Assembly: GCF_004522105.1 (NCBI RefSeq)
Contig: NZ_SPUJ01000004.1
Location: 1-64,000 of the forward strand
DNA length: 64,000 nucleotides
Direction: 5' to 3'
Source: Nocardioides sp. 1609
GTDB taxonomy: Bacteria; Actinomycetota; Actinomycetes; Propionibacteriales; Nocardioidaceae
The notes under the pieces were generated by a model. The model saw only the letters and a program-made list of their open reading frames with translations, was not told where the DNA came from and did not search any database. Numbering within the stretch: position 1 is the first letter of the stretch; every line of letters begins with the position of its first letter. Shown piece by piece: positions 1 to 64,000 of this stretch. A program made the translations under genes and the position numbers.

Positions 1-296
1 TCAAACTCCAGCCTGACCAGTTTCAAGCCGAGCACCCACCGCTCACATGCCCGACCACGCCGCCCCGCTCGCGCGGCCACGGCGCTGATAGCTCGCTTCC
101 TGGGCGCTTCTTTCCGCCGCCTCTGGGACACGTCGGTTGGGACACGTCGGTGCGCCGATCATGCCGGTGACGGGGCAGGTCCGTGCGGGCCTTGTCGTCT
201 ATCGGGCAACCTTCGGCCACTGTGCACGAGAGGCGGCGGACCAAGACGGCTGCCGTCGCGGCTGGTGGGCGTTGGTGCCGCGACTATCGTCGGCGT
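1..296. other. left-edge region without a supported gene
   Basis: No reading frame here has convincing protein features; the open frames on both strands are Arg/Pro-rich translations typical of high-GC shadow frames. The only structure noted is a tandem direct repeat of the 14-mer TGGGACACGTCGGT at 124-137 and 138-151, upstream of the MarR gene. It could be a regulator site, but nothing else supports that. Confidence 0.4.
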
Positions 297-767
297 GTGT
301 CTCGACGACAGAGCGACCAGTTGACTCCGGCCGAACATGCCCTGGTCCACGCCCTGACCGAGACGGCCGTCACGATGTTCGCGGTGTGGGAGGCGGACTT
401 GATGCGGCGTCACGGGATGTCGCGAGTCGAGTTCACGGTGCTGCAGCTGCTCGCCGATGCTCCAGACCACTCGGCTCAGCTCTCGCCGCTGGCCGCCGCG
501 GCACAGCAGTCCCTCAGTGCGATGAGCCGGACCGTGGGTCGACTGGAGAGTCGCGGCCTCGTCGAGCGGCATCGATCTGACGACGACGGCCGCGCCGCCC
601 GGGCGGTCCTGACGAAGGCCGGCACGGCGAAGTACCGCCGGGCGCGACGCGACCACGTCGCCGTCGTGCGGCGCACCCTCCTGGACCACCTCTCCGACGT
701 CGACACCGCCTCGATCACCCGACGGGTCGACAGCATGCGGGAGGCGCTCGCCGCGCACGCGGGCTAG
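297..767 (+). CDS. MarR family transcriptional regulator
   Basis: A winged-helix DNA-binding regulator of about 156 residues. The winged HTH lies at about residues 45-85, followed by a basic wing with the DDDGRA signature at about 95-100 (the D-x-R wing of MarR proteins), with dimerising helices at both ends. The frame is open upstream to 183, but that extension is Arg-rich and unlike MarR N-termini, so the GTG at 297 is preferred; the exact start is uncertain. The next gene in the same direction is a drug-efflux MFS pump, the classic MarR-efflux arrangement, so it probably represses that pump and responds to its substrates. A palindromic TTGC-N8-GCAA element lies between the two genes. Family call is firm; ligand unknown. 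Confidence 0.85.
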   Translation: MSRRQSDQLTPAEHALVHALTETAVTMFAVWEADLMRRHGMSRVEFTVLQLLADAPDHSAQLSPLAAAAQQSLSAMSRTVGRLESRGLVERHRSDDDGRAARAVLTKAGTAKYRRARRDHVAVVRRTLLDHLSDVDTASITRRVDSMREALAAHAG

Positions 768-911
768 CCAGCCGACGTCTGGGCGCCGGCCAGCCGCAGG
801 CCGGTGCTTCACCAGGCGGCCAGGACCGGTCACCGGTCCGTGACTCCTGTGCGCTCGGATCCCACCTGCGTTTCGCCGTGCTGAACGAGTCCACGTCTGC
901 GTGCCGGAATA

Positions 912-931
912 AGTTGCGTGCGCAAGCAATT
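912..931. promoter_or_regulatory. candidate MarR operator
   Basis: A 20-bp imperfect palindrome (8 of 10 pairs match) built on TTGC (914-917) and GCAA (926-929) separated by 8 bp, with an inner TTGCG-TG-CGCAA repeat. It lies between the MarR gene and the MFS pump, about 100 bp before the pump start. The spacing and TTGC/GCAA half-sites are typical of MarR/OhrR-type operators. The assignment is inferred from sequence and position. Confidence 0.45.
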
Positions 932-1034
932 AGGCCAACGTCGCTCGCGATCACTGCAACGTGCGCCTGCGGTGCTGGTGCTCGTGCGTCCTACGACACG
1001 ATCCACTTCGTTGCCTATGAAAGGGCTGCATGAC

Positions 1035-2510
1035 ATGACCGCATCAACGTCGTCCGCTGGACCAGTCGACTCTCTTCGCTACAAGGCGCTCGGCGTCATC
1101 CTGCTCGCGCAGCTGATGGTCGTGCTCGATGCCTCGATCGTGACGGTCGCCGTTCCGTCCGCCCAAGGCGACCTGGGCATCTCCATCGGCGACCGGCAGT
1201 GGGTCTTCACCGCATATACGCTGGCGTTCGGCAGCCTGCTGCTCCTCGGCGGGCGGATCGCCGACTACATGGGACGCAAGCGCATGTTCGAGATCGGTCT
1301 CGTGGGGTTCGCGGCCGCCTCGACCCTGGGCGGAGTTGCTCAGAACGCCGAGACACTCTTCGGCGCCCGCGCCCTGCAGGGCGCATTCGCCGCGCTGCTC
1401 GCCCCGGCGGCCCTCTCCCTGATCCAGGTGACGTTCACCGACTCCCAGGAACGCGCGAAGGCGCTCGGGCTCTACGGCGCGATCGCCGGCGGCGCGATGT
1501 CCCTCGGCCTGATCGCCGGCGGCATGCTCACCGAGTGGGCGTCCTGGCGCTGGACGATGCTGGTGAACGTCCCCATCGCGGTCGTGGCGCTGATCGGATC
1601 CCGCTACGTCGTTCGTGAGAGCAAGGCTCAGGGGGATGCCCACTACGACGTCGCAGGCACCATCGCGGTGACGGCCGGTCTCGTCTCACTCGTCTACGGC
1701 TTCACCCAGGCCCAGTCCGACGGATGGGGCTCGGGCACGACACTGCCCTACCTGGGTGTTGGCGCCGTCCTCCTCCTGGTGTTCTTCACCATCGAGGCCC
1801 GCAGCAAGTTCCCGCTCCTGCCCCTGCGGCTCCTGACCGATCGCACTCGCGGCGCCACCCTGCTCGCGATGTTTCTGACCATCGCGGCTCTGTTCAGCAC
1901 ATTCCTGCTGCTCACCTTCTATCTGCAGGGCATCCTGGGTTACTCGGCCCTCGAGACCGGCTTCGCCTATCTTCCGTACTCGATCGGCACTTTCGTTGGT
2001 GCCGCCACCGCGGGGAACCTGGTGTCACGCCTGGGCCCGATGCCGCTCATGGTCACCGGCATGCTGCTCGGCGCTGCCGGCCTCGTCCTCTTCGCCCAGA
2101 TCGGCGTCGACAGCAGCTTCGTCAGCCTCATCCTCCCCGCCGAGATCATCACCAGCGTCGGACTCGGTCTGGCCATCGTGGCGCTCACCTCAACCGCCCT
2201 CAGAGGAGTCGACCCGGCTGACGCCGGCGTAGGAGGCGCTCTCGTCAACACCACGCAGCAGATCGGTAGTTCCCTCGGAATCGCCGTCATGAACACGATC
2301 GCTGCCACGGCGACCGTCAACTACATCAAGGACAACGGTGTGAGTGCGCAGGCCGAGGGAGTGGTGCACGGGTTCACCGTGGCGTTCCTGGTGGCTGCCG
2401 CCATCCTCGTCGTGAGCGCGCTCGTCGCAGTGCTCTTCGTCCGCGTGCGACGCGGGGACGTCGTGAACAAGACAGACCAAGCCCTGGTCGACCTGTCCGA
2501 GGTCATCTGA
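1035..2510 (+). CDS. MFS transporter, DHA2 (EmrB/QacA-type) drug:H+ antiporter
   Basis: An integral membrane exporter of about 491 residues with the 14-helix layout of the DHA2 branch. The first helix carries the DHA2 signature LDASIVTVAVP, and the loop after helix 2 has the MFS motif A (GGRIADYMGRKR). The frame extends upstream to 918, but ATG 1035 is chosen because AAGGG (1021-1025) sits 9 bp before it and the upstream extension is not membrane-like. It probably exports hydrophobic or cationic toxic compounds using the proton gradient. The MarR gene upstream and the operator-like palindrome suggest substrate-induced derepression. The substrate cannot be told from sequence. Confidence 0.9.
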   Translation: MTASTSSAGPVDSLRYKALGVILLAQLMVVLDASIVTVAVPSAQGDLGISIGDRQWVFTAYTLAFGSLLLLGGRIADYMGRKRMFEIGLVGFAAASTLGGVAQNAETLFGARALQGAFAALLAPAALSLIQVTFTDSQERAKALGLYGAIAGGAMSLGLIAGGMLTEWASWRWTMLVNVPIAVVALIGSRYVVRESKAQGDAHYDVAGTIAVTAGLVSLVYGFTQAQSDGWGSGTTLPYLGVGAVLLLVFFTIEARSKFPLLPLRLLTDRTRGATLLAMFLTIAALFSTFLLLTFYLQGILGYSALETGFAYLPYSIGTFVGAATAGNLVSRLGPMPLMVTGMLLGAAGLVLFAQIGVDSSFVSLILPAEIITSVGLGLAIVALTSTALRGVDPADAGVGGALVNTTQQIGSSLGIAVMNTIAATATVNYIKDNGVSAQAEGVVHGFTVAFLVAAAILVVSALVAVLFVRVRRGDVVNKTDQALVDLSEVI

Positions 2511-2670
2511 CATCTGAACGCATCCCGGAACGCCGGCGACCTGGTTTTCCGCTTCTGACGATTTTCGCTGGATCAGAGGAACGCACCACCGTCAGCGGCG
2601 GCTGACGCCAGGAACCGCAGTAGTCCACGCAACCTCAACCAATCGTGACGCACTCCCAGAAAGGGAACAG

Positions 2671-3570
2671 ATGAAGACCATCGCACTGTCGAGCAAGACG
2701 TACGGCCAGCCCAAGAATCTAGAGTTCGTGACGATCGAGCTTCCACCGCTCACGCGAGGATGGGCCCGAATCAAGGTCAACGCAGCGGGCGTCAACCCAG
2801 TCGACGCGCGACGGCTGACCGGCGACATCAAGTTTGGTGCGCTGCCGATGACCTTCGGTACCGAGTTCGCCGGGACCATCACCGACATCGCCGGCGACGC
2901 CCCGGAATGGGAAGTGGGAGACGAGGTTCTTGGCTCAGGCGAGGCGTTCACCCACGCAACCGTCATCGACGTCCCAACCGACAACCTCGTACGCCGCCCG
3001 CCCACGATGCCGTGGGCCGTGGCCGGCTCACTAGCCGGCGTCAGCCAAACCGCGGTGACTATCTTCGACGAGCTCGGTCCAATCCGATCGCTTCTCGTTC
3101 ACGGTGGCGCCGGCGGTGTAGGGACCGTGACGATCCAGCTAGCGCGCGAAAAGGGCATCACGGTCGTCGCCACAGGGTCCAAGGACAACCAAGAATATCT
3201 TGCGACCCTGGGTGCCATTCCAGTCGAGTACGGCCCTGGACTTATCGCGAACCTAGATCGAGTCGCCCCACGTAGGTTCGACGCATCCATCGACATGGCG
3301 GGTACAGCCGAAGCTACCGAAGCATCACTCGCCCACGTCTCGGACGCCGGGATGATCGCCTCCGTTGCTGCGACGACCCCTACGTCTCCACGCGTCCGTC
3401 AGGTTTGGAGGAAGCGTGACCCGCGAGCGATAGAACAGGTCATTGCGAGCATTGCGGCTGGCCGCGTCAAGTGGACCGTCAGCTCCACCTATCCGTTCCA
3501 CGACGCCCCGGATGCGTACACGGCGATCCTCGAACGACATGTCCGCGGCAAGAGCGTCCTCCTTTTCTGA
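2671..3570 (+). CDS. NADPH:quinone oxidoreductase-like MDR protein
   Basis: A 299-residue zinc-independent medium-chain dehydrogenase/reductase. The N-terminal GroES-like half contains the MTFGTEFAGTI segment, and the nucleotide-binding half has HGGAGGVGT at about residues 144-152, the Rossmann glycine-rich loop of quinone oxidoreductases. No structural or catalytic zinc cysteines are present. AAAGGGA just before the ATG is a good ribosome binding site. The enzyme should reduce quinones or activated enones with NADPH. Codon use is less G/C-biased than in the later part of the window, which may mean recent transfer. It follows the efflux pump in the same direction after 160 bp, so co-transcription is possible but not shown. 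Confidence 0.88.
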   Translation: MKTIALSSKTYGQPKNLEFVTIELPPLTRGWARIKVNAAGVNPVDARRLTGDIKFGALPMTFGTEFAGTITDIAGDAPEWEVGDEVLGSGEAFTHATVIDVPTDNLVRRPPTMPWAVAGSLAGVSQTAVTIFDELGPIRSLLVHGGAGGVGTVTIQLAREKGITVVATGSKDNQEYLATLGAIPVEYGPGLIANLDRVAPRRFDASIDMAGTAEATEASLAHVSDAGMIASVAATTPTSPRVRQVWRKRDPRAIEQVIASIAAGRVKWTVSSTYPFHDAPDAYTAILERHVRGKSVLLF

Positions 3571-3721
3571 GACTGGCGCGAGAGCCCAACCCTTCGGTCT
3601 CGTGGTCGGAGTCTTCTTTCCCGAGCACGTGAAGGGCAATGAGCAGCAGACAGGTCCCCGCTGTCACGACGGCCTGGGGCGTACCTGAAGCGACACGCGG
3701 GTCTTCCACAGCGTGCAGACG

Positions 3722-4096
3722 TCAGTTCTTCAACAACGCGAACGTAGCTAGCGCATGCACGAGTGACTTCCCACCCTGCTCAACGTCTGCTTCGCAGACA
3801 ACAAGACTGTCCCCGCGCTTGCGCACCTCGGCTGTGACGATCAGCTGACCAGGCTTGCCGGGGTGTAGATAGGTGAGCGTGAGCTGACTGGTGGCAGGGA
3901 CGTCGCCCTCGACGGCGCTTCGGACGGCTGCGCCCATCGTCGCGTCAACCAAGGTGGCAAGCATGCCCCCATGAACAGTCCCGGCCGCGTTGAGATGCCG
4001 GTCGGTGGCATCCATCGTCAGCGTTGCTCGTCCCTGATCTGCCTCAGGAGAACTAACGCCGATCGTCGACATGTAGCCGTGCTCGGTGTCCGTCAC
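3722..4096 (-). CDS. PaaI-family hotdog thioesterase
   Basis: A 124-residue single hotdog domain. The VHGGM segment at residues 41-45 and Asp51 in the following helix (LVDATMG) are the oxyanion-hole and catalytic features of PaaI/YbgC-like acyl-CoA thioesterases. The beta-strand core (TSQLTLTYLHPG...LIVTAEV) matches the family, and 124 residues is a usual length. It probably hydrolyses an aromatic or short acyl-CoA ester in the cytoplasm; the substrate is unknown. The GTG at 4096 has no good Shine-Dalgarno, but a TACAGT -10-like box lies on the minus strand at 4103-4108, so a leaderless start is plausible. A shorter start at ATG 4072 is also possible. Confidence 0.85.
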   Translation of the reverse strand: MTDTEHGYMSTIGVSSPEADQGRATLTMDATDRHLNAAGTVHGGMLATLVDATMGAAVRSAVEGDVPATSQLTLTYLHPGKPGQLIVTAEVRKRGDSLVVCEADVEQGGKSLVHALATFALLKN

Positions 4097-4295
4097 GTCC
4101 TGACTGTATCCGTGGCGTCAGACATCATTCAGCGCCACACAGACGCGGTGGTTCCTCCACCGCTAACGGACCACGCTCGCGCTTCCGTCGATATAGCCAA
4201 ATGTCGGATCTCGAAAGGTCCCGCGCAGGTGGCAATCCTTTGGTAGCGGGATCGCAAGGCCGTTAGCTTCCGTCACGACGTGCAACGGCCTCTGG

Positions 4296-4874
4296 TCATC
4301 CCAGTGCGGCGCTCGCGTCTCGTAGGTCGTTCAGTGCCGCCAACGTGTGAGGTGCGAGGTCGCCGGTGGCGTTCGGGTCGCCCTCGGACCATTCCGCGAA
4401 GCCGCGCTTGAACGCGAGCACCCCCATCTCGGCGGCGAGGTGGGCGAGGGGATCGGGCACTCCGCGGGCGAGCAGTGCGTCGGTCATCGCCGCGGCCATG
4501 CCGACGTTCTTGAGGACAGCGCGTTCCTGGAGCTCGGTACTGGCCGCGACGGCCGCACTGATCCGGGGGCCGAGGTCGCGGTTGGTCGGGCCCATCTCGC
4601 TCGAGGCTCTTGCCAGGCCAGCTGCGACCGCCTCGAGCGGACTCGCGTCGAAGGGGGCCTCGGCGATCCCCTCCCCGAGCAGCCGGCTCAGCGTCTCCTG
4701 ACCAGCGGCGAGGAGCTCGCGCTTGTCGGGGAAGTGCCGGAAGAACGTGCTCTTGGTGATGCCGGCACGCTCTGCGATCTGGGCGACCGTCGTGGCGTCG
4801 TAACCCTGCTCGGTGAAGAGGTCGACAGCGGCGACCACGATCCGCTCGCGTGCCCCTGGTTCCCACCGTGCCAT
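4296..4874 (-). CDS. TetR/AcrR family transcriptional regulator
   Basis: A 192-residue repressor. The N-terminal HTH spans about residues 8-55 (ARERIVVAAVDLF ... ITKSTFFRHFPDK), the TetR_N signature; the C-terminal ligand-binding half is all-helical. The frame extends to 5168, but ATG 4874 is preferred because AGGA at 4883-4886 lies 8 bp upstream and the HTH starts right after. The gene is divergent from the SDR gene at 4959, with two near-identical palindromes in the 84-bp gap, so it very likely represses itself and the SDR gene. The inducer is unknown but is plausibly related to the SDR substrate. Confidence 0.92.
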   Translation of the reverse strand: MARWEPGARERIVVAAVDLFTEQGYDATTVAQIAERAGITKSTFFRHFPDKRELLAAGQETLSRLLGEGIAEAPFDASPLEAVAAGLARASSEMGPTNRDLGPRISAAVAASTELQERAVLKNVGMAAAMTDALLARGVPDPLAHLAAEMGVLAFKRGFAEWSEGDPNATGDLAPHTLAALNDLRDASAALG

Positions 4875-4888
4875 GGCGGTCATCCTAC

Positions 4889-4912
4889 GTGATGGGACTC
4901 TTGTCCCATCAC
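4889..4912. promoter_or_regulatory. TetR operator 1
   Basis: A perfect inverted repeat: GTGATGGGAC (4889-4898), spacer TCTT, GTCCCATCAC (4903-4912). It lies 15 bp upstream of the TetR start, well placed for autorepression. The same element recurs reverse-complemented 31 bp away (operator 2). Confidence 0.8.
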
Positions 4913-4919
4913 TGCTAGA

Positions 4920-4943
4920 TTGACGGGACAAGAGTCCCATCAC
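4920..4943. promoter_or_regulatory. TetR operator 2
   Basis: Second copy of the same palindrome in opposite orientation, with 2 mismatches in 24 positions: left arm TTGACGGGAC (4920-4929), spacer AAGA, right arm GTCCCATCAC (4934-4943). It ends 15 bp before the SDR start codon. Its left end (TTGACG) also resembles a -35 box, so repressor binding would compete with RNA polymerase. Confidence 0.78.
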
Positions 4944-4958
4944 TTCAGGAGAACTTTG

Positions 4959-5840
4959 ATGCAGGTCTTCATCACCGGCGGTACCGGGCTGATCGGCACC
5001 GCCCTCGTCGCCGAGCTCCTCGGCCACGATCACACCGTCGTCGCCCTCGCCCGCTCCGAGGCATCCGCCCAGGCCGTGGAGGCATCCGGCGCGACACCAC
5101 TGCGTGGCAGCCTCGCCGACCTCGACGTGGTCCGCCTCGGCGCCGATCGTGCCGACGGCGTTATCCACTTAGCCTTCGCCAACGACTTCACCAGCCCCGA
5201 GGCCCTCGCCCGCGCCGTGGCCGAGGAGACCGCCGCACTCACCACGCTGGGCGAGACCCTGCTCGACACCGACCGCCCGCTGGTCGCAGTCTCCGGCACG
5301 CCGTGGGTGCCCGGTCGTCTGTCCACCGAGGCCGATCCGCTGCCGACCGACGGCCCGGTCGGTGGTCGCGGGCGGACCGTGAACGCGATCCTCGAACTGG
5401 CCGCGCGCGGCGTCAGGAGCTCCGCGGTCCGGCTACCCAGGACGGTGCACCGCAACGGAGAAGGCGGGTTCGCCGGCCTGCTCACCGACATCGCCCGTCG
5501 CGGCGGGGTCTCCGGCTACCCCGGAGACGGCACCCAGCGCTGGCCCGCGGTGCACGCCCTGGACGCAGCAGCACTGTTCCGGCTTGCCCTGGAGTCGGCT
5601 CCGGCCGGCACCGCGTGGCACGCAGTCGACGACGAGGGAGACGCCGTCCGCGACATCGCCGAGGTCATCGGCCGACGGCTCGGGCTGCCGGTCGAGCCGG
5701 TCCCGCAGGAGAGCTTCGGACCACTCGGCCCGATCTTTGCCACCGACCAGCCATCGACCAGCGCCCACACCCGCGCCGAGCTCGGATGGACACCGACCCA
5801 CCCGAAACTCCTCGCCGACCTGGAAAACATCAAGCCCTGA
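4959..5840 (+). CDS. atypical SDR / NAD(P)-dependent epimerase-like protein
   Basis: A 293-residue extended/atypical short-chain dehydrogenase. The NAD(P)-binding loop GGTGLIG is at residues 7-13, followed by ADGVIHLAFAND, the usual DxxxHLA segment of NAD-dependent epimerases. A clear YxxxK catalytic pair is not evident, so catalysis may be altered or the protein may be a reductase rather than an epimerase. The start is set by AGGAG at 4947-4951, 7 bp before ATG 4959. Transcription is probably controlled by the divergent TetR protein through the operators in the gap. TetR plus a single SDR is a common inducible detoxification pair in actinobacteria; the substrate is unknown. Confidence 0.88.
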   Translation: MQVFITGGTGLIGTALVAELLGHDHTVVALARSEASAQAVEASGATPLRGSLADLDVVRLGADRADGVIHLAFANDFTSPEALARAVAEETAALTTLGETLLDTDRPLVAVSGTPWVPGRLSTEADPLPTDGPVGGRGRTVNAILELAARGVRSSAVRLPRTVHRNGEGGFAGLLTDIARRGGVSGYPGDGTQRWPAVHALDAAALFRLALESAPAGTAWHAVDDEGDAVRDIAEVIGRRLGLPVEPVPQESFGPLGPIFATDQPSTSAHTRAELGWTPTHPKLLADLENIKP

Positions 5841-5953
5841 ACCAGCGGGTCAATCCACCGCGTGTGCTCGGGGTGCGGGGCGTGGTGCGCCAACGTCGGT
5901 GACGACGACGACAACGCGAGAGCCCGAGCCACGAGTGCCTCTACCGTCAGACC

Positions 5954-6283
5954 ATGCCATCAAGCCTGTTCTGCGTTGAGCACGCTGTGAAAGAACAACT
6001 TGTCGTCGCGACGTCCATCAGCGACCGCCAGACAGTTTGCGCGCATCACATCGGGTCCTCGAATCCGCAGCGGGTCCCGATCGCGCCGCCAGATGGGAGC
6101 GCATCCCAATGTGAATGGTGTCGTCGGGTGACACATCGGGCCTATTTCATCGTGGACGACAGCCCGTTGTGCATCAGGCATGCCGCGGACGCCGTGTTCT
6201 CGGATGACGATATGAGAGCGCACGACATGGCGCACGCCGCTTACCTCCACCTGAACGCTCACGGAGTGAACGACGCGTACTGA
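5954..6283 (+). CDS. hypothetical Cys/His-rich small protein
   Basis: A 109-residue frame with no family I recognise. It has a regular set of possible metal ligands: CxxH (C7, H10), CxHH (C29, H31, H32), CxxC with a following His (C53, C56, H61) and CxxH (C73, H76). That spacing could form one or two small zinc sites, and the even pattern argues against a random frame. The C-terminus is acidic and helical. The base composition matches the less G/C-biased left arm. An opposing frame at 5960-6367 lacks such features. No good Shine-Dalgarno is visible, so expression is uncertain. Confidence 0.45.
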   Translation: MPSSLFCVEHAVKEQLVVATSISDRQTVCAHHIGSSNPQRVPIAPPDGSASQCEWCRRVTHRAYFIVDDSPLCIRHAADAVFSDDDMRAHDMAHAAYLHLNAHGVNDAY

Positions 6284-6747
6284 CAGATCGGCCTGTTGGC
6301 CAGCCTGGTCTTGGCGCGCCCCGGCAATGACGACGCGACGGCGACCGGAGGTGAGCGCGGCGCTCACACCGCGTCATTTCCCCGCCTTCTGGGACAGCTC
6401 ATGCGCGCCGAGAGTCGGGTGTTGCGGGTTCCTCATAACCGACGATTTCAGACGCACTGCCTTCGAACGCAGGTAGTGCGAGCGGGGACCAGGAGTAGTC
6501 GAGGACGCTCGACGCGCCACGACGGTCCGCCTGAGCCGTTCAGCGTTCTCCGCCGTTCAGGGGCTGACGGAGCCGAACCCCAGGAGAGCCACCGCCATGA
6601 GGACGACGACGGCGCCGGCGCCGGCGAGGTCCCGAGCTGCTCGCCGCACCCGCCTGGTCGGCCGGCTTCGCATGCACACCGATCGGTACGGCGTCTCTGG
6701 GTGTGCGCACCACTGCTCGGGCTCTCGACCCCGCCTATCCTGCGGTC
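6284..6747. other. 464-bp stretch without a confident gene
   Basis: No strong coding signal on either strand. The only candidate is a 38-codon minus-strand frame at 6557-6673 with an Arg-rich start and a hydrophobic C-terminal half, listed under findings because it lacks a clear ribosome binding site. Confidence 0.5.
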
Positions 6748-7821
6748 GTGAGCGAGGAGCACGTCGTCATCGAGGGCGAGCACACCTGTTTCAGGCTCGA
6801 GGGCGTCACCCGCCCGCCGGTCGGTGTTGAGGTGCCGGGCACCCTCGTCGAGTGGCTCGACCCGGAGGACGAGGTCCTGGTCGTGACGACCGGTGCCCAG
6901 TTCGGGCCGTACGCCGTCACGCTCAGGACTCTCGCTGCCGCACCGCCGGAGGACGCCTCGTGGGAGGACGTCACCGAGCTCAGCGTCGTCGCCTCCACCG
7001 AGGTGGCGATCGGCGAGCTGATCGACGGGCCCGAGGAGTGGGTGACGGTCGCGCCGGGGCACCACCGCGTTCGGGTCAGCGCCCGAGGGCGCACCGAGAG
7101 CGCCGAGCGGGAGCGCACCTTCCCTGACGACGACCTCGATCTCGAGGACGAGGTCCCGCTCGAGCACTACCTCGTCGAGATGTGGCCGGCCCCACCCGCT
7201 CCACCGGTCGTCGTGCGAGAGACCAGCCGCCATGCCCGCGAGGTGGTGGATCCGCCGCCCCCGGACTGGCCGCAGGAGCGCGGGCCCGGGTTGATCGCGG
7301 CCCACGCCGTCGCGGCCGACGTGCGCCGCGAACCTGGATGTCGTGTCCTGAGCGGCCGGACGTGCGACGTGCGCGTCTCCGCCGAAGCGCCCCTCACGCC
7401 GACGCGAACGTTCAACCGAATCAAGCTCGCCAACGGTTGGCCCCCGGGCAACGGCGGGAGCCTGAACCACAACGACACAGTCGGCTACCGGGCCTCCTAC
7501 TACGCCGACCCACCCGACTCCGATGGCCTGGCCCCCCTCCTGGGGACTATCGAGACTGAAGTGCTCGAGATCGCCGTGCCGAAGCGCTTCGTGGTCTCGT
7601 GGAACTGGCGCGTGGCCGGTCCGGGCGGTGAGCCGTTTCCCGGTAACCCACGGCTGCTGCCGGCGGACAGCCGGGTCACGATGACCTTCGCCGGGATCAA
7701 CGGCGCGGGGCAGGAGCCGCGCACCCTCGTGGCGGTGCTGCATTCCGCCGTTCCCGAGGAGTGGGGCGATGACCTGACCAACCTGTGGGACTGGGACCTC
7801 GCTCAGCGCCTGCGGCTGTGA
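6748..7821 (+). CDS. hypothetical protein, no recognised family
   Basis: A predicted soluble protein of about 357 residues. The N-terminal half is rich in beta strands and acidic; the middle is Pro-rich (WPAPPAPP, DPPPPDWP at about residues 150-190); the C-terminal part (about 220-357) again looks like a beta-rich domain ending in WDWDLAQRLRL. No signal peptide, membrane helix or catalytic motif was recognised. The frame opens at 6703, but the GTG at 6748 is the more natural start because the upstream residues look like read-through of non-coding sequence. Codon use has the strong third-position G/C bias of real genes here. The next gene in the same direction is the SNF2-like helicase, 278 bp downstream. 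Confidence 0.7.
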   Translation: MSEEHVVIEGEHTCFRLEGVTRPPVGVEVPGTLVEWLDPEDEVLVVTTGAQFGPYAVTLRTLAAAPPEDASWEDVTELSVVASTEVAIGELIDGPEEWVTVAPGHHRVRVSARGRTESAERERTFPDDDLDLEDEVPLEHYLVEMWPAPPAPPVVVRETSRHAREVVDPPPPDWPQERGPGLIAAHAVAADVRREPGCRVLSGRTCDVRVSAEAPLTPTRTFNRIKLANGWPPGNGGSLNHNDTVGYRASYYADPPDSDGLAPLLGTIETEVLEIAVPKRFVVSWNWRVAGPGGEPFPGNPRLLPADSRVTMTFAGINGAGQEPRTLVAVLHSAVPEEWGDDLTNLWDWDLAQRLRL

Positions 7822-8099
7822 TTGCGCATCGCCGAAGCAGCAACCACCCGCCGTGAACAGGGGAGCCGACCGAAACATGACGCCCGTGCCGCCCAGCGGG
7901 CTCCGCCCGACCGTGCCGCAGACAGTGCGCGTCGGAGGCACGTCCTTCCACCTCCCATGGGCGGCGTGCGCCTCGCAGGTCGTCGTTCATAGGGCTGCGC
8001 CACCTCGACGGTACGAGCGCGAGTTGACCGGCGCCTGATTGGCGGCGGACTCGGGCGAGCCAGCCCGGCGTACGGCGCGGGCCTCGGTAGCGTCCGGGG

Positions 8100-9833
8100 G
8101 TGGCCAGTCCTCGGCGATCCGGTGCCCGTCGGCGCAGCGCGTCGCCGCGCCGGAGCGGGACGCGACAGCCGCAGCGGCCGTTGCCGACGGCCGGGCCGGG
8201 GGAGCGGGTGTGGGTGCTCGACGTCCCGTACGGCACGCAGGTCGACGGCGCGACCTGGCACCCGACCCTCAGGACCCACCTGTACGTCGGGCGCAGCCTG
8301 CCCGCGCACCTCGCGCCCTACGCTCCGGGGCCCCACACGCTCGGTCGCTTCGTCGAGAACGAGCTCAATCCCGACAGCCCGACGCCGGCGCCGGAGCCGA
8401 CCGACGAGCTCGAGCCCCGGAGGATCCAGTTCGAGGCGGCCGACGCGATCGCGGCACGGGCCGCGGCGGGCGGGCGACAGTTCCTGCTGGCCGACGAGCC
8501 TGGCGTGGGCAAGACGATCGCGGCGGTCCTCGGGGCGACGGCGGTCGGCGACCTGCGTGGCGCGCGGCGGGTCCTCGTCGTGGCCGACCGGCCCGCCGCG
8601 ATCACCATCGGCCACTGGTGCCGCACGATCACGGCCCTGGGCGACGGGGGCCTGGAGTGGGTGGTGATCACCTGGGACCGGCTCGAGAAGGTCAAGGACC
8701 ACCCGTGGGACGTGATCATCGCCGACGAGGCCCACGCCCTGCGCCGTACGACGACCAAGCGGTGGAAGGCCTGGGCGAGGATCTCGGGCCACGGGCGGCC
8801 GCACGACACGGCACCGTTCGTCATCGCGACGACCGCGACGCCCGGACACACGCCACTCGAGCTGCCGTACCTCGCCCCCGCCTTCGCGCAGGTGCTCGGC
8901 GAGCCGATGCGGGAGTGGACCTCGGCGACGCAGCCCGGACCCGCGTTCGCCGCCGCGCTCGAACGCCACGGCGTCGCGGTGGAGCCGGGCCGGTACGGCG
9001 CGACGTGGACCACCGATCCGGCGCGCCGCGCCGCGGACCTGAAGCTGGTGCGCGGCTGGCTCGCCGACGAGCGGCCGCCGGCGCTGCTGCACCGCGCCGC
9101 GCCGTGGGGGCCGGTGCCGATCTCGGGCATGCCGGTCACCCTCACGCCGGCCGAGCGGACGGCGTACGAGGCCGAGTGGGGGGAGTTCTGTCGCGAGATG
9201 GACCTCGCGCGCCGCGGCCGCAACGTCGCCAAGGGTCGCGCCGCGCTGCTGCGCTTCCGCCAGAAGGCCGGGCTGATCCGGGTCGACTCGACGGTCGCCT
9301 GGATCGCCCAGCAGGTCCAGGCCGAGCGACAGGTGGCCTGCTCGGTCGAGTTCGTCGCGACCGCCGCCGACCCCATCACCGACCGGCTGCGCGACGCCGG
9401 GATCGAGGTGGCCACGATCTACGGCCGCGACCGGTTCGACCCCGAGGCCGAGCGGCTCCGGTTCCAGACCGGGCAGGCGAAGGTCTGCGTCTTCACCACG
9501 GTCGCCTCGATCAGCCTGCACGCCGGCGAGACCCTCGCCGACGGCCGCCAGGCGAGCACCGAGCCCCGGGTGGGGATCTTCCACCAGGCCCGCTTCTCGG
9601 GCATCGCCGCGCGGCAGGTCACCGGCCGTACCCACCGCGACCACCAGGTCTCCCCGTGGCACATCGCCTACGCCGAGGGCACGGTCGAGGAGCAGGTCGG
9701 CAAGGTGATGGTGGAGCGGATCGCCGCCGCCTCCGAGACGGTCGGCAGCGACACCGCCGGGCTCGCCGACCTCGCGCAGCTCCTCGGCGCGGACTGGCTG
9801 CCGCCCGCGACCCTGACCCAGGACGGCACCTGA
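8100..9833 (+). CDS. SNF2/SF2-like DEAH-box helicase
   Basis: A 577-residue superfamily 2 ATPase. Walker A is DEPGVGKT at about residues 132-139, Walker B is IIADEAHAL at about 207-215, motif III is ATTATPG, and the arginine-finger motif VI is RQVTGRTHRD at about 506-515. Two RecA-like domains are present without accessory domains. Compact single-gene SNF2-type helicases of this kind are common in actinobacterial phages, while cellular SNF2 proteins are usually longer and multidomain. No other phage genes are nearby, so this may be a domesticated remnant or a cargo gene. It should translocate on or remodel DNA using ATP; its partner is unknown. The start is a GTG with no clear ribosome binding site. 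Confidence 0.85.
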   Translation: MASPRRSGARRRSASPRRSGTRQPQRPLPTAGPGERVWVLDVPYGTQVDGATWHPTLRTHLYVGRSLPAHLAPYAPGPHTLGRFVENELNPDSPTPAPEPTDELEPRRIQFEAADAIAARAAAGGRQFLLADEPGVGKTIAAVLGATAVGDLRGARRVLVVADRPAAITIGHWCRTITALGDGGLEWVVITWDRLEKVKDHPWDVIIADEAHALRRTTTKRWKAWARISGHGRPHDTAPFVIATTATPGHTPLELPYLAPAFAQVLGEPMREWTSATQPGPAFAAALERHGVAVEPGRYGATWTTDPARRAADLKLVRGWLADERPPALLHRAAPWGPVPISGMPVTLTPAERTAYEAEWGEFCREMDLARRGRNVAKGRAALLRFRQKAGLIRVDSTVAWIAQQVQAERQVACSVEFVATAADPITDRLRDAGIEVATIYGRDRFDPEAERLRFQTGQAKVCVFTTVASISLHAGETLADGRQASTEPRVGIFHQARFSGIAARQVTGRTHRDHQVSPWHIAYAEGTVEEQVGKVMVERIAAASETVGSDTAGLADLAQLLGADWLPPATLTQDGT

Positions 9834-9944
9834 CCGCGGCCTGACCGCGCGCGGCGCGCTCGCGGTGCCGGCCCGCACGCCGGGTCACGGGTCGGATTCC
9901 TGTTCGAGGTGAACCGGCGGCGCGGTCGGCGGAGTATGAACGGT

Positions 9945-10436
9945 ATGCAGCGAGGCGGCCGGGACGAGGAGTTCAGCGAGTTCTACCGTGCGCGCGTCAC
10001 CGCCCTGCGGCGCGTGGCCTACATCGTCACCCGTGACTGGCACGCAGCCGAGGACGTCACCCAGCGGGCGTTCGTCAAGGTCTACCGGGCCTGGCCCCGG
10101 ATCAGGCCCGAGACGCTCGAGGCCTACGTACGCCGGGCCGTGGTCAACGAGTCGCTGAGCTGGGTCACCCGCGGACCGCGCGACGTCGTCGTCGACGGGC
10201 TTCCCGACCGGGCGGTGGTCGAGCCGGACGCCCCGCTCGACCTCGACGCCGCCCTGGCGACCCTGCCTCCCCAGCAGCGCGCGGTGATCGCCCTGCGGTT
10301 CGTCGACGACCGCTCCGTGGCCGAGACCGCCGCCGCGCTCGGCCTCGCGGAGGGGACGGTCAAGAGCCACACCGCCAAGGCCATCGCCACCCTGCGCCTG
10401 CACCTTCCCACCCTCACCGAGCACTGGAGCCACTGA
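9945..10436 (+). CDS. RNA polymerase sigma factor, ECF (SigE-like) family
   Basis: A sigma-70 family factor of about 163 residues with only regions 2 and 4. Region 2 is at about residues 12-75 (FYRARVTALRRVAYIVTRDWHAAEDVTQRAFVKVY in part), and region 4 at about 105-155 contains LPPQQRAVIALRF and the HTH AETAAALGLAEGTVKSHT. GGCGGAG at 9928-9934 fits ATG 9945 better than the in-frame starts at 9909 and 9936. The stop overlaps the next start (TGATG), so the pair is translationally coupled. It probably directs a stress or envelope regulon; the target promoters are not known. Confidence 0.92.
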   Translation: MQRGGRDEEFSEFYRARVTALRRVAYIVTRDWHAAEDVTQRAFVKVYRAWPRIRPETLEAYVRRAVVNESLSWVTRGPRDVVVDGLPDRAVVEPDAPLDLDAALATLPPQQRAVIALRFVDDRSVAETAAALGLAEGTVKSHTAKAIATLRLHLPTLTEHWSH

Positions 10437-11278
10437 TGACCGAGCACGACCTCTCGACCCTGCTCCGCGACCACCTCTCCGACGAGCCGCCCACCTCGCT
10501 GAGCCCCGGCGACGCGATCCGCACGGGGCGCCGCCAGACCCACCGCGCGCGGCTGTTCGCCGCCGGCGCGGGCGCCCTGGCGGTCGCCGCCGTCGCCGCA
10601 CTCGGCGGGACCGGCGTGCTGGGCGGCGGGACCGACTCCGACCCGGTCGCGAAGGAGGCGCCGGTCGCCCAGGCGCCCCCGGAGACGCTGGCGGACGTCA
10701 TGGAGGACGTCGCTGCCGACGGGTTCACGCCGTACGCCGGCGCGCTCGGCGAGCCGCGCTGGAGCGTCAACGACGTCCTCGGCCAGCCGGTCGAGCCCGG
10801 CGACCCGGCCGCCCAGAACTTCCTGCTCGACTACCGGCCCGCCGGGACGCCGCAGGTCAACCTGACGGTCGGCGGCTTCGCCCCGGAGGACCGCGAGAAC
10901 TACCCGTTCGAGGGCGCCTGCGCCGCCGGGCTCGACCGCGGAACCCTGGTGGAGTGCACCGAGACCATCCTGGCCGACGGCTCGCTGGTCACGGTCAGCG
11001 TCGGGCCGATCTCGCAGGTCGGGGGTGACGCGCCGCAGCTCCTCACGGTGCAGGAGGTCGCGGGTCGCGACCCCGGGACCTTCGCCTGGTCGCGCGTGGT
11101 CGCCGTCGACTCGATCGACGACGTGAGCACGCGCGCGTCGGAGTACGTCCGCGGCGCCGACGTCGAGGCGGCGGACTGGCAGGTGCCGGTCGCGGCGCTG
11201 CGCGCCCTCGCCCTCGATCCCGCCCTGCTCGGCGCGGACGTCGCGCACGAGCCGATGCCGCTCTACACCGGCGAGTAG
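10436..11278 (+). CDS. single-pass membrane protein, putative anti-sigma factor
   Basis: A 280-residue protein with a cytoplasmic N-terminus of about 38 residues, one membrane helix at about 39-62 (LFAAGAGALAVAAVAALGG) and a secreted C-terminal domain of about 215 residues. That topology and the one-base overlap with the upstream ECF sigma gene suggest it controls the sigma factor from the membrane. The N-terminal segment is short and lacks the HxxxCxxC zinc motif, so it is not a ZAS-type anti-sigma factor. The extracellular domain has Cys pairs (CAAG..., ECTE) that may form a disulfide. The role is inferred from context. Confidence 0.8.
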   Translation: MTEHDLSTLLRDHLSDEPPTSLSPGDAIRTGRRQTHRARLFAAGAGALAVAAVAALGGTGVLGGGTDSDPVAKEAPVAQAPPETLADVMEDVAADGFTPYAGALGEPRWSVNDVLGQPVEPGDPAAQNFLLDYRPAGTPQVNLTVGGFAPEDRENYPFEGACAAGLDRGTLVECTETILADGSLVTVSVGPISQVGGDAPQLLTVQEVAGRDPGTFAWSRVVAVDSIDDVSTRASEYVRGADVEAADWQVPVAALRALALDPALLGADVAHEPMPLYTGE

Positions 11279-11311
11279 GTCCGCCGCGCCGGGCCAGGTC
11301 GCATCGCCGGC

Positions 11312-12043
11312 TCAACGCAGCAGGGCGAGGTCCCGCCGGACGTAGCGCAGGTGCGCCCACTCCTCCTCCAGGATCACGCGGAGGCAGTCGCCGACGCTCG
11401 GACGCCAGTCGTCACCGCCCCACGGGTTCGCGCGCTCCTCCGCGAGCAGCTCGGGCGTCGCCGTGGCCAGGAAGTCGGTGACCAGCTGCTGTCGCTCCGC
11501 CCGCACCGCGAGGACCTCGTCGAAGGTGGGCGGGTCGGTGCGGAAGATCGAGGTGTCGAAGCCCATGTCGGCGGCGCCGGTGAAGACCTGACCGATCTCG
11601 TGGAACGGCTGCTCGACCTGCAGGATCCCGCCCCGGAGCCACGCGTCGGTCGCAAGGACGAGGTGCCGCAGGGTCTGCGCCAGGGACCACTCGTCCTCGA
11701 CGTGCGCGTCGACCAGGCCGGGGGGCGTGTCCGCCACCGTGTCCTGCCACGCGGACTGCACCGCGACCCACCCCTCGCGCAGGCCCTCGGGCGTCTGCGC
11801 CTTCTGCAGCTCGCGGCCCGGGAACTGCCGGTTGAGCTCGGTGTCCACGAGGGGCACCACGTCGACCCCGTTGACGACGAGGCGCCCGAAGAACAGGTCG
11901 TGGCTGTCGATGTCGAGCCCGTCGACGTCGACGCTGCGCATGGTCACGCCGCTGACGTCGGAGAAGCGCAGCGTGGCGCCCTTGAGGCTTGCCTGGACGA
12001 AGGTCGCGCCCTCGAACTCTTTCGTGCCGGAGTAGGTCGTCAT
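11312..12043 (-). CDS. DinB-fold protein with N-terminal pentapeptide-like segment
   Basis: A 243-residue protein. Residues 5-45 (FEGATFVQASLKGATLRFSD in part) have the A(D/N)LxG-like periodicity of a short pentapeptide-repeat segment. Residues about 75-240 resemble DinB/DUF664 four-helix proteins: EWSLAQTLRHLVLATDAWL and EEEWAHLRYVRRDL supply the spaced histidines that usually bind a metal. DinB-fold proteins in actinobacteria include thiol-dependent (mycothiol or bacillithiol) transferases, but the substrate of this one cannot be deduced. It converges on the anti-sigma gene with a 33-bp gap. Confidence 0.82.
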   Translation of the reverse strand: MTTYSGTKEFEGATFVQASLKGATLRFSDVSGVTMRSVDVDGLDIDSHDLFFGRLVVNGVDVVPLVDTELNRQFPGRELQKAQTPEGLREGWVAVQSAWQDTVADTPPGLVDAHVEDEWSLAQTLRHLVLATDAWLRGGILQVEQPFHEIGQVFTGAADMGFDTSIFRTDPPTFDEVLAVRAERQQLVTDFLATATPELLAEERANPWGGDDWRPSVGDCLRVILEEEWAHLRYVRRDLALLR

Positions 12044-12157
12044 CGCCCCATCATCACCGGATTCGAGGACGGTCCGGCGTCACGATCTCATCCGTTGTGG
12101 ATGGCTCGGTTGTCCACACACGGGTAGAACACACTGTCGATTGTCCGTGGCCGGGCG

Positions 12158-12163
12158 TAGAAT
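12158..12163 (+). promoter_or_regulatory. -10 box of a probable leaderless promoter
   Basis: TAGAAT lies 6 bp before the ATG at 12170, so transcription would begin at or next to the start codon. A weak -35 candidate CTGTCG is at 12134-12139 (18-bp spacer). Leaderless transcripts are common in actinobacteria; this is inferred from spacing. Confidence 0.45.
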
Positions 12164-12169
12164 CGGGGT

Positions 12170-13417
12170 ATGAGCAAGCACCACGACGACCACCGTGACG
12201 GGCACCCCGTCGCCCGGTTCGTCGCGCTGCTCGAGGCCGAGCTGGCGGTGCTGGTGGATGCTCCGGCGTGGTCGTTGGACGCCGCTGCGACGGCTGATCT
12301 GGTGCCGCGGCTGGCACAGGTGGTGGCCGGGGTGCAGGAGCTCGAGGCCCGGGTCATCGGGCAGGCCGGGGTCCTCGACCTGCCCGGGACGATCGGGGCC
12401 AGGTCGCTGACGGCGTGGCTCGCGCGGGTCACCCGGGTCACCGGTGGCGAAGCATCGCGGAAGGTGCGGCTGGCCGGGGACCTCGCCGCTCACGAGGCCA
12501 CCCGGGTCGCGATGGCGTCTGGTCGGGTGCACGCCGAGCAGGCGAGGGTCATCGTCGCCGCCGTCGGCGACCTCGACGGCCAGCACCACCTGCGCGACAA
12601 GGCCGAGGAGCACCTGCTCGGCGAGGCCGCCCACCACGACGCGCACGACCTGAAGACCCTCGGGCGGCGGATCCTGGAGACCATCGACCCCGACCAGGCC
12701 GACGAGCACGAAGCGAAGCTTCTCGAAGCGGAGGAGGCTCGGGCCCGCAAACGCACGACGTTCACGCTGTGGGACGACGGCGAGGGCCTCGCCCACGGCC
12801 GGTTCACCATGCCCTCCGCCCAGGCCTCCGTGCTGCGTAAGGCACTGGCCGCGATCGCGGCACCCAAGCACGTCCGCGCCACCGGGGGCGCCGGGACCTA
12901 CGACCACGAACGACCCACCCCGGAGAGGCTCGGGCAGGCGTTCTGCGAGTACGTCGAGCGCTACCCCACCGACCGGCTCCCCACGATGGGCGGGACCAGC
13001 GCGACCGTCGTGGTCACGATGACCCTCGAGACGCTCCGCGGCGGCCTCGCCGCCGCGCACCTCGACACCGGCGCCGCTGTCTCACCGGGCCAGGCCCGCC
13101 GGATGGCCTGCGAGGCCGGGATCATTCCCGCCGTCCTCGACGGACAAGGCCACGTCCTCGACCTCGGCAGGAAGCGCCGCTTCCACACCCCCGCCCAACG
13201 ACTCTCGATCGGATTGGAGCAGCAGCACTGCCAACACCCGACGTGCACCACGCCCGCGGCGTACTGCCACACCCACCACACGGTCCCCTGGAGCGAGGGC
13301 GGCCGGACCGACACCCGCGACGCCGTCCTGCTCTGCCCCTTCCACCACCACCGGATCCACGGAGGGGTCAGGGACGACACCCGGGCGACCGTCGCGTCCT
13401 ACCCGCTCCGGACGTAG
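12170..13417 (+). CDS. HNH endonuclease signature protein, DUF222 / 13E12 repeat family
   Basis: A 415-residue protein with an N-terminal DUF222 helical domain (about residues 10-310) and a C-terminal HNH nuclease motif at about 345-400: CQHPTC, CHTHHTVPWSEGGRTD, CPFHHHRIH, with the Cys and His residues expected for zinc and active site. This is the 13E12 repeat family, found in many copies per genome in Mycobacterium, Nocardioides and relatives and often treated as mobile or phage-linked. No ribosome binding site precedes the ATG, consistent with leaderless expression. It is flanked by ordinary chromosomal genes and lacks obvious terminal repeats. Nuclease activity is predicted but not demonstrated for most members. 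Confidence 0.92.
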   Translation: MSKHHDDHRDGHPVARFVALLEAELAVLVDAPAWSLDAAATADLVPRLAQVVAGVQELEARVIGQAGVLDLPGTIGARSLTAWLARVTRVTGGEASRKVRLAGDLAAHEATRVAMASGRVHAEQARVIVAAVGDLDGQHHLRDKAEEHLLGEAAHHDAHDLKTLGRRILETIDPDQADEHEAKLLEAEEARARKRTTFTLWDDGEGLAHGRFTMPSAQASVLRKALAAIAAPKHVRATGGAGTYDHERPTPERLGQAFCEYVERYPTDRLPTMGGTSATVVVTMTLETLRGGLAAAHLDTGAAVSPGQARRMACEAGIIPAVLDGQGHVLDLGRKRRFHTPAQRLSIGLEQQHCQHPTCTTPAAYCHTHHTVPWSEGGRTDTRDAVLLCPFHHHRIHGGVRDDTRATVASYPLRT

Positions 13418-13440
13418 CCCGCAGTCCTGGACGGCCCCGG

Positions 13441-15087
<1,647 letters not shown>

Positions 15088-15152
15088 GGGCGCCATCCTG
15101 CCCGACTCCGGCCGCGCTCCGACAGTGCCGACGGATCGGGAAGACTGCTCCC

Positions 15153-15548
15153 ATGCGTTTCACCGAGCACGAGCTCACGGCCGCGCTGCACGGCGCGGGG
15201 AAGAGCATCCTCACCACCCAGGACAAGGACGTGCGCAAGGGCCGGCGCACGGTCGACGAGGCGTGGCAGGCGATGGACCGCTACCAGAGGTTCAAGCTGC
15301 TCGACGGGCTCGGCGGTCACCTGCTGCCGGTCCTCGTCGGGCTCCCCGACGTCGCCGTGGCGACCGGCGAGCGGCCGACGTTCACCGACGAGCAGGTCCG
15401 GGCAGCCGTCGAGGAGCAGCTCGGCGACCACAAGGGACTCCGGCGTCGTGCCCTCCTCGAGGCGCGGGTGGCGCTGGTGCGGATCGCGCTGGCCAGCGTG
15501 CCGCCGCGCCAGGACCCCGACGCGCTGGTCGTGCCCGACCACCTCTGA
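15153..15548 (+). CDS. hypothetical protein, 131 residues
   Basis: A small helical cytoplasmic protein I do not assign to a named family. It starts MRFTEHELTAALHGAGKSIL, has a basic segment (DKDVRKGRRTVDEAWQAMDRY), and ends with a helix-rich region (EEQLGDHKGLRRRALLEARVALVRIAL). Composition and codon bias are those of a real gene. The upstream extension to 15054 is rejected because it overlaps the divergent pgm 5' end and is Pro/Arg-rich. It faces the PPOX gene tail to tail with a 14-bp gap. No function is evident. Confidence 0.75.
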   Translation: MRFTEHELTAALHGAGKSILTTQDKDVRKGRRTVDEAWQAMDRYQRFKLLDGLGGHLLPVLVGLPDVAVATGERPTFTDEQVRAAVEEQLGDHKGLRRRALLEARVALVRIALASVPPRQDPDALVVPDHL

Positions 15549-15562
15549 CGCCCGCGCCGCGG

Positions 15563-16066
15563 TCAGGGCCGGAAGGTGACCTGGGCGTGCGGGTCCTTGC
15601 CGAAGACGAGCACCTTCGCCGGCCGCACGACGTAGACCCACGGACGGCTGCCGTCACCGTCGACGAACGTCTCGTCGGCGGCCTGCCAGTCCCAGTCGGA
15701 GCCGTACTTCTCCCGCCAGGCGGCGGCCAGCGGTTCGAGGCGCCCGAGGCCGGTGACCCGCTCCGCCGCGCCCTCGAGGACGACGTCCGTGCCGGCCTGC
15801 CAGGTGTTGGTGCCGGTGACGACGGTGACCGCCGGCCCGGCCTCGAGGTTGGCGCTCTTCTGCTCGCCGGCACCCGTGCAGAAAGCGAACGCGTCGTCGT
15901 GCCAGACGCCGACGAGCGGAGTCGTGTGCGGGCGTCCGTCCGGCCGCACCGTGGTGAGCCAGTAGAGCTCGGCCGAGCCGAGGATGGCCCGGACGTCGTC
16001 CCAGGACGGCGCGACGGCGGCCGGGTCGGAGAAGCGCGGGTCGACGGAACCCTCGGGGGTGCTCAT
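15563..16066 (-). CDS. pyridoxamine 5'-phosphate oxidase-fold flavoprotein
   Basis: A 167-residue split-barrel protein of the PNPOx-like superfamily. The core strand YWLTTVRPDGRPHTTPLVGVW (residues about 36-56, in part) and the following strands (AFAFCTGAGEQKSANLEA, AVTVVTGTNTW) match F420- or FMN-dependent oxidoreductases and heme-binding relatives common in actinobacteria. WVYVVRPAKVLVFG near the C-terminus is also typical. It is unlikely to be the vitamin B6 enzyme PdxH, which is longer and has a PLP-binding C-terminus. The LLM-class oxidoreductase lies upstream on the same strand, 102 bp away, so the two may be co-expressed. Cofactor and substrate are unknown. Confidence 0.82.
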   Translation of the reverse strand: MSTPEGSVDPRFSDPAAVAPSWDDVRAILGSAELYWLTTVRPDGRPHTTPLVGVWHDDAFAFCTGAGEQKSANLEAGPAVTVVTGTNTWQAGTDVVLEGAAERVTGLGRLEPLAAAWREKYGSDWDWQAADETFVDGDGSRPWVYVVRPAKVLVFGKDPHAQVTFRP

Positions 16067-16168
16067 GGGCGGGACGACTCCCCGGGCCGCGCAGACTCAT
16101 CGGGACAGCGATGTCGATCCCGGACCGGGCGGCCGGGCACGGCGCCGCCAGGCCTGCGCCGGCCTGCG

Positions 16169-17191
16169 TCAGCGCCAGCCGAGGGCCGGGGCCACGTGGG
16201 TCAGCATCGACTCGAGGACGTGCGCGTTGTAGTCGACGCCGAGCTGGTTGGGGATGGTCAGCAGCAGGGTGTCGGCGGCGGCGATCGCCTCGTCCTGGGC
16301 CAGCTGCTCGACGAGCCTGTCCGGCTCGCCGGCGTAGGTCTTGCCGAAGCGGGCGGTGGTGCCGTCGATGATGCCGACCTGGTCGCTGCTGCGGGACTCC
16401 CTGCCGAAGTAGACGCGGTCGCGGTCGTCGACGATCGGGAAGATGCTGCGGCTGACCGAGACGCGCGGCTCGAACTCGTGGCCGGTGGCGGCCCAGGTGG
16501 TGCGGAACCGCTCGATCTGCTCGGCCTGCAGCTCGTGGAACGGGACGCCGGTGTCCTCGGCGAGCAGCGTCGAGCTCATCAGGTTCATGCCCTGCTCGGC
16601 GGTCCACTCGGCGGTGGCGCGGGTGCCGGCGCCCCACCAGATCCGCTCGCGCAGGCCGGGGGCGTGCGGCTCGATGCGCAGCAGCCCGGGCGGGTTGGCG
16701 AACATCGGGCGCGGGTTCGGCTCGGCGAAGCCCTCGCCGCGCAGCGCGTCGAGGAAGACCCGGGTGTGCGTGCGGGCCATCTCGGCGTGGTCGCCCTCGG
16801 GACCGGGGTCGTAGCCGAAGTACCGGAACCCGTCGACGACCTGCTCCGGTGACCCCCGGCTGATGCCGAGCTGCAGCCGGCCGCCGGAGATGAGGTCGGC
16901 GGCGCCGGCGTCCTCGGCCATGTAGAGGGGGTTCTCGTAGCGCATGTCGATGACGCCGGTGCCGATCTCGATCCGGCTGGTCCGCGCGCCGATGGCGGCG
17001 AGCAGCGGGAACGGCGACGCGAGCTGGCGCGCGAAGTGGTGGACGCGGAAGTACGCGCCGTCGACGCCGAGCTCTTCGGCCGCGACGGCCAGCTCGATCG
17101 ACTGCAGCAGCGAGTCGGACGCCGTGCGCACCGCCGACTGCGGCGACGGCGTCCAGTGCCCGAAGTTCAGGAACCCGATGTTCTTCTTCAC
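16169..17191 (-). CDS. LLM-class flavin-dependent oxidoreductase
   Basis: A 340-residue luciferase-like TIM-barrel monooxygenase. Family features include the N-terminal strand KKNIGFLNFGHWTP, AYFRVHHFARQLASPFPLLAAI (in part), the segment RIEIGTGVIDMRYENPLYMAEDAGAADLISGGR (in part) and the RGSPEQV loop near the flavin phosphate. Members use FMN or F420 to oxidise diverse small molecules; in actinobacteria many are F420-dependent. The PPOX-fold gene downstream on the same strand would fit an F420/FMN pair. The substrate is unknown. Confidence 0.9.
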   Translation of the reverse strand: MKKNIGFLNFGHWTPSPQSAVRTASDSLLQSIELAVAAEELGVDGAYFRVHHFARQLASPFPLLAAIGARTSRIEIGTGVIDMRYENPLYMAEDAGAADLISGGRLQLGISRGSPEQVVDGFRYFGYDPGPEGDHAEMARTHTRVFLDALRGEGFAEPNPRPMFANPPGLLRIEPHAPGLRERIWWGAGTRATAEWTAEQGMNLMSSTLLAEDTGVPFHELQAEQIERFRTTWAATGHEFEPRVSVSRSIFPIVDDRDRVYFGRESRSSDQVGIIDGTTARFGKTYAGEPDRLVEQLAQDEAIAAADTLLLTIPNQLGVDYNAHVLESMLTHVAPALGWR

Positions 17192-17248
17192 GTCGGCTCC
17201 AACACCGGCCGAATCGTCGATCTTCCCGAGGGTCTCGCGCTCCCCGCG

Positions 17249-17280
17249 CCCGGACGCGCCACGTGCCCGGACGCGCCACG
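17249..17280. repeat. 15-bp tandem direct repeat
   Basis: CCCGGACGCGCCACG at 17249-17263 is repeated exactly at 17266-17280, separated by TG, immediately beside the terminator hairpin. Function unknown. Confidence 0.5.
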
Positions 17281-17308
17281 GGCCCGGAGGACGACGTCCT
17301 CCGGGCCC
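17280..17308 (-). terminator. terminator hairpin downstream of the secreted multidomain gene
   Basis: A perfect inverted repeat: GGGCCCGGAGGACG (17280-17293), a central A, and CGTCCTCCGGGCCC (17295-17308), giving a stem of about 12 bp. It lies 25 bp beyond the stop of the leftward gene that ends at 17333. There is no U-tract, as is usual for high-GC actinobacterial terminators. Confidence 0.7.
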
Positions 17309-17332
17309 GCTCCGTGCGGGGGCTGGCGGGTG

Positions 17333-19867
17333 CTACCTCCGGGGGGCCTTCTTGACCACGATCTTCTTCGTCGTCCGCACCGACCCGGCGAGCGCGTCAC
17401 CGACGTAGGTGACGGTGGCCCTCACGGTCCCGGCCTTCTTGAACTTCGGCAGCGTGATGGTCACCTTCCCGGCCCTGAGCGTGCCGGCGTAGGTCTTGGC
17501 GCCGATCTTCACCGTCACCCTGCCGGTGGGCGTGAAGCCGGAGGCCGCGACGGTGACGACGAACTTGGCCTTCGTCCGGCCGGCCACGACCTTCGCCGGC
17601 TGGACGGCGACCGCGAGCCTCGGCGTCGCCTTGACGACCGCGACGGCCGCGACCGCGCTGCTGCTCGGGTTGGTCGAGGAGTCGCCGACGTAGCGCGCCT
17701 GGACGGTGCGGGTGCCGACGGTGGGGAAGGGGCCGACCTTGGCGGTCGCGCGGCCGGCGACCAGCGCGACGGTCGAGACCTTGGCGCCGCCGACCCACAG
17801 CTCGACCTGGCCGGTCGGCGTCCCGCCGGCCTTGGCGACGGTGATCGAGACCGACGAGGTGCCCTGCCTGACCGGCAGCGAGCCCGGGGCGACGGAGACC
17901 GAGGTGGTCGAGTCGACGGTGGTCGGCGTCGCGGCGGTCACGGTGATCGGGACCGTCACGGACGTGCCCGTCGTGTCGCCCGTGATGGTCACCGACGCCG
18001 GGCCGGCCGGGGTCGCCGCGGGGATGGTCGCGCGGACGCTGGCCGTGCCGCGCTCGTCGTTCGCCGCGTCGTCGACCGTGGTGACGACGGGGGCGGTGCC
18101 GATCGTGGTGGCGCCGAGCTTCACGACGACCTCGCCGTCCTGGACGTCGCCGACGCCCGTGAACGACAGCGACGTGAGGTCGACGGCGAGGGTCTCGCCC
18201 GCGACGACCGTCGTGCCGTCCGGCGTCGAGACGCCGACCGAGTGCTGGGTGCCGTCGACGACGGGGGCGCTGCCGAGGTGCTCGACGAGCGCCGCCTGCT
18301 CGGTCTTGTTGGCCGCCCGGTCCCCGGCGCGGCCGGTGAAGGCCGGGAAGCGCACGGTGTCGCTGCGCAGGGCCGCGGACGTGGTGACCGAGTAGCTCGT
18401 CCCGGCGAGGACCGGGTTGCCGTTGAGCCGCACGTCGGTGATCCGGGCGTCCTGCGGCTGGCTGGGGTCGTAGGTGTAGCGGAAGCCGGTCGAGGTGCCG
18501 AGGCGGACGAACGGCTGCGAGGTGCTCCACTGCTGCTCGAGCAGGGCCTCGATCTGCGCGCCGGTGAGCTTGAAGTTGCGCATGTCGGCGGTGGAGGGCT
18601 GCACGGCCGCGGCCTGCTTGAAGGTGGCCGTGGTGGTGCCGGTCAGGTCGGCATTGACGGCGTCCGGGTGCACGAAGGAGATCTGGGTCGCGCCGTTCGC
18701 GCCGTTGGAGGTGGTCGTCGCACGCTGGGCCTCGGCGACCAGGTTCGCCAGCCGGGACTCGCCGCCGGGGTTGACGGAGGCGTCGGCGAGGCGGGCGCGG
18801 GTGACCGGTCCCGCGACCGGGCCGAGCTCGTAGTCGTCGAGCACCTGGATGTTCTTGAACCGCATCCCGTCGTTGGACGCCGGGTTCGCGAGGCCGATGG
18901 CGCCGTTGAGCGCGCTGGGCGCGCCGCGGGTCTCGATCAGGGTGCCGTTGAGGTAGATCCTGACCGCCGAGGCCGTGGCCTCGACGCGGGTGGTGTTCCA
19001 CTCGCCGACCGGTCGGCCCACGGCGTTGCCGGTGCCGAGCGGGACGGCGATGCTGGCAGCGGTGTTGCGGCCGGGCGAGGCGAGGTGGAGGGTCGAGGCG
19101 TCGCCGGTCGCCGAGCGCTTCCAGTCGACCTCGACGGTGTGGGGCCCGGTCTGCTGGGACGTCGTCCAGAGCGCGCCGGCGCCACGGAAGCCGCGGATGG
19201 TGCAGTCGGCCTGGCGGCCGAAGCCGCCCGAGCCGGCCTTGCGCCAGCCGTCGAACGAGGCGAACGTGCCGTCGAACAGGCGGGTCCAGCCGGCGTTCAC
19301 CGGCGTCGCGGTGCAGGTGTCGAACGACGTGCCGCCGACCTGGATCGCGTCGAAGTTGAGGCGGCAGAAGTCCGTGCCGCGGTCGCAGTTGATCGCGACG
19401 GTGTTGGTGCCGGCGTTCAGGTTGACCTGGGCCTGGGCGACGCGCCAGGTCTCCCAGTCGCCGGTCATCGGGTACGAGACGATCTGGCGCGTGCCGTTGG
19501 TGGTCAGGCCCATCGACCGGGTGACGTTCTCGTCGGCGCCGAGCAGACCTGCCGCGTAGCGGATGTAGATCGGGTAGGTCCCGGCCTCGGGTGCCGTGAC
19601 CGTCATCGTCGAGGTCATCCCGGTCTCGCGGAACGTGTAGGACCCGGTGCCGGAGAAGTTGCCGTGGTCGCCGGAGTTCAGGGCCGGACCGCCGCTGATG
19701 ACGCCGTCCTCGACCTCGACGAACGCGATCACGGCGTCACCGACCGCGCTGGGCGAGGTGGGTTGCGCGGCGGCGGGGACGGTGCCGACGCCGGTGAGGC
19801 CGACGGCGACGACGGCCAGGGCCGTCAGCGTCCGGCGCACGGCGCGGACGGACAGGGGACGGGACAC
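17333..19867 (-). CDS. secreted multidomain protein: CBM6-like, DUF1080-like, 5'-nucleotidase C-terminal and Ig-like domains
   Basis: A secreted protein of about 844 residues. GTG 19867 is chosen over the longer frame because GGAGGAG lies 7 bp upstream and a Sec signal peptide follows directly (hydrophobic LTALAVVAVGLTGVG, cleavage near AAAQ). Order after the signal, roughly: residues 45-185 a CBM6-like carbohydrate-binding domain (GTYPIYIRYA...NFDAIQVGG); 195-330 a DUF1080/laminin-G-like sandwich (LFDGTFASFDGWRK ... IRIYLNGT type strands); 345-520 a 5'-nucleotidase C-terminal domain (ESRLANLVAEAQ, TGAQIEALLEQQW, VTDVRLNG-type strand); 545-844 about three Ig-like/Big3 domains ending in a Lys/Arg-rich tail. 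No metallophosphatase domain with its DxH/GNHE motifs is present, so nucleotidase activity is not expected. Confidence 0.82.
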   Translation of the reverse strand: MSRPLSVRAVRRTLTALAVVAVGLTGVGTVPAAAQPTSPSAVGDAVIAFVEVEDGVISGGPALNSGDHGNFSGTGSYTFRETGMTSTMTVTAPEAGTYPIYIRYAAGLLGADENVTRSMGLTTNGTRQIVSYPMTGDWETWRVAQAQVNLNAGTNTVAINCDRGTDFCRLNFDAIQVGGTSFDTCTATPVNAGWTRLFDGTFASFDGWRKAGSGGFGRQADCTIRGFRGAGALWTTSQQTGPHTVEVDWKRSATGDASTLHLASPGRNTAASIAVPLGTGNAVGRPVGEWNTTRVEATASAVRIYLNGTLIETRGAPSALNGAIGLANPASNDGMRFKNIQVLDDYELGPVAGPVTRARLADASVNPGGESRLANLVAEAQRATTTSNGANGATQISFVHPDAVNADLTGTTTATFKQAAAVQPSTADMRNFKLTGAQIEALLEQQWSTSQPFVRLGTSTGFRYTYDPSQPQDARITDVRLNGNPVLAGTSYSVTTSAALRSDTVRFPAFTGRAGDRAANKTEQAALVEHLGSAPVVDGTQHSVGVSTPDGTTVVAGETLAVDLTSLSFTGVGDVQDGEVVVKLGATTIGTAPVVTTVDDAANDERGTASVRATIPAATPAGPASVTITGDTTGTSVTVPITVTAATPTTVDSTTSVSVAPGSLPVRQGTSSVSITVAKAGGTPTGQVELWVGGAKVSTVALVAGRATAKVGPFPTVGTRTVQARYVGDSSTNPSSSAVAAVAVVKATPRLAVAVQPAKVVAGRTKAKFVVTVAASGFTPTGRVTVKIGAKTYAGTLRAGKVTITLPKFKKAGTVRATVTYVGDALAGSVRTTKKIVVKKAPRR

Positions 19868-20007
19868 GGGCGGGCTCCTCCGAGGCATGGCTGTGACACG
19901 CGCCACAGCTGTTCCTGCCGACGGTAGGGCCGAAGGTCCAGAATGTCGAAGCCAGTTCCGTCATGTGGACCGATCCGGACAACGGTTCACATATCGGAAC
20001 CAGCGGG

Positions 20008-20601
20008 CTACTCGTAGGTGGAGCGGTCGTAGACCTGGAGGGTCTCGAAGTCCGTCGGGAGGTCGTCGTAGCCGCTGCACTCCATGTCGGCGGTGTCGCC
20101 CTCGCTCAGGGTGACGTCCAGGCGGCAGTCGACCTGCGCCAGGACCCGGCTGCCGTCGCGGAACGTGAAGGTGATCGAGGGGCGGTCCCACGACTCGGCG
20201 TCCTCGCGGGCGCTGGTGACCGAGAGCCCGGTGACCTGGTCGGACCCGAGGTCGGTCGGATCGGTCGCGCGGACGAAGCTCCAGCCCTCGGCGTACTCGA
20301 AGTCGCGGATCTCGAAGGCCTGGCCCTCCTCGACCGTGAGGGGGTCCTTGCTGGAGCCCCGGTAGTCGGTGTCGAAGGAGTCCTCGATGCCGTTCTTGAC
20401 GTTCACGATGCCCCAGGCGCCCAGCGCCACGAGGCCACCGCAGAAGAGGACGACGACGAGGCCCACGATGAGCAGCACGTTGCGGGTGCCGTTGCTCCGG
20501 GGCGGCTGCGGGTACGGGTTCGGGTAGACGCCGGGGCCGTACGGGTTCGGGTAGGGCTGCTGGGGCTCCGGAGCGCCGTACGGCGGGGGCTGCTGCGACA
20601 T
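20008..20601 (-). CDS. proline-rich single-pass membrane protein
   Basis: A protein of about 197 residues with a cytoplasmic Pro/Tyr/Gln-rich N-terminus (repeats of YPNPY and PQQP in the first 37 residues), one membrane helix at about 43-67 (VLLIVGLVVVLFCGGLVALGAW) and an extracytoplasmic domain of about 125 residues. Pro-rich heads followed by a single helix and a DUF4352- or DUF4190-like ectodomain are very common in actinobacteria; functions are mostly unknown. ATG 20601 (MSQQPPPYG) is preferred to the in-frame ATG at 20610. Confidence 0.8.
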   Translation of the reverse strand: MSQQPPPYGAPEPQQPYPNPYGPGVYPNPYPQPPRSNGTRNVLLIVGLVVVLFCGGLVALGAWGIVNVKNGIEDSFDTDYRGSSKDPLTVEEGQAFEIRDFEYAEGWSFVRATDPTDLGSDQVTGLSVTSAREDAESWDRPSITFTFRDGSRVLAQVDCRLDVTLSEGDTADMECSGYDDLPTDFETLQVYDRSTYE

Positions 20602-20644
20602 GGGCGTCATTGTGTCCCGCGCGGACGCGGACCAATCCTGCGCC

Positions 20645-21244
20645 TCAGCCGCCGGTGGCCAGCATCGCGGCGATCCCGAGCATGGTCAGCCCGATGAGGA
20701 CGTCGAGCACCTGCCACGCCCGCGGCGTCGAGAGGGTGCGGTGCATCAGTCGGGCGCCGTACCCGAGGCCGACGAACCAGAGCACGCTCGCGGCGCACGC
20801 GCCGGCGGCGAACCACCAGACGTGGTCGTGGGTGTGGGCGATCGAGCCGACGAGCAGCACGGTGTCGAGGTAGACGTGGGGGTTGAGCCACGTGAGCGCG
20901 ACCGCCGTCCGGACGGCGACCCCGAGCGTGGCGTCCTGCCCGGTGGCGGCCTCGAGGGACTCGCCCCGGCGCGCCCGCAGCAGGCTGCGGACGCCGTACC
21001 AGGTCAGGAACGCGACGCCGGCCCAGCGGACGACGTCGACCACCCAGCCCGCCCGCTCGATGATCGTGCCGATCCCGGCGATCCCCGCGACGATCAGGAC
21101 GAGGTCGGAGACCGCGCACACCGCCACCACCGCCCCGACGTGCCGCCGGGCAAGACCCTGGCGCAGCACGAAGGCGTTCTGCGCGCCGATGGCGATGATC
21201 AGGCTCAGCCCGGTGAGCAGGCCGGCGACGGTGGAGGAGAGCAC
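20645..21244 (-). CDS. lysE: LysE/ArgO-type amino acid exporter
   Basis: A 199-residue inner-membrane exporter with six predicted helices. The family signature is at the N-terminus (GLLTGLSLIIAIGAQNAFVLRQG, in part), followed by the AVCAVSDLVLI helix and the conserved TWLNPHVYLDTVLL segment. LysE exports L-lysine and L-arginine when intracellular levels rise. The divergent neighbour at 21315 is a LysR protein of the LysG/ArgP type, the same arrangement as lysE-lysG in Corynebacterium glutamicum, which supports basic amino acid export controlled by that regulator. The gene symbol is by homology and context. Confidence 0.9.
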   Translation of the reverse strand: MLSSTVAGLLTGLSLIIAIGAQNAFVLRQGLARRHVGAVVAVCAVSDLVLIVAGIAGIGTIIERAGWVVDVVRWAGVAFLTWYGVRSLLRARRGESLEAATGQDATLGVAVRTAVALTWLNPHVYLDTVLLVGSIAHTHDHVWWFAAGACAASVLWFVGLGYGARLMHRTLSTPRAWQVLDVLIGLTMLGIAAMLATGG

Positions 21245-21314
21245 GGCTCCATGCTAGGGACCGCGACGTCGTTCAGGCCAGCGAAAGAATCTTGAGCCTG
21301 ATTAGCATGGCTTC

Positions 21315-22187
21315 ATGCAACTCGACCAGCTCGCCGCCCTCGCCGCGATCGTCGACCACGGGACCTTCGAGGCCGCGGCCCGGCACCTGCACGTCACGAC
21401 GAGCGCGGTCAGCCAGCGGATCCGGGCGCTCGAGACGACGGTCGGCCAGGTCGTCGTGCGGCGCTCGACGCCGTGCGTGGCCACGCCGGCGGGGGAGACG
21501 CTGGTGCGGCTGGCGCGGCAGACGGCGCTGCTCCACGACGAGGCCCGGGCGCTCCTGGACGCCGGCAGCCGGGCGCGCACCGACCTCCCGGTCGCGGTGA
21601 ACGCCGACTCGCTCGCCACCTGGTTCCGCGACGTGGTCGGCGAGGTCGCGGGGTGGGACGGCGTCGCGCTGCGCCTGCACGTGGAGGACCAGGGCTTCTC
21701 GGCCGACCTGCTGCGCCGCGGCGACGTCCTCGGCGCGGTCACCTCCGACCCGGTCGCGGTGCAGGGCTGCGCCGTGGAGCCGCTCGGCTCGCTGCGCTAC
21801 CGGCCGGCGGCGTCCCCGGCGTTCGCGGAGCGCTGGCGGCACGGCCGCGGCGCCGACTGGGCGCGGATGCCGGTCGTGGTGTTCAACGAGAAGGACGCGC
21901 TGCAGCACGACCTGCTGGCCGCCCGCGGGCTCGGCCCGCCGCCGGTCGTGCACCGCGTGCCCACCTCGACCGACTACCACGAGGCGGTCCGGCTCGGCCT
22001 CGGCTGGGGGCTGCTCCCGGCGCCACAGCTCGAGCCGGACCTGGCCACCGGGGCGCTGGTGCTGCTCTCGGCGCGCGACCGGGTCGACGTACCGCTCCAC
22101 TGGCAGCGGTGGCGGCTCGACTCACCGGTCCTGGGACGCCTCTCCGAGTCCGTGCGACGCGCTGCCGCGGCGGTGCTGCGGCGCTGA
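21315..22187 (+). CDS. lysG: LysR-type regulator, LysG/ArgP family
   Basis: A 290-residue LysR-type activator. The N-terminal winged HTH (about residues 1-60: LDQLAALAAIVDHGTFEAAARHLHVTTSAVSQRI in part) is followed by the linker helix and a two-lobed effector domain. In LysG/ArgP the effector domain senses lysine, arginine or histidine and activates the divergent exporter gene. The 70-bp gap to lysE should hold the shared control region; an inverted repeat GCATG-GCTT-CATGC (21305-21318) overlaps the start codon but is not a clear T-N11-A LysR box. Confidence 0.9.
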   Translation: MQLDQLAALAAIVDHGTFEAAARHLHVTTSAVSQRIRALETTVGQVVVRRSTPCVATPAGETLVRLARQTALLHDEARALLDAGSRARTDLPVAVNADSLATWFRDVVGEVAGWDGVALRLHVEDQGFSADLLRRGDVLGAVTSDPVAVQGCAVEPLGSLRYRPAASPAFAERWRHGRGADWARMPVVVFNEKDALQHDLLAARGLGPPPVVHRVPTSTDYHEAVRLGLGWGLLPAPQLEPDLATGALVLLSARDRVDVPLHWQRWRLDSPVLGRLSESVRRAAAAVLRR

Positions 22188-22195
22188 CCGGCTGG

Positions 22196-23410
22196 TCAGT
22201 CGCGACCGACGAGGCTCACCCGGCGGGGCCCGTCGCCCTCGCCGTCGGTGACGACGACGGCCTCGTGCTCGTCGGCGACGAACAGGTCGATGATCCGCGT
22301 GGTGGTGGTCAGGGCGCCGTGCCGGTCCCCGTCGTCGTCGACGACCGAGACCCGGCTCGCACCCCCGTCGCCGTGGCGCCAGCCGGAGAGCCGGCCCTGC
22401 CGTTCCTCGATCGCCACGGCGGTCGACCCGGTCCAGAAGGTCCCCTCGGTCCCGGTCTCGACGCTCGTCAGCTCCTCCCCGGTGCCGAGGTCGACGATGC
22501 GCAGCGTGTCGCCGTCCACGGCCCCGATGCGCCGCGAGCTGCTCCTGTACGGGTCCGTGTCGAGCCGGGCCACCGCCCCGCGCTCGAGGTCGACACCCCA
22601 GAAGTCGAGGTCGAAGGTGCTCACCGCGACCGCGCCGTCGTCCACCGTGCCGACGACCTCCGCCACGACGTCCGTGGGACCGGTCAGGTCGCGCTCACGG
22701 CCGTCGACGACGAACACGAGGCTGCCGTCGTCCCGGGCGACGAGCACGGTGCGCTGCCAGGCGGCGACGCCGGTGATCCCGCCGCGCGCCTCGATCGAGC
22801 CGAGGGCGGTGCCGTCGCCGAGGTCGAGGACCTCGAACCGGTCCGGACCCGACGGGACCAGCGTCACGCCGACCTGGGTCAGCAGCCGCCCGGTGGGCGT
22901 CAGGCTCGGGACGACGAGCCCGGACGGCGCCGGCCGCGACCAGCGCTGCTCGCCGTCGAGGTCGACCCCGACCACGGTGGGGTCGGCGCCGTAGGTGCGC
23001 AGGGCGACCACCCCGGCCTCGGCGTCCATGCCGACGATGCGGAGGTCCTGCGCGCTCCGACGCTCCCACCTGGTGGCTCCGCTGGTGTCGACGTACGCGG
23101 CGGCGTACTCGTCGTCGCGCCAGGTGAGGACCGCGCCGCCGCCGGGCACCAGCGCGGCCTGCCCGACGAACGCCCCGCTCGGCACCTCGCTCTCGGCCAG
23201 GACGTCGCCGTCGTCACGGTCGAGCACGACGACGCCGTCCGACGACTCGACCAGGACGCGGGTGCCGTCGACGTCGAGGACGTCGCCGGCGCCGGCCACC
23301 TCGGTCGACCAGGCGACCCGGTCGCGGGTGGTCCACCAGAAGAGGCCGCCGGCGACCAGCACCAGGACGAGGGCGACGGCGACCACGACGCGGGGGCGGG
23401 GGGGCGACAT
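22196..23410 (-). CDS. membrane-anchored PQQ-like beta-propeller protein
   Basis: A 404-residue protein with an N-terminal membrane anchor (about residues 8-27, VVVAVALVLVLVAGGLFWW) and an exported domain made of repeated beta-propeller blades: LDVDGTRVLVES, VVLDRDDGDVLAESEV, VGVDLDGEQRWSRP and similar strands recur about every 40 residues. It resembles PQQ-like/WD40-like repeat proteins such as BamB-type scaffolds but without recognisable cofactor residues. It could be a protein- or ligand-binding scaffold outside the membrane. It is convergent with lysG, 8 bp apart. Confidence 0.8.
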   Translation of the reverse strand: MSPPRPRVVVAVALVLVLVAGGLFWWTTRDRVAWSTEVAGAGDVLDVDGTRVLVESSDGVVVLDRDDGDVLAESEVPSGAFVGQAALVPGGGAVLTWRDDEYAAAYVDTSGATRWERRSAQDLRIVGMDAEAGVVALRTYGADPTVVGVDLDGEQRWSRPAPSGLVVPSLTPTGRLLTQVGVTLVPSGPDRFEVLDLGDGTALGSIEARGGITGVAAWQRTVLVARDDGSLVFVVDGRERDLTGPTDVVAEVVGTVDDGAVAVSTFDLDFWGVDLERGAVARLDTDPYRSSSRRIGAVDGDTLRIVDLGTGEELTSVETGTEGTFWTGSTAVAIEERQGRLSGWRHGDGGASRVSVVDDDGDRHGALTTTTRIIDLFVADEHEAVVVTDGEGDGPRRVSLVGRD

Positions 23411-23493
23411 GGGCCGAGCCTGCCCGGTGCCGGCCGCGCGACACCCGGCGCGAGCCGGATATCGGGTCGCGGCGCCCCGGACGCCGTGCCACC

Positions 23494-24228
23494 GTGGGCG
23501 CCGTGACGAGCAGCGACTACTGGGACGCCGACACCGCGGCGCGCTACGACGAGTCGTCGGCGTTCATGTTCGCCCCCGACGTGCTCGACCCCGCCGTCGA
23601 CCTCCTGGCCGACCTCGCGGGCGACGGAGCGGCCCTCGAGCTCGCGATCGGCACCGGGCGGGTCGCGATCCCCCTGGCCGAGCGCGGCGTGCCGGTGAGC
23701 GGGATCGAGCTCTCGCAGCCGATGGCGGACCGGCTCCGCGCCAAGCGGGACGACGTCCCGGTCACGGTGGGCGACATGGCGACGACCGTCGTCCCGGGGC
23801 GGTTCGCGCTGGTCTACCTGGTGTGGAACAGCCTCGGCAACCTGCGGACCCAGGACGAGCAGGTGGCCTGCTTCGCGAACGCCGCGCGCCACCTGCGACC
23901 GGGTGGCCGGTTCGTCGTCGAGCTCGGGATCCCCGGCATCCGGCGCTTCCCCCCGGGCCAGGCGGCCGTGCCGTTCCACGTCGGGCGGCGCCACGTCGGC
24001 ATCGACACCTACGACATGGCGACCCAGCAGGGCACCTCGCACCACTACCGCCACCACCCCGACGGCACGGTCACCCACGGCACCAGCAACTTCCGCTTCG
24101 TCTGGCCCGCCGAGCTCGACCTGATGGCCCGGCTCGCGGGGATGACCCTCGAGCGCCGCGTCGCCGACTGGACCGGGACGCCGTTCGACGGCGACAGCGA
24201 GAGCCACGTCTCGACCTGGCGGACCTGA
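23494..24228 (+). CDS. class I SAM-dependent methyltransferase
   Basis: A 244-residue Rossmann-fold methyltransferase. Motif I is ALELAIGTGRVAIPLAERG (about residues 48-66), the acidic residue at the end of strand 2 is in VSGIELSQPMADRL, and motif IV-like YLVWNSLGNL is at about 107-116. N-terminal YWDADTAARYD is typical of the Methyltransf_25 group. Substrate unknown. GTG 23494 and GTG 23503 are both possible starts. A pair of palindromes follows the stop. Confidence 0.88.
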   Translation: MGAVTSSDYWDADTAARYDESSAFMFAPDVLDPAVDLLADLAGDGAALELAIGTGRVAIPLAERGVPVSGIELSQPMADRLRAKRDDVPVTVGDMATTVVPGRFALVYLVWNSLGNLRTQDEQVACFANAARHLRPGGRFVVELGIPGIRRFPPGQAAVPFHVGRRHVGIDTYDMATQQGTSHHYRHHPDGTVTHGTSNFRFVWPAELDLMARLAGMTLERRVADWTGTPFDGDSESHVSTWRT

Positions 24229-24238
24229 CGCCGAATGA

Positions 24239-24313
24239 CGCTGACCCGTCAGCGATAGGTGACGGGTCGGCGAGAACGACGCTGACCCGTCACCTATAGG
24301 TGACGGGTCAGCG
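24239..24313. repeat. two tandem 34-bp palindromes, probable bidirectional terminator
   Basis: Copy 2 is a perfect 34-bp palindrome: CGCTGACCCGTCACCTA (24280-24296) joined directly to its reverse complement (24297-24313). Copy 1 (24239-24272) is an imperfect version of the same element, offset by 41 bp. They sit between the convergent methyltransferase and acyl-CoA dehydrogenase genes, so termination from both sides is the simplest role. Duplication of an almost spacer-less palindrome is unusual and may mark a REP-like element. Confidence 0.7.
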
Positions 24314-24345
24314 CGGGTGGCGCGGGTGGCGGGGGGTGGGGTGGA

Positions 24346-26220
24346 TCAGAAGGCGGACTCGTCGAGGTCCATCAGGGAGAGGTCGGTGGCCTCGGCGATC
24401 GCGCGCTCGGCGGAGATCTTCGGCAGGTTGTACTGGGCGAAGAACTGGGCCGCGGCGACCTTGCCCTCGTAGAACGACTTGTCCTTCGGCGACACCTCGC
24501 CGCCGAGCTTGCCGAGGGCGACCTCGGCGCCGCGCAGGAGCAGCCAGGCACAGACGACGTCGCCGAGCACCATCAGCAGGCGGGTGGTGTTGAGCCCGAC
24601 CTTGTAGATGTTGCGGATGTCGTCCTGGGCCGACATCAGCTCGTTGATCATGTGACCGACGATGGCGTTGGCGTCGTCGAGGGCCGTGGCGAGGAGCGCA
24701 CGCTCGCTCTTGAGGCGACCGTTGCCGCCCTCGGCGTCGAGGAACCCCTGGATCTCGGCCGCGATGGTGCCGAGGGCCTTGCCCTGGTCCTTGACGATCT
24801 TGCGGAAGAAGAAGTCCTGCCCCTGGATCGCCGTCGTGCCCTCGTAGAGGGTGTCGATCTTGGCGTCGCGGACGTACTGCTCCAGCGGGTACTCCTGCAG
24901 GAAGCCGGAGCCGCCGAAGGTCTGCAGCGACTCGGTGCCGAGCAGCACCCACGAGCGCTCCGAGCCGTAGCCCTTGACGATCGGGAGCAGCAGGTCGTTG
25001 ACGGCGTTGGCGAGCCTGGCCTCCTCGCCCAGGCCGTCGCCGCGGTGCTCGGCGAGCTGGATCCGGTCCTGCCACGTCGCGGTGTAGAGCACCAGCGAGC
25101 GCATGGCCTCGGAGAAGGACTTCTGCACCATCAGCGAGCGGCGGACGTCGGGGTGGTGGGTGATCGTGACGCGCGGCGCGGTCTTGTCGCCGGACTGCGT
25201 CAGGTCGGCGCCCTGCTGGCGCTCCTTGGCGTACTCGAGGGCGTTGAGGTAGCCGGTCGAGAGAGTCGCGATGGCCTTGGTGCCGACCATCATCCGGGCG
25301 TTCTCGATGACCTGGAACATCTGCGCGATGCCGTGGTGGACCTCGCCGAGCAGCCACCCGCGGGCGGGCGCGCCGTTGCCGACGGAGGAGTCGCCGAAGG
25401 TGACCTCGCAGGTGTTGGAGACCTTGATGCCCATCTTGTGCTCGACGTTGGTCACGTAGACGCCGTTGCGCTCGCCGGTCAGCTCGCCGGTCTCGTGGTC
25501 GAAGTGGTGGTGGGGCACCAGGAAGAGGGAGAGGCCCTTGGTGCCGGGGCCGCCGACGCCCTCGACGCCCACCGGGCGGGCGAGGACGAGGTGCATGATG
25601 TTCTCGCTCATGTCGTGCTCGGCCGAGGTGATGAAGCGCTTGACGCCCTCGATGTTCCACGAGCCGTCGGTGTTGGCGGTGGCCCTGGCGCGACCGGCGC
25701 CGACGTCGGACCCGGCGTCGGGCTCGGTGAGGACCATGGTGCAGCCCCACTGGCGCTCGACCATGATCTGGGCGATCCGCTTGTCGCGGTCGTTGCCGTT
25801 GCGGTGCACGACCTGCGCGAACGCGGGGCCGGCGGCGTACATCCACACCGGCGCGTTCGCGCCGAGGACCATCTCGGCCGTGGCCCACACCAGCGACGAG
25901 GGGGCCGGCGTGCCGCCGAGGTCCTCGTTGATCTGCAGGCGCCAGAACTCGGAGTCCATCCAGGCGCGGTAGCTCTTCTGGAACGACTCGGGGACGGGGG
26001 CCGTGTTGGTCGCGGGGTCGAAGACCGGCGGGTTGCGGTCGCTGTCCTCGTACGACGCCGCGAGGTCCTCGCGGGAGAGCCGCTCGACCTCCGCCAGGAT
26101 GGAGCGCGCCGACTCCGCGTCGACGTCGGCGAACGGGCCGGTGCCCAGGATCTCGTCGCGTCCGAGTACCTCGAAGAGGTTGAACTCGATGTCGCGCAGG
26201 TTGCTCTTGTAGTGGCTCAC
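24346..26220 (-). CDS. fadE5: acyl-CoA dehydrogenase, FadE5-like
   Basis: A 624-residue flavoenzyme that oxidises acyl-CoA to trans-2-enoyl-CoA in beta-oxidation. The N-terminus ([18 protein letters not shown]) and [56 protein letters not shown] (in part), [20 protein letters not shown] and [17 protein letters not shown] closely follow mycobacterial FadE5, a broad-specificity acyl-CoA dehydrogenase of about 611 residues with an extra C-terminal domain. Electrons should pass to ETF and then to an EtfD-type membrane protein; a homologue of EtfD lies at 36-40 kb. The gene is divergent from an Rrf2 regulator. A TACCGACCAGTA half-palindrome (26283-26294) lies in the 217-bp gap. Confidence 0.95.
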
Positions 26221-26437
26221 GGCCCACCGTTCCTTGATCTCGTCGTGGAGCTCGGTCCTGCCCGCCGCTCAACGGCGCGGGCTACCGACCAGTAACTTAA
26301 TGATAGGAGCCAGGCGTGCCCTGTGCAAGGACGGCGCGGTGGGGGTGACGAGCATCTCGGACGACGGGCACCACGAACGGAGGCTTCCGGGGTGCCATGT
26401 CCAGTGATCGACCCGACATATCTGACACACTGGCCCT

Positions 26438-26896
26438 ATGCGAGTTTCCGCCAAGTCCGACTACGCGCTGCGTGCCCTCATCGAGATGGCCGGGCGCGAG
26501 GACGGCAAGGCGGTCAGCGCCGAGGAGCTCGGTCGGCTGCAGGAGATCCCGCACGGCTTCCTGCAGGCGATCCTGGCCGACCTGCGCCGCGCCGGCGTCG
26601 TGATGTCGCAGCGCGGGCAGTCGGGTGGCTGGCGGATGGGCCGGCCGGCCACCGACGTCTCGGTCGCCGACGTCATCCGCGCCGTCGACGGTCCGCTCGT
26701 CTCGGTCTACGGCCTGCGTCCGGAGTCGGTCACCTACAACGAGTCCGCCGACGTCCTCCAGCACGTCTGGATCGCGGCCCGTCGGTCCCTGCGCGACGTC
26801 TTCGAGCAGGTCTCCATCCAGCAGCTCGCCGACGGCAAGCTGCCCAAGGCCGTCACCTCGCGCACCGCCGACGAGGACGCCTGGCAGCCGCACTGA
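26438..26896 (+). CDS. Rrf2 family transcriptional regulator (no cysteines)
   Basis: A 152-residue winged-helix regulator. The N-terminus MRVSAKSDYALRALIEMA and the HTH/wing IPHGFLQAILADLRRAGVVMSQRGQSGGW are diagnostic of Rrf2. Iron-sulfur-sensing Rrf2 proteins (IscR, NsrR, RsrR) need three cysteines near residues 90-110, but this protein contains no cysteine, so it cannot coordinate a cluster that way and resembles the cluster-free CymR branch. It is divergent from fadE5 and could control it. The start has no strong Shine-Dalgarno. Confidence 0.9.
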   Translation: MRVSAKSDYALRALIEMAGREDGKAVSAEELGRLQEIPHGFLQAILADLRRAGVVMSQRGQSGGWRMGRPATDVSVADVIRAVDGPLVSVYGLRPESVTYNESADVLQHVWIAARRSLRDVFEQVSIQQLADGKLPKAVTSRTADEDAWQPH

Positions 26897-27004
26897 CGAG
26901 GGTCGCGCGAGCGGCGCGACCGAGGTACGAGGTCGTGACCCGCGTATCGAGACCCCTGGCCCACCGAGGCCAGGGCCGCACCGGCCGGTCGGCATCGGAG
27001 GGCC

Positions 27005-27044
27005 GGCGGCTTCGTCGCGCTCGCCGGGGCTCGCTTGCTCAGCC
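27005..27044 (-). repeat. dispersed intergenic repeat, copy A
   Basis: A 40-bp element beginning GGCGGCTTCGTCG and ending GCTCGCTTGCTCAGCC. Its reverse complement matches 28683-28723 with only a few differences. Short GC-rich repeats of this GGTTGAGCGAGCGAGCC type occur in intergenic regions of Nocardioides and relatives. No coding role. Confidence 0.6.
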
Positions 27045-27058
27045 GCCCGGGGTGGTGA

Positions 27059-27844
27059 CTACGCGACCTCGGACAGCCGACGCTTCAGCTTCCGCTTCTT
27101 CTTCTCGGACTTCGCCAGCCGGCGCTCGAGGTCGTCGGTGCGACGGCGGAGGAGCTCGACCTCGTGCCGGGCCAGGTCGAGCGCGGCGGTGAGGTCGTCG
27201 ACGGAGTCGGCGCACCGGAGGTCGGGCTCGAGGGTGGCCAGGTCGCCGACGACGTCGTAGGGCGAGGACGCCAGCAGGTCGGCCCACGTGCCCGCGAGCC
27301 GGCGCAGGTCGGCCGCCCGGGCCGCCGGGACGACGTCCTGACCGGACGCGAGGGAGAGGGCCTCGGGCGCGACGCGCAGCGACGCGGTCCCGAAGCCGAC
27401 GACGCGGCCGAACGAGCGCCAGGTGCCGGCGCCGTCGGCCCCGACGATGACGTGCAGCCGCTCCGGGTCGGCGACGGCCGACGACCAGCGGTCCAGCACC
27501 GAGGCGAGGTCGCGGCCCGGGTCGCCGGGGATGGTCCAGGCGTCGGGGGCGCGGGCGGTCACGACGACGTGGACGTCGAAGGCGTCGAGGGCCTCGACGA
27601 GGTGGCGCGCGCGGTCCGGCGGCGCGGCGGCGAGCAGCGGCCGGCTGAGGACGACGGTGTCGCGACCGCGCCCGGCGTCCCGTCGCAGGCCCGCCCAGGT
27701 GCCGTCGCCGTCGGCGGGCTCGGCCGGGCGGCGTACGCCGAGGTCGAGCAGCGCGTGCGCGTGGGAGTCCAGCGCGGTGCCGACGACGTCGCCCGAGCCG
27801 TCGTCCAGACCGACGTGGACGAAGGCCTGACGCTTGCGGGGCAT
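27059..27844 (-). CDS. hypothetical protein with sulfotransferase-like N-terminus and basic coiled-coil tail
   Basis: A 261-residue protein. The N-terminus RKRQAFVHVGLDDGSGDVVG followed by ALDSHAHALLDLGVRRPA resembles the opening of bacterial sulfotransferase-like proteins (hVHVGLpKTGTT... then a helix ending GVxxP), but the nucleotide-binding KTGT loop is replaced by DDGSGD. The rest of the domain (VDTVVLSRPLL, VHVVVTARAPDAWTIPG) also fits that fold, so it may be a non-catalytic relative. The last 50 residues form a coiled coil with a strongly basic end (KSEKKKRKLKRRL). The function is unknown; the family link is tentative. Confidence 0.7.
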   Translation of the reverse strand: MPRKRQAFVHVGLDDGSGDVVGTALDSHAHALLDLGVRRPAEPADGDGTWAGLRRDAGRGRDTVVLSRPLLAAAPPDRARHLVEALDAFDVHVVVTARAPDAWTIPGDPGRDLASVLDRWSSAVADPERLHVIVGADGAGTWRSFGRVVGFGTASLRVAPEALSLASGQDVVPAARAADLRRLAGTWADLLASSPYDVVGDLATLEPDLRCADSVDDLTAALDLARHEVELLRRRTDDLERRLAKSEKKKRKLKRRLSEVA

Positions 27845-27937
27845 GGGCGCAGCGTCCCTCGCCGCCGTGGCCGCCGGGTGAACGCCGGACGTCGTCCGTG
27901 CGGCCCGCAGTCGGCGGGGTCGCGTCGGGGCAGGCCC

Positions 27938-28594
27938 CTAGCGGATCCGGAGGTCCTCCGGCACCCCGGCGACCGCGCGCTGGAGCCACGTCACCAGTGG
28001 CTTCAGCGCGCGCCAGTCGTCGCGGACGAGCGTGAGGACAGCGGGGGTGTGGATGACCTTCTCGAACCCGTACGGCCGGCCCAGGATGATCTGCCGGTGC
28101 CGCAGCAGGTCGATGCGGGGGTGGTCGGCGTCGAAGCCGCGCGGGGTCGTCTTGAGCCGGTCACCGCCGAGCTCGAACCCGGCCCTCTCCAGCTTGGCGA
28201 TGGTGCGCCGGAGGGCCGGTCCCGTCCGGTCGTCGGCGACGGCGGCCCGGATGGCACCCAACCGGGCGCCGCTGGCCTCGTAGAAGCCGGCTCCGACGCG
28301 GACACCGCGCGGGGACAGCTCGACGTACCAGCCCATCGACGGCCCGGCCGCGACGAACGCGCCCTGGTGGGTCTTGTAGGGCGTCTTGTCCTTCGCGAAC
28401 CGGACGTCGCGGTAGGGCCGGAAGATCTTCACCGCCCCGAACTCGGGCTCGAGCGCCGCCGACAGCGCCGCGAACGGCTTCTTCACCGACTCGTCGTAGA
28501 CCTCCTTGTTGGCCTCCCAGAAGGACTTGGTGTTGTCCATCTCGAGGTCGTCGTAGAAGTCGAGCGCGGCGACGGGGAAGCCTTGGAACTGCAC
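27938..28594 (-). CDS. DUF2461 family protein
   Basis: A 218-residue protein matching DUF2461: the opening FQGFPVAALDFYDDLEMDNTKSFWEANKEVYD, then the RPYRDVRFAKDKTPYKTHQGAFV block and the GWYVELSPRGVRVGAGFYEAS segment (each in part) are highly characteristic. Usual length is about 210-230. The biochemical role of the family is unknown; members are widespread, cytoplasmic and single-domain. The gene lies upstream of the sulfotransferase-like gene on the same strand with a 93-bp gap. Confidence 0.92.
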   Translation of the reverse strand: MQFQGFPVAALDFYDDLEMDNTKSFWEANKEVYDESVKKPFAALSAALEPEFGAVKIFRPYRDVRFAKDKTPYKTHQGAFVAAGPSMGWYVELSPRGVRVGAGFYEASGARLGAIRAAVADDRTGPALRRTIAKLERAGFELGGDRLKTTPRGFDADHPRIDLLRHRQIILGRPYGFEKVIHTPAVLTLVRDDWRALKPLVTWLQRAVAGVPEDLRIR

Positions 28595-28652
28595 GGGTCG
28601 AGGCTACGTCGGCGCCCGCGGTCGGCGCCCGTCGAGGTGCGAGGGCGCCGCT

Positions 28653-28723
28653 CCGGAGGTTGAGCGAGCGAGCCGCGCCGGAGGTTGAGCGAGCGAGCCC
28701 TGGCGAGCGACGACGAAACCGCC
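28653..28723 (+). repeat. dispersed intergenic repeat, copy B with partial duplication
   Basis: CCGGAGGTTGAGCGAGCGAG (start of a 22-mer) occurs at 28653-28674 and again at 28678-28699; the second copy continues to 28723 and matches, in reverse complement, the element at 27005-27044. A related sequence (GGGTCTCGACGCGCTCGTG...TTGCTCGACC) follows at about 28764-28818. These look like copies of a genome-wide intergenic repeat family. Confidence 0.6.
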
Positions 28724-28869
28724 TGCCGCACGCACCCCGCTCCCGTTGCCGGGATCGGCTGCGGGGGTCTCGACGCGCTCGTGCGCCTTCGTTCCTCAGG
28801 CGCGTCGCTTGCTCGACCTTCGATCGCCACGACACCTCGTTCGTTCCTCACGAGGTGTCTGCGATCTCG

Positions 28870-28942
28870 AGCGGATGACGAGACTCGAACTCGCGACATC
28901 GACCTTGGGAAGGTCGCGCTCTACCAACTGAGCTACATCCGC
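28870..28942 (-). tRNA. tRNA-Gly (anticodon CCC)
   Basis: A 73-nt cloverleaf on the minus strand: acceptor stem GCGGATG / CATCCGC, D-arm GCTC-AGTTGGTA-GAGC, anticodon stem CGACC / GGTCG with loop TTCCCAA (anticodon CCC at positions 34-36), and T-arm GCGAG-TTCGAGT-CTCGT. The anticodon reads GGG codons. CCA is not encoded, as is usual in actinobacteria, and the discriminator base is U. Confidence 0.95.
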
Positions 28943-28979
28943 ACTGCTGCGGCGCCGATGCTAGCCCACCACGGTCGGG

Positions 28980-29759
28980 TCAGTCGGCGACAGGTCGGGA
29001 GAACGTGCCGTAGCGCGGTGCGAGACCGTCGCCCGAGGAGCGTCCGGTGAGCCGGCGGTGGACCCACGGGGCGGCCGAGGTGCGCACCCACACGGCGTTC
29101 TCGCGTAGGACGCCGGCCCGCCCCCCGGGCGCCGCGAGCGGGGTCGGTGCCAGCGGAGCGAGGTCGTGCGGGACCTCGAGGACGTCGAGGACGGCGGTCG
29201 CCATCCGCTGGTGCCCGGCCGGGCCCATGTGCAGCCGGTCGGGGTCCCAGAGGCCCCAGTCGCGGTACTCGCGCATCCGCCAGAAGTCGACGATGCTCGC
29301 GCCGTGCCGGTCGGCGCTCTCGCGCACCAGCTCGTTGTAGAGCGCGAACCTGCCTCGGAGCAGCTTGAACGTCGCGGACCCACCCGGGTCGAACGCCGTC
29401 CACACGAGCACGCGGGCGCCGGTCGCGGCGAGCCGGCCGAGGGCGGCGTCGTAGTCGGCGACGAGGGCGTCGAGGTCCACCTGGGGCCGGAGGATGTCGT
29501 TGCCGCCGGCGTAGACCGTGACCAGGTCGGGCTCCAGGGCCAGGGCCGCGTCGACCTGCTCGGCGACGATCGCGCGCAGCTTGCGCCCGCGGATCGCGAG
29601 GTTGGCGTAGCCGAACCCCGGCTCGTCGCGCCCCAGGACCTCGGCCACCCGGTCGGCCCAGCCGCGGACGCCGTTCGGTCGGCCCGGGTCGATGTCGCCG
29701 ACCCCTTCGGTGAAGGAGTCGCCGAGGGCGACGTAGCGGCGGTAGGGGTGCGTGCTCAC
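28980..29759 (-). CDS. SGNH/GDSL hydrolase
   Basis: A protein of about 259 residues with the SGNH hydrolase blocks: block I YVALGDSFTEGVGD (nucleophile Ser), block III VTVYAGGNDIL (Asn), and block V DRLHMGPAGHQRMA with the catalytic Asp-x-x-His pair. No signal peptide is seen, so it is probably cytoplasmic. GTG 29759 (VSTHPYRRYVALGDS) is taken as the start because block I begins a few residues later; the longer frame to 29831 overlaps the divergent dcd gene. It probably hydrolyses an ester of a lipid, sugar or other small molecule. Confidence 0.9.
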   Translation of the reverse strand: MSTHPYRRYVALGDSFTEGVGDIDPGRPNGVRGWADRVAEVLGRDEPGFGYANLAIRGRKLRAIVAEQVDAALALEPDLVTVYAGGNDILRPQVDLDALVADYDAALGRLAATGARVLVWTAFDPGGSATFKLLRGRFALYNELVRESADRHGASIVDFWRMREYRDWGLWDPDRLHMGPAGHQRMATAVLDVLEVPHDLAPLAPTPLAAPGGRAGVLRENAVWVRTSAAPWVHRRLTGRSSGDGLAPRYGTFSRPVAD

Positions 29760-29808
29760 GGGCCGATTGTGCTCGGGCGACCCGAGGCGCCGGCGGTAGG
29801 GTGCCAGC

Positions 29809-30384
29809 GTGCTGCTGTCAGATCGCGACATCCTGGCCGAGATCGACGCGGGCCGGGTCGGCCTCGACCCCTGGGATCCGGGAATGGTGCAGCCGTCGTC
29901 GGTCGACGTGCGCCTCGACCGGTTCTTCCGGGTCTTCGAGAACCACCGCTACCCCCACATCGACCCGGCCGCCGACCAGTCCGACCTGACCCGGATGGTG
30001 GAGCCCGAGGGGGACGAGCCGTTCATCCTGCACCCGGGAGAGTTCGTGCTCGGCTCGACGTACGAGGTCGTGTCGCTGCCCGACGACATCGCCGCGCGGG
30101 TGGAGGGCAAGTCGTCGCTCGGCCGGCTCGGCCTGCTCACCCACGCGACCGCGGGCTTCGTGGACCCCGGCTTCTCCGGGCACGTGACCCTCGAGCTCGC
30201 GAACGTCGCGACCCTGCCGATCAAGCTCTACCCGGGCATGAAGATCGGGCAGTTCTGCTTCTTCCGGCTCAGCTCGCCCTCGGAGCACCCGTACGGCTCG
30301 GAGAAGTACGGCTCGCGCTACCAGGGCCAGCGCGGCCCGACGCCGTCCCGGTCGTTCCAGAGCTTCCACCGCACGCCGATCTGA
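29809..30384 (+). CDS. dcd: dCTP deaminase (actinobacterial bifunctional, dUMP-forming type)
   Basis: A 191-residue trimeric enzyme that makes dUMP for thymidylate synthesis. The sequence has the N-terminal [16 protein letters not shown], the QPSSVDVRL segment, [27 protein letters not shown] (active site, with the Glu and the Ala-Thr-Ala segment) and the C-terminal [13 protein letters not shown] that closes over the nucleotide. Actinobacterial enzymes of this length combine dCTP deaminase and dUTPase activity. The GTG at 29809 follows weak upstream sequence. Two palindromes lie downstream. Confidence 0.97.
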
Positions 30385-30408
30385 GCCGGGTCGGCCGGCG
30401 TCCGGGGT

Positions 30409-30428
30409 TTCCCCGGTCGACCGGGGAA
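30409..30428. repeat. perfect 20-bp palindrome after dcd
   Basis: TTCCCCGGTCGACCGGGGAA is perfectly self-complementary and lies 24 bp beyond the dcd stop. A related half (GACCGGGGAAAT) recurs at about 30480-30492 on the other side of the next hairpin, so the terminator is bracketed by similar sequence. Confidence 0.6.
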
Positions 30429-30430
30429 GT

Positions 30431-30468
30431 CTGAACTGGGGGGCCGGGATATCGCCCCCCAAGTTCAG
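30431..30468 (+). terminator. hairpin, probable dcd terminator
   Basis: CTGAACT-GGGGGGC (30431-30444) pairs with GCCCCCC-AAGTTCAG (30454-30468) with a single bulged A, leaving a short loop. The strong GC stem just after dcd suggests a terminator; no T-tract follows. Confidence 0.6.
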
Positions 30469-30517
30469 GGATCCCCAGCCGACCGGGGAAATCCCGACGG
30501 CTCCGGATAAGGTGACC

Positions 30518-30536
30518 CTAAGTAAGGTCAACCTGA
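30518..30536 (+). promoter_or_regulatory. DtxR/IdeR-type iron box
   Basis: CTAAGTAAGGTCAACCTGA agrees with the 19-bp consensus TTAGGTTAGGCTAACCTAA at 13 positions, including the AAGG and AACCT cores. It ends 14 bp before the siderophore-interacting protein start. An iron-loaded IdeR would repress there; the regulator itself is not in the window. Confidence 0.65.
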
Positions 30537-30550
30537 CTCGAGAGGCCACC

Positions 30551-31492
30551 ATGACGACCACCACCACCGAGCTCCCGATGCTGATCGAGGAGGTGGAGTG
30601 CGTGTCGGTCGAGCGGGTCTCCCCCAGCTTCGTGCGGGTCGAGCTGGGGTCGCCGGCGCTCGCCGAGCTCGACCGGAACGACCGCTCCTACGACCAGCGG
30701 GTCAAGCTGATCTTCGCCGACGGCGAGCACCCGCTGCCGTCGTTCGCCGGTGCCGACGACTCCTGGTACGCGACCTGGATGACCAAGCCGCTCTCGGAGC
30801 GCGGGCACATGCGCACCTACACGATCCGCGAGGTGCGGGGCGAGGGCGTCGACACCCGGCTGGTCGTCGACTTCATCGTCCACGACGGGGACTGCGGCCC
30901 CGGCGGCACCTGGGGCGCGCGCGCCCGGGTCGGCGACCGCCTGGTGCTGATGGCGCCGCGTCGCGGGCACGTCTACGGCGGCATCGAGTTCGTGCCGGGG
31001 GATGCGACCCGGCTGCTGCTCGTCGGCGACGAGACCGCCGTCCCGGCGATCGCGGCGATCCTCGAGCAGCTCGACGACGGCGCGCAGGGCGCGGCGTTCC
31101 TCGAGGTGCCGTTCGGCGACGACGTCCTCACGCTGCAGCACCCGACCGGCGTCAGCGTGCACTGGCTGCCCCGCGACGGCGCGCCCCGCGGCGAGGCCCT
31201 GGACGTCGCCGTCCTCGGCTACCTCGGCGCCGGCCCGGTCGACCTCGACGTGTCCGACGACGAGGTCGACCCCGACCTGTGGGAGACCCCGACGCACTCG
31301 TCGTCCGGCGAGGACGTCGCCGAGCACGCGCGTCCCGTCGGTCACGACTGGGACGGCCTGTACGCCTGGATCGCCGGGGAGTCGAAGATCGTCACCGGGC
31401 TGCGCCGCGCGCTGGTCAAGGACCTCGGGATCGACCGCCACCAGGTGGCCTTCATGGGCTACTGGCGCCACGGCGTCGCGATGAGGTCCTGA
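30551..31492 (+). CDS. siderophore-interacting protein (ferric-siderophore reductase)
   Basis: A protein of about 313 residues of the SIP/ViuB family, cytoplasmic FAD flavoproteins that reduce ferric siderophores with NAD(P)H to release Fe(II). The FAD-binding barrel has MRTYTIREVR (RxYT motif) and GPGGTWGARARVGDRLVLMAPRRG (in part), followed by the NAD-binding half with LLLVGDETAVPAIAAILEQL and the C-terminal KIVTGLRRALVKDLGIDRHQVAFMGYWRHG (in part), the SIP signature. ATG 30551 is chosen over the frame start at 30512. The iron box just upstream implies induction under iron limitation. Confidence 0.95.
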   Translation: MTTTTTELPMLIEEVECVSVERVSPSFVRVELGSPALAELDRNDRSYDQRVKLIFADGEHPLPSFAGADDSWYATWMTKPLSERGHMRTYTIREVRGEGVDTRLVVDFIVHDGDCGPGGTWGARARVGDRLVLMAPRRGHVYGGIEFVPGDATRLLLVGDETAVPAIAAILEQLDDGAQGAAFLEVPFGDDVLTLQHPTGVSVHWLPRDGAPRGEALDVAVLGYLGAGPVDLDVSDDEVDPDLWETPTHSSSGEDVAEHARPVGHDWDGLYAWIAGESKIVTGLRRALVKDLGIDRHQVAFMGYWRHGVAMRS

Positions 31493-31503
31493 CGCGGCGC
31501 GGC

Positions 31504-31683
31504 TCAGGCGTCGAGGCGGTCGGCGACGACGCGCACGCGCTGGGCCATCCGGCGGCGGCGGGTCTGGCGGCGGGCGCTGAGGAGGTCGGTGCGGGCCCGG
31601 TCCTGGCCGCTGAGGCCGGTGCCGAGGACGGCGGAGTGGTTGCGTCGCAGCTCGTAGTCGAGCAGCTGGGTGGCGTTGTTCAT
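31504..31683 (-). CDS. small basic protein, 59 residues
   Basis: A short gene with an excellent ribosome binding site (AGGAG at 31691-31695, 7 bp upstream of ATG 31683). The protein begins MNNATQLLDYELRRNHSAVL, has GTGLSGQDRARTDLLSARRQ in the middle and a strongly Arg-rich helix near the C-terminus (RRQTRRRRMAQRVRVVADRL). It contains no recognised domain; the basic helix could bind nucleic acid or an acidic partner. It is the last gene of a probable leftward set with the DUF4097 gene (67 bp upstream) and the ribbon-helix-helix gene, so it may share their control. Confidence 0.7.
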   Translation of the reverse strand: MNNATQLLDYELRRNHSAVLGTGLSGQDRARTDLLSARRQTRRRRMAQRVRVVADRLDA

Positions 31684-31750
31684 GACGGTGCTCCTGGGGG
31701 CCGGCGTGGGGCCGCGGCCGGTTCGTGGTGACGGGGACGGGGTGGCTGGG

Positions 31751-32575
31751 TCAGAGCTGGGTGAGGACGATGTCGCCGCTGACCGTCTTGGCCCGCAGCT
31801 CGACGTAGTCGGCGCCGTCCTCGGGCTGGCCGGCGCCCTCGAGCGTGGAGTGGATGCGCCCGGTGACGGTGGAGACGTCGGTCCAGACCGGGACGCCGGC
31901 GGGGATGCCGACGCGGACGTCGCCCGAGGCCCCCTTCACCTGCACCCGCCCGGCGCTGACCGAGGCGATCTGGAGGTCCCCGGAGCCGGTCGTGAGGCCG
32001 ACGTCGGTGCGGGCCTGACCGATGTGGAGGTCGCCCGAGCCGGTCTTGACGGCCGTGGCGCCGTTCGACTCGCGGATCTGCACGTCGCCGGAGCCGGTGG
32101 AGACGGCGGCGTCGCTGCCTGCGGTGCCGATGGTGACGTCACCGGAGCCGCTCTTGACGCGCAGCGACCCGGTGACCGTGGCGAGGGTGATGTCGCCCGA
32201 GCCGGTCTCCACCAGGCCCGAGCCGGCGACGTCCGCGACGCGCACGTCGCCGGAGCCCGACCGGAGGTGGCAGGTGCCGATGGTGCCGGTGACGTGCAGG
32301 TCCGCGCTGCCGAGCTTGGTGACGACGCCACTGCCGCTGGGGACGGTGACGACCACGTCGAGCCGGCGCTCGCCACCGAGGAACCCGCCGCGCTGGCGCG
32401 GGGCGATGATGTTGAGGCGGTCGCCGTCGAGCTCGACGAGGGTGTCGGCGGCGTCCGGGCCGTCGACGGTGACGCGGGTCTCGACGGTGTCGGTCGCGCG
32501 GACCTCGACCGCGCCCTTGCCGATCTCGACGTAGACCTCGACGGGCTGGTGGGTCTCGAACTGGTGCTCGCTCAT
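31751..32575 (-). CDS. DUF4097 family beta-strand repeat protein
   Basis: A 274-residue protein with no signal peptide or membrane helix. The body is a right-handed beta-solenoid made of short repeats: GSGDVRV, GSGDITL, GSGDVTI, GSGDVQI, GSGDLHI, GSGDLQI, then the variants ASGDVRV and VSGDIVL, each about 18-20 residues apart, as in DUF4097. DUF4097 proteins are widespread in Gram-positive bacteria and often sit beside regulators or anti-sigma genes; their role is not known. The preceding gene in the same direction encodes a ribbon-helix-helix protein, a pairing also seen in Streptomyces. Confidence 0.9.
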   Translation of the reverse strand: MSEHQFETHQPVEVYVEIGKGAVEVRATDTVETRVTVDGPDAADTLVELDGDRLNIIAPRQRGGFLGGERRLDVVVTVPSGSGVVTKLGSADLHVTGTIGTCHLRSGSGDVRVADVAGSGLVETGSGDITLATVTGSLRVKSGSGDVTIGTAGSDAAVSTGSGDVQIRESNGATAVKTGSGDLHIGQARTDVGLTTGSGDLQIASVSAGRVQVKGASGDVRVGIPAGVPVWTDVSTVTGRIHSTLEGAGQPEDGADYVELRAKTVSGDIVLTQL

Positions 32576-32685
32576 GGTGGCTGCTCCCTGACTGGTGCGT
32601 GCTCGGGTGGTGGAGGGTGTGCTCGTCCACGGGGCCGGCGTGCTGCCGGTCCCGAGGTGCTGCTGGGCGGGGTGCTACCGGGTGG

Positions 32686-33258
32686 TCAGACCCAGCCGTT
32701 CATCCGCTTGGGCCCGCGGTTGCCGCGGGTGTTGGGGAAGCCGTCGCCGAAGAACGGCAGGCTCGACAGGTCGATGTCGACGTTGATGGCGGCCTCGCCC
32801 TGGCCCCGCGTGGCGGACCGGATGACGTTGACCAGCCACGTGTTGAGGGACTGCCCGGCGCCGGCGGCGGCGTCCTCGGCGCGGCCCTTGACCGACTCGG
32901 GCAGGCGCAGGGTGATCCGCGCCATCCCGCCGTCGTCGACCTCCTCGGGCGCGGCCGGCGGCAGCGGCGGCGCGGGCGGTGCGGGCGGCGCCGGGGGGCC
33001 GGCCAGGTGCTGGCCGGCAGAGGTGTCGACGACGAAGGCGAGGTCGCGGCCGTCGAGCCGGACGTCGACGCCGCCGGCCGGCATCTCGGCGGTGATCTCC
33101 GCGCAGGCCTGGCTGATGGCCTCCATCAGCGCGAGCCGGGCGGCCGGGTCGAGCGCGAAGCTGAGCCGCTCGGCGGCGTGGCGCAGCTCGTCGCCGGCAC
33201 CCTCCGCCGCGGCCAGCAGGTCGCGGCGGAGGTGGTCGACGTAGGGGGTGATGTCCAT
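32686..33258 (-). CDS. ribbon-helix-helix (HicB/Arc-like) DNA-binding protein
   Basis: A protein of about 190 residues with three parts: an N-terminal helical domain (about 1-80, ALMEAISQACAEITAEM), a Pro/Ala linker (PPAPPAPPAPPLPPAAP, about 88-104), and a ribbon-helix-helix domain at about 113-150 (MARITLRLPESVKGRAEDAA...SLNTWLVNVI) of the type called HicB-like antitoxin. A Gly/Arg/Asn-rich tail ends in NGWV. No toxin gene is adjacent, so a toxin-antitoxin role is unlikely; a repressor role is more plausible. Four copies of the 8-mer TGACATCA lie just upstream of the start, consistent with autoregulation. ATG 33258 (MDITPYV) is preferred over 33267. Confidence 0.82.
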   Translation of the reverse strand: MDITPYVDHLRRDLLAAAEGAGDELRHAAERLSFALDPAARLALMEAISQACAEITAEMPAGGVDVRLDGRDLAFVVDTSAGQHLAGPPAPPAPPAPPLPPAAPEEVDDGGMARITLRLPESVKGRAEDAAAGAGQSLNTWLVNVIRSATRGQGEAAINVDIDLSSLPFFGDGFPNTRGNRGPKRMNGWV

Positions 33259-33269
33259 GTGCATCACTC

Positions 33270-33322
33270 TGACATCAGGCGTGATGTCATGTCAACCCAA
33301 ACTGACATCAGATGTGACATCA
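33270..33322. promoter_or_regulatory. cluster of four TGACATCA half-sites upstream of the RHH gene
   Basis: TGACATCA occurs at 33270-33277, 33303-33310 and 33315-33322 and inverted (TGATGTCA) at 33282-33289. The first pair forms a perfect inverted repeat with GGCG between; the last two are direct repeats 12 bp apart. RHH dimers typically bind short half-sites arranged in this way. The cluster starts 12 bp upstream of the RHH start, so autoregulation is likely. Confidence 0.72.
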
Positions 33323-33428
33323 CGCGACGTCAGGGGGTCCGGTCGTCCGTCCGTAGGGGTGAAGGCCGTCCCGGGCGCGGGGTCCTAGGTTCGGAAGGCT
33401 CTGCTGCCGTCTCGGAGGGAAGACCCCC

Positions 33429-35168
33429 ATGTCCTCGGTGTCCTCGGTGCTGCCGATGGCCACGATCATCGACGCGAACTTCGTCGACTACCTGATCGTC
33501 GGCATCTACTTCGCGTTCGTCCTCGGGATCGGGGTGATGGCGCGCCGCCAGGTCTCCGACTCCGTCGACTTCTTCCTGTCCGGACGCTCGTTGCCGGCCT
33601 GGGTCACCGGTCTGGCCTTCGTCTCGGCCAACCTCGGCGCGGTCGAGATCATGGGCATGTCGGCGAACGGCGCCGAGTTCGGGCTGCCGACGCTGCACTA
33701 CTTCTGGATCGGCGCGATCCCCGCCATGCTCTTCCTCGGCGTGGTGATGATGCCGTTCTACTACGGCTCGAAGGTCCGCTCGGTGCCGGAGTTCATGCTC
33801 CGGCGCTTCGGCCCCGCGGCGCACCTGGTCAACGCGATCTCCTTCGCGGTGGCCCAGCTGCTGATCGCGGGCATCAACCTCTACCTGCTCGCCAGCATCA
33901 TCAAGGCGATGCTCGGGTGGGAGCTCTGGGTCTCGCTCGTGGTGGCCGCGGTCGTCGTCCTCACCTACATCACGCTCGGCGGGCTGAGCGCGGCGATCTA
34001 CAACGAGGTGCTGCAGTTCTTCGTCATCGTGGCCGCCCTGCTGCCCCTGACCCTGATCGGCCTGCACCAGGTCGGCGGCTACGGCGGCCTCAAGGACAAG
34101 ATCACCGAGGCGGCGCCGTCCGCGGCCGACGCCGACGCCCAGCTCAACTCGTGGCCCGGCACCAACCTGACCGGGATCGACAACGAGGTGCTGTCGGTCA
34201 TCGGCATCGTGCTCGGCCTCGGCTTCGTGCTGTCGTTCGGCTACTGGACGACGAACTTCGTCGAGGTCCAGCGGGCGATGGCCTCCGACTCGATCTCCTC
34301 GGCGCGCAAGACGCCGATCATCGGCGCCTTCCCGAAGATCCTGGTCCCGTTCATCACGATCCTGCCCGGCATGATCGCCGCCGTCGCCGTGGCCGAGATC
34401 GTCAAGACCAAGGCCGGCGATACCGTGCCGGGCGGCGCGTCCGGCGAGGGCGTGAAGTTCAACGACTCGCTGCTCTACCTGATGCGCGACGTGCTGCCCA
34501 ACGGCCTCCTCGGCATCGCGATCGCCGGCCTGCTGGCGGCGTTCATGGCCGGCATGGCGGCCAACATCTCGGCCTTCAACACCGTCTTCAGCTACGACCT
34601 GTGGCAGTCGTACGCCGTGAAGGACCGCGACGACGGCTACTACCTCAAGGTCGGCCGGCTCGCGACCGTCGGCGCGACGGTGATCGCGATCTTCACCGCC
34701 GGGCTGGCGGCCAACTTCGACAACATCATGGACTACCTCCAGACGCTGTTCGGGTTCTTCAACGCGCCGCTGTTCGCCACCTTCATCCTCGGCATGTTCT
34801 GGAAGCGGATGACGCCGACCGCCGCCTGGATCGGCCTCGTCGCCGGCACCCTGTCGGCGGTGACGGTCGCGTTCCTGAGCGAGGACGCGTTCGGCACCGC
34901 CAGCCTCGGGGTGATCGGCCTGAGCGGCCAGGGCGCGTCGTTCGTGGCCGCCGGGGTGGCCTTCACCGTCGACATCGTGCTCAGCGTCGCGATCTCGCTC
35001 GTGACCAAGCCCCGGGCGGCGTCCGAGCTCGTCGGGCTCGTCTACTCGGAGACGCCGCGGGAGACCCTCGTCGACGAGAACGAGGCAGGCTACCCCTGGT
35101 ACCGACGCACCGTCCCGCTCGCCAGCATCGCGCTGGCGCTCGTCGTCGTCCTCAACTTCGTCTTCTAG
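33429..35168 (+). CDS. sodium:solute symporter family transporter
   Basis: A 579-residue SSF/SSS-family permease with about 13-14 predicted helices. Conserved elements include FFLSGRSLPAWVTGLAFVSANLGAVEIMG (helices 1-2, in part), YYGSKVRSVPEFMLRRFG in the loop after helix 3, LGGLSAAIYNEVLQFFVIV and MAGMAANISAFNTVFSYDLWQ (sodium-site helices). It should import a sugar, carboxylate or other organic solute with Na+; the substrate is not evident. The small two-helix gene 13 bp downstream is probably co-translated and may be an accessory subunit. Confidence 0.92.
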   Translation: MSSVSSVLPMATIIDANFVDYLIVGIYFAFVLGIGVMARRQVSDSVDFFLSGRSLPAWVTGLAFVSANLGAVEIMGMSANGAEFGLPTLHYFWIGAIPAMLFLGVVMMPFYYGSKVRSVPEFMLRRFGPAAHLVNAISFAVAQLLIAGINLYLLASIIKAMLGWELWVSLVVAAVVVLTYITLGGLSAAIYNEVLQFFVIVAALLPLTLIGLHQVGGYGGLKDKITEAAPSAADADAQLNSWPGTNLTGIDNEVLSVIGIVLGLGFVLSFGYWTTNFVEVQRAMASDSISSARKTPIIGAFPKILVPFITILPGMIAAVAVAEIVKTKAGDTVPGGASGEGVKFNDSLLYLMRDVLPNGLLGIAIAGLLAAFMAGMAANISAFNTVFSYDLWQSYAVKDRDDGYYLKVGRLATVGATVIAIFTAGLAANFDNIMDYLQTLFGFFNAPLFATFILGMFWKRMTPTAAWIGLVAGTLSAVTVAFLSEDAFGTASLGVIGLSGQGASFVAAGVAFTVDIVLSVAISLVTKPRAASELVGLVYSETPRETLVDENEAGYPWYRRTVPLASIALALVVVLNFVF

Positions 35169-35181
35169 GAAGGGAGCGATC

Positions 35182-35463
35182 ATGGCTCAGCCGACCGGCT
35201 CCAAGAAGCACACCGCGGGCGCGCTCGACATCCGCAACGTCATCGGTGCCCTGCTGTTCGTCTACGGCGTCATCCTGCTCGTCACCCGGCTCGTCGCGGG
35301 CGACGAGGGCGGCGAGAACTCCGCGGGCGTCAACGCCAACCTGTGGGCGGGCCTCGCGCTCGCCGCCGTCGGCGCCGGCTTCATGATCTGGTCGCGGGTG
35401 CGGCCGATCGTGGTGCCCGAGCACGTCGACTCGCCCGAGGACCTCACCCCGCCGAAGCGCTGA
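35182..35463 (+). CDS. small two-helix membrane protein, symporter companion
   Basis: A 93-residue protein with two membrane helices (about 21-38 NVIGALLFVYGVILLVTR and 53-70 LWAGLALAAVGAGFMIWS) and charged ends. AAGGGAG lies about 5 bp before the ATG. It follows the SSF symporter by 13 bp, and small membrane proteins of this kind commonly accompany SSF transporters in actinobacteria, so it may stabilise or regulate that transporter. Confidence 0.85.
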   Translation: MAQPTGSKKHTAGALDIRNVIGALLFVYGVILLVTRLVAGDEGGENSAGVNANLWAGLALAAVGAGFMIWSRVRPIVVPEHVDSPEDLTPPKR

Positions 35464-35490
35464 GGCCGGCGGGCCGGCGGGCCGGCGGCC

Positions 35491-36132
35491 TCAGCCGAGG
35501 AACATCGCCCGGGCGGCGTCCAGTCCCTCGACCGTGACCTCCGGGTGCTCGTGCTCGGCCCAGCGCGCCGCGGTGAGGCGAAGCCGGTCGGAGACGAGCG
35601 CCTCCTTGCCCCGGGCGTCGCGCGAGATGCCGTCGGGGAGGTAGCCGAGCTTGCGCGAGACGCCCTGGGACGAGCGGTTGTCGGGGAAGACCTCCGTGGT
35701 GGCGTCGATGGCGCCGAGGTGGTCGAAGGCCAGCGTCAGCAGCCCGACCCGCGCCTCCGTGCCGAGCCCGGCGCCCTGGTGCTCGACGCCCAGCCACGAG
35801 GACGTCGTCACCTCGCGCACGACCCCGAAGTCCCGGGCGCGGAGCGACACGGCACCCACCGGCCGGTCGTCGAGGAACACGCAGAGTCCCAGCGACCAGT
35901 CGTCGGGCTGCCACTCGTGCAGCTGCGACCAGTGACCCCGGAGCACGCGCTCGGCCCGCTGGGCGGGGGTGCCCTCGGTCCACGGCGTCAGGAACGGCCG
36001 CTCGTCCGGGCCGTGCACCCCGCGCCCGGCCAGCTCGGCCAGCGCCGCCAGCTCGTCGAGGTCGGGCAGGCGGAGGCAGAGGCGTCCGGTCCGGATGCGG
36101 AGCCCGTAGGTGGGCCAGACGTCGGGGAGCAC
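35491..36132 (-). CDS. GNAT family N-acetyltransferase (RimJ/RimL-like)
   Basis: A 213-residue acetyl-CoA-dependent acyltransferase. The N-terminus (IRTGRLCLRLPDLDELAALAEL) is the typical RimJ/RimL opening, and motif A is LGVEHQGAGLGTEARVGLLTLAF (in part) with the Q-x-x-G-x-G/A pyrophosphate loop. The C-terminal GVSRKLGYLPDG segment is also typical. It may acetylate a protein N-terminus, an antibiotic or a small amine. Convergent with the symporter companion gene. Confidence 0.88.
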   Translation of the reverse strand: MLPDVWPTYGLRIRTGRLCLRLPDLDELAALAELAGRGVHGPDERPFLTPWTEGTPAQRAERVLRGHWSQLHEWQPDDWSLGLCVFLDDRPVGAVSLRARDFGVVREVTTSSWLGVEHQGAGLGTEARVGLLTLAFDHLGAIDATTEVFPDNRSSQGVSRKLGYLPDGISRDARGKEALVSDRLRLTAARWAEHEHPEVTVEGLDAARAMFLG

Positions 36133-36270
36133 GGCGTCAGTGTCGCCGACCAGGTGTCACCGCGCACCGGGATTCCCGGCGTGACGCGTGCACCGTGACG
36201 GGCACCGACGGGGGAGCTCCTCGGGCAACGGGTGCGCGAGGAGCTCCCACGTCGGCGTGACCGCACGCGG

Positions 36271-39200
36271 TCAGAGGTCGAAGAGCGAACCCTCGCCGAT
36301 CTCGACGTCGGTGCGGGGCTGGTGCGCGTCGCCGCTGCTGGTCGGTCGGGGCTCGTCCTCGGGCTCGGTCTCGGCGTCGGTCTCGGGCTCGGCGTTGGGC
36401 TCGGGCTCGGGCTCGGCGTTGGGCTCGGCGTCGGTCTCGGCGTCGGTCGTCCCGGGCACCGTCACCGCGGTGGCGGGCTCGGGGTCGTCGGAGGCGATCG
36501 CCGTCGCGGCGGCGCTCACGGCCGCTCCGCCGGTCAACGTGCCCGGCTCGCCCTCGGGGAACGCCGGTCCCGGTTCGGGGTCGGCGACGGCCGCCTCGGC
36601 GGGCGCGGCCTCGGACTCGGGCTCGTCGGCAGGCTCGGGCTCCGCCTCCTGCACCGGCTCTGCCTCGGCATCCTGCCCGGGGGCGGGGGTGGACGAGGCG
36701 GCGGCGGCGACCGGTTCGGGGGCGACGATGTCGAAGAGCGAGCCGCTCTCGGGGATCTGGGTCCCCGGGACCGCGGCCGTCCGCGTCGCGGACGCCTCGG
36801 GCGCCGAGTCCGGCTCGGGCTCGGGGGTGGGCTCGGGCTCGGGCTCGGGCTCGGGGGTGGGCTCGGGCTCCGGCTCCGGCTCCGGCTCGGGGGTGGGCTC
36901 CGGCTCCGGTTCGGAGGCAGGTGCGGCGGGGGCGACGACGGCGACCGGCTCCGGCGCGACGATGTCGAAGAGCGAGCCGCCGTCCGGGACCTCGGTGGCC
37001 GGCGCGGCCGCCGTGCGGGTCCCGGTGGCGGCGGGCTCCTCCGGGGCGGGCTCCGGCTTCGATTCCGACGTCACCGCAGGCTCGGGTCCCGGCTCGGGCT
37101 CGGGCTCGGACGGCTGGGTCGGCGTCGGCTCGGCCGCCGGCTCGGGTGCGGCGATGTCGAAGAGGGAACCACCGGATCCGAGGTCGACCGACGGCTGCTC
37201 GACGGGCTTCGCCGGCGCGGCCGGCTCCTCCGGCACAGCCTCGCTCTCCTGCTCGGACGGCGCCTCCGCGGTCGGCTCGGGCTCGGCGGCGGACTCGGGC
37301 TTCGCGTCCGGCTCGTCGGCCGGGATGTCGAACAGCGAACCGCCCCCGCCGAGGTCGGCGGTCGGCTTCGGGTCGGCCTCCGCAGCCGGCACGGGCTTCA
37401 CGGGCGCGTTGGCCTTCGCGGCCGGCTCGGGCTTCGCGGACGGCTCGGGCTTCGCCGCCGGCTCGTCGTCGCCGCCGAGGTCGAACAGGGAGCCGCCCGA
37501 CCTGAGGTCGTCGCCGGGCTCGGCCGCGGTCTCGCGCGCCTCCTCGGGCTCGGCCTTCGTGGCGGGCTCGTCGTCGCCGAGGTCGAACAGCGACCCGCCG
37601 GACGTCGGCGCCGGCTCGGCCTTCGTGGCGGTCTCCGTGGCGGCGGGTGCGTCGTCGTTCACGTCGAAGAGCGATCCGCCGGACGACGACGGCGTCGCGG
37701 CCTTCGCCTCCTCGGCGGGGGTGGCGTCGGCGTCCGCGGTCGCGGCGGGTCCGTCCTTGGCCTCCGGGGCGTCGAAGAGCGACGATCCGCCCGACGCCTT
37801 GGCGAGCGGGCCGGCGTCCTCGGTCTTCGTGATCGTGTCGGCGGTGTCGGTCTCGTCGCCTGCCTCGGGCTCGGCCTTCGTCGCGACGTCCTGGGTGGCA
37901 CCGTCCTGGGAGCCGGCTGCGGCCGCGGCCGCTGGGCCGGCGCCGGGCGCGAGCTTGGTGGCCTGCTCGCCCTTGACCGAGGCGAGCAGCATCTGAGCGA
38001 CGTCGAGGACCTCGACCTCCTCGCGGGCGTTGCCCATGGCCTGCGCGGCGGTCAGCCCGTCGGAGAGCATGACGCGGCAGAACGGACAGCCGACGGCGAT
38101 CTGGTCGGCGCCGGTCTCGACGGCCTCGGTCGTGCGGTTGATGTTGATGCGCTCGCCGATGTTCTCCTCCATCCACATCCGCGCGCCGCCGGCTCCGCAG
38201 CAGAAGGAGCGCTCCGAGCTCCGCTCCATCTCGACGTATGTCGCGCCGGGGAGGATCTGGAGCAGCTCGCGCGGCGGCGTGTAGACGCCGTTGTGGCGGC
38301 CGATGTAGCACGGGTCGTGGTAGGTGATCGAGCGCTTCTGGGCGCCGGAGCCGTCCCGGACCGGCGTCAGCCTGCCCTCGCGCACCAGCCGGTTGAGCAG
38401 CTGGGTGTGGTGCACCACCTCGAGCTCGACGCCGAACTCCTGGTACTCGTTCTTGAGCGTGTTGAAGCAGTGCGCGCAGGTCGAGACGACCTTCTTGACC
38501 CGGTACTCCTTGAAGGTCTCCGCGTTCTGCGTGGCGAGGCCCTGGAAGACGAACTCGTTGCCGGCGCGTCGGGCCGGGTCGCCGGTGCAGGTCTCACCGT
38601 TGCCGAGGACGCCGAACGAGACGCCCGCCATGTCGAGCAGCTCGGCCACGGCGCGGGTGGTCTTCTTCGCGCGGTCCTCGTAGGCCCCGGCGCAGCCGAC
38701 CCAGAAGAGCCAGTCGACCTCGTCGAGGGACTCGATGCTCTCGCCGACGACCTTGACCTCGAAGTCGAGGCCCTTGGCCCAGTCCATCCGCGCCGTGGCG
38801 GACATGTTCCACGGGTTGCCCTTGTTCTCGAGGCCCTTGAAGAGGCCGTTGAGCTCGGCCGGGAAGTTCGACTCGACCAGGATCTGGTGTCGCCGCATGT
38901 CGATGATGTGGTCGACGTGCTCGATGTCGACGGGGCACTGCTGCACGCACGCGCCGCAGGAGGTGCACGACCACAGGACGTCCTCGTCGATGACGAAGTC
39001 GCTGCCCTCGGGGTTGTAGAACCAGTCGTCCTCGCCGCCCTTGCCGATGAGGGAGCGCCCGGCGGCTTCCTCGCTGTCGGCCCCGTTGGCGCCCGCCTTC
39101 GCGTAGGCGTGGTCGCGCAGCGCGGTGATGAGGAGCTTGGGCGACAGCGGCTTCTCGGTGTTCCACGCCGGGCACTGCGACTGGCAGCGTCCGCACTCGG

Positions 39201-40137
39201 TGCAGGTCGTGAAGTCGAGGATGCCCTTCCAGGAGAAGTCCTCGACGCTGCCGACGCCGAGCGGGGAGTCCTCGTCGAGGTCGTCGATGTCGGCGAGGCT
39301 GATCGCCTTGCCGGCCGACGTCAGCGGCTTGACGGCGCCGAGCGCCGTCCGGCCCGACGACTCGCGCTTGAACCAGATGTTGGGCCAGGCGGTGAAGCGG
39401 TGCCAGGCCACGCCCATCGTGAGGTTGCGGGAGATGACGAGCAGCCAGACCATCGCGAGCACGATCTTGAACAGCGCGATCGCGATGATGATGTTCTCGA
39501 GCGCCCCCTCGTTGCCCTCGACGCCGTCGGGGTAGAGGTTGCCGAAGAACGAGCTGATCGGGAAGTGGAACCGGTCGAAGTCCTCGGGGTGGTCGCTGGT
39601 GACCTGGCCGAGGTTGTACTCCGCGCCGCGGATGAACAGGATCGCCGAGCCCTCGAGCAGCACCATCGCCTCGACGAAGTAGGCCTGCCAGAAGTTCGAC
39701 TTGTAGAAGCGGCTGTCGCGTCCCTTGCGCCGCGGGTGGTTCAGCTGGCGGTAGACGATCAGGAAGACGATCCCGATCGTGCCCAGCAGGCCGATGCCCT
39801 CGCTGAGCCACTCGAAGAGGAAGAAGTGGCCGATGATCGGCAGCGCGAACTCGGGGTCGAAGAGCTGGAAGTAGCCGGTGAGCACGGCCGTGCTGAGCAG
39901 GATGAACGCGAAGTACACGAACCAGTGCATGATCCCGACCCAGTGCCACTGCAGCATCCGGGTGTGCCCGAAGGTCTCGACGAACATCGTCGTCGTGCGA
40001 CGGCCGGGCCGGTCGGTCCGACCGGTGACGGGCTGGCCCTGCTTCATGACCGCGACCATCTGGCGCACGGCGAGGGTCACGAACACGACGGCGACGGCCG
40101 TCAGGGCGAGAGCGATGACGATCGCGGCGATCTGCAT
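36271..40137 (-). CDS. etfD: EtfD-like membrane Fe-S oxidoreductase with long SLFD-repeat tail
   Basis: A 1288-residue protein. Residues about 1-245 hold roughly six membrane helices of the nitrate-reductase-gamma/HdrE type (for example HWFVYFAFILLSTAVLTGYF). Two 4Fe-4S motifs follow: CTECGRCQSQCP near residue 310 and CTSCGACVQQCP near 390. Two CCG domains come next (VGCAGAYE near 480; CCGAGGARMW near 650). This matches mycobacterial EtfD (Rv0338c), which passes electrons from ETF-reduced acyl-CoA dehydrogenases to the quinone pool. Residues about 735-1288 form a Pro/Glu/Ala-rich, low-complexity tail carrying nine copies of (G/S)(G/S)SLFD(I/L/V/A), the last at the very C-terminus, with spacing that grows toward the end. 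The tail is absent from the core family and its role is unknown. EtfD assignment is by similarity. Confidence 0.88.
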   Translation of the reverse strand: MQIAAIVIALALTAVAVVFVTLAVRQMVAVMKQGQPVTGRTDRPGRRTTTMFVETFGHTRMLQWHWVGIMHWFVYFAFILLSTAVLTGYFQLFDPEFALPIIGHFFLFEWLSEGIGLLGTIGIVFLIVYRQLNHPRRKGRDSRFYKSNFWQAYFVEAMVLLEGSAILFIRGAEYNLGQVTSDHPEDFDRFHFPISSFFGNLYPDGVEGNEGALENIIIAIALFKIVLAMVWLLVISRNLTMGVAWHRFTAWPNIWFKRESSGRTALGAVKPLTSAGKAISLADIDDLDEDSPLGVGSVEDFSWKGILDFTTCTECGRCQSQCPAWNTEKPLSPKLLITALRDHAYAKAGANGADSEEAAGRSLIGKGGEDDWFYNPEGSDFVIDEDVLWSCTSCGACVQQCPVDIEHVDHIIDMRRHQILVESNFPAELNGLFKGLENKGNPWNMSATARMDWAKGLDFEVKVVGESIESLDEVDWLFWVGCAGAYEDRAKKTTRAVAELLDMAGVSFGVLGNGETCTGDPARRAGNEFVFQGLATQNAETFKEYRVKKVVSTCAHCFNTLKNEYQEFGVELEVVHHTQLLNRLVREGRLTPVRDGSGAQKRSITYHDPCYIGRHNGVYTPPRELLQILPGATYVEMERSSERSFCCGAGGARMWMEENIGERININRTTEAVETGADQIAVGCPFCRVMLSDGLTAAQAMGNAREEVEVLDVAQMLLASVKGEQATKLAPGAGPAAAAAAGSQDGATQDVATKAEPEAGDETDTADTITKTEDAGPLAKASGGSSLFDAPEAKDGPAATADADATPAEEAKAATPSSSGGSLFDVNDDAPAATETATKAEPAPTSGGSLFDLGDDEPATKAEPEEARETAAEPGDDLRSGGSLFDLGGDDEPAAKPEPSAKPEPAAKANAPVKPVPAAEADPKPTADLGGGGSLFDIPADEPDAKPESAAEPEPTAEAPSEQESEAVPEEPAAPAKPVEQPSVDLGSGGSLFDIAAPEPAAEPTPTQPSEPEPEPGPEPAVTSESKPEPAPEEPAATGTRTAAAPATEVPDGGSLFDIVAPEPVAVVAPAAPASEPEPEPTPEPEPEPEPEPTPEPEPEPEPTPEPEPDSAPEASATRTAAVPGTQIPESGSLFDIVAPEPVAAAASSTPAPGQDAEAEPVQEAEPEPADEPESEAAPAEAAVADPEPGPAFPEGEPGTLTGGAAVSAAATAIASDDPEPATAVTVPGTTDAETDAEPNAEPEPEPNAEPETDAETEPEDEPRPTSSGDAHQPRTDVEIGEGSLFDL

Positions 40138-40536
40138 GCGGGGGACTCCAGTCGTTCGGGTGCTCCCGGTGCACCCAGGGGCGGCTGCGAGCCTAGGGGG
40201 CGGGCTCAGGGGTCGTCAGGACTGCGTCGGGGTGAGATGGATCCTACCCGCTGGTAACTTGCCGTGCTCGGTCAGCCCACCCGGACGACCCGGCCCGCCC
40301 CGTAGAACCGGACCTCGACACTGACCCGGGCGCGCTCCGCGGCCCTCGCTCCCACGCCGTACGTCGTCCCGGTCGTGACGCAGGGCGCGGAGCCTGCCCC
40401 AGCGATGCAATTGCCGAGATTGGCTCAGCTCGACCGCCGGAAATCGAGCCAGCGTCGGCAATTGCACGCGAGGGGCCGGTCGTTGCCGTCCGGGTGCGGG
40501 GTGGCCGTGGCGGTGCGGAGACGTTTGGATGGGCGG
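40138..40536. other. 399-bp region between etfD and hutH
   Basis: No gene is supported here. The region holds the divergent promoters of etfD and hutH and a 61-nt inverted repeat (listed separately). The open frame through it is read-through upstream of the hutH GTG. Confidence 0.55.
40406..40466. repeat. 61-nt inverted repeat upstream of hutH
   Basis: The arms TGCAATTGCCGA (40406-40417) and TCGGCAATTGCA (40455-40466) are perfectly complementary, with a nested pair GGCTC (40422-40426) / GAGCC (40446-40450). The element could be a paired operator for a hut regulator or a foldable RNA; its 12-bp perfect arms with AT cores stand out in this GC-rich region. Origin and role unknown. Confidence 0.6.
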
Positions 40537-42101
40537 GTGACTGCCTCCCCGCCCCCTGCCCTCGACGCCGTGGTCGTCGGCACCGGTCCTGTCTCCTTCG
40601 CCGACGTCGTCGCGGTGGCCCGCGGTGGTGCCCCGGTCGTGATCGGGGAGGACGCGCTCACCGCGATCGACCGGGCCCGCGCGGTGATCGAGGAGCTGGC
40701 GGCCGGCGCGACCCCGGCGTACGGCGTCTCGACCGGCTTCGGGGCCCTCGCCACCCGGCACATCCCGACCGAGATGCGGGCGCAGCTGCAGCGCTCGCTG
40801 GTGCGGTCGCACGCGGCCGGCTCCGGACCCGAGGTCGAGCGCGAGGTGACGCGGGCGCTGATGCTGCTGCGGCTCTCGACGCTGGCGACCGGCCGGACCG
40901 GCGTACGGCGGGAGACGGCGCAGCTGCTGGCCGGGCTGCTCACCCACGGCATCACGCCCGTCGTCCACGAGCACGGCTCGCTCGGCTGCTCCGGCGACCT
41001 CGCGCCGCTGTCGCACTGCGCGCTCGCGCTGATGGGCGAGGGGCCGGTGCGCGACGCGTCCGGTGCCCTGGTCGACGCCGCCACGGCGCTCGCGGCGGTC
41101 GGGCTCGAGCCCGTCGAGCTCGCCGCCAAGGAGGGTCTGGCGCTGATCAACGGCACCGACGGGATGCTCGGGATGCTGGTGCTGGCGATCGAGGACCTGC
41201 GGCGCCTCCTCCGTACCGCCGACGTCGCCGCCGCGATGTCGGTCGAGGGCCAGCTCGGCACCGACCGCGTCTTCGCGGCCGAGCTGCAGGCGCTGCGCCC
41301 GCACCCCGGTCAGGCGGCCTCGGCGGCCAACCTGGCGCGGCTGCTCGCCGACTCCGGCGTCGTCGCCTCGCACCGCGGGCCCGACTGCAACCGGGTCCAG
41401 GACGCCTACTCGCTGCGCTGTGCGCCGCAGGTGCACGGCGCGGCGCGCGACACCCTCGAGCACGCGGCCACCGTCGCCGGGCGCGAGCTGTGCGCGGCCG
41501 TCGACAACCCCGTCGTCCTGCCCGACGAGGGCAGGGTCGAGTCGAACGGCAACTTCCACGGCGCGCCCGTCGGCTACGTGCTCGACTTCCTCGCGATCGC
41601 CGCGGCGGACGTCGCCTCGATGAGCGAACGGCGCACCGACCGGTTCCTGGACCGGAACCGGAGCCACGGGCTGCCGCCGTTCCTCGCCGCCGACCCGGGT
41701 GTCGACAGCGGCCACATGATCGCGCAGTACACGCAGGCCGCGATCGTGTCGGAGCTCAAGCGGCTCGCGGTTCCGGCGTCGGTCGACTCGATCCCGTCGA
41801 GCGCGATGCAGGAGGACCACGTCTCGATGGGGTGGTCGGCGGCCCGCAAGCTGCGGCACTCCGTCGACGGGCTGACCCGCGTGGTCGCCGTCGAGGTGCT
41901 CACCGCCGCCCGCGCCCTCGACCTGCGTGCCCCGCTCGTGCCGTCGCCGGCCACCGCCGCCGTCGTCGCGCTGCTCCGCTCGTCCGGCGTCGCGGGCCCC
42001 GGCCCCGACCGCCACCTGGCCCCCGAGATCGAGGCCGCGTTCGCGCTGGTCGCGTCGGGCGCCGTCGTCACCGCCGTCGAAGAAGTGATCGGAGAGCTCC
42101 A

Positions 42102-42105
<4 letters not shown>
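40537..42105 (+). CDS. hutH: histidine ammonia-lyase
   Basis: A 522-residue enzyme of the MIO family that converts L-histidine to urocanate and ammonia, the first step of histidine degradation. The prosthetic-group motif is [15 protein letters not shown]: the MIO triad here is Cys-Ser-Gly, a variant of the usual Ala-Ser-Gly. Other conserved parts are [11 protein letters not shown] near the N-terminus and [30 protein letters not shown] and NGTDGMLGM in the body. GTG 40537 ([14 protein letters not shown]) is chosen because the upstream frame is Arg-rich. Its stop overlaps the hutU start (GTGA). Confidence 0.95.
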
Positions 42106-43793
<1,688 letters not shown>

Positions 43794-43795
43794 GC

Positions 43796-43945
43796 GGGAT
43801 CCGCTACGACGGGGATCCGCCACGACGGGGATCCGTCACGACGGGGATCCGTCACGACGGGGATCGGCCACGACGGGGATCGGCCACGACGGGGATCGGC
43901 CACGTCGGGGATCCGTCACGACGGGGATCGGCCACGACGGGGATC
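43796..43945. repeat. 17-bp tandem repeat array (about nine copies)
   Basis: A run of near-identical 17-bp units of the type GGGGATCCGTCACGACG, varying at a few positions (GATCCGC, GATCGGC). It starts right after the hutU stop. There are no spacers, so it is not a CRISPR array. A more degenerate array with the same GGATCC/CACGACG elements lies at 47877-48000. Confidence 0.75.
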
Positions 43946-43952
43946 TCTCTCG

Positions 43953-44702
43953 TCAGTCGTCCTGCTCGGGCAGGTACGGCGTCCGGCCGGCCAGCCGCGC
44001 GACGATGACCCCGGTCGTGGTCATCGCCAGGCCGAGCCCGGCGAGGACGACGAGCTGGAACTGCGCCGCCTCGACGGGGTCGGCGCCTCCGAAGAGCGCG
44101 CCCACGAAGGCCCCGGGCAGCGTGACCAGGCCGGTCGACTTGGTCTGGTCGAGGTTGGGCAGCAGGGCTTCGCGGACGGCGGTGCGCCCGATCTCGTCGT
44201 GCGCCTGGCTGGGACTCGCGCCGAGCGCGAACCAGGCCTCGACCTCGTCGCGTCGCTGCCGGGTGTCGTGGAGGAAGTGCCGCCCGGTGAGCGTCGCGGC
44301 GCTCATGGTGTTGCCGATGACGATGCCGGCGACCGCGACGACGTAGCGGGCCTCGAGGTCGACCAGGTGCAGCGCCAGCACCAGCGCGAGGGTGACCGCC
44401 GACCCGACGACGACGCCGAGCACCGCGACCCGGCGTCCGTGCCGGAGTCCCTTCAGGCGACCGGCGGCGGTGAGCGAGGCGGTGGAGACCATGAGGACCA
44501 GGAACGCCGCGACCGTCGCCGGTGCGGCCAGCACCCCGCTCAGGATGAGCGCGATCGCGCTCAGCTGGACCGTGGCGCGCACCAGCGCCCACAGCGGGAA
44601 CCAGCCCAGGTCGAGACGGGCCCACCGGCCCAGGGCCAGCGTGGAGCAGCACAGCACCAGCAGGCCGAGCCCGAAGAGCGCGTGGTCCCCGACGGTGCTC
44701 AC
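43953..44702 (-). CDS. FetB-like (UPF0014) ABC permease
   Basis: A protein of about 249 residues with seven predicted helices and the FetB/YbbM signatures: VRATVQLSAIALILSGVL, the TMSAATLTG segment near mid-protein, DEVEAWFALGASPSQAHDEIGRTAVREALLPNLDQTKSTGLVTLPGAFVGALFGGADPVEAAQFQLVVL (in part). FetAB is a putative iron exporter in E. coli; the partner ATPase FetA is not adjacent here. GTG 44702 is used; GTG 44732 is an alternative, and neither has a good ribosome binding site. Confidence 0.85.
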   Translation of the reverse strand: MSTVGDHALFGLGLLVLCCSTLALGRWARLDLGWFPLWALVRATVQLSAIALILSGVLAAPATVAAFLVLMVSTASLTAAGRLKGLRHGRRVAVLGVVVGSAVTLALVLALHLVDLEARYVVAVAGIVIGNTMSAATLTGRHFLHDTRQRRDEVEAWFALGASPSQAHDEIGRTAVREALLPNLDQTKSTGLVTLPGAFVGALFGGADPVEAAQFQLVVLAGLGLAMTTTGVIVARLAGRTPYLPEQDD

Positions 44703-44744
44703 CGTCGTCAACCTAGACCCGGGGGCGACCACCGACGAACGGAT

Positions 44745-44788
44745 CCGCAGTTGCGGACGATTAGTTCCTGCGATGCCGCAGGTGCGGC
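44745..44788. promoter_or_regulatory. two CCGCA-N2-TGCGG palindromes, putative regulator sites
   Basis: CCGCAGTTGCGG (44745-44756) and GCCGCAGGTGCGGC (44775-44788) share the core CCGCA-N2-TGCGG; their centres are 31 bp apart, about three helical turns. They lie just upstream of the HTH-TOBE gene, so they are good candidates for its own binding sites. Confidence 0.6.
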
Positions 44789-44800
44789 TACGATCGCGGC

Positions 44801-45196
44801 ATGACTACGTACCGCGTCTCCGAGGCCGCCGGACTGCTCGGTGTCAGCGACGACACCCTGCGCCGCTGGATCGACGCCGGCCGGGTCGACGCCGACACGG
44901 CCACGGGCCGCGCCCAGATCGCCGGGGCCGACCTGGCGGCACTGGCCGTCTCGCTGGCCGACGACCCCGACCGCGAGAGCACCCGTGCCGCACACGTCAG
45001 CGCACGCAACCGGCTCGCCGGCATCGTCGTCGCGGTCAAGAAGGACGTCGTGATGGCACAGGTCGACATGGTCTGCGGCCCCTACCGCCTGGTCTCGTTG
45101 ATGAGCGCCGAGGCCGCCGACGAGCTCGGGCTCGAGCCGGGCTCCCGGGTCGTCGCGTCGGTGAAGTCCACCAACGTCGTCGTCGAGACCCCCTGA
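44801..45196 (+). CDS. HTH-TOBE molybdate-responsive regulator (ModE-like, compact)
   Basis: A 131-residue protein with an N-terminal excisionase/MerR-type HTH (residues about 3-35: YRVSEAAGLLGVSDDTLRRWIDAGR in part) and a C-terminal TOBE domain at about 68-131 (SARNRLAGIVVAVKKDVVMAQVDM ... LVSLMSAEAADELGLEPGSRVVASVKSTNVVVE in part). TOBE/Mop domains bind molybdate or tungstate. It lies immediately before modABC and probably controls that operon in response to molybdate. Two palindromes precede it. Confidence 0.88.
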   Translation: MTTYRVSEAAGLLGVSDDTLRRWIDAGRVDADTATGRAQIAGADLAALAVSLADDPDRESTRAAHVSARNRLAGIVVAVKKDVVMAQVDMVCGPYRLVSLMSAEAADELGLEPGSRVVASVKSTNVVVETP

Positions 45197-45233
45197 CCCA
45201 CCTCGCCGCCGTCCTGTCCGAGAGGCACCACCC

Positions 45234-45986
45234 ATGCGCCGTACCGCTCTGCTCGCCGCCGCGATCCTGCTGGCCCCCGCCCTGACGGCGTGCGGTGCGG
45301 ACGACGAGGACACGACCCTCCACGTCTACGCGGCCGCCTCGCTCACGTCGACGTTCGAGCAGGTGGCGGCGGTGTTCGAGGAGGAGCACGACGGCGTCGA
45401 CGTCGAGCTCAGCTTCGCGGGCTCCTCCGACCTCGTGAGCTCGATCCGCGAGGGCGCGGACGCCGACGTCCTCGCCTCCGCCGACCTCGCCACCATGGAC
45501 GAGATCACCGCCGACGGCCTCGAGGCCGGGGACCCCGTCGACTTCGCCACCAACACGCTCCAGATCGTCGTCCCGCCGGGCAACCCGGCCGGCATCACGG
45601 GCTTCGCCGACCTCGCGGGCACCGACGTCAAGCTCGTCATCTGCGCGCCCGAGGTGCCGTGCGGCGCCGCGACCCGGAAGATCTCCGAGAACACCGGGGT
45701 GACCCTGAGCCCGGTCAGCCAGGAGCAGTCGGTCGCCGACGTCCTCGGCAAGGTGACCTCCGGAGAAGCCGACGCTGGCCTCGTCTACGTGACCGACGTG
45801 ATCGCGGCCGGCGACGAGGTCGAGGGCATCGAGCTCCCCGAGGCCGCCGACGTCGTCAACACCTACCCGATCGTCGCGCTCGCCGACAGCGGTCAGGACG
45901 ACCTGGCGCAGGAGTTCGTCGACCTGGTGCTGGGGGCGTCCGGCCAGGAGATCCTCGCGGGCGCCGGCTTCGCGCCGGCCCCGTGA
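45234..45986 (+). CDS. modA: molybdate ABC transporter substrate-binding lipoprotein
   Basis: A 250-residue lipoprotein with a lipobox LTAC (acylated Cys about residue 20) after a short signal. The mature domain has [51 protein letters not shown] (in part), [23 protein letters not shown] and [17 protein letters not shown], all typical of ModA with its oxyanion-binding Ser residues. It captures molybdate outside the membrane for ModBC. Confidence 0.94.
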
Positions 45987-46026
45987 GGTCCCGGTGGTGT
46001 CGGGCCGACGCTCCCGTGAGCCTCGC

Positions 46027-46821
46027 GTGACCACCCGGGCCCGGACCACCGGGCTACCCGGCTGGATCTTCGTCCCGGCCACCCTGGGTGCGGTGTTCGT
46101 GCTGCTCCCCCTGGTCGCCATCATCGCCCGGGTCGACTGGGCGAACTTCGTCCCGCTCATCACCTCGGAGTCGTCACGGGCTGCCCTCTGGCTCAGCCTG
46201 CGCACGTCGACGGTGAGCACCGTGCTGTGCGTGCTGCTCGGCGTGCCGATGGCCGTCGTCCTGGCGCGCACCGAGTTCCGCGGCCAGGGTGTGCTGCGCT
46301 CGCTGGTGCTGCTCCCACTCGTCCTGCCGCCGGTCGTGGGTGGGCTGGCCCTGCTGTACACCTTTGGTCGCCGGGGACTGCTCGGCGAGACGTTCAGCGC
46401 GTGGGGGATCGAGATCGCGTTCTCCGCGGCCGCGGTCGTGATGGCGCAGACCTTCGTGTCGATGCCGTTCCTGGTGGTGAGCCTCGAGGGCGCGCTGCGG
46501 ACGGCGGGCGAGCGGTACGAGGTCGTCGCCGCCACCCTCGGGGCCGGCCCGACCACCGTCTTCCGGCGGGTCACGCTGCCGCTGGTGCTGCCCGGGCTGC
46601 TGTCCGGCGCGGTGCTCGCCTTCGCCCGGGCCCTCGGCGAGTTCGGCGCCACCGTCACCTTCGCCGGCAGCCTCCAGGGGACCACCCAGACCCTGCCGTC
46701 GCTGATCTACCAGCAGCGGGTGACCGACCCGGACGCCGCCGTCGCCCTCGCGCTCGTGCTCGTCGTGGTCGCCGTCGTGGTGATCGGGTTCGCCCGCCAG
46801 GGACGGGGGAGCACCCGGTGA
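46027..46821 (+). CDS. modB: molybdate ABC transporter permease
   Basis: A protein of about 264 residues with five to six membrane helices. It contains the binding-protein-dependent permease motif [61 protein letters not shown] (in part; EAAxxxGA-type loop that contacts ModC). GTG 46027 is used; an in-frame start at 45994 would add 11 Arg-rich residues. The stop overlaps the modC start (GTGA). Confidence 0.93.
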
Positions 46822-47873
46822 GCCTCGAGGTGTCGGCCCGGGTCGTCGAGCGCGGCGTCGACCTGTCCTTCTCGGTCGGGACGGGCGAGACCGTGGCGAT
46901 CCTCGGTCCCAACGGCGCCGGCAAGTCGACGGTGCTCTCGGTCCTCGCCGGGCTGCTGCGCCCCGACGAGGGACGGGTCGTGCTCGACGGACGACCCCTC
47001 ACCGAGGTCGGGGGCGGCCGCGCCGCGGTCGACGTCCCACCGCACCGCCGGGGAATCGCGCTGCTCGCCCAGGACCCGCTCCTCTTCCCGCACCTGAGCG
47101 CTCTCGACAACGTGGCCTTCGGCCCGCGGAGCGGCGGCGCTTCACGCAGCGAGTCCCGCGAACAGGCGTCCGGCTGGCTGGAGCGGGTGGCGGTCGGTCA
47201 CCTCGGCGACCGCCGTCCGAGCCGGTTGTCGGGCGGCCAGGCCCAACGGGTCGCAGTCGCCAGGGCCCTCGCCGCCCGCCCGGACCTCCTGCTGCTCGAC
47301 GAGCCGATGGCGGCGCTCGACGTCGACGTCCGGCCCGCCCTGCGGCACACCCTGCGCGAGGTGCTGGCCGAGCGGACCACCGTCGTGGTCACCCACGACG
47401 TCCTCGACGCCCTCCTTCTCGCCGACCGGGTCGTGGTCGTCGAGGACGGCACGGTGGTCGAGGACGGGGCCAGCGCCGACGTGCTCGCCCGCCCGCGCAG
47501 CGCCTTCGCGGCCCGGCTCGCCGGCCTCAACCTGCTGGCCGGCCGCTGGGACGACGGCGCCGTGCGCCTCGGCGCCGGCGCGGTCGTGCAGGGCCGCGTC
47601 GTCGGGCCGGCCCCGGCGCCGGGCGACTCCGTGCTCGCGGTGTTCCGGCCCACCGCCGTGTCCATCTACCGCGAGCCGCCGCACGGCAGCCCGCGCAACG
47701 TGCTGGACACGACCGTGACCCACGTCGAGCCGCGCGGCGACCTGATCCGGATCCGCTCCGACCTGATCAGTGCGGACGTCACCGCGCAGGCGGCCGCCGA
47801 GCTGGCGCTCGTCCCGGGCGACCGCGTCGTGCTCAGCGTCAAGGCGACCGAGGTCTCGGTCTACCTGCACTGA
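46818..47873 (+). CDS. modC: molybdate ABC transporter ATP-binding protein
   Basis: A 351-residue ATPase that powers molybdate import. Walker A is GPNGAGKST, the Q-loop is [10 protein letters not shown], the ABC signature is [15 protein letters not shown], Walker B is [12 protein letters not shown], and the H-loop is VVTHD. The C-terminal about 70 residues form a TOBE/Mop domain ([36 protein letters not shown]), as in ModC. Translation is coupled to modB by a 4-base overlap. Confidence 0.95.
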
Positions 47874-47876
47874 CGC

Positions 47877-48000
47877 GACGTCGTGGATCCCGGTCGTGAC
47901 GACGCGGATCCCGAACGTGGCGTCGCGGATCCGAGCGTGGCGACGCGGATCCCGAACGCGGCGATGCGGATCCCTCACGACGCGGGTCCCGCTCGACGCG
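47877..48000. repeat. degenerate 20-21-bp tandem repeats (about six copies)
   Basis: Units of the type CGACGCGGATCCCGAACGTG, imperfect, directly after the modC stop. Shared GGATCC and TCACGACG elements suggest a common origin with the 17-bp array at 43796-43945. Confidence 0.6.
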
Positions 48001-48071
48001 AGCCGGACCCACCACGAGCCCGCGTCCGCACGTCGCGGTGACGATGTGGCCTCCCGTGTCACAGTGACACC

Positions 48072-49085
48072 GTGACGACGCAGCCGGCCCGCCAACGGGC
48101 GACTCTGACCGGAATCAGCTCCCGCGCGTGGGAGCACCCGGCCGACCGCGGCGCGCTCGTGGCGCTGCGCCGGCTCAAGGGCTTCGACACCGTCCTCAAG
48201 GCGGTCTCCGGGCTGGTCAACGAGCGCACGACCCGGCTCCTGCTGCTCGGCACCGCGGTGCGCGTCGACGAGCGCCAGTTCCCCGCGCTGCACTACCTGC
48301 TGCGCGACGCGGCGCGGGTCCTCGACGTCGAGGGTCCGCTCCCGGAGATGTACGTGCAGGCGAACCCGACCCTGAACGCCGTCACCATCGGCCTCGACAA
48401 GCCCGTGATCGTGCTCAACTCCGCGCTGGTCGACCTGCTCGAGGAGGACGAGCTGCGCTTCGTCGTCGGCCACGAGCTCGGCCACGCCCTCAGCGGTCAC
48501 GCCGTCTACCGCACGCTGCTGCTGCGGCTGATCAACCTGACCGGCGTCCTCGGGTCCGTCCCGCTCGGCGGTCTCGGCCTGCGCGCGATCGTCGCCGCGC
48601 TCTACGAGTGGGCACGCAAGTCGGAGCTCTCGGCCGACCGCGCCGGGCTGCTCGCCACCCAGGACCCCGCCGCCGCGATCCGCGCCCACATGCAGCTGGC
48701 CAGCGGCGGACTGATGGGCGACCTCGACCTGTCCACCTTCATGGCGCAGGGTCAGGAGTACCTCGACGCCGGCGACCTGCGCGACTCGGTGCTCAAGCTG
48801 ATGCTCGTCGAGAAGACGACGCACCCGTTCGCCGTCGTCCGCGCCGCCGAGCTGCGCGGCTGGGTCGACTCCGGTGCCTACGCCGGCATCCTCGGCGGCG
48901 ACTACCCGCGCCGCGACGACGACGCCGGCGCCAAGGTCAGCGACGCCGCCAAGGACGCCGCCACCTCCTACTCCGCCGCGTTCGAGTCCTCGCAGGACGC
49001 GCTCGGCAAGCTCGTCCACGACCTCGCGGGCGCCGCCGGCAGCATGAAGCTCTGGCTCGACGAGCGGTTGCGCCGCGGCGAGTAG
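48072..49085 (+). CDS. M48-family zinc metallopeptidase
   Basis: A 337-residue peptidase. The HEXXH zinc motif is VVGHELGHALSGH (residues 131-143), and the third ligand is in KSELSADRAGL. A hydrophobic stretch (LLLRLINLTGVLGSVPLGGLGL) suggests membrane association, but no N-terminal signal or four-helix CAAX-prenyl protease topology is seen, so this is a shorter M48 member of uncertain substrate. GTG 48072 is the start. Convergent with the next gene. Confidence 0.9.
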   Translation: MTTQPARQRATLTGISSRAWEHPADRGALVALRRLKGFDTVLKAVSGLVNERTTRLLLLGTAVRVDERQFPALHYLLRDAARVLDVEGPLPEMYVQANPTLNAVTIGLDKPVIVLNSALVDLLEEDELRFVVGHELGHALSGHAVYRTLLLRLINLTGVLGSVPLGGLGLRAIVAALYEWARKSELSADRAGLLATQDPAAAIRAHMQLASGGLMGDLDLSTFMAQGQEYLDAGDLRDSVLKLMLVEKTTHPFAVVRAAELRGWVDSGAYAGILGGDYPRRDDDAGAKVSDAAKDAATSYSAAFESSQDALGKLVHDLAGAAGSMKLWLDERLRRGE

Positions 49086-49091
49086 CAGTCG

Positions 49092-49865
49092 CTACTCCGG
49101 CGCCGGCTGCCACCACTTGCGCTGCGGGCCGACGTTCCAGAGCGACGGCACGTCGGCGACGAGGTAGCAGGACCCGGCGACGACGTTGCCGGGGAGCGGC
49201 GGCACCGGGTGGTCCGAGGCGGCGAGGCAGACCGTCGCCTCGAACCCGACGGTCCGGACCCGCACCGTGTGGAACTCCTGCCCCGACACGCTGTGGCGGT
49301 GGCTCAGGCTGTGCACGATCGTGCCGGCCAGGAAGCCGGTCGGCTCGGCGTCCGGGCCCTCGTGGACCAGGCCGTAGGAGACGAACGACTCCGCCGACCA
49401 GCGTGAGGCGCCCGGCTCGTCGCTGATCCGGCTCGCGTCGGAGGCCGCGAACGCCGCCTCGTCGGCGTGCACGGTCATCTCGACGCCGAGCGCCACGACG
49501 GAGGCGTCCAACCGGGTGGGCCCGTCGGCGGCCGCGACCTGGCGGTGCTGCTCCAGGTCGACGAGGAGCCGGGTGACCGTGCGGCCGTCGTCGTCGAGGA
49601 CGGCGGCGCGGGTCAGTCCGGACTCGGTCACGCTCACCTCGCCGAGGAGCGCGCCGGGTTCGGCGGCGTACGACGGCACCAGGTCGAGCGGGACGCCGTC
49701 GCGACGGCTGATCACGACGCGGGCCCCGGTCGGGTCGGGGTAGCTGACGGTGACGACCTCGTCGTCGGTGCGCCCGACGACCTCGGCGGGCAACGCCTCG
49801 AGCAGGGTGCCGAGGGCGTCGAGGTCGGCGACGTCGAGCCCGATGCAGGCGAGGGTGGAGGCCAT
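49092..49865 (-). CDS. hypothetical protein, 257 residues
   Basis: I do not recognise a family. It is a beta-rich cytoplasmic protein; MASTLACIGLDVADLDALGTLLEAL at the start resembles the opening of glyoxalase/VOC-like folds, and the second half (FLAGTIVHSLSHRHSVSGQEFHTVRVRTVGFEATVCL in part) is conserved-looking. No catalytic motif is evident. Its 5' end lies 59 bp from the divergent amidohydrolase. Confidence 0.7.
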   Translation of the reverse strand: MASTLACIGLDVADLDALGTLLEALPAEVVGRTDDEVVTVSYPDPTGARVVISRRDGVPLDLVPSYAAEPGALLGEVSVTESGLTRAAVLDDDGRTVTRLLVDLEQHRQVAAADGPTRLDASVVALGVEMTVHADEAAFAASDASRISDEPGASRWSAESFVSYGLVHEGPDAEPTGFLAGTIVHSLSHRHSVSGQEFHTVRVRTVGFEATVCLAASDHPVPPLPGNVVAGSCYLVADVPSLWNVGPQRKWWQPAPE

Positions 49866-49887
49866 GGGTCCACCGTACGGCGCGCCT

Positions 49888-49917
49888 TTAAGTCTAGTTT
49901 CTGAATAGAGTTATAGT
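49888..49917 (+). promoter_or_regulatory. probable leaderless promoter of the amidohydrolase operon
   Basis: An AT-rich island in GC-rich DNA with a -10 box TATAGT at 49912-49917 and a weak -35 TTAAGT at 49888-49893 (18-bp spacer). The ATG at 49925 is 7 bp beyond the -10, so a leaderless transcript is likely. An inverted TCTA...TAGA element lies between them. Confidence 0.5.
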
Positions 49918-49924
49918 CGCCCGC

Positions 49925-50839
49925 ATGACCCGCGTCGACTGCCACCAGCACGTGTGGCCCGACGCGCTGGTCGCCGGGCTCCGCCGGCGCTCGCGGCCGC
50001 CGTACCTCGACGGCGACGTGCTGCACCTCGCGGGCGAGCCGCCCCACGTCGTCGACCCAGCCGTGCTCACGCCGTCGGTGCGCGACGACGTCGACCTGGC
50101 GCTGGTGTCGCTGTCGAGCCCGCTCGGCATCGAGACCCTGCCCCCCGACGAGGCGACCCCGCTGCTCGACGCCTGGCACGGCCTGGCCGCCGACCTCGGC
50201 GACAGCCACGGGCTCTGGGCCGCGGTCAACCTCGTGGAGCCCGACCTCGAGGGCCTGCGCACCACGCTCGAGACGGCCAACGTCCACGGCCTCCAGGTCC
50301 CGGCCACCGCGCTGCTCGACCCCGTCGGGCTCGAGCGGCTCGCGCCCGTCCTCGCGGTCGTCGAGGACGCCGACCTGCCCGTCCTGGTGCACCCGGGGCC
50401 GGCCCCCGCCCCGCCAGGACCGGCGGGGTCGACCCGCGCGGCCGACGTCCCCGGCTGGTGGCCCGCCCTCACGTCGTACCCCGCCCAGCAGGCGAGCGCC
50501 TGGTTCGCCTGGCACCTCGCCGGCCGCGCGCTCCTGCCCGACCTGCGGATCGCCTTCGTCGCGCTCGCCGGCCTCGCGCCGCTGCACCACGAGCGGCTGG
50601 TCGCTCGCGGCGGCACGTTCGGGTCGGTCGACCGGCACGTCTACTACGAGACCTCGTCGTACGGCCCGCGGGCGATCGACGCGATGGTCCGCGTCGTCGG
50701 CGTCGACCCGGTCGTGCACGGCTCCGACCTCCCGTACGCCGTCCCGTCCAGCACGACCGGCCCCGGCATGGGCGAGGCCCTCTCGCACGCGCTCCTGACC
50801 GCCAACCCGCACCACCTGATGAACGGAGGCCTCCGATGA
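49925..50839 (+). CDS. amidohydrolase-superfamily TIM-barrel hydrolase
   Basis: A 304-residue member of the amidohydrolase_2 (ACMSD-like) group. The metal-binding DCHQHVWP (H7, H9) opens the protein; LVHPGPAPAPPG supplies a further His and VHGSDLPYAVPSS the catalytic Asp near the end. Members are zinc- or Mn-dependent hydrolases or decarboxylases. Its stop overlaps the start of the cysteine-dioxygenase-like gene (ATGA), indicating a shared operon. Confidence 0.85.
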   Translation: MTRVDCHQHVWPDALVAGLRRRSRPPYLDGDVLHLAGEPPHVVDPAVLTPSVRDDVDLALVSLSSPLGIETLPPDEATPLLDAWHGLAADLGDSHGLWAAVNLVEPDLEGLRTTLETANVHGLQVPATALLDPVGLERLAPVLAVVEDADLPVLVHPGPAPAPPGPAGSTRAADVPGWWPALTSYPAQQASAWFAWHLAGRALLPDLRIAFVALAGLAPLHHERLVARGGTFGSVDRHVYYETSSYGPRAIDAMVRVVGVDPVVHGSDLPYAVPSSTTGPGMGEALSHALLTANPHHLMNGGLR

Positions 50840-51384
50840 CGATCGCCCCTTCCCCGGCGACCAGCACCACCAGCACCAGCGTGCTGGGCGCCGACCAGCT
50901 GCCCGCCCTGCCCGGCCGGGTCCTGGACGAGGACGAGCTGCGCGCGTGGGTGCGCGAGGTCGCCGCGCGGCCCGAGCTCTGGGAGCAGCACGTGCGCCAC
51001 GACGCAGGGGGACGCCACTACGTCTCGCTCTACCGCGACGCCGACATCGACGTCTGGCTGCTCTGCTGGAACCTCGTCGACGACACCGGCTGGCACGACC
51101 ACGACACCTCCGCCGGGGCGGTCGCCGTGACCCGCGGCGCCGTCAGCGAGAGTCGCCCCCGCCTCGGCGGCACCCCCACGACCCGCACCGTGCGCGCCGG
51201 CCGCGCGTTCGGCTTCGGCCCCGACCACATCCACCGGATGGGTGGCGCGGTCGACGGCTCGGTCTCGATCCACGCCTACTCGCCGCCGCTGTGGCGGATG
51301 GGCCAGTACTCGATCTCCCCGTCCGGCGTGATGAAGCGGTTCTCGGTGTCCTACGCCGACGAGCTGCGCCCGCTCGACGGCTGA
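50836..51384 (+). CDS. cysteine dioxygenase-like cupin protein
   Basis: A 182-residue cupin. The iron ligands H87 and H89 (TGWHDHDTS) and H131/H133 (DHIHRM) match the bacterial cysteine dioxygenase-type cupin, and the YSPPLWRMGQYSI segment with SPSGVMKRFSVSYADELRP is also typical. It probably oxidises cysteine or another small thiol to a sulfinate using O2 and Fe(II). GGAGGC lies 5-10 bp upstream; the start overlaps the amidohydrolase stop. The rhodanese-like gene follows after 7 bp. Confidence 0.88.
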   Translation: MTIAPSPATSTTSTSVLGADQLPALPGRVLDEDELRAWVREVAARPELWEQHVRHDAGGRHYVSLYRDADIDVWLLCWNLVDDTGWHDHDTSAGAVAVTRGAVSESRPRLGGTPTTRTVRAGRAFGFGPDHIHRMGGAVDGSVSIHAYSPPLWRMGQYSISPSGVMKRFSVSYADELRPLDG

Positions 51385-51391
51385 GGCGGCC

Positions 51392-52717
51392 GTGCCCACC
51401 GCCACGGCCCCGTCCGCCACCCCTGCCGGCACCCGGGTCGGCACCCGAGTCGGCACCCGGGTCGGCACCGTCAGCCCGGCCGGGCTGCGCCGCCTCCTCG
51501 ACGGCGACGGCGAGGTCGCCGTCCTCGACGTCCGCGACCCCGTCGCGCGCGCGTCCGGCCACCTGGTCCGCAGCGCGTCCGCCCCGCTGCACGACCTCGA
51601 ACGCCGGGCGCGGGTGCTGGTCCCGCACCTCGACACCGTCGTCGTCGTGGCCTCCGAGCCTGCGCTCGACGAGCACGGCGCCGCGATCCTCGACGGACTC
51701 GGCTACGAGCGGGTACTCGTGCTCGACGGCGGGCTCGACGCCTGGCGCGCCGCCGGTGGGCGCACGTACGCCGGCACGCACGTGCGGAGCACGGCGCTGG
51801 GGGAGTGGGTCGCGGCGACCTCCGACCCCGACACCCACACCGACACCGACACCGGCACCGACGGCGCCCGGGCCCGGGCCCGGCGGAGGCTCGAGGACGC
51901 AGCCGTCGACCTGGTCGACGCCGCCGGGACGGCCCGTCTGGTCGCCGACCCGACGCGGACGACGTACGTGATCGACGTGCGCAGCCCCGAGGAGCACGCC
52001 GCCGGGCACGTGCCCGGCAGCCTCCACGTCCCGGGCGGCCGGCTGGTGCGGGCCGTCGAGGATCACCTCGCCGTGCAGCGCGCGCACGTCGTCCTGGTCG
52101 ACGACGAGGACCTGGTGCGCAGCGCCGGCGCGGTCGCGTGGCTGCGCTACCTGCACGACGGACCGGTGCACGTGCACGTGCACGACGGCGCGGCCGCGCC
52201 GGTCCCGGTCCCGGTCCCCGACGTGCCGGTCGTCGACGCGGTCACCGGCCACGAGCTCGCCGCGCTGCTGCGCGCGCGGGTGGTCTCGGTCGTCGACCTG
52301 CGCTCCTCCGAGGCCTACGCCGCCGGCCACGTCGGCGGCTCGGTGCACGCCCGCCGGGAGCACCTGCCGGCCCTCCTGCCCGGGCTGAGCAGCCCGGTGG
52401 TGCTGGTCGGCGACGACGGCCTGGTGCCCGACTTCATCGCCGCCGAGGCCGACCGGCTCCTCGGCGGGCTGGGCGACGTCCACGTCCTCGAGGGCGGCAT
52501 CGACGCCTTCCCCGGCAACCTCACCACCGCCGACCCGTCGTACGCCGGCCCGGTGGTCGACCGCGCCGGCCCGCCGCCGTCCGGTCCGGAGAGCGACGCG
52601 TGGCACCGGGCCCACGCCGCCTGGGTCTCCGGCCTGCCGGCGGCCGCCGCCGGCGACCCCGACCTCGACTTCGAGGCGATCTCGCTCCGTCCACCGGGTC
52701 GGGCGCGGGCCGGCTGA
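51392..52717 (+). CDS. triple rhodanese-domain protein without cysteine
   Basis: A 441-residue protein with three rhodanese-like domains: about residues 25-130 (VAVLDVRDPVARASGHLVRSA), 185-285 (TYVIDVRSPEEHAAGHVPGSLHVPGG, in part) and 290-390 (VVSVVDLRSSEAYAAGHVGGSVHARREHLP, in part). The catalytic Cys of rhodaneses would lie in the loop after strand 4 (CxxGxxR); here these loops read VVASEPALDEHG, LVDDEDLVRSAGA and VGDDGLVPDF, and the protein appears to contain no cysteine at all, so sulfur transfer is not expected. The N-terminus has a tandem GTRVGTRVGTRVGT repeat. It is the third gene of the amidohydrolase / cysteine dioxygenase-like operon, where a regulatory or binding role in sulfur metabolism is plausible. 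Confidence 0.85.
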   Translation: MPTATAPSATPAGTRVGTRVGTRVGTVSPAGLRRLLDGDGEVAVLDVRDPVARASGHLVRSASAPLHDLERRARVLVPHLDTVVVVASEPALDEHGAAILDGLGYERVLVLDGGLDAWRAAGGRTYAGTHVRSTALGEWVAATSDPDTHTDTDTGTDGARARARRRLEDAAVDLVDAAGTARLVADPTRTTYVIDVRSPEEHAAGHVPGSLHVPGGRLVRAVEDHLAVQRAHVVLVDDEDLVRSAGAVAWLRYLHDGPVHVHVHDGAAAPVPVPVPDVPVVDAVTGHELAALLRARVVSVVDLRSSEAYAAGHVGGSVHARREHLPALLPGLSSPVVLVGDDGLVPDFIAAEADRLLGGLGDVHVLEGGIDAFPGNLTTADPSYAGPVVDRAGPPPSGPESDAWHRAHAAWVSGLPAAAAGDPDLDFEAISLRPPGRARAG

Positions 52718-52723
52718 CCTGCG

Positions 52724-53338
52724 TCAGCCGACGTCGATCCGCGGGCTCAAGGCCTGACCTCGACCGCCGCGGTACCCGTCGTCGCGGAAGCCGTCGTCGA
52801 CCGAAACCACCTCGTCCCGGGGACCCGAGACGGCCATGTGGAGCGCGGCGACCCGGACCCACCTCGGCTCGCCGAGGCACTGCCTCGGAACAGAGAGGAC
52901 GACGCGGTCCTGGCCCGGTCGGAGGCTGCCGGTGGCGTCCTCGCACTCCGGGTCGGACGCCGGGTCGTCGGAGAGCACGGAGACGTCGAGCTCGGTCCGG
53001 CCGGACATGCGGAGCATCTGAGCCACGGCGAGGTCGCCGCTCGGCATCTTGAGGAGCACCTGGCTGAGCTGGTCGCCGCGCTGCAGGTCGCGCAGTCGCA
53101 CGACGACGCGGACCCGCGCCGCGGCGTGACTCACGGTCACCCGACGGATGTCGGCCGAGCGGTTCGCGGGGTCCGGCCGGATCGTCTCCTCCGGCTCCGA
53201 GGCCGTCACCACGTCACCCGTCGCGTCGTGGTGCGTCCAGGTCTCGGCGTGCGCGGCGACCGGCGCGCCGGCCAGCACCGCCCCGGCGAGCAGGGGGAGC
53301 AGGGCGGTCAGGGCGGTCGCGGTACGTCGGCGCGGCAT
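52724..53338 (-). CDS. secreted protein of unknown function
   Basis: A protein of about 204 residues with an N-terminal signal peptide (PRRRTATALTALLPLLAGAVLAGAPVAAHA, in part; cleavage after AHA). The mature part is beta-rich with two cysteines (CEDATG, RQCLGEPR) that may form a disulfide. ATG 53338 is used because the signal begins there. No domain is recognised. It converges on the rhodanese gene with a 6-bp gap. Confidence 0.78.
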   Translation of the reverse strand: MPRRRTATALTALLPLLAGAVLAGAPVAAHAETWTHHDATGDVVTASEPEETIRPDPANRSADIRRVTVSHAAARVRVVVRLRDLQRGDQLSQVLLKMPSGDLAVAQMLRMSGRTELDVSVLSDDPASDPECEDATGSLRPGQDRVVLSVPRQCLGEPRWVRVAALHMAVSGPRDEVVSVDDGFRDDGYRGGRGQALSPRIDVG

Positions 53339-53484
53339 CGGGTCTCCGTCGTTCGGGGTGGGTGGCACAACCTGGGCCACCGGCACCGTCGGCGCAGCCG
53401 TTCTGCCCAGCCGGTCCGCCGGCCGGCCGCCCGGGTCGCCGCCCGGGTCGCCGCCGGTTGGTCGGGAGGGGCAGGGTGGGAGGC

Positions 53485-54519
53485 ATGGAGACCACCCAAG
53501 TCCGGCTCGCGGCGTACCCCGTGGGCGTGCCCGCCGACTCCGACTTCGAGATCACCACCGTCGCGCTGCCCGAGCTCGCCGAGGGGCAGGTGCTGCTGCG
53601 CACGATCTACCTGTCGCTCGACCCCTACGTGCGGGGCCGGATGAGCACCGCCAGGTCCTACGCCGACCCGCTCGCGCTCGGCGACGTCATCATGGGCGGG
53701 ACCGTCTGCGAGGTCGTCGAGTCGCGCTCCGAGGACCGCCGGGTCGGCGACGTCGTGCTGGCCTTCGCCGGCTGGCAGACCCACGCGGTCGCCGACGCGC
53801 GGCACACCCGGCGCCTGGACCCCTCGACCGCTCCCGTCTCGACGGCCCTCGGCGTGCTCGGCATGCCGGGCTTCACGGCGTACGCCGGCCTGCTCGAGAT
53901 CGGGCGGCCGAAGCCCGGCGAGACGGTCGTGACCGCCGCGGCCGCCGGCCCGGTCGGCTCCGCCGTCGGCCAGATCGCGAAGCTCAAGGGTGCGCGCGCC
54001 GTCGGGATCGCCGGGGGCGCCGAGAAGTGCCGGGTGCTGGTCGAGGAGCTCGGGTTCGACGTGGCGGTCGACCACCGCGTGGAGAGCTTCGCCGACGACC
54101 TCGCCGCCGCCACGCCCGACGGCATCGACGTCTACTTCGAGAACGTCGGCGGCCACGTCGCCGAGGCCGTCGGACGCCGCCTCAACCGCTACGCCCGGGT
54201 GCCGGTCTGCGGCCTGGTCGCCGGCTACAACGACACCGCCGCCGCCGAGGGCCCCGACCGGCTGCCGGGGTTCATGCGCAGCGTGCTGACCCTGAGCCTG
54301 ACCGTGCGCGGCTTCATCCAGGACGAGTTCGCCGCGACCCACACCGCCGACTTCGCACGCGAGATGGGCGGCTGGGTCGGCGACGGCTCGGTCCGCTACC
54401 TCGAGGACGTCACCGACGGCCTCGACCAGGCTCCCGAGGCCTTCCGCGGGCTGCTGAGCGGCAAGAACGTCGGCAAGGCGCTCGTCCGGGTGGGGGCCGA
54501 CCCGACGTCCGCGTCGTAG
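53485..54519 (+). CDS. NADP-dependent MDR reductase (leukotriene B4 dehydrogenase / CurA type)
   Basis: A 344-residue medium-chain reductase. The YLSLDPYVRGRMS segment near the N-terminus and VTAAAAGPVGSAVGQIAKLKG (NADPH-binding loop, in part) are the signatures of the prostaglandin/LTB4 reductase-CurA family; AGGAEKCRVLVEELGFD and DVYFENVGGHVAEAV are also typical. It should reduce the double bond of alpha,beta-unsaturated carbonyl compounds. ATG 53485 is used; the extension to 53362 is Pro-rich and unlikely. Confidence 0.92.
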   Translation: METTQVRLAAYPVGVPADSDFEITTVALPELAEGQVLLRTIYLSLDPYVRGRMSTARSYADPLALGDVIMGGTVCEVVESRSEDRRVGDVVLAFAGWQTHAVADARHTRRLDPSTAPVSTALGVLGMPGFTAYAGLLEIGRPKPGETVVTAAAAGPVGSAVGQIAKLKGARAVGIAGGAEKCRVLVEELGFDVAVDHRVESFADDLAAATPDGIDVYFENVGGHVAEAVGRRLNRYARVPVCGLVAGYNDTAAAEGPDRLPGFMRSVLTLSLTVRGFIQDEFAATHTADFAREMGGWVGDGSVRYLEDVTDGLDQAPEAFRGLLSGKNVGKALVRVGADPTSAS

Positions 54520-54592
54520 CGTCGCCCACCCGCGCCGGACCCGGCGCGGAGCCGCCCGGGCACCGTGCCGGGCACGCGGGTAGACAGGGGGT

Positions 54593-57073
54593 GTGCCCCA
54601 CGACCCGAACGACCCCTTCGTCCGTGTGCGCGGAGCCAGCGAGCACAACCTCAAGAACGTCGACGTCGACGTGCCCCGCGACGCGATGGTCGTCTTCACC
54701 GGGGTCTCCGGGTCGGGCAAGTCCTCGCTCGCGTTCGGCACGCTGTACGCCGAGGCGCAGCGCCGCTACTTCGAGTCGGTGGCGCCGTACGCACGCCGCC
54801 TGCTGCAGCAGGTGGGCGCGCCGCACGTGCAGGAGATCACCGGCCTCCCGCCCGCGGTGGCCCTGCAGCAGCGGCGCGGCGCCGCCACCTCGCGGTCGAC
54901 GGTGGGGACGCTGACGACCCTGTCGAACCTGGTGCGGATGCTCTACTCGCGGGCCGGCACCTACCCCGCCGGCGCGCCGCGGCTGGGGGCCGAGGCGTTC
55001 TCGCCGAACACCGCCGCCGGGGCGTGCCCGCGCTGCCACGGACTGGGGGAGGAGCACGACGTCAGCGAGGAGCTGATGGTGCCGGACACCTCGTTGAGCA
55101 TCCGGGAGGGCGCGATTGCGGCCTGGCCGGGCGCCTGGCAGGGCGCCAACCTGCGCAGCATCGTGACGGGCCTAGGCATCGACGTCGACGCACCCTGGCA
55201 CACGTTGCCGGCGAAGGACCGTGCCTGGCTGCTCTTCACCGACGAGCAGCCCAAGGTGCTCGTCAAGCCCGAGCGCGACCGCGTCGACCACGGCTACCAC
55301 GGTCTCTTCTGGAGCGCCCGCGCGCACGTCCACCACGTCCTGGCCACCTCGAAGAGCCAGATGATGCGCGACAAGGCGATGCGCTTCGTCCGCAGCGACG
55401 TCTGCTCGGTCTGCGCGGGCACCGGGTTGCAGGCCGAGTCGTTGGCGGTCACCTTCCGGGACCGGAGCATCGCGCAGACCAACGCGCTGTCGTTCACCGA
55501 GCTGGTCGCGCTGCTGCGCCCGGTGGCCGAGCTCACCGACGCCGCGGCGGCGACGTCCTCGGCCGAGTCGGGGGAGGCGACCGAGGTGGCGGTGCGCCTG
55601 TGCGCCGACCTCGTCTCCCGGGTGCAGGTGCTGCTCGACCTGGGGCTGGGCTACCTCTCGCTGGGCCGCAGCTCCACGACCCTCTCGCCGGGCGAGGCGC
55701 AGCGGCTGCGGATCGCCACGCAGCTGCGCTCGGGTCTCTTCGGGGTCGTGTACGTGCTCGACGAGCCGTCCGCCGGGCTGCACCCGGCCGACGCCGAGCC
55801 GCTGCTCGACGTGCTCGACCGGCTCAAGGGCGCGGGCAACTCGCTGTTCGTCGTCGAGCACGACCTCGACGTCGTACGCCGGGCCGACTGGATCGTCGAC
55901 ATCGGGCCGGGAGCCGGCGAGGGCGGGGGGCACGTGCTCTACTCCGGCCCCGTGCCGGGCCTCGAGCACGTCGAGGGGTCGGTCACCGCCGAGCACCTCT
56001 TCGGCCGGGCCGAGCCGCTCGAACGACCCCAGCGGACGCCGCACGGCTGGCTGCACCTGCGCGGCGTCAGCCGGCACAACCTCGACCACGTCTCGGTCGA
56101 CGTCCCGCTGTGCGTGCTGAGCGCCGTGACCGGGGTGTCGGGCTCGGGCAAGTCGACCCTGGTCACCCAGGTGCTCGCCGAGCTGGTGCGCCGCCACCTC
56201 GGTCAGGCCCCCGACGACGCGGAGGAGAGCGAGCTCGAGATCGACGTCGACGACGCCACCGGCCTGGAGTCCTTCGACCGTCTCGTGCGCGTCGACCAGC
56301 GTCCGATCGGGCGGACGCCGCGCTCCAACCTGGCCACCTACACCGGGCTCTTCGACGCGGTGCGCAAGCTGTACGCCGCGACGCCGCAGGCCCGTGAGCG
56401 CGGGTACGGCGCCGGCCGCTTCTCCTTCAACGTCGCCGAGGGGCGCTGCGAGACGTGCCAGGGGGAGGGGTTCGTCTCGGTCGAGCTGCTCTTCCTGCCC
56501 GGCACCTACGCGCCCTGCCCGACCTGCCACGGGGCGCGCTACAACGCCGAGACGCTCGAGGTCACCTACCGCGACAAGAACGTCGCGGAGGTGCTGGCCC
56601 TCTCCGTCGACGAGGCCGCGGACTTCCTGGCCGACGTCCCCGCCGCGGCGCGCAGCCTGACGACGCTGCGCGAGGTCGGGCTGGGCTACCTGCGCCTGGG
56701 GCAGCCGGCGACCGAGCTCAGCGGTGGCGAGGCCCAGCGGATCAAGCTGGCGACCGAGCTGCAGCGGGCCCGGCGCGGGCACGCGCTCTACCTGCTCGAC
56801 GAGCCCACGGCCGGGCTGCACCCCGCCGACATCGCCCTCCTGGTCCGCCAGCTGCACCGGCTCGTGGACGCCGGCAACACCGTGGTGCTGGTCGAGCACG
56901 ACCTCGACACGATCGCCAGCGCCGACTGGGTGATCGACCTGGGCCCGGGTGGGGGCGACGAGGGCGGGCGGGTGGTGGCCACCGGCACCCCCGAGGAGGT
57001 CGCCGGAGTCGCGGGGAGTGCCACGGCGCCGTACCTGGCCACGCGGCTCGCGGCCCTCACCCCCGACCGGTAG
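54593..57073 (+). CDS. UvrA-like ABC ATPase (class II, DrrC/UvrA2 type)
   Basis: An 826-residue tandem ABC ATPase with UvrA zinc motifs. Walker A motifs are GVSGSGKSS (about residues 38-46) and GVSGSGKST; the ABC signatures are LSPGEAQRL and LSGGEAQRI; Walker B motifs are VLDEPSAGL and LLDEPTAGL. Zinc modules are CPRCHGLG, CSVCAGTG, CETCQGEG with CPTCHG. It is shorter than UvrA (about 950) because the UvrB-binding insertion is missing, as in UvrA2 and the daunorubicin-resistance protein DrrC, so it may protect DNA or mediate drug tolerance rather than nucleotide excision repair. Its 3' end overlaps the convergent MFS gene by 17 bp. Confidence 0.92.
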   Translation: MPHDPNDPFVRVRGASEHNLKNVDVDVPRDAMVVFTGVSGSGKSSLAFGTLYAEAQRRYFESVAPYARRLLQQVGAPHVQEITGLPPAVALQQRRGAATSRSTVGTLTTLSNLVRMLYSRAGTYPAGAPRLGAEAFSPNTAAGACPRCHGLGEEHDVSEELMVPDTSLSIREGAIAAWPGAWQGANLRSIVTGLGIDVDAPWHTLPAKDRAWLLFTDEQPKVLVKPERDRVDHGYHGLFWSARAHVHHVLATSKSQMMRDKAMRFVRSDVCSVCAGTGLQAESLAVTFRDRSIAQTNALSFTELVALLRPVAELTDAAAATSSAESGEATEVAVRLCADLVSRVQVLLDLGLGYLSLGRSSTTLSPGEAQRLRIATQLRSGLFGVVYVLDEPSAGLHPADAEPLLDVLDRLKGAGNSLFVVEHDLDVVRRADWIVDIGPGAGEGGGHVLYSGPVPGLEHVEGSVTAEHLFGRAEPLERPQRTPHGWLHLRGVSRHNLDHVSVDVPLCVLSAVTGVSGSGKSTLVTQVLAELVRRHLGQAPDDAEESELEIDVDDATGLESFDRLVRVDQRPIGRTPRSNLATYTGLFDAVRKLYAATPQARERGYGAGRFSFNVAEGRCETCQGEGFVSVELLFLPGTYAPCPTCHGARYNAETLEVTYRDKNVAEVLALSVDEAADFLADVPAAARSLTTLREVGLGYLRLGQPATELSGGEAQRIKLATELQRARRGHALYLLDEPTAGLHPADIALLVRQLHRLVDAGNTVVLVEHDLDTIASADWVIDLGPGGGDEGGRVVATGTPEEVAGVAGSATAPYLATRLAALTPDR

Positions 57074-58235
57074 CTCCCGACGTCGGCCGGAGCGCGACCG
57101 GCAGCACCGCGACGGTGAGGCAGGCGACGGTCCAGAACGCCGAGGAGAAGGACGCCTGGACCGCGATCACGCCCACCGCCACGGAGCCGAGGGCGGTGCC
57201 GGCGTCGAAGCCGACGTTCCACACCGCGCTCGCCAGGTGGTGGTGGCGGCGCGAGACCGCACCGAACGCCACGACCAGGGTCAGGTTCTGCAGGCCCCCG
57301 TAGGCCAGCCCCACCACGACCATCGCGACCAGGAACACCAGCGGCTCGACCGGGTCGGCGACCGACCACGCGACCAGCGCCGTGCCGAGGCCGGTGAGCA
57401 GGACGAGCGGCCACAGGAAGCGCTGCGGCCCGTACCGGTCGGCCAGCATCCCGGCCCGCCAGCGGCTGAGCGCCGCGACCAGGCCCATGAGGAAGAGACC
57501 GGCCGTCGCCGTCGTGCTGGAGACCATCTGCGGGGCGAAGGTGAGCACGGCACCTCCGGCCAGGGTGACGGAGAGGAGCAGGACGGTCGGCCGGCGCAGC
57601 CGCCGGTAGGCGGCGGAGTCCGGGTCGTCGGGATCGGCGTCGCGGCCGCCGACGGCGAGCAGGTCCGGGGCGGTGTGGTGCAGGGTCGAGGCCAGCCGGA
57701 GCGCCGCCGGGATGGCCGCGAGAGGGAGCGCGCTGATCGCGAAGACGACCCCGAACCCGGCGTTCTCGGCCAGCCAGGCCCCGGCGGGGAGGAGGGCCAG
57801 GTTGGGGAGCGCCACGGCCAGTCCGTAGACACCGATCGCCTCGCCCCGTCGCTCGGCCCCGACCAGGGCCGCCACGGCCGAGCTGCCGGTGACGGTGAGG
57901 ACGCCGAAGCCGATGCCGCGGGCGGCGCTGAGCGCCAGCACCGGTCCGAGCGCGTCGCTCACCGCGTACAGCGCGGCCGGGACGCCGAGCAGGACCATGC
58001 CGACCACGAGGGTCGGCCCCCACCCCCAGCGCCGCAGCGCGCGCGGGACGAACAGCTGGGTGAGGACGGTGAACAGCAGCAGCACGCCGTTGACGAGGCC
58101 CGACTCCCCGGTGTCGGCGCCGCCGGCGACCGCCCACAGCGGGGCGACCGGGAGCAGCACGGCGTACCCGCAGAACCCCAGGAACGTCATCGCGACGAGC
58201 GGCCGCATCCCCGGCTGCCGCCAGATCGAGATCAC
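57057..58235 (-). CDS. MFS transporter
   Basis: A 392-residue transporter with 12 predicted helices. Helix 1 is PLVAMTFLGFCGYAVLLPVAPLWAV, the MFS motif region is RALRRWGWGPTLVVGM, and helix 4-5 contains ARGIGFGVLTVTGSSAVAALVGAERRGEAIGVYGLA (in part). It is likely an exporter of a small molecule or drug. Its last 17 bp overlap the end of the UvrA-like gene; the two may share a resistance role. Confidence 0.88.
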   Translation of the reverse strand: MISIWRQPGMRPLVAMTFLGFCGYAVLLPVAPLWAVAGGADTGESGLVNGVLLLFTVLTQLFVPRALRRWGWGPTLVVGMVLLGVPAALYAVSDALGPVLALSAARGIGFGVLTVTGSSAVAALVGAERRGEAIGVYGLAVALPNLALLPAGAWLAENAGFGVVFAISALPLAAIPAALRLASTLHHTAPDLLAVGGRDADPDDPDSAAYRRLRRPTVLLLSVTLAGGAVLTFAPQMVSSTTATAGLFLMGLVAALSRWRAGMLADRYGPQRFLWPLVLLTGLGTALVAWSVADPVEPLVFLVAMVVVGLAYGGLQNLTLVVAFGAVSRRHHHLASAVWNVGFDAGTALGSVAVGVIAVQASFSSAFWTVACLTVAVLPVALRPTSGATGRG

Positions 58236-58360
58236 CGACGCACGCTAGTCGCCACGGTGGGTGGGGGCCGTCGGCGGCCCGAGCCCGACGTCGAGCGGGC
58301 TGCCGTCCTGAGTACGCGTGCGGTGCTCGACGGGCCCCGCCCGGCCCTAGAGTCCCGGCC

Positions 58361-59155
58361 ATGCCCGATCTCCGGCCGTCCCACCTCGCCCCGCACCTCA
58401 AGCCGTCCCGCCCCGTCCACGGCTTCCTCAGCCGCCTGCTCGGCTGGGTCGCCGGACTGTTCTCGGACGTCGACGTGATCGGTCTCGAGCACGTCCCGCA
58501 GCGCGGCGGTGCGGTGCTGATCTGCAACCACCGCAGCCTCTTCGACGCCGTCGCCCTGGCCGCCGCGCTCGACCGCACCGGTCGCGACGCGATGGTGCTG
58601 GCCAAGGCCGAACTGTTCCGCGCCGGGCTGGTCGGCTCGGTGCTCCGGCGGGCCGGCGTCATCCCGGTCCACCGCGGCACCGACCGCGCGGCCGACGCCC
58701 TCACCTCGGCGGTGGCCAGCCTGCGTGGCGGCGAGCTGGTGGCGGTCTTCCCCGAGGGGACGATCCCCAAGGACGGCGTCCTGCTGCCCTTCAAGTCGGG
58801 CGCGGCGCGGATGGCGCTGCAGGCGGGCGTGCCGGTGATCCCGGTCGCGCTCGTCGGCACCGACCACGTCATCGCCAGCAACGCCCAGCGGGTCAAGCGC
58901 ACCCTGTGGCGCCGTACGGCCGACCGGGCCGACATCGACGTCGTCATCGGCGCCCCGATCGACCTGCCGCCGGGCGAGGACGCCGCCGCCGTCGACCGGG
59001 CGACGACGGTGCTGCGGGACGCCGTCGCGGGCCTGCTCGCCGAGCACGACCGGCCCGCGCCGGTCTCGCACCGCAGGCGCGACCTCGCGCTGGCCGCCCT
59101 CGCCTCCGTGCCGCTCCTCGGCTACCTCGCGCGCCGCCGGCTCGGGCGGCCCTAG
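58361..59155 (+). CDS. 1-acyl-sn-glycerol-3-phosphate acyltransferase (PlsC family)
   Basis: A 264-residue membrane-associated acyltransferase for phospholipid synthesis. The catalytic HxxxxD motif is CNHRSLFDAV (H57, D62), the substrate-binding FPEGT motif is VVAVFPEGTIPKDG near residue 130, and VIPVALVGTDHVI is the fourth conserved block. It transfers acyl-CoA or acyl-ACP to the sn-2 position of lysophosphatidate. It starts in the gap between the leftward MFS gene and the VOC gene. Confidence 0.92.
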   Translation: MPDLRPSHLAPHLKPSRPVHGFLSRLLGWVAGLFSDVDVIGLEHVPQRGGAVLICNHRSLFDAVALAAALDRTGRDAMVLAKAELFRAGLVGSVLRRAGVIPVHRGTDRAADALTSAVASLRGGELVAVFPEGTIPKDGVLLPFKSGAARMALQAGVPVIPVALVGTDHVIASNAQRVKRTLWRRTADRADIDVVIGAPIDLPPGEDAAAVDRATTVLRDAVAGLLAEHDRPAPVSHRRRDLALAALASVPLLGYLARRRLGRP

Positions 59156-59185
59156 GCACGCCACGGCCGGACCGGGCGCCGCCGC

Positions 59186-59623
59186 TCAGGACGTCGTCAG
59201 CTCCTGGGCGAGCATCACGATGATGCCGCTGGGGCCGCGGACGTAGGTGAGCCGGTAGACGTCCTGGTAGGTCGCCACGCCGCGGAGCGGGTGGCAGCCG
59301 TGTCGCGCGGCGATCGCGAGCGCCTCGTCGAGGTCGTCGACCGAGAAGGCGACCCGGTGCATGCCGATCTCGTGGGGCTGGGTCGGCTCGGTCTCGATCG
59401 CGTCGGGGTGCAGGTACTCGAACAGCTCCAGCCGACCGTGACCGTCCGGCGTCTGGAGCATCGCGAGCCTGACGTGGTTGCCGTCCAGGCCGACCGCGGT
59501 GTCGGCCCACTCCCCGCGGACCTCGTCGCGACCGAGCTCGGTGAGCCCGAGGTCGGTGAAGAAGGCGATGGTGGCCTCGAGGTCGCGGACGGCGATGGCG
59601 ACGTTCTCCAGCTTGATGGGCAT
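59186..59623 (-). CDS. VOC/glyoxalase superfamily protein
   Basis: A protein of about 145 residues with two beta-alpha-beta-beta-beta units: KLENVAIAVRDLEATIAFFTDLGL and GMHRVAFSVDDLDEALAIAARHG, with metal ligands in the first strand of each and a Glu in LELFEYL. It resembles methylmalonyl-CoA epimerase/glyoxalase-type proteins; the substrate is unknown. ATG 59623 (MPIKLENV) is preferred to 59632. Confidence 0.88.
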   Translation of the reverse strand: MPIKLENVAIAVRDLEATIAFFTDLGLTELGRDEVRGEWADTAVGLDGNHVRLAMLQTPDGHGRLELFEYLHPDAIETEPTQPHEIGMHRVAFSVDDLDEALAIAARHGCHPLRGVATYQDVYRLTYVRGPSGIIVMLAQELTTS

Positions 59624-59822
59624 GCGCCGCACGGTACCGATCCCCGGACGTGGCGGGCGTCACATCGGCCCCCACCGTCGGGCCACCCGGTCGAGCGCGC
59701 GATTCCCGGCGCCCCGCCGACCGCTGCGGAGCAGCCCCGACCGGCGCCGCGACCGTCTTGCCGACTACCTGGGCGGACGGCCCGGCAGGCCCACTAGACT
59801 CGGGGCGTTCCGGCCCGTGCCG

Positions 59823-59850
59823 GGACGGCCCGGGGGGGCCTTGGCCGTCC
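59823..59850 (+). other. hairpin in the leader of the kinase operon
   Basis: GGACGGCC (59823-59830) pairs with GGCCGTCC (59843-59850) around a G-rich 12-nt loop. It lies in the 5' leader between the -10-like TAGACT (59795-59800) and the leader ORF, so it may affect translation or termination. No known riboswitch class is recognised. Confidence 0.4.
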
Positions 59851-59881
59851 GGCCAGGGTGAACCCCACGCAAGGAAAATCC

Positions 59882-59941
59882 ATGGACGACCGTGCGGCGC
59901 ACCGAGGTGGCCGATGCTCGAGCCGGTCCCTGGATCGATGA
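59882..59941 (+). CDS. 19-codon leader ORF of the kinase-arginine decarboxylase operon
   Basis: ATG 59882 has a good ribosome binding site (AAGGAAA, 59871-59877). The frame encodes MDDRAAHRGGRCSSRSLDR and stops at TGA 59939-59941, which overlaps the ATG of the histidine kinase (59938-59940) as ATGA. Translation of the kinase is therefore probably coupled to this leader. Five of 19 residues are Arg; whether arginine supply is sensed is unknown. Confidence 0.5.
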   Translation: MDDRAAHRGGRCSSRSLDR

Positions 59942-62505
59942 GGCTCCTCCGGCTCCCGGACGACCGGCAGGCGCGCACGTTCAGCATCGTCGTCGTCGCG
60001 ACCGTCGTCGTCTGCGCCGGTTTCGTGGTCCTGCTGCAGCCCGCCCTGTTCCCGGACACCGTCCGCCAGACGGCCAGCGGGGCCGCGCTCGTGCTGAGCG
60101 GGATCTTCCTCGCGCTGTCCTGCGCGCGCGGGGCACGGATGAACGACGGGCGCCGCCGTCGTTCGTGGCAGCTGATCCAGGTCGGCGCGGTCGTGGCCGT
60201 CCTGGGCAACGTCTGGAGCGCCGCGACCGGCTCGGACCCGGTGGCCTCGCCCAGCACCGTCGGCGACCTCACCATCACCGTCGCGCTCCTCGTCTGCATC
60301 GCGGCCGTCCTGACCTTCCCGAGCGCCCCACGCCGCCGGGCCGACCAGGTGGTGCTGCTGCTCGACGGCCTGGTGGTCGGCGGCGCGGTGCTGATCGTCG
60401 CCACGACCCTGGTCTACAGCGAGCTGCTCGACGAGACCCGGGGGAGCACGACGTCCCGGCTCACCACGCTGCTGATCCCGGTCCTCGACGTCGTCCTGAT
60501 CGTGGCGGCGCTGCTCCTGCTGCTGCGCACCCGGGGGGCCGACCGGCGCGCCCTCGCCCTCCTGACGCTCGGGTTCCTGTCCTACGCGCTCGCCGACCTG
60601 TCCTTCGCCGTGCTCGTCGCCCAGGGCGACTTCGAGTTCGGGACCCCGGTCGACCTGGGCTGGATCCTCGGCTACGCGCTGCTCTCCCTCGCCGCGTGGT
60701 GCCCGCCGACCGCACCCGGCGAGCCCGGTGGACCCGGTGGCGTCAGGGCCGGGTCGACGGTGCCCGTGTCGGCCGACGTGCGCGACGCGGCGATGGTCTA
60801 CCTCGGCCTGATGGTCGCGGCCGCGGTCCAGGTCCTCGCGGGATCGGGCCACGAGCTGGCGGCGTCCAGCGCCGTGCTGTGGCTGATGATGGCGTTCGGC
60901 GCGGCGGTCCGGCAGATCGTCCTCACGCGCGACAACCTCACCCTGCGCCGAGGGCTGGAGCGCCGGGTCCGCGACCAGACGGCGGACCTGCGGCGCCTCG
61001 CCCGTCAGACCGAGGTGCTGCTCACCTCGGTCGGGGACGGCATCTACGGCGTGGACGCCGAGGGCCGGGTCACCTTCGTGAACCCGTCGGGCGCCGAGGC
61101 GCTCACCCACACCGCGGAGAGCCTGCACGGGAGCAACGCCCACGACCTCTTCCACGCACCGGGCGACGACGGCCTCCCCCACCCCTACGACGGGTGCTAC
61201 ATCGCCGAGGCGATCCGCTCGGGGATCGTGACCACCTCCGAGGAGGACGTCTACCTGCGCGCCGACGGGTCCAGCTTCCCGGTCGAGATCACCGCCAGCC
61301 CGCTGGTCGAGGACCACGTCGTGCGGGGGGCGGTCGTCGTGTTCCGCGACGTCACCCAGCGGCGCGAGGTCGACCGGATCAAGAACGAGTTCATCTCCGT
61401 CGTCAGCCACGAGCTCCGCACCCCGCTGACGTCGATCCGGGGCTCCCTCGGTCTGCTGGCCAGCGGCAAGCTCGGGGAGCTGACGCCGCGAGCCGGGGCG
61501 ATGGCCAACCTGGCGCTGGCGAGCAGCGAGCGCCTGACGCGCCTGATCAACGACATCCTCGACCTCGAGCGCATCGAGTCCGGCACCCGGCCGTTGGACG
61601 TCGCTGCGACCGACGCCGCCGACCTCCTGGCCCGCTCGGTCGCGGAGATGACCGGCCAGGCCAGCGCCACCGGGGTGCGGCTCGAGGTCGGCGCCAGCAC
61701 CGGCCGGGTCCTGGCCGACGGCGACCGCATCGTGCAGACGCTGGCCAACCTGCTCAACAACGCCATCAAGTACTCCTCGGCGGGCCAGAGCGTCGTCCTC
61801 AGCTCCGTCGACGACGGTGCGGGCGCCGTGCTGTTCAGCGTCCGGGACGAGGGCCGCGGCATCCCGGACGACCGGCTCGAGGCCGTCTTCCAGCGGTTCG
61901 AGCAGGCCGACTCCTCCGACGCGCGGCTGATGGGCGGCACCGGTCTCGGCCTGACGATCAGCCGGGGCATCGTCGAGCGGCACGGCGGCCGCATCTGGGC
62001 CGAGAGCGTCCTCGGCGCCGGCACCACCCTCTACTTCACGCTGCCGTCGGCCACCCGGTCGAGCGCGCGGAGCGGCTCGACGCCCGACGGCGTGCCCGGC
62101 GACCGGGGCGGGGTCCTCCTCGTCGAGGACGACGACGACCTGGCCGACGTCCTGACCACCCTCCTCACCGGGCACGCCGTGCCCGTGGCCCGCGCCACCG
62201 GCGTCCAGGACGCCGTCGCGATGGCCGCCCGGAACACCCCGCGCCTGCTGATCCTGGACGTCGCCCTGCCCGACGGGACCGGCCAGGACCTGGTCGCCCG
62301 TCTCGCGCGCGACCCCCGGACCGCCGACCTCGACGTCATCGTCTACAGCGCCGCCGACGTCGAGCTCCAGGACCGCCCACGACTCACCCTCGGGCGCACC
62401 ACGTTCGTGACCAAGAGCCGGGTCGACCCGACCGCGGTCGAGGACCGGGTGCTCGAGCTGCTCGCCACCCCGTCAGTCCCCCCAGGAAGAGGCGCCCGCA
62501 CGTGA
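59938..62505 (+). CDS. hybrid membrane histidine kinase with receiver domain
   Basis: A protein of about 855 residues. Residues about 10-330 form seven to eight membrane helices of unknown sensor type. A PAS domain follows at about 358-475 (LLTSVGDGIYGVDAEGRVTFVNPSGAEAL, in part), then the dimerisation domain with the phosphoaccepting His491 (VVSHELRTPLTSIRGS), the ATPase domain with N-box LLNNAIKYSS (about 606) and G-box GTGLGLTIS (about 667), and a C-terminal receiver at about 726-845 with Asp774 (LLILDVALP). ATG 59938 is the likely start, coupled to the leader ORF; ATG 59914 is an alternative. It begins an operon with the arginine decarboxylase, GNAT and stand-alone receiver genes. Confidence 0.85.
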   Translation: MRLLRLPDDRQARTFSIVVVATVVVCAGFVVLLQPALFPDTVRQTASGAALVLSGIFLALSCARGARMNDGRRRRSWQLIQVGAVVAVLGNVWSAATGSDPVASPSTVGDLTITVALLVCIAAVLTFPSAPRRRADQVVLLLDGLVVGGAVLIVATTLVYSELLDETRGSTTSRLTTLLIPVLDVVLIVAALLLLLRTRGADRRALALLTLGFLSYALADLSFAVLVAQGDFEFGTPVDLGWILGYALLSLAAWCPPTAPGEPGGPGGVRAGSTVPVSADVRDAAMVYLGLMVAAAVQVLAGSGHELAASSAVLWLMMAFGAAVRQIVLTRDNLTLRRGLERRVRDQTADLRRLARQTEVLLTSVGDGIYGVDAEGRVTFVNPSGAEALTHTAESLHGSNAHDLFHAPGDDGLPHPYDGCYIAEAIRSGIVTTSEEDVYLRADGSSFPVEITASPLVEDHVVRGAVVVFRDVTQRREVDRIKNEFISVVSHELRTPLTSIRGSLGLLASGKLGELTPRAGAMANLALASSERLTRLINDILDLERIESGTRPLDVAATDAADLLARSVAEMTGQASATGVRLEVGASTGRVLADGDRIVQTLANLLNNAIKYSSAGQSVVLSSVDDGAGAVLFSVRDEGRGIPDDRLEAVFQRFEQADSSDARLMGGTGLGLTISRGIVERHGGRIWAESVLGAGTTLYFTLPSATRSSARSGSTPDGVPGDRGGVLLVEDDDDLADVLTTLLTGHAVPVARATGVQDAVAMAARNTPRLLILDVALPDGTGQDLVARLARDPRTADLDVIVYSAADVELQDRPRLTLGRTTFVTKSRVDPTAVEDRVLELLATPSVPPGRGART

Positions 62506-62996
62506 CCGGTAAGCACCAGATCCCGCTCGAGATCACCGTCAGGACGGCCGTCGGCGAGGGGCGCACCCTGCTCTCCGCCTTCGACACCGCCCTGCTGGGT
62601 GCCGGGGTGGCCGACTTCAACCTGATCCCGCTCTCGTCGGTGATCCCGCCCCGCGCCGTCGTGTCGCGGACCTCGGAGACGCTCCCGGGAGAGCACGGCG
62701 ACCGGCTCTACTGCGTCGAGTCCGTCGCCTACGCCGACCACCCGGGCGAGATCGTCTCCGCCGGGCTCGGCTGGGCGATCCACCCCGAGGTCGGGGGGCT
62801 GTTCGTCGAGCACACCGGGGGGAGCGAGGCCTCCGTGGACGAGCAGATCCGACTGAGCCTGGCCGACATGGCCGCCAACCGCGGGATCGACTTCGGCGAG
62901 GTCCACACCGCCATCGTCTCCGCGCACTGCACCACCAGGCCGGTGTGCGCCCTGGCGATCGCCGCCTACGAGGTCGCCGGCTGGGGCCGGCCATGA
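62502..62996 (+). CDS. pyruvoyl-dependent arginine decarboxylase
   Basis: A 164-residue protein of the PvlArgDC family, which decarboxylates arginine to agmatine. Self-cleavage between two serines makes the pyruvoyl group: here DFNLIPLSSVIPP has Ser45-Ser46 with Asn40 two residues after Phe, the spacing seen in Methanocaldococcus PvlArgDC, and Glu103 (LFVEHTG) matches the catalytic Glu. The substrate-cleft strand ALLGAGVADFNL and the GEIVSAGLGWAI segment also fit. GTG 62502 overlaps the kinase stop (GTGA). Its presence inside a signalling operon is unusual. Confidence 0.82.
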   Translation: MTGKHQIPLEITVRTAVGEGRTLLSAFDTALLGAGVADFNLIPLSSVIPPRAVVSRTSETLPGEHGDRLYCVESVAYADHPGEIVSAGLGWAIHPEVGGLFVEHTGGSEASVDEQIRLSLADMAANRGIDFGEVHTAIVSAHCTTRPVCALAIAAYEVAGWGRP

Positions 62997-63571
62997 GCGC
63001 CCGGAGCGAGATCGAGGTCACCGTCGAGGAGAAGGTCGACGTCGAGACCGCCGAGGCCTACTACGCGCTGTACCGCGAGACCTTCGGCGAGCTCGAGACC
63101 AAGGCCGTCGCCCGTCAGCTGCTGCACCGCGAGGAGTTCCTCGAGGAGATGGAGGACCCGCGCGTCGCGAAGTACGTCGCCCGCGACGCCGCCGGCACGG
63201 CCATCGGCATGTCGACGCTGACCAACCAGCTCGAGACGGTCCCGTGGATCAGTCCGGCCTACTTCCGTCACCACTACCCCGAGCAGTTCGCGCGCGACGC
63301 GGTCTTCTACATCGGGTTCACGCTGGTCCAGCGCGAGCACCGGCGCAGCCGGGCGTTCCAGGCGATGATCCACCGGATCGGCACGGTGCTGGCCGAGGCG
63401 CAGGCGGTGGTCGGGTGGGACATCTGCGCCTTCAACGACGACGACCTCTCCTTCGGGCGGCACGCCGCGCGGGTCCTGGGCCGCACCGGCGACGTGAGCG
63501 TGGTGACCATCGATCGTCAGACGTACTACGCAGGCACCTTCCACCGCGTCGACGACGGGGGTGCGCCGTGA
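62993..63571 (+). CDS. GNAT-fold protein with altered acetyl-CoA motif
   Basis: A 192-residue protein with GNAT topology: MSARSEIEVTVEEKVDVETAEAYYALYRETF, then VFYIGFTLVQREHRRSRAFQAMIHRIG, where the usual Q/R-x-x-G-x-G/A pyrophosphate loop is replaced by REHRRSRAF, and GWDICAFNDDDLSFGRHAARVLGRTGDVS near the end (segments in part). It may use a different donor or may act as a binding protein. ATG 62993 overlaps the decarboxylase stop. A polyamine-linked substrate is plausible by context only. Confidence 0.7.
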   Translation: MSARSEIEVTVEEKVDVETAEAYYALYRETFGELETKAVARQLLHREEFLEEMEDPRVAKYVARDAAGTAIGMSTLTNQLETVPWISPAYFRHHYPEQFARDAVFYIGFTLVQREHRRSRAFQAMIHRIGTVLAEAQAVVGWDICAFNDDDLSFGRHAARVLGRTGDVSVVTIDRQTYYAGTFHRVDDGGAP

Positions 63572-63957
63572 CCACGCCGCCGACGATCCTCGTGGTCGAC
63601 GACGACGACTCCATCCGCGAGATCACCCAGGTGACGCTGGAGGTGGTCGCCGGCTGGACGGTGATCCCCGCCAGCGGCGGCGAGGCCGCGATCCTCCTGG
63701 CCCGGAGCCACCGCCCCGACCTCGTGCTGCTCGACCTGATGATGCCGATCATCGACGGCCGGGCCACCTTCGCCGCCCTGCAGTCCGACGAGCGGACCGC
63801 CGACATCCCGGTCGTCCTGCTGACCGCGAAGCTCCAGGTCGGCGGCCCGCAGCCGTGGGACGACATGAACGTCGCGGGCGTCATCTCGAAGCCGTTCAAC
63901 CCGATGACCCTGGGCGAGGAGATCGCGACGATGCTCGGCTGGGACCCGCCGGCCTGA
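63568..63957 (+). CDS. stand-alone receiver (single-domain response regulator)
   Basis: A 129-residue CheY-like receiver: acidic pocket D11-D14 (VVDDDDS), phosphoacceptor Asp56 (LVLLDLMMP), switch Thr86 (VVLLTAK) and Lys108 (VISKPF). There is no output domain. GTG 63568 overlaps the GNAT stop (GTGA). It is the likely partner or phosphate sink for the hybrid kinase in this operon. Confidence 0.88.
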   Translation: MTTPPTILVVDDDDSIREITQVTLEVVAGWTVIPASGGEAAILLARSHRPDLVLLDLMMPIIDGRATFAALQSDERTADIPVVLLTAKLQVGGPQPWDDMNVAGVISKPFNPMTLGEEIATMLGWDPPA

Positions 63958-64000
63958 CCGGACCTGCGAGGCGCCGCGCGGCCTAGCGCGACAGCAGCTC

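Follow-up and report, generated by a model that had tools for sequence, protein, structure and literature searches.

Why would a bacterium keep a membrane-bound sensor kinase, a homologue of pyruvoyl-dependent arginine decarboxylase (ADC), a GNAT-fold protein and a stand-alone receiver together in one operon? The question arises near the end of the 64,000-nucleotide stretch of Nocardioides sp. 1609 that was analysed (positions 1 to 64,000 of contig NZ_SPUJ01000004.1, here called the window). A sequence-only reading of this DNA had described four frames in a single direction with three overlaps of four bases, and we recover them as plus-strand frames whose adjacent pairs share GTGA at 62502, ATGA at 62993 and GTGA at 63568. 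The start at 59795 which that reading gave for the operon and its kinase is replaced by the ATG at 59914 or at 59938; the kinase of the nearest relative begins with MLESVP, resembling the 59914 start. The gene map then reads:

59914..62505, + strand, membrane hybrid histidine kinase with a multi-helix sensor (about residues 9-345), PAS, HisKA, HATPase_c and a C-terminal receiver; alternative start 59938
59938..60948, + strand, membrane sensor domain of the kinase, without a Pfam family over cut-off
62502..62996, + strand, homologue of pyruvoyl-dependent arginine decarboxylase with a Ser45-Ser46 cleavage site
62993..63571, + strand, GNAT-fold protein without a curated family and with a modified pyrophosphate loop
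63568..63957, + strand, stand-alone CheY-like receiver

No Rfam match was found in 57000-64000 of the window, and a promoter and terminator scan, with sigma-70 as the only promoter consensus, returned none. Upstream of the operon, at 54593-57073 and outside the module, lies a large frame of 826 aa that looks UvrA-like by eye.

The two signalling proteins are what they had been taken for. In the kinase, HisKA, HATPase_c and Response_reg all exceed their Pfam cut-offs and PAS is matched as well, which makes it a hybrid sensor histidine kinase, and the fourth protein matches Response_reg at 1e-18, its acidic pocket, LLDLMMP phosphoacceptor motif, Thr and Lys being read by eye. As this receiver has no output or DNA-binding domain, it is suggested to act through protein contact. 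The best match of a Foldseek search with the model of the membrane sensor domain has E 0.097, so that none reaches 0.001, and the 50 VIA matches listed for the model comprise GPCRs, rhodopsins and a single designed GPCR-like protein (Z 9.3-11.7), a likeness that may reflect just the common arrangement of a helical bundle. Asp143, Asp220 and Arg325 of the domain (domain numbering) are invariant in 43 of 43 sequences.

The second protein matches PF01862 (PvlArgDC) with an E-value of 1.7e-27 and 96.7 bits against a Pfam cut-off of 22.7. It stays below the cut-off of the NCBIfam equivalog TIGR00286 (71.3 vs 106.95), so that arginine is a likely rather than a certain substrate. All 30 relatives in the alignment have Asp28, Asn40, Ser45, Ser46 and Glu103; Leu31 is invariant too. 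In the larger set of 35 distinct rows (up to L108) the Ser45/Ser46 pair and Glu103 of the earlier description occur wherever the row extends over them (34 of 34, L067 being cut at the serines, and 35 of 35, respectively), and the same holds for Asp28 and Asn40 (34 or 35 of 35). We take Ser-Ser to be the cleavage site and Asn40, Glu103 and Asp28 to be catalytic. These residues align with those of the homologous archaeal proenzyme of M. jannaschii (1n2m; profile match E 6.6e-15), and their conservation argues for a working, self-cleaving enzyme; what sets the window protein apart from the archaeal one is its distance, below the equivalog cut-off, and its place within a signalling operon. The genome of the window holds a single PvlArgDC match, and the phylum Actinomycetota has one in 20 of 396 genomes. 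The search outside the phylum covered plasmids with the ADC as query. It returned a match of 28.8 percent identity on a 21.8 kb plasmid record named Klebsiella pneumoniae (NZ_CP061967.1:11790-12215), which is odd for that species and possibly a contamination.

The third protein has no Pfam or NCBIfam family over cut-off, and as judged from the fold of its AlphaFold model (pLDDT 91.6) it belongs to the GNAT superfamily. The best structural match is 1wwz_A (Z 14.5, rmsd 2.6, 144 aligned), the polyamine acetyltransferases DpA and PaiA follow at Z 13.8 and 13.7, and SSAT is found via Foldseek. All 50 structural matches listed are acetyltransferases and related GNAT entries; LuxI and FeeM structures are absent among these 50, though a longer list may hold them. 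With a threshold of E 5, Acetyltransf_1 matches 13 of 38 relatives, the best of them at 0.00021, whereas the FeeM and autoinducer-synthase profiles of Pfam match none of the 38; a sequence search of the PDB with the profile of the family gave chance matches only. The canonical Q/RxxGxG/A pyrophosphate loop, whose loss had been noticed earlier, is indeed degenerate, reading HRRSRAF in the window (57 aligned rows compared). Tyr27, Pro96 and Asp143 are invariant in all 57 rows, Gln176 is kept in 54 and Tyr178 in 53. In the model, strands 3 and 4 are separated by two short helices. A comparable insert is present in LuxI and FeeM, N-acyl synthases which share with this protein the superfamily and a modified CoA loop too.

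Is the grouping of these four genes more than an accident of one genome? The ADC query matched 27 of the 197 genomes of the family, the genome of the window included, and 24 of the 27 hold the full set, 19 in the order of the window, so that the sequence-only reading, which a lack of conserved order would have refuted, stands on this point, and five rearranged, with the receiver and/or the kinase on the opposite strand (L071, L072, L073, L075, L081). The three incomplete sets are L076, whose contig ends beside the GNAT gene, L083, where the receiver was not found, and L090, where ADC, sensor kinase and receiver are present (L090:536-4443) and the GNAT was not found. For each of the four genes dN/dS is 0.14-0.24 against the nearest relative, L069 (0.34-0.56 against L070, at dS 0.38-0.54); together with the set in 24 of 27 genomes, this places the grouping beyond chance. 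The genes flanking the module vary among its members.

A wider comparison shows which of the parts belong together most closely. Starting from the GNAT, a protein query of the class hit 17 of 296 genomes and a profile search of the phylum 18 of 396; the genome of the window and G235 came up in both, which leaves 34 loci in 33 genomes. In these loci the decarboxylase partner is a pyruvoyl ADC in 10, a PLP enzyme in 12 and neither in 12, "neither" meaning that the profiles used for the two enzymes matched nothing within the fetched stretch. Pooling them with the loci fetched through the ADC and four from a contig search with one protein gives 57 (33, 12 and 12), a set biased for ADC, as L069-L094 were fetched as ADC carriers; the 34 are the fair set. 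Three PLP partners were scanned (L106, L132, L140) and all three contain PF02784; the others were assigned by similarity to L106. On the GNAT tree, built without L078, L082 and L108 (duplicates of L066, L068 and the window), the ADC-partnered group forms one side of a branch (100/96), and the decarboxylase labels require 3 changes vs 21.7 in shuffles, to which near-copies contribute. The alignments held 38 rows (A1), 30 of 34 distinct ADC sequences (A2) and 43 rows (A3), near-copies and the fused protein being left out. A fusion of the GNAT with the ADC occurs in a single genome (L082, identical in record to L068), and fusions with the PLP enzyme, which is unrelated to the ADC, occur in L139, L140, L141 and L144. 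Each of the PLP fusions is convergent with a histidine kinase. In L143 the PLP decarboxylase match is split over two frames (L143:8699-9336), and the gene may be broken or misassembled.

A membrane-sensor signalling gene adjoins the GNAT in 33 of the 34 loci and in 54 of the pooled 57, the misses being L067 and L076, where contigs end, and L106, with none in view. A sensor domain of the window type is found near the GNAT in 43 of the 57, its output being a histidine kinase in 28 and, in other lineages, GGDEF and/or EAL in 15; these outputs were assigned by motif, with Pfam in agreement for some of them only. Eleven of the 12 PLP loci have, next to the GNAT, a histidine kinase that is convergent and of a different type; that of L143, which the motif pattern missed, is counted by its similarity. 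Of the five PLP-locus kinases scanned, those of L132, L137 and L140 exceed the cut-off of PF16927 (7TM), L144 lies just under it, and L143 has no match yet is similar along its length; for L139 only the C-terminal part is on the contig. Profile comparison shows no relation between the two types of sensor (probability 1 percent). Since the window-type domain occurs in only 0-9 copies per genome (17 genomes; 3 copies in that of the window), its linkage to the GNAT by chance is improbable. Genome G113 holds two diverged GNAT-sensor pairs (L129, L131), as parallel signal channels would.

At L107:3747-10818 a FeeM-like N-acyl synthase (4.2e-6, 27.1 bits vs a cut-off of 27) occupies the place of the GNAT; its neighbours are an ADC, a fatty acid desaturase (PF00487, 1.5e-31) and a gene for a sensor-PAS-GGDEF-EAL protein with the sensor domain of the window type. 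Compared with the GNAT profile the synthase reaches a probability of 63 percent (E 6.9e-5), which suggests a distant relation only. Nine loci with PvlArgDC in other classes of the phylum (L145-L153) served as controls, and a profile search of their fetched stretches gave no GNAT, window-type sensor or 7TM-kinase sensor; the sensor did accompany the ADC in L017/L107 (G294), which came from the phylum search. L154 was rejected as a tenth control, being a pyruvoyl histidine decarboxylase (HDC, 6.2e-37). There (L154:5452-9490) the HDC is convergent with a histidine kinase, in two frames, for which the 7TM sensor profile from the PLP-GNAT loci gives a match, and a 250-aa neighbour is GNAT-like by eye only, with neither a Pfam match nor profile support; possibly it is another amine-making version of the module.

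Does the sensor also change together with the enzymes? We compared domain distances in 25 loci plus the window, drawn from the 33 loci L065-L097 (L067, L078, L082 and L095 were excluded beforehand, and L076, L083, L090 and L096 lack a domain). The partial correlation is 0.68 for sensor-ADC, 0.46 for sensor-GNAT (permutation p 0.0005) and 0.25 for sensor-HK, as compared to -0.14 for sensor-PAS and -0.15 for GNAT-ADC; the permutations ignore shared ancestry, the sensor distances are large (median 1.05), and the p value is that of sensor-GNAT. The permutation p is 0.0015 for GNAT-HK, 0.0055 for GNAT-PAS and 0.046 for GNAT-REC. Across five reduced or rank versions the values are 0.42-0.64, 0.29-0.46 and 0.15-0.30 for sensor-ADC, sensor-GNAT and sensor-HK, in this order in all five and narrowly in the smallest; GNAT-HK, at 0.19-0.34, outranks sensor-GNAT in one version. 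The sensor is thus bound more closely to the ADC and the GNAT than to the PAS and kinase parts of its own protein, though for the GNAT the margin is narrow in the smallest set. Median identity to the window is 42 percent for the sensor, 52 for the GNAT, 57 for REC, 58 for the ADC and 63 each for kinase and PAS. The PAS domain (window 61012-61368) is thereby as conserved as the kinase core.

We suggest that the four genes form a signal synthase and receptor module, in which the enzymes make an acylated amine and the sensor detects the product, a reading that we give an even chance of being right. It draws on gene content, conservation, active-site residues, linkage, rearrangements, fusions and correlated divergence, all of them observed, and on the modelled GNAT fold. 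The ADC would cleave itself at Ser45/Ser46 and convert arginine to agmatine; the GNAT-fold protein would N-acylate the agmatine, with an acyl group anywhere from acetyl to fatty acyl; the hybrid kinase would bind the product through its multi-helix membrane domain; and by phosphorylation the state of the kinase would reach both its own receiver and the stand-alone one, which, having no DNA-binding domain, would work by protein contact. The enzyme activities, the acylation of agmatine, the product as ligand and the phosphotransfer are steps that we infer. Palmitoylputrescine may be a precedent, though the one paper that turned up for it is, by its title, on another subject. As the GNAT, in many loci with an amine-making enzyme, and a membrane sensor are constant while the types of decarboxylase, sensor and output vary, the simplest reading is that the GNAT makes the ligand of the sensor from an amine supplied by the decarboxylase. 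We prefer it because the GNAT keeps its membrane sensor when the decarboxylase is swapped or none is seen and when the output is GGDEF/EAL, and because sensor and enzymes diverge together. Against it stand the 12 of 57 GNAT loci with no profiled decarboxylase, L106 with no sensor in view, L090 with no GNAT, and the ordinary acetyltransferases, polyamine ones included, at the top of the structural matches.

But could it not be the sensor that controls the enzymes? In this main rival, close to the sequence-only reading and unlikely in our judgement, an outside cue or the state of the membrane sets the kinase, and the receiver adjusts how much agmatine or acyl-agmatine is made in the service of stress or cell-surface physiology. 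The operon, the conserved set and a stand-alone receiver adjoining the enzymes all fit such control, under which the linkage would be expected just as well, and a receiver-like domain fused to AAT-fold decarboxylases elsewhere has been described (PMC8503589). What control of the enzymes leaves unexplained is a GNAT beside a sensor with GGDEF/EAL output and no visible decarboxylase (12 of 57), c-di-GMP output seeming ill suited to the control of just a GNAT next door, as well as the unrelated sensor types and the correlated divergence of sensor and enzymes. The coupling of a membrane signal to amine production in the sequence-only reading therefore keeps its linkage, which conservation strongly supports, but not its direction from signal to production, as the comparison points rather the opposite way.

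It is less probable still that the role is metabolic only, the decarboxylase and an N-acetyltransferase disposing of arginine or agmatine or making an acetylated polyamine in a pathway that the kinase regulates. The resemblance of the GNAT model to DpA, PaiA and SSAT is in keeping with this; the constant linkage to a membrane sensor and the GNAT-sensor pairs with no decarboxylase in view speak against it. So does the metabolic context. Within a set made up of carriers, 27 of the 33 with a module-type ADC (G543, G545, G441, G452, G459 and G294 were left out), agmatine deiminase occurs in one and the arginase/agmatinase family in 12, and 15 have neither, which makes general polyamine production, an option of the earlier reading, less likely as the role of the module. 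For the genome of the window the argument fails, since it has two arginase-family genes.

PanD itself is an aspartate decarboxylase of another fold than PvlArgDC. Its partner PanZ, a member of the GNAT superfamily, promotes the CoA-dependent activation of the pyruvoyl enzyme and also inhibits it, and acetylation is not required (PMC4410942). With a pyruvoyl decarboxylase beside a GNAT-superfamily partner, this is the nearest decarboxylase-GNAT precedent, and the degenerate CoA loop and the one ADC-GNAT fusion would suit a non-catalytic factor that promotes or inhibits self-cleavage or activity. We nevertheless think such a role quite improbable: the partner here is PvlArgDC, not PanD, and the family also pairs or fuses with PLP decarboxylases, which need no such cleavage; moreover, the GNAT occurs with no decarboxylase in view, is accompanied by membrane sensors as well, and shows a partial correlation with the ADC of -0.15 to 0.13. 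That the genes are unrelated and stay together through common descent only is hardly credible, for although one family supplies most carriers, the set survives rearrangement (5 of 27), changes of sensor output and of decarboxylase, and differing flanks.

Among known systems, LuxM/LuxN, for acyl-homoserine lactones, joins an acyl synthase with a membrane hybrid kinase; it differs from the synthase and receptor module proposed here in synthase, sensor and chemistry. CqsA/CqsS and LqsA/LqsS, the alpha-hydroxyketone systems, are clusters of a cognate signal synthase and a multi-helix membrane sensor kinase, with a receiver (PMC3376566), and it is this arrangement that the module, known from genes alone, would share. 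Those systems have a CqsA-family synthase and a six-helix sensor and belong to another phylum, whereas here PvlArgDC and a GNAT are found and no CqsA homologue; by analogy the module would work like CqsA/CqsS but is not a member. It is not described in the literature searched, where subscription journals are thinly covered: no paper joined PvlArgDC with an acetyltransferase, none dealt with Nocardioides, histidine kinase and agmatine, and three others that came up bear titles on unrelated subjects, in line with the earlier statement that no system with this exact content was known.

Taken together, the operon is real and conserved and the evidence for its linkage strong; its mechanism is putative. 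It is possible, and we say so tentatively, that it represents a new class of actinobacterial communication, in which a decarboxylase and a GNAT make an N-acylated agmatine (in sister lineages another acylated amine), 7TM-like membrane receptors read it and pass it on to histidine kinases or, without a kinase between, to c-di-GMP enzymes, and head-group enzyme, acyl enzyme and receptor are exchanged as modules. If true, this would add an acylated-amine signal with its receptors, and with them a new design of chemical signalling, to bacterial communication; a GNAT family and a membrane sensor domain, both still unnamed, would gain a function, and the retention of PvlArgDC in a minority of actinobacteria (20 of 396 genomes) would be explained.
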